Assembly: GCA_003644825.1 (NCBI GenBank)
Contig: QNDJ01000162.1
Coordinates: 1-5,163 of the forward strand
Direction of reading: 5' to 3'
Origin: B21-G16 sp003644825 [NCBI: Candidatus Zhuqueibacterota bacterium]
GTDB lineage: Bacteria > SM23-31 > B21-G16
Length of the DNA stretch: 5,163 bases
Shown: positions 1 through 5,163 of the stretch, piece after piece
Position numbering within the stretch: the first letter of the stretch is position 1
Layout of the letters: the number at the start of each line of letters is the position of its first letter
Program-made: the position numbers and the translations under genes
Notes under the pieces: generated by a model
Databases searched by the model: none
What the model saw: only the letters and a program-made list of their open reading frames with translations
What the model was told of the DNA's origin: nothing

Positions 1-15
1 AAAATTTTTAAATTC

Positions 16-44
16 TTGAGAAATATTAGAGAAATCATTATATT
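16..44 (+). promoter_or_regulatory. Candidate sigma70-type promoter for the signalling operon
   Basis: TTGAGA (16-21) and TATATT (39-44) are separated by exactly 17 bp. Each hexamer differs from the sigma70 consensus at one position. Transcription would start near position 51, giving a leader of about 40 nt before the ATG at 91. The region is so AT-rich that chance matches are likely, so this rests on the spacing and on its place directly upstream of the first gene. An 8-bp palindrome (TATTAATA, 41-48) overlaps the -10 hexamer and could be part of an operator. Confidence 0.5.
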
Positions 45-45
45 A

Positions 46-81
46 ATAATATACAAAATAAACATAATATACAAAATAAAA
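46..81. repeat. Two tandem 18-bp direct repeats in the operon leader
   Basis: Two head-to-tail copies of ataatatacaaaataaa(c/a) lie at 46-63 and 64-81. The first 17 bases are identical and only the last base differs. They begin just after the putative -10 element and end 9 bp before the first start codon, so a protein bound here would cover the start site and leader. Because the first gene encodes an HTH DNA-binding response regulator, an autoregulatory operator is a reasonable inference. A simple slippage duplication in AT-rich DNA is the alternative. Confidence 0.6.
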
Positions 82-90
82 AATTAAACA

Positions 91-651
91 ATGACAAAAG
101 TTGTCTTTTCAACATTTCAAGCAGCCGAATATTGTAATACAAGTTATATGTCTATAAAGAGGTGGATATTTTCAGGTAAACTTAAAGCATATAAAACACC
201 TGGTGGTCACTATAGAATACTTAAAGATGATTTACTTGACTTTATGGCGAAAAATAATATACCTGTATATGAAAATGTATTGTTAAGAAAAAGAGTATTG
301 ATTGTGGATGATGATTGTCTTGTTCGTGAAAGTATAGCAAATTTTTTAAGGTCTAACTGTTTTGGTTTTGAAGTAGCAACAGCAGAAGATGGTTTTGAAG
401 CAGGGGTTTTGGTAAGTCAGTTTTTACCAAATATAATAATTCTTGACCTTATGATGCCCAAAATGGATGGGTTTAAAGTTTGTAGGAAAATAAAAAAAAA
501 TCCACTGACTAAAAAGATAAAATTACTTGTTTTAACAGGATTTGCCGATGAAGAAAATGTAAATAAGGCTTATGAATATGGTGCAGATATGGTTCTATCA
601 AAACCTCTGGAAATGGATGAATTGCTGGATGCAATTAATTCAATAATATAA
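91..651 (+). CDS. HTH (excisionase/MerR-like) - receiver domain response regulator
   Basis: A DNA-binding response regulator of 186 residues with the HTH at the N-terminus and the receiver at the C-terminus, the reverse of the usual receiver-HTH order. Residues about 6-52 match the excisionase/BldC/MerR-like helix-turn-helix, including the RW of the recognition helix (Arg24-Trp25) and the TPGGHYRI wing (36-43), followed by DLLDFM. Residues about 68-186 are a complete CheY-like receiver: acidic pocket Asp73-Asp75, phosphoacceptor Asp119 in LDLMMPKMDG, Thr149 and Lys171 (SKP). All catalytic positions are present, so it should be phosphorylatable. The ATG at 91 is the only start that keeps the whole HTH, yet no Shine-Dalgarno sequence precedes it. 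It is first in a three-gene operon, 8 bp from the kinase gene, which is its likely phosphodonor. Domain assignment is firm. The target DNA is unknown; the tandem repeats just upstream are a candidate site. Confidence 0.93.
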   Translation: MTKVVFSTFQAAEYCNTSYMSIKRWIFSGKLKAYKTPGGHYRILKDDLLDFMAKNNIPVYENVLLRKRVLIVDDDCLVRESIANFLRSNCFGFEVATAEDGFEAGVLVSQFLPNIIILDLMMPKMDGFKVCRKIKKNPLTKKIKLLVLTGFADEENVNKAYEYGADMVLSKPLEMDELLDAINSII

Positions 652-659
652 TATAAAAA

Positions 660-1883
660 ATGGAAAATAGCTTTAAATACAGGCTGAATGAAAACTTTAT
701 AAATGAATTTGGGGAGTTAAAACAGAAAATCTTTGAGCTTGAATCCACGATATTTGAAATAAAAAAGGTCGGTGAAAAACTTTTAAATAATCAACATATT
801 ATAGAGTATTTGCTTAACCTGCTTCCACACCCAGCAATGTTAATTAATAAATTCAGGATTGTTTTAGCTTGTAATTGTATTGTGAAAGAGATGGGTGCGG
901 TTGTTGGTGGCTTTTGCTGGTATGATTTTGGTAAAATCGAATATATATCTGAAAAGGATAAAGATTATATTAGTAAATATAATAAAATACCACCTTATGG
1001 TTGTCATTGTAAATTTTGTTTAGCTGATAAGGCTCTTGAAAGTAATAAACTAACCACCAACCATGAGATAAAAGCCTTTGGGAAAATTTGGGATACATAC
1101 TGGATACCATTGAACAAAGATATATATCTTCGATACTCTATTGATATTACTGAGTATAAAAAGGCAGAAGAAGAATTAAATGTGTTCAGAAAACATATTC
1201 AGCAATCTGAAAAATTGGCTGCTGTTGGAAAACTTACTGCCAGTATAGCTCATGAAATAAATAATCCTCTTCAGGCAATTTCGGCAAATATAGGGTTCTT
1301 AATAAGTGCTCTGCCGGAAAATTTTCAGGAAAAAAGCAGTATTGAACAGATAAAAATTGGTGTGAGCAGAATAAAAGACACAGTAAAACAGCTTCTTGAT
1401 GTATATCGCTCTAAAACCAGCATTCTCGAAAGAGTGGATGTAAATATGGTTATTGAATCTACACTGGAACTGTTGAAAAATCAATTGATAATAAATAAGA
1501 TTGAAGTAAAAAAAAAATTAACAGCAAATATTCCGTTAATAATCGGCTCCAGGCAGGAGTTGCACCAGGTTTTTATGAATCTTATTATGAATGCACAGGA
1601 TGCAATGGAAAGTGGAGGAGTGCTTGAAATTACTACTAAAGTAAAAGACAATAATTTACAGATAATTTTTAAAGATAATGGTTGTGGTATATCAGAATCG
1701 GATATAAAACATATTTTTGAACCTTTTTATACAACTAAATCAAACGTATTTGGAACAGGATTGGGACTATCCATATCAAAAGGCATAATTGAAAATTTTG
1801 GTGGAAGAATTAATGTAAAAAGTAAATTAGGGGAAGGAACTACCTTTACAATAATTTTTCCATTGGTACAGAAGAATTTTTAA
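660..1883 (+). CDS. Cytosolic PAS-domain sensor histidine kinase with Cys-rich sensor
   Basis: A 407-residue hybrid-less histidine kinase of the NtrB/AtoS-like HisKA class. It has no transmembrane segment or signal peptide, so it should sense an intracellular cue. In order: a charged, probably coiled-coil helix (about 12-48); a PAS-like domain (about 50-166, ending in the typical IDITEYKKAEEEL junction); a HisKA dimerisation domain with H-box SIAHEINNPLQAI (His198); and a complete ATPase domain with N-box (Asn307 and Asn311), G1 box DNGCGI (339-344), F-box FEPFYTTK (353-360) and G2 box GTGLGLS (365-371). Autophosphorylation on His198 is therefore expected. The PAS region holds six cysteines (71, 73, 86, 115, 117, 120), with a C-x-C-x2-C cluster that could bind a metal or cofactor or act as a redox switch; this is inference. 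The start at 660 lacks a Shine-Dalgarno sequence and lies 8 bp after the preceding stop. The gene contains an A10 run at 1508-1517. Confidence 0.95.
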   Translation: MENSFKYRLNENFINEFGELKQKIFELESTIFEIKKVGEKLLNNQHIIEYLLNLLPHPAMLINKFRIVLACNCIVKEMGAVVGGFCWYDFGKIEYISEKDKDYISKYNKIPPYGCHCKFCLADKALESNKLTTNHEIKAFGKIWDTYWIPLNKDIYLRYSIDITEYKKAEEELNVFRKHIQQSEKLAAVGKLTASIAHEINNPLQAISANIGFLISALPENFQEKSSIEQIKIGVSRIKDTVKQLLDVYRSKTSILERVDVNMVIESTLELLKNQLIINKIEVKKKLTANIPLIIGSRQELHQVFMNLIMNAQDAMESGGVLEITTKVKDNNLQIIFKDNGCGISESDIKHIFEPFYTTKSNVFGTGLGLSISKGIIENFGGRINVKSKLGEGTTFTIIFPLVQKNF

Positions 1884-1889
1884 AGAGGA
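1884..1889 (+). promoter_or_regulatory. Ribosome binding site of the REC-HisKA-REC gene
   Basis: AGAGGA lies 6 bases before the ATG at 1896 and directly after the kinase stop codon (1881-1883). It is the only recognisable Shine-Dalgarno sequence in the three-gene operon, since the first two genes have none. It fixes the start of the third gene. Confidence 0.7.
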
Positions 1890-1895
1890 ATATTT

Positions 1896-2957
1896 ATGGA
1901 AAAGTTTAATGAAAATATTCTTATTGTTGAAGATGATGTTCAGGTGCTTATGAGTTTTGAAAGGATATTGAAAAAAGATGGATATAATATCACAGCTGTT
2001 GACAGTGGAAACAAAGCATTAAACTTTTTAAAAAAACAAAAATATGACCTTGTACTTGCAGATATTATAATGAAAGGGATTGATGGGCTTCAAATTTTAG
2101 AGGAAACTAAAAAGATTTCACCTGAAACAGCTGTAATTCTTGTAACTGGTTACAGTTCTATGGAAACAGTGATTGATGCATTAAGGAAGGGTGCTGTTGA
2201 TTACATTTTGAAACCCTGTGATGAAGAGGAGTTGAGATTACGAATAAAAAAAGCCTTAGACAGGCAAAAACTTGAACAGGGAGCTTTAAAAGCTGAAGAA
2301 TATAAAAAAATATCTGAAACCCTTGGAGCAATATCTCATGAATTAAATAATCCATTGACTGCAATAATCGGGAATGTGGAACTTATGACTTTAGATTTAC
2401 CGGAGAATCATCCTGCATTTGAAAAGCTTAAAGTGATAGAGAGTTCAGCAGAAAAAATGGCTGAAATTATACAAAAAATGAGGGATATTAAAGGTATTGA
2501 GAGAAAAAAGTATACAAAAGATTCAAAAATAATAGATATTCAAAAGAGCAGTAAATTCAGAAAGCCCGACGCCGGAACAATTTTAATAGTTGATGACGAT
2601 GTTGCAATAACAAAATTGTATTCAAATATCCTTAAAAACTGTGAGTATAAAGTGGATGCTGTTAATAGCGGTTTTGAAGCTTTAGACGCAATAAAGAAGA
2701 AAAATTATTCTATTGTGATTCTGGATGTTAGTATGCCTGAAATGGATGGATATGAAACTTTACAAAAAATAAGTGAATATTATTCCAGAAAAAGGATTCA
2801 ATTGCCTGCAACAATTATGATTACAGGTTTTGATGTTGAAGGTATATTGCAAAAATGTAAAAACAAAGGTGCTTTTGCTGCTCTGCATAAACCTTTGAAA
2901 AATAAGGTGTTAATTGAAACTGTAAAAGAGGCAGAAAAATTTATAAAAAGAAATTAA
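1896..2957 (+). CDS. Receiver-HisKA-receiver phosphorelay protein lacking an ATPase domain
   Basis: A soluble 353-residue signalling protein. Residues about 6-122 are an NtrC/AtoC-like receiver (Glu12, Asp13, Asp14; phosphoacceptor Asp56; Thr84; Lys106), in which the usual Pro after the DxxM segment is replaced by Lys60. Residues about 137-205 form a HisKA-type helical hairpin with an intact H-box, ISHELNNPLTAI (His148). Residues about 227-350 are a second complete receiver (Asp233-Asp235; Asp277 in LDVSMPEMDG; Thr310; Lys332). Only about 20 residues separate HisKA from the second receiver, so the roughly 110-residue ATPase domain is absent and no N, G1, F or G2 box is visible. It cannot be an autonomous kinase. 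It may work as a histidine phosphotransfer or phosphatase module, or be phosphorylated in trans by the kinase encoded 12 bp upstream. There is no DNA-binding or enzymatic output domain. Its stop codon overlaps that of the convergent lipoprotein gene. Confidence 0.93.
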   Translation: MEKFNENILIVEDDVQVLMSFERILKKDGYNITAVDSGNKALNFLKKQKYDLVLADIIMKGIDGLQILEETKKISPETAVILVTGYSSMETVIDALRKGAVDYILKPCDEEELRLRIKKALDRQKLEQGALKAEEYKKISETLGAISHELNNPLTAIIGNVELMTLDLPENHPAFEKLKVIESSAEKMAEIIQKMRDIKGIERKKYTKDSKIIDIQKSSKFRKPDAGTILIVDDDVAITKLYSNILKNCEYKVDAVNSGFEALDAIKKKNYSIVILDVSMPEMDGYETLQKISEYYSRKRIQLPATIMITGFDVEGILQKCKNKGAFAALHKPLKNKVLIETVKEAEKFIKRN

Positions 2958-4957
2958 TCATTTACAAGCCTGTAAAGTTTTTTCCCCGCGCAGATAAAAA
3001 TATTACCCACAGGGTCTTTGTATATAAAGTCAGTGTAATTTTTTTCTTCTCTTTTAAGTAGAGGGGTAAACTCGTTTGAATTTTTATCTATCAGTAAAAG
3101 GTTTTTTGTTGATAGGGCATAAAAGTTTCCTTTATTGTCTTCGACTAAATCAAGTAAATCACCAAATTTTGAATTCCTGTTAAGTATTAACTTTTTATTC
3201 AAAATATCCACTGCAAAAAGGGTTGAATCTGCTGCTCCGTAAAGAATATTCTTGCTCAATTTATACAGACATCGAATCTTTTTTGCGTTCTTTACGGGTA
3301 TAATATCAAGGATTTTTTTGTTTTTTTCATAGTCCCATAATATTAAGTGAGCCTGATCTTTAGATTTTTCTTTTTCGGTTCCAGCAATTATTAAATCTTT
3401 ATTACCAAAAATAAATGTATTTATTTTTTGATTGCTTTTGAAGACCGATGTGATTTTAGTATTTTCCCCATTTATATTAATTTTAAAGATTTGATTTAGA
3501 GCAGGGTAGGTTGTAAAATATAAGTTATTATCGGTTCCTTTTATCATTCTACCTATTCCTTCACCCTTTGATATAGTAAATACACTTTCAGGATTATTGC
3601 TATGATTTTTTCCTGGATTCCAGATTAGAGAAGGGTCATATCTCAGGATGTTTTTACTATCACTGAATGTTATATAAAGGAATTTATTATAAGATATAAG
3701 ATTGTTTACATTACGTCCTTCATAGAGAAACTTTCCCAGGTCAGTTAATTTGTCTTTTGCAGGATTATAAGAAAAAAGATGAGGATTGCTTATACAGGTT
3801 CCATATAATATCTGGTCTGGTCCTTTGCATAGAGTATTAATTTTTTCTCCACCATCCAGAAAATATAGTCTTCTTTTTATGATAACCCTTGATTTTACTT
3901 TATCTACAATATTTAGTTCATTAAAATTAGTAAGGCAAAAGAAATACCTCTGGTCAATTACTCCGAACGGCATACCATATTTTTTTGACCGTTGTAGCCA
4001 GTCGTTACTTAAATACCGATATTGATAGATATAATTTTTAGGAATAAAACCTAAATATGCATCGAAGGCATCTGGAACAATGTATTGAGATATAAGAGAA
4101 GGGATGTATGTATCTATTTCAGGTGTTTCAGGTTCTTTTTCAATTTTTCTCCTGTAAGGGTTGATTACAATGAGCCTTCCAGCAGGATATAATGTAGCAA
4201 TTATTCTATCACCAACTCTTGTCATATTTTCAAAGGAGCCGTTATTTTTATATTTAATAATCATTTTGAATTTTTTGGAAATTAAATCATATTCATATAT
4301 TTTTGCTCCAGGAAAGGTAGAAATATATAGTTTATCACCAAAAGTTCCCAGTAAACTGGTTATTTTTATTTCATTATCATCTATATTTCCTATATAGGTT
4401 AAAATATTCCTTCTTGTGTTATAGGAGAAAAGATGGGCTCCCGGGGAAACTCCGATGTATAATTGTCTGTCGGTTGCAAATGTCATTGCCCATATACAAC
4501 CAGCGTTGGTTAAATTACCATATTTGTCTTTATATTCAAACTTTACGTTGAGATTTTGTAGTAATTTTGTTTTCAGGTCATATTTAAATAAATTTGCTTT
4601 AATAGATGTTCCTATATATAGGCTTTTATAACCTTCCTGAGCAAAAGCACCTATTCTTTTTGAGCCTTCCAGTAAGAAGCTATTACTCAGAAGATTTATT
4701 GGATTATATGTAAAAATTCGGGCGTATTTTGTAACATCGCTGCTTAATATAACTTCAGTATCAATGCCCCTGTCGATATCGGTTACAAAAGCCTTTCTAA
4801 ATGAAATACCATCACAGGGATTTCCAATATATTCCAGCTTAATTTCAGGAAGTGATGTATAAATTATTGATTTTTTTCTTGTACTATTTCTTTCCTTACT
4901 ACAGTTAAAGATTAAAAGTAAAGTAATAATAATGGTTACCAATCCCTTATTTTTCAT
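2954..4957 (-). CDS. Lipoprotein with multiple beta-propeller-like repeats
   Basis: A 667-residue predicted lipoprotein of unrecognised specific function. The N-terminus has a short basic stretch (Lys2, Lys4), a hydrophobic core (about 6-18) and Cys19 in LIFNCS. This is a non-classical lipobox with Asn at -1; Ser at +2 would not signal inner-membrane retention in a proteobacterial Lol system. The mature protein consists of about ten or eleven degenerate repeats of roughly 45-60 residues with the core LY-[IG]-[GT]-x4-[AH]-x-LF-x-Y-[DN]. The clearest are LYIGTSIKANLFKYD (113-127), LYIGVSPGAHLFSYN (166-180), LYISTFPGAKIYEYD (210-224) and LYGTCISNPHLFSYN (384-398). Such repeats form beta-propeller blades, and the number suggests two propellers or one large one. 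No catalytic motif is visible, so a binding or scaffold role outside the cytoplasm is likely. Start: ATG with GGAGAA 6 bases upstream. It follows a TolB-like gene by 13 bp and is probably co-transcribed with it. Confidence 0.88.
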   Translation of the reverse strand: MKNKGLVTIIITLLLIFNCSKERNSTRKKSIIYTSLPEIKLEYIGNPCDGISFRKAFVTDIDRGIDTEVILSSDVTKYARIFTYNPINLLSNSFLLEGSKRIGAFAQEGYKSLYIGTSIKANLFKYDLKTKLLQNLNVKFEYKDKYGNLTNAGCIWAMTFATDRQLYIGVSPGAHLFSYNTRRNILTYIGNIDDNEIKITSLLGTFGDKLYISTFPGAKIYEYDLISKKFKMIIKYKNNGSFENMTRVGDRIIATLYPAGRLIVINPYRRKIEKEPETPEIDTYIPSLISQYIVPDAFDAYLGFIPKNYIYQYRYLSNDWLQRSKKYGMPFGVIDQRYFFCLTNFNELNIVDKVKSRVIIKRRLYFLDGGEKINTLCKGPDQILYGTCISNPHLFSYNPAKDKLTDLGKFLYEGRNVNNLISYNKFLYITFSDSKNILRYDPSLIWNPGKNHSNNPESVFTISKGEGIGRMIKGTDNNLYFTTYPALNQIFKININGENTKITSVFKSNQKINTFIFGNKDLIIAGTEKEKSKDQAHLILWDYEKNKKILDIIPVKNAKKIRCLYKLSKNILYGAADSTLFAVDILNKKLILNRNSKFGDLLDLVEDNKGNFYALSTKNLLLIDKNSNEFTPLLKREEKNYTDFIYKDPVGNIFICAGKKLYRLVND
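2961..2983 (+). terminator. Candidate intrinsic terminator of the signalling operon
   Basis: TTTACA (2961-2966) and TGTAAA (2971-2976) form a 6-bp stem around an AGCC loop. A G and six T residues (2978-2983) follow, all within 26 bp after the stop of the last + strand gene. The layout is right for a rho-independent terminator, but the stem is short and has one G-C pair, so it would be weak. It lies inside the coding sequence of the convergent gene (its last few codons), so the same bases serve both purposes. Confidence 0.42.
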
Positions 4958-4963
4958 ATTCAG

Positions 4964-4969
4964 TTCTCC
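4964..4969 (-). promoter_or_regulatory. Ribosome binding site of the propeller lipoprotein gene
   Basis: On the - strand GGAGAA lies 6 bases before the ATG at 4957 and one base after the TAA of the upstream gene (4971-4973). It supports this start and suggests translation linked to the upstream gene. Confidence 0.7.
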
Positions 4970-4970
4970 A

Positions 4971-5163
4971 TTAGTTTAATTTTCTGGTATTAAAAATATT
5001 TTCTACATCTTTTGTTTTAAGTAGATATATATCATAATTACCGGTTTTTCTTGAGGCGAACACTATATAATTACCGTTCTGAGAAAAGTGATGGTATGGC
5101 CCATTCATAATATATTCTATTATTTTTAAGGAAGTTATATTTCCATTTACTTTTGATATAAAG
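4971..5163 (-). CDS. 3' end of a TolB/PD40-like beta-propeller protein (partial)
   Basis: The reverse strand is open from the window edge to a TAA at 4971-4973, giving the last 63 residues of a protein whose start lies outside the window. The segment GPYHHFSQNGNYIVFASRKT followed by GNYDIYLL is a classic TolB/WD40-like (PD40) blade: a Ser-x-(N/D)-G turn, a buried strand, then (N/D)-x-D-(I/L)-(Y/W). In full-length relatives several such blades form a periplasmic or secreted propeller. The final 15 or so residues are charged and unremarkable. The gene ends 13 bp before the lipoprotein ATG in the same orientation, and no promoter-like sequence fits in the gap, so the two are likely one operon. 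The pairing of two propeller proteins suggests a shared envelope role, but the function cannot be stated from this fragment. Confidence 0.8.
   Translation of the reverse strand, partial: FISKVNGNITSLKIIEYIMNGPYHHFSQNGNYIVFASRKTGNYDIYLLKTKDVENIFNTRKLN

Follow-up and report, generated by a model that had tools for sequence, protein, structure and literature searches.

Introduction

Archaeoglobus fulgidus proteins with the architecture of histidine kinases and no HATPase domain were noted in 2005 (PMC1183210). In 2018, "nonenzymatic HK-like proteins" were described, for which phosphotransfer or phosphatase roles were suggested and the role was left open (PMC5847659). Proteins of the "HisKA, no HATPase" type combine a HisKA domain bearing the histidine with a sensor or receiver (REC) input, as in the archaeal AF_1472, which joins REC, PAS/GAF, and HisKA. 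In archaea, HisKA proteins without an ATPase domain are often labelled histidine kinases, and for those with a REC domain the 2018 authors knew of no experiments (PMC5847659). The "phosphotransfer proteins" of the P2CS database, a HisKA/HPT class free of receivers, take in HisKA proteins that have no HATPase (PMC2716373). The kind is already known and uncharacterised. Despite kinase or response-regulator labels, such proteins cannot make their own phosphate.

Several systems resemble P0001, the protein analyzed here. LvrB (PDB 8vc9) has the same order of REC, long helix, and HisKA hairpin but also has an ATPase domain. REC-controlled kinases are reported to prefer heptad-based REC-to-DHp linkers, and in LvrB the REC domain drives the DHp helices (PMC13269768). 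In the pair Spo0F and Spo0B, a REC domain and a kinase-derived hairpin stand between the kinase and the final receiver, whereas in P0001 REC and hairpin form a single protein that also has a second REC and shares an operon with an HTH_17-REC protein. Spo0B is a precedent, by analogy, for how P0001 might work and not its family. ChpT, a further relative of kinases, retains a degenerated ATPase domain. PhyT, with Spo0B and ChpT named alongside, is a precedent for kinase-derived phosphotransferases; PhyT and ChpT are described as arising from degenerate histidine kinases, and PhyT retains a degenerated ATPase domain that is absent from P0001 (PMC5898713).

P0001 falls within the "HisKA, no HATPase" definition, as it has the conserved His and no recognisable HATPase (PMC5847659). 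Its distinguishing features are a short conserved tail behind the hairpin, a characteristic REC-to-hairpin register, and a REC-HisKA-REC arrangement, none of which is mentioned in the accessible descriptions of the archaeal and P2CS classes. In the open-access literature searched, we found no description of the REC-HisKA-REC form, of the register, or of the tail signature and its spread in bacteria.

The operon and its REC-HisKA-tail-REC protein

The window, 5,163 nucleotides long, is the whole of contig C162 of G000, a draft genome of 493 contigs that is 84% complete. Its + strand carries three tightly spaced genes, for an HTH_17-REC protein, a sensor kinase, and the REC-HisKA-REC protein, and a convergent ORF comes next. 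The first gene (91..651) encodes a 186 aa protein identified by Pfam, with a 64% identical protein at the matching place in genome G002; we presume that it is the DNA-binding output of the operon. HTH_17 precedes REC both here (91-651) and in the G002 orthologue (L119:3878-4444), the reverse of the usual order. The adjoining sensor kinase (660..1883) has Pfam matches to HisKA (residues 190-251) and HATPase_c (residues 298-403; about 1551-1868), and matching kinases lie beside a P0001-type gene in two other genomes. A preliminary description of this DNA called it a PAS kinase; Pfam gives no PAS domain at E up to 1, and the G002 orthologue has two. The P0001 gene (1896..2957; 353 aa), assigned by ORF, Pfam, and AlphaFold2 model, opens with ATG 12 nt past the stop of the kinase gene, with AGAGG at 1884-1888.

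Pfam found Response_reg in two stretches of P0001 (1.1e-54 for the protein) and HisKA (PF00512) at residues 140-198 (1.7e-12). REC1 (residues 8-117; 1917..2246; Pfam, PDB sequence search, and AlphaFold2 model) carries the phosphoacceptor D56 (2061-2063). Its closest solved structures in the PDB sequence search were NtrC-type receivers, and Spo0F chains were among the matches listed. A connecting helix (2247..2312; AlphaFold2 model and spacing measure), with 42 residues from K106 to H148, leads into the HisKA hairpin (residues 140-198; 2313..2489; Pfam, alignment, and AlphaFold2 model), which contains the phosphoacceptor H148 (2337-2339), E149, and, at H+4, N152. Behind it lies the tail, KKYTKDSKIIDIQKSSKFR (residues 204-222; 2505..2561), which profile, alignment, and pattern counts mark as diagnostic of a HATPase-less group. 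REC2 (residues 228-352; 2577..2951), the second Response_reg stretch with limits taken from the AlphaFold2 model, carries the phosphoacceptor D277 (2724-2726). Sequence and Pfam thus bear out the REC-HisKA-REC order and the three acceptors, D56, H148, and D277, of the preliminary description. The receiver partner residues D13/D14, T84, and K106, and D233/D234, T310, and K332, are also present, and all eleven acceptor and partner residues are invariant across the three full-length members, P0001, L009, and L011.

An AlphaFold2 monomer model (32 rows, mean pLDDT 87.8, pTM 0.53) predicts a REC domain, an unbroken helix from 110 to 167 bearing H148, a helix from 173 to 205, and a second REC domain at 228-352; residues 205-223 have pLDDT below 50. 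The preliminary description had reported no ATPase domain and pointed to residues 205-227 as the place where a cryptic one might lie. The Pfam scan listed 10 families for P0001 at E up to 1, none of them HATPase, and no ATPase fold appears in the model. An ATPase concealed in residues 205-227 is ruled out to the extent that sequence and one monomer model allow.

Compared with a histidine kinase, P0001 has the HisKA domain with its phosphoacceptor His and lacks HATPase_c after HisKA; compared with a hybrid histidine kinase, it has the C-terminal receiver, REC2, and an incomplete kinase core. Spo0B families are missing from the Pfam list for P0001 (10 families, E up to 1), as are the two that would mark an Hpt or ChpT protein, Hpt (PF01627) and HPTransfase (PF10090). 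The labels histidine kinase, Spo0B, and Hpt protein are all unsuitable for P0001.

Relatives in the class of the window

We compared six genomes of the class, including that of the window. Five P0001-type genes are known, over three families: the one in the window, L009, L010, L011, and L012. Full-length orthologues (52-55% identity to P0001) occur in a second family, and a third family has partial or split copies. In G003, L009 (contig C294; 55%) lies immediately downstream of a kinase, and L011 (52%) has no kinase within 10.7 kb. In G002, L010 is 61% identical over 243 residues, where its contig ends, has no kinase nearby, and has Leu in place of T84. The other G002 gene, L012 (contig C192), is 62% identical over the REC-HisKA part, and the gene before it encodes a kinase with a pair of PAS domains. 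In L012 (L119:6204-7234), a linker deletion and a frame change remove the tail and leave REC-HisKA and REC2 as separate overlapping frames; T84 is Ser, the Asn residues at H+3 and H+4 are Ser, and Lys332 of REC2 is Arg. Decay or splitting may be under way in this copy. The remaining three class genomes (63-79% complete) contain no P0001-type gene at E up to 1e-40.

A same-strand kinase lies directly upstream of three of the five genes (the window, G003:C294, and G002:C192), and the order HTH_17-REC, kinase, REC-HisKA(-REC) is repeated in G002, with identities of 64%, 46%, and 62%. At G003:C294 the contig ends inside the kinase gene, and the comparison there covers the kinase and REC-HisKA-REC genes.

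No HATPase was found in the four nearest relatives (L009, L010, L011, and L012), which rules out recent loss of that domain. The preliminary description had argued against decay and proposed a search for homologues, both with the same order beside a kinase and with a HATPase lost here. Its argument holds: none of the acceptors is lost, and in two other families a P0001-type gene comes after a kinase, in full order as L009 and in split form as L012, beside the two-PAS kinase. Thus, the P0001 architecture is old and not a product of decay.

The best-scoring HATPase-bearing relative, L002, is a paralogue encoded in the same genome (39% identity over residues 3-197). This protein (L002:1504-2550; G000:C331), directly downstream of its own sensor kinase, consists of REC, a hairpin-like stretch, and HATPase_c (8e-16); it has no HisKA match and no His at the H-box position, a loss that mirrors that in P0001. 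L002 might phosphorylate a His-bearing partner in trans. In L100 (1462-2178; G003:C14), also directly downstream of a sensor kinase, REC gives way to a stretch that lacks both a His motif and a HATPase match, which we regard as a further stage of loss. A candidate for another REC-HisKA protein, on G000:C63, was rejected, as in the available part REC is followed by other sequence with no H-box.

A conserved tail and its spread

The preliminary description took the roughly 20 residues between hairpin and REC2, KKYTKDSKIIDIQKSS, for a clean junction. Instead, this gap holds a motif conserved far beyond the genome of the window, and P0001 belongs to a widespread HATPase-less HisKA group marked by this short tail, a membership that the preliminary description overlooked along with the earlier "HisKA, no HATPase" literature (PMC1183210, PMC5847659, PMC2716373). 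A similar tail forms the C-terminal end of two related REC-HisKA proteins, L098 (G001) and L014 (a Desulfobacteraceae MAG). Read from position in the sequence, the tail would correspond to the linker and first ATPase-domain residues of ordinary kinases.

We built a profile, A3, of hairpin plus tail from seven rows; P0001, itself one of the rows, scores 140 bits over the full length (1-90). At E up to 1e-18, and with at most 13 candidates scored per genome, A3 matches occur in at least 29 of 386 genomes, five of the window's class and at least 24 of 380 outside it; the class supplied most of the profile as well as those five positive genomes. Matches were also present at 1e-14 in at least four of the nine genomes behind named loci, including Desulfobacter vibrioformis, and at 1e-16 in at least 21 of the 64 genomes searched from one further phylum, where a single genome gave as many as nine listed matches. 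From these we assembled 44 module proteins: 15 from the class, chosen by short frame or tail coverage and so not an unbiased sample; 24 from outside, which are all the new loci among the 31 matches listed there; and five from the named-loci genomes. A second set consists of the 29 new loci among 51 matches listed in the further phylum (64 genomes).

The reading frame stops no more than 36 residues past the A3 match in 37 of the 44 proteins. The seven longer frames are P0001, L125 (= L009), L129 (= L011), L124 (= L010, at a contig end), L135 (= L104), L165, and L170, a long protein. In L165 (922-2073, - strand), an HD_5 domain follows HisKA-tail, so the module can precede another output domain. 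L104 (1384-2436; G003:C209) has no first receiver, and its HisKA-tail is followed by a degenerate receiver-like stretch that a purpose-built profile matches and Pfam at 1e-3 does not.

A Pfam scan of 30 module proteins (E up to 1e-3) gave HisKA in 29 and HATPase_c in none. Purpose-built profiles detected HATPase in 0/42 and 0/29 proteins (0/71 together); the 42 omit two of the 44, L180 and L181, which have internal stops, and the result for L170, whose frame continues beyond the sequence examined, covers the examined part. Locus or contig ends truncate several proteins, among them L124, L155, L160, L162, L170, L173, and L175. As nothing in the profile demands it, HATPase absence is not built into the A3 set, and 56 of the 71 checked proteins (27/42 plus 29/29) were not selected on frame length.

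Presence of the His and the tail is partly built in by the A3 profile, and the counts that follow are to be read with this in mind. The His is present in 73/73 module proteins (44 + 29), Glu follows it at H+1 in 69 and is missing in four, and H+4 is Gln or Asn in 71, with Gln in 45. A loose test finds the tail Tyr in 70/73; L142 and L197 have no tail, and L196 has no tail Tyr. In a 40-row alignment, which omits L130, L142, L180, and L181, His and tail Tyr are invariant (40/40) and the tail Asp is present in 37/40. As controls, we used 149 HisKA-HATPase kinases taken from the loci examined. A loose tail pattern matched 42/44 module proteins and one of the 149 kinases; a strict pattern matched 32/44 and none. 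The tail signature tells HisKA-tail proteins from true kinases by sequence, which would serve annotation at scale, and points to the His, tail Tyr, and tail Asp as residues for mutation. A relative in a named species, the REC-HisKA-tail protein HRM2_RS25730 of Desulforapulum autotrophicum, is annotated "response regulator."

We also asked how the module relates to known families. In a hairpin-only tree (tail excluded; 42 module rows, 63 of 146 candidate kinases, 74 columns), the tail rows all lie beyond one branch with SH-aLRT 77. They cluster partly by selection, because the profile used to find them included the hairpin, and given this effect and the support of only 77 we do not count a single origin of the group as shown. 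Among the best 25 NCBIfam models for each of eight module proteins, only a PAS domain model reaches its cut-off; LvrB is the top match, under cut-off, for three of the eight. LvrB (8vc9) is also the best PDB match to the module profile, covering positions 2-68 and not the tail. No PDB chain listed with a strong score reaches the end of A3, and some PDB kinases reach positions 84-86 at weaker scores.

Spacing between receiver and hairpin

We measured the distance from the receiver KP Lys to the His where the receiver ends no more than 60 residues from the His (23 proteins). The pattern took another Lys in six cases and none in two, and these eight were excluded. In the 15 with a true KP, which come from several genome families, the spacing is 42 in 14 and 56 in one; this measure is post hoc and covers few lineages. 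The value is 42 in every one of the five P0001-type proteins, whose linker is therefore constrained. In contrast, 18 of the 23 control REC-HisKA-HATPase proteins with spacing up to 70 have 47, 54, 61, or 68, and none has a multiple of seven, so the 42/56 register occurs in 0/23 of these short-linker kinases. Another 25 of the 48 control REC-kinases exceed 70, and four of these are multiples of seven (three of 196, one of 329). The difference in register from the P0001 type was measured on this control set. Taken with the heptad preference and REC-driven helices reported for LvrB-type kinases (PMC13269768), the fixed spacing suggests that REC1 and the hairpin are probably coupled mechanically, with a register not shared by the control kinases of similar linker length.

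Discussion

Our preferred reading, which we hold tentatively and at slightly less than an even chance, is that P0001 is a REC1-gated histidine phosphotransfer hairpin with a relay D56-H148-D277, fed by the adjoining kinase and possibly serving the HTH-REC protein too. The kinase, the natural donor for REC1, would take a phosphoryl group from ATP and pass it to D56. REC1 would then change a hairpin dimer through the fixed-register connecting helix, and H148 would exchange phosphate with D277 of REC2, the HTH_17-REC regulator, or both. The tail would perhaps cap the hairpin at the site where an ATPase domain would otherwise dock. Such a protein may have arisen from a REC-controlled histidine kinase-like ancestor whose ATPase half was long ago replaced by the short conserved tail, with the second receiver gained in the P0001 lineage.

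Since P0001 has no ATPase domain, H148 could be charged only by a phospho-receiver or by the ATPase of another kinase. The constant His suggests that the hairpin probably still does phosphoryl chemistry: the His is kept in 73/73 module proteins though 0/71 checked have an ATPase, the profile favours it, and the adjacent Glu is absent from 4/73. In CrdS, the Glu beside the His was needed only for kinase activity (PMC3510030). Also in favour of the relay, the acceptor sites are intact and conserved in three full-length members, a kinase lies upstream of 3/5 P0001-type genes, the three-gene order is kept in G002, and the 42/56 register holds in 15/15 proteins.

The relay fits less well as a general role. 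PAS, GAF, or Cache input with no REC match was found in 13 of the 30 Pfam-scanned module proteins, and a kinase part lies within flanks of about 1.5 kb of only 8/42, two of these truncated at the locus edge. In Desulforapulum autotrophicum, a gene for a HisKA-HATPase-REC-Hpt hybrid lies immediately upstream of that for HRM2_RS25730; since this hybrid already supplies an Hpt domain, the module there sits at the output place, which counts against a relay as the general role. Within the P0001 type, no kinase is near L011 or L010 (at its contig end), and residues vary in L010 and L012. The HTH-REC protein is not a universal terminal acceptor, because the G002 orthologue (L119:3878-4444) has Tyr at the phospho-Asp position.

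The main rival, which we rate as rather unlikely, is that P0001 is a REC1-regulated phosphatase whose hairpin dephosphorylates REC2, the HTH-REC protein, or the target of the neighbouring kinase through the amide at H+4. An amide is kept at H+4 (Gln or Asn, 71/73) slightly more often than Glu at H+1 (69/73), but in 45/73 it is Gln rather than Asn or Thr. As Gln at H+4 is also common in true FixL-type kinases, it is not specific to phosphatases. Asn or Thr at this position was required for phosphatase, and not kinase, activity in CrdS and three other HisKA proteins (PMC3510030), and a phosphatase role has been suggested for the archaeal "HisKA, no HATPase" proteins (PMC5847659). C. difficile PtpA and PtpB appear to be mainly phosphatases; PtpA has a HATPase domain and requires its His, so a conserved His alone cannot exclude this activity (PMC11210211). 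Output of this kind would also fit the Desulforapulum pathway, where an Hpt domain is already present. However, the degenerate kinase PhyT, at first described as a phosphatase, had no such activity and was a phosphotransferase in vitro (PMC5898713).

We think it improbable that H148 is instead phosphorylated in trans, as substrate or partner, by the ATPase of the adjoining kinase or of L002 in a mixed dimer. The kinase adjoins the gene in 3/5 P0001-type cases, and L002, in the same genome, offers REC with HATPase_c (8e-16) and no HisKA match or H-box His. However, L002 lies on a different contig downstream of its own kinase, and over residues 132-199 the identity between the hairpins of P0001 and the adjoining kinase is only 25%. 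Less probable still is that the hairpin is a mere output for dimerisation or protein contact, with the His a leftover and the protein acting by docking. Dimerisation and protein contacts have been proposed for REC-HisKA proteins lacking HATPase (PMC5847659), and relatives with no His exist (L100 and L002), but the His is present in 73/73 and the tail Tyr in 70/73 module proteins, and the profile favours both. A decayed hybrid kinase or assembly artefact, for which the draft state of the genome (493 contigs, 84% complete) and the G002 copy split in the linker might speak, is very improbable and already contradicted by orthologues in another family that are open over their full length and keep the order, and by the tail kept in many other genomes.

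With donor kinase, hairpin, and acceptors all in one operon, the window makes a simple test case. A broader proposal, which we put forward with more doubt than the relay itself, is that HisKA-tail proteins form one ancient and widespread non-kinase signalling class, in which a tail of about 20 residues replaced the ATPase domain and turned the hairpin into an independent phosphotransfer unit under the control of its input. P0001 would be its most complete form, with D56, H148, and D277 in one chain and thus the whole relay minus the ATP step.

A tRNA scan of the window found none, and promoter-like sites (33 vs 29.2 expected) and terminator-like sites (0 vs 2.2) gave nothing usable. The convergent 667-aa ORF (2954-4957, - strand) shares the last four bases of the P0001 gene; by eye it has a lipoprotein-like start, and its beta-propeller matches are sub-threshold only. 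At the contig end, a fragment on the - strand (4971-5162) contains a PD40 beta-propeller repeat (1.6e-05).
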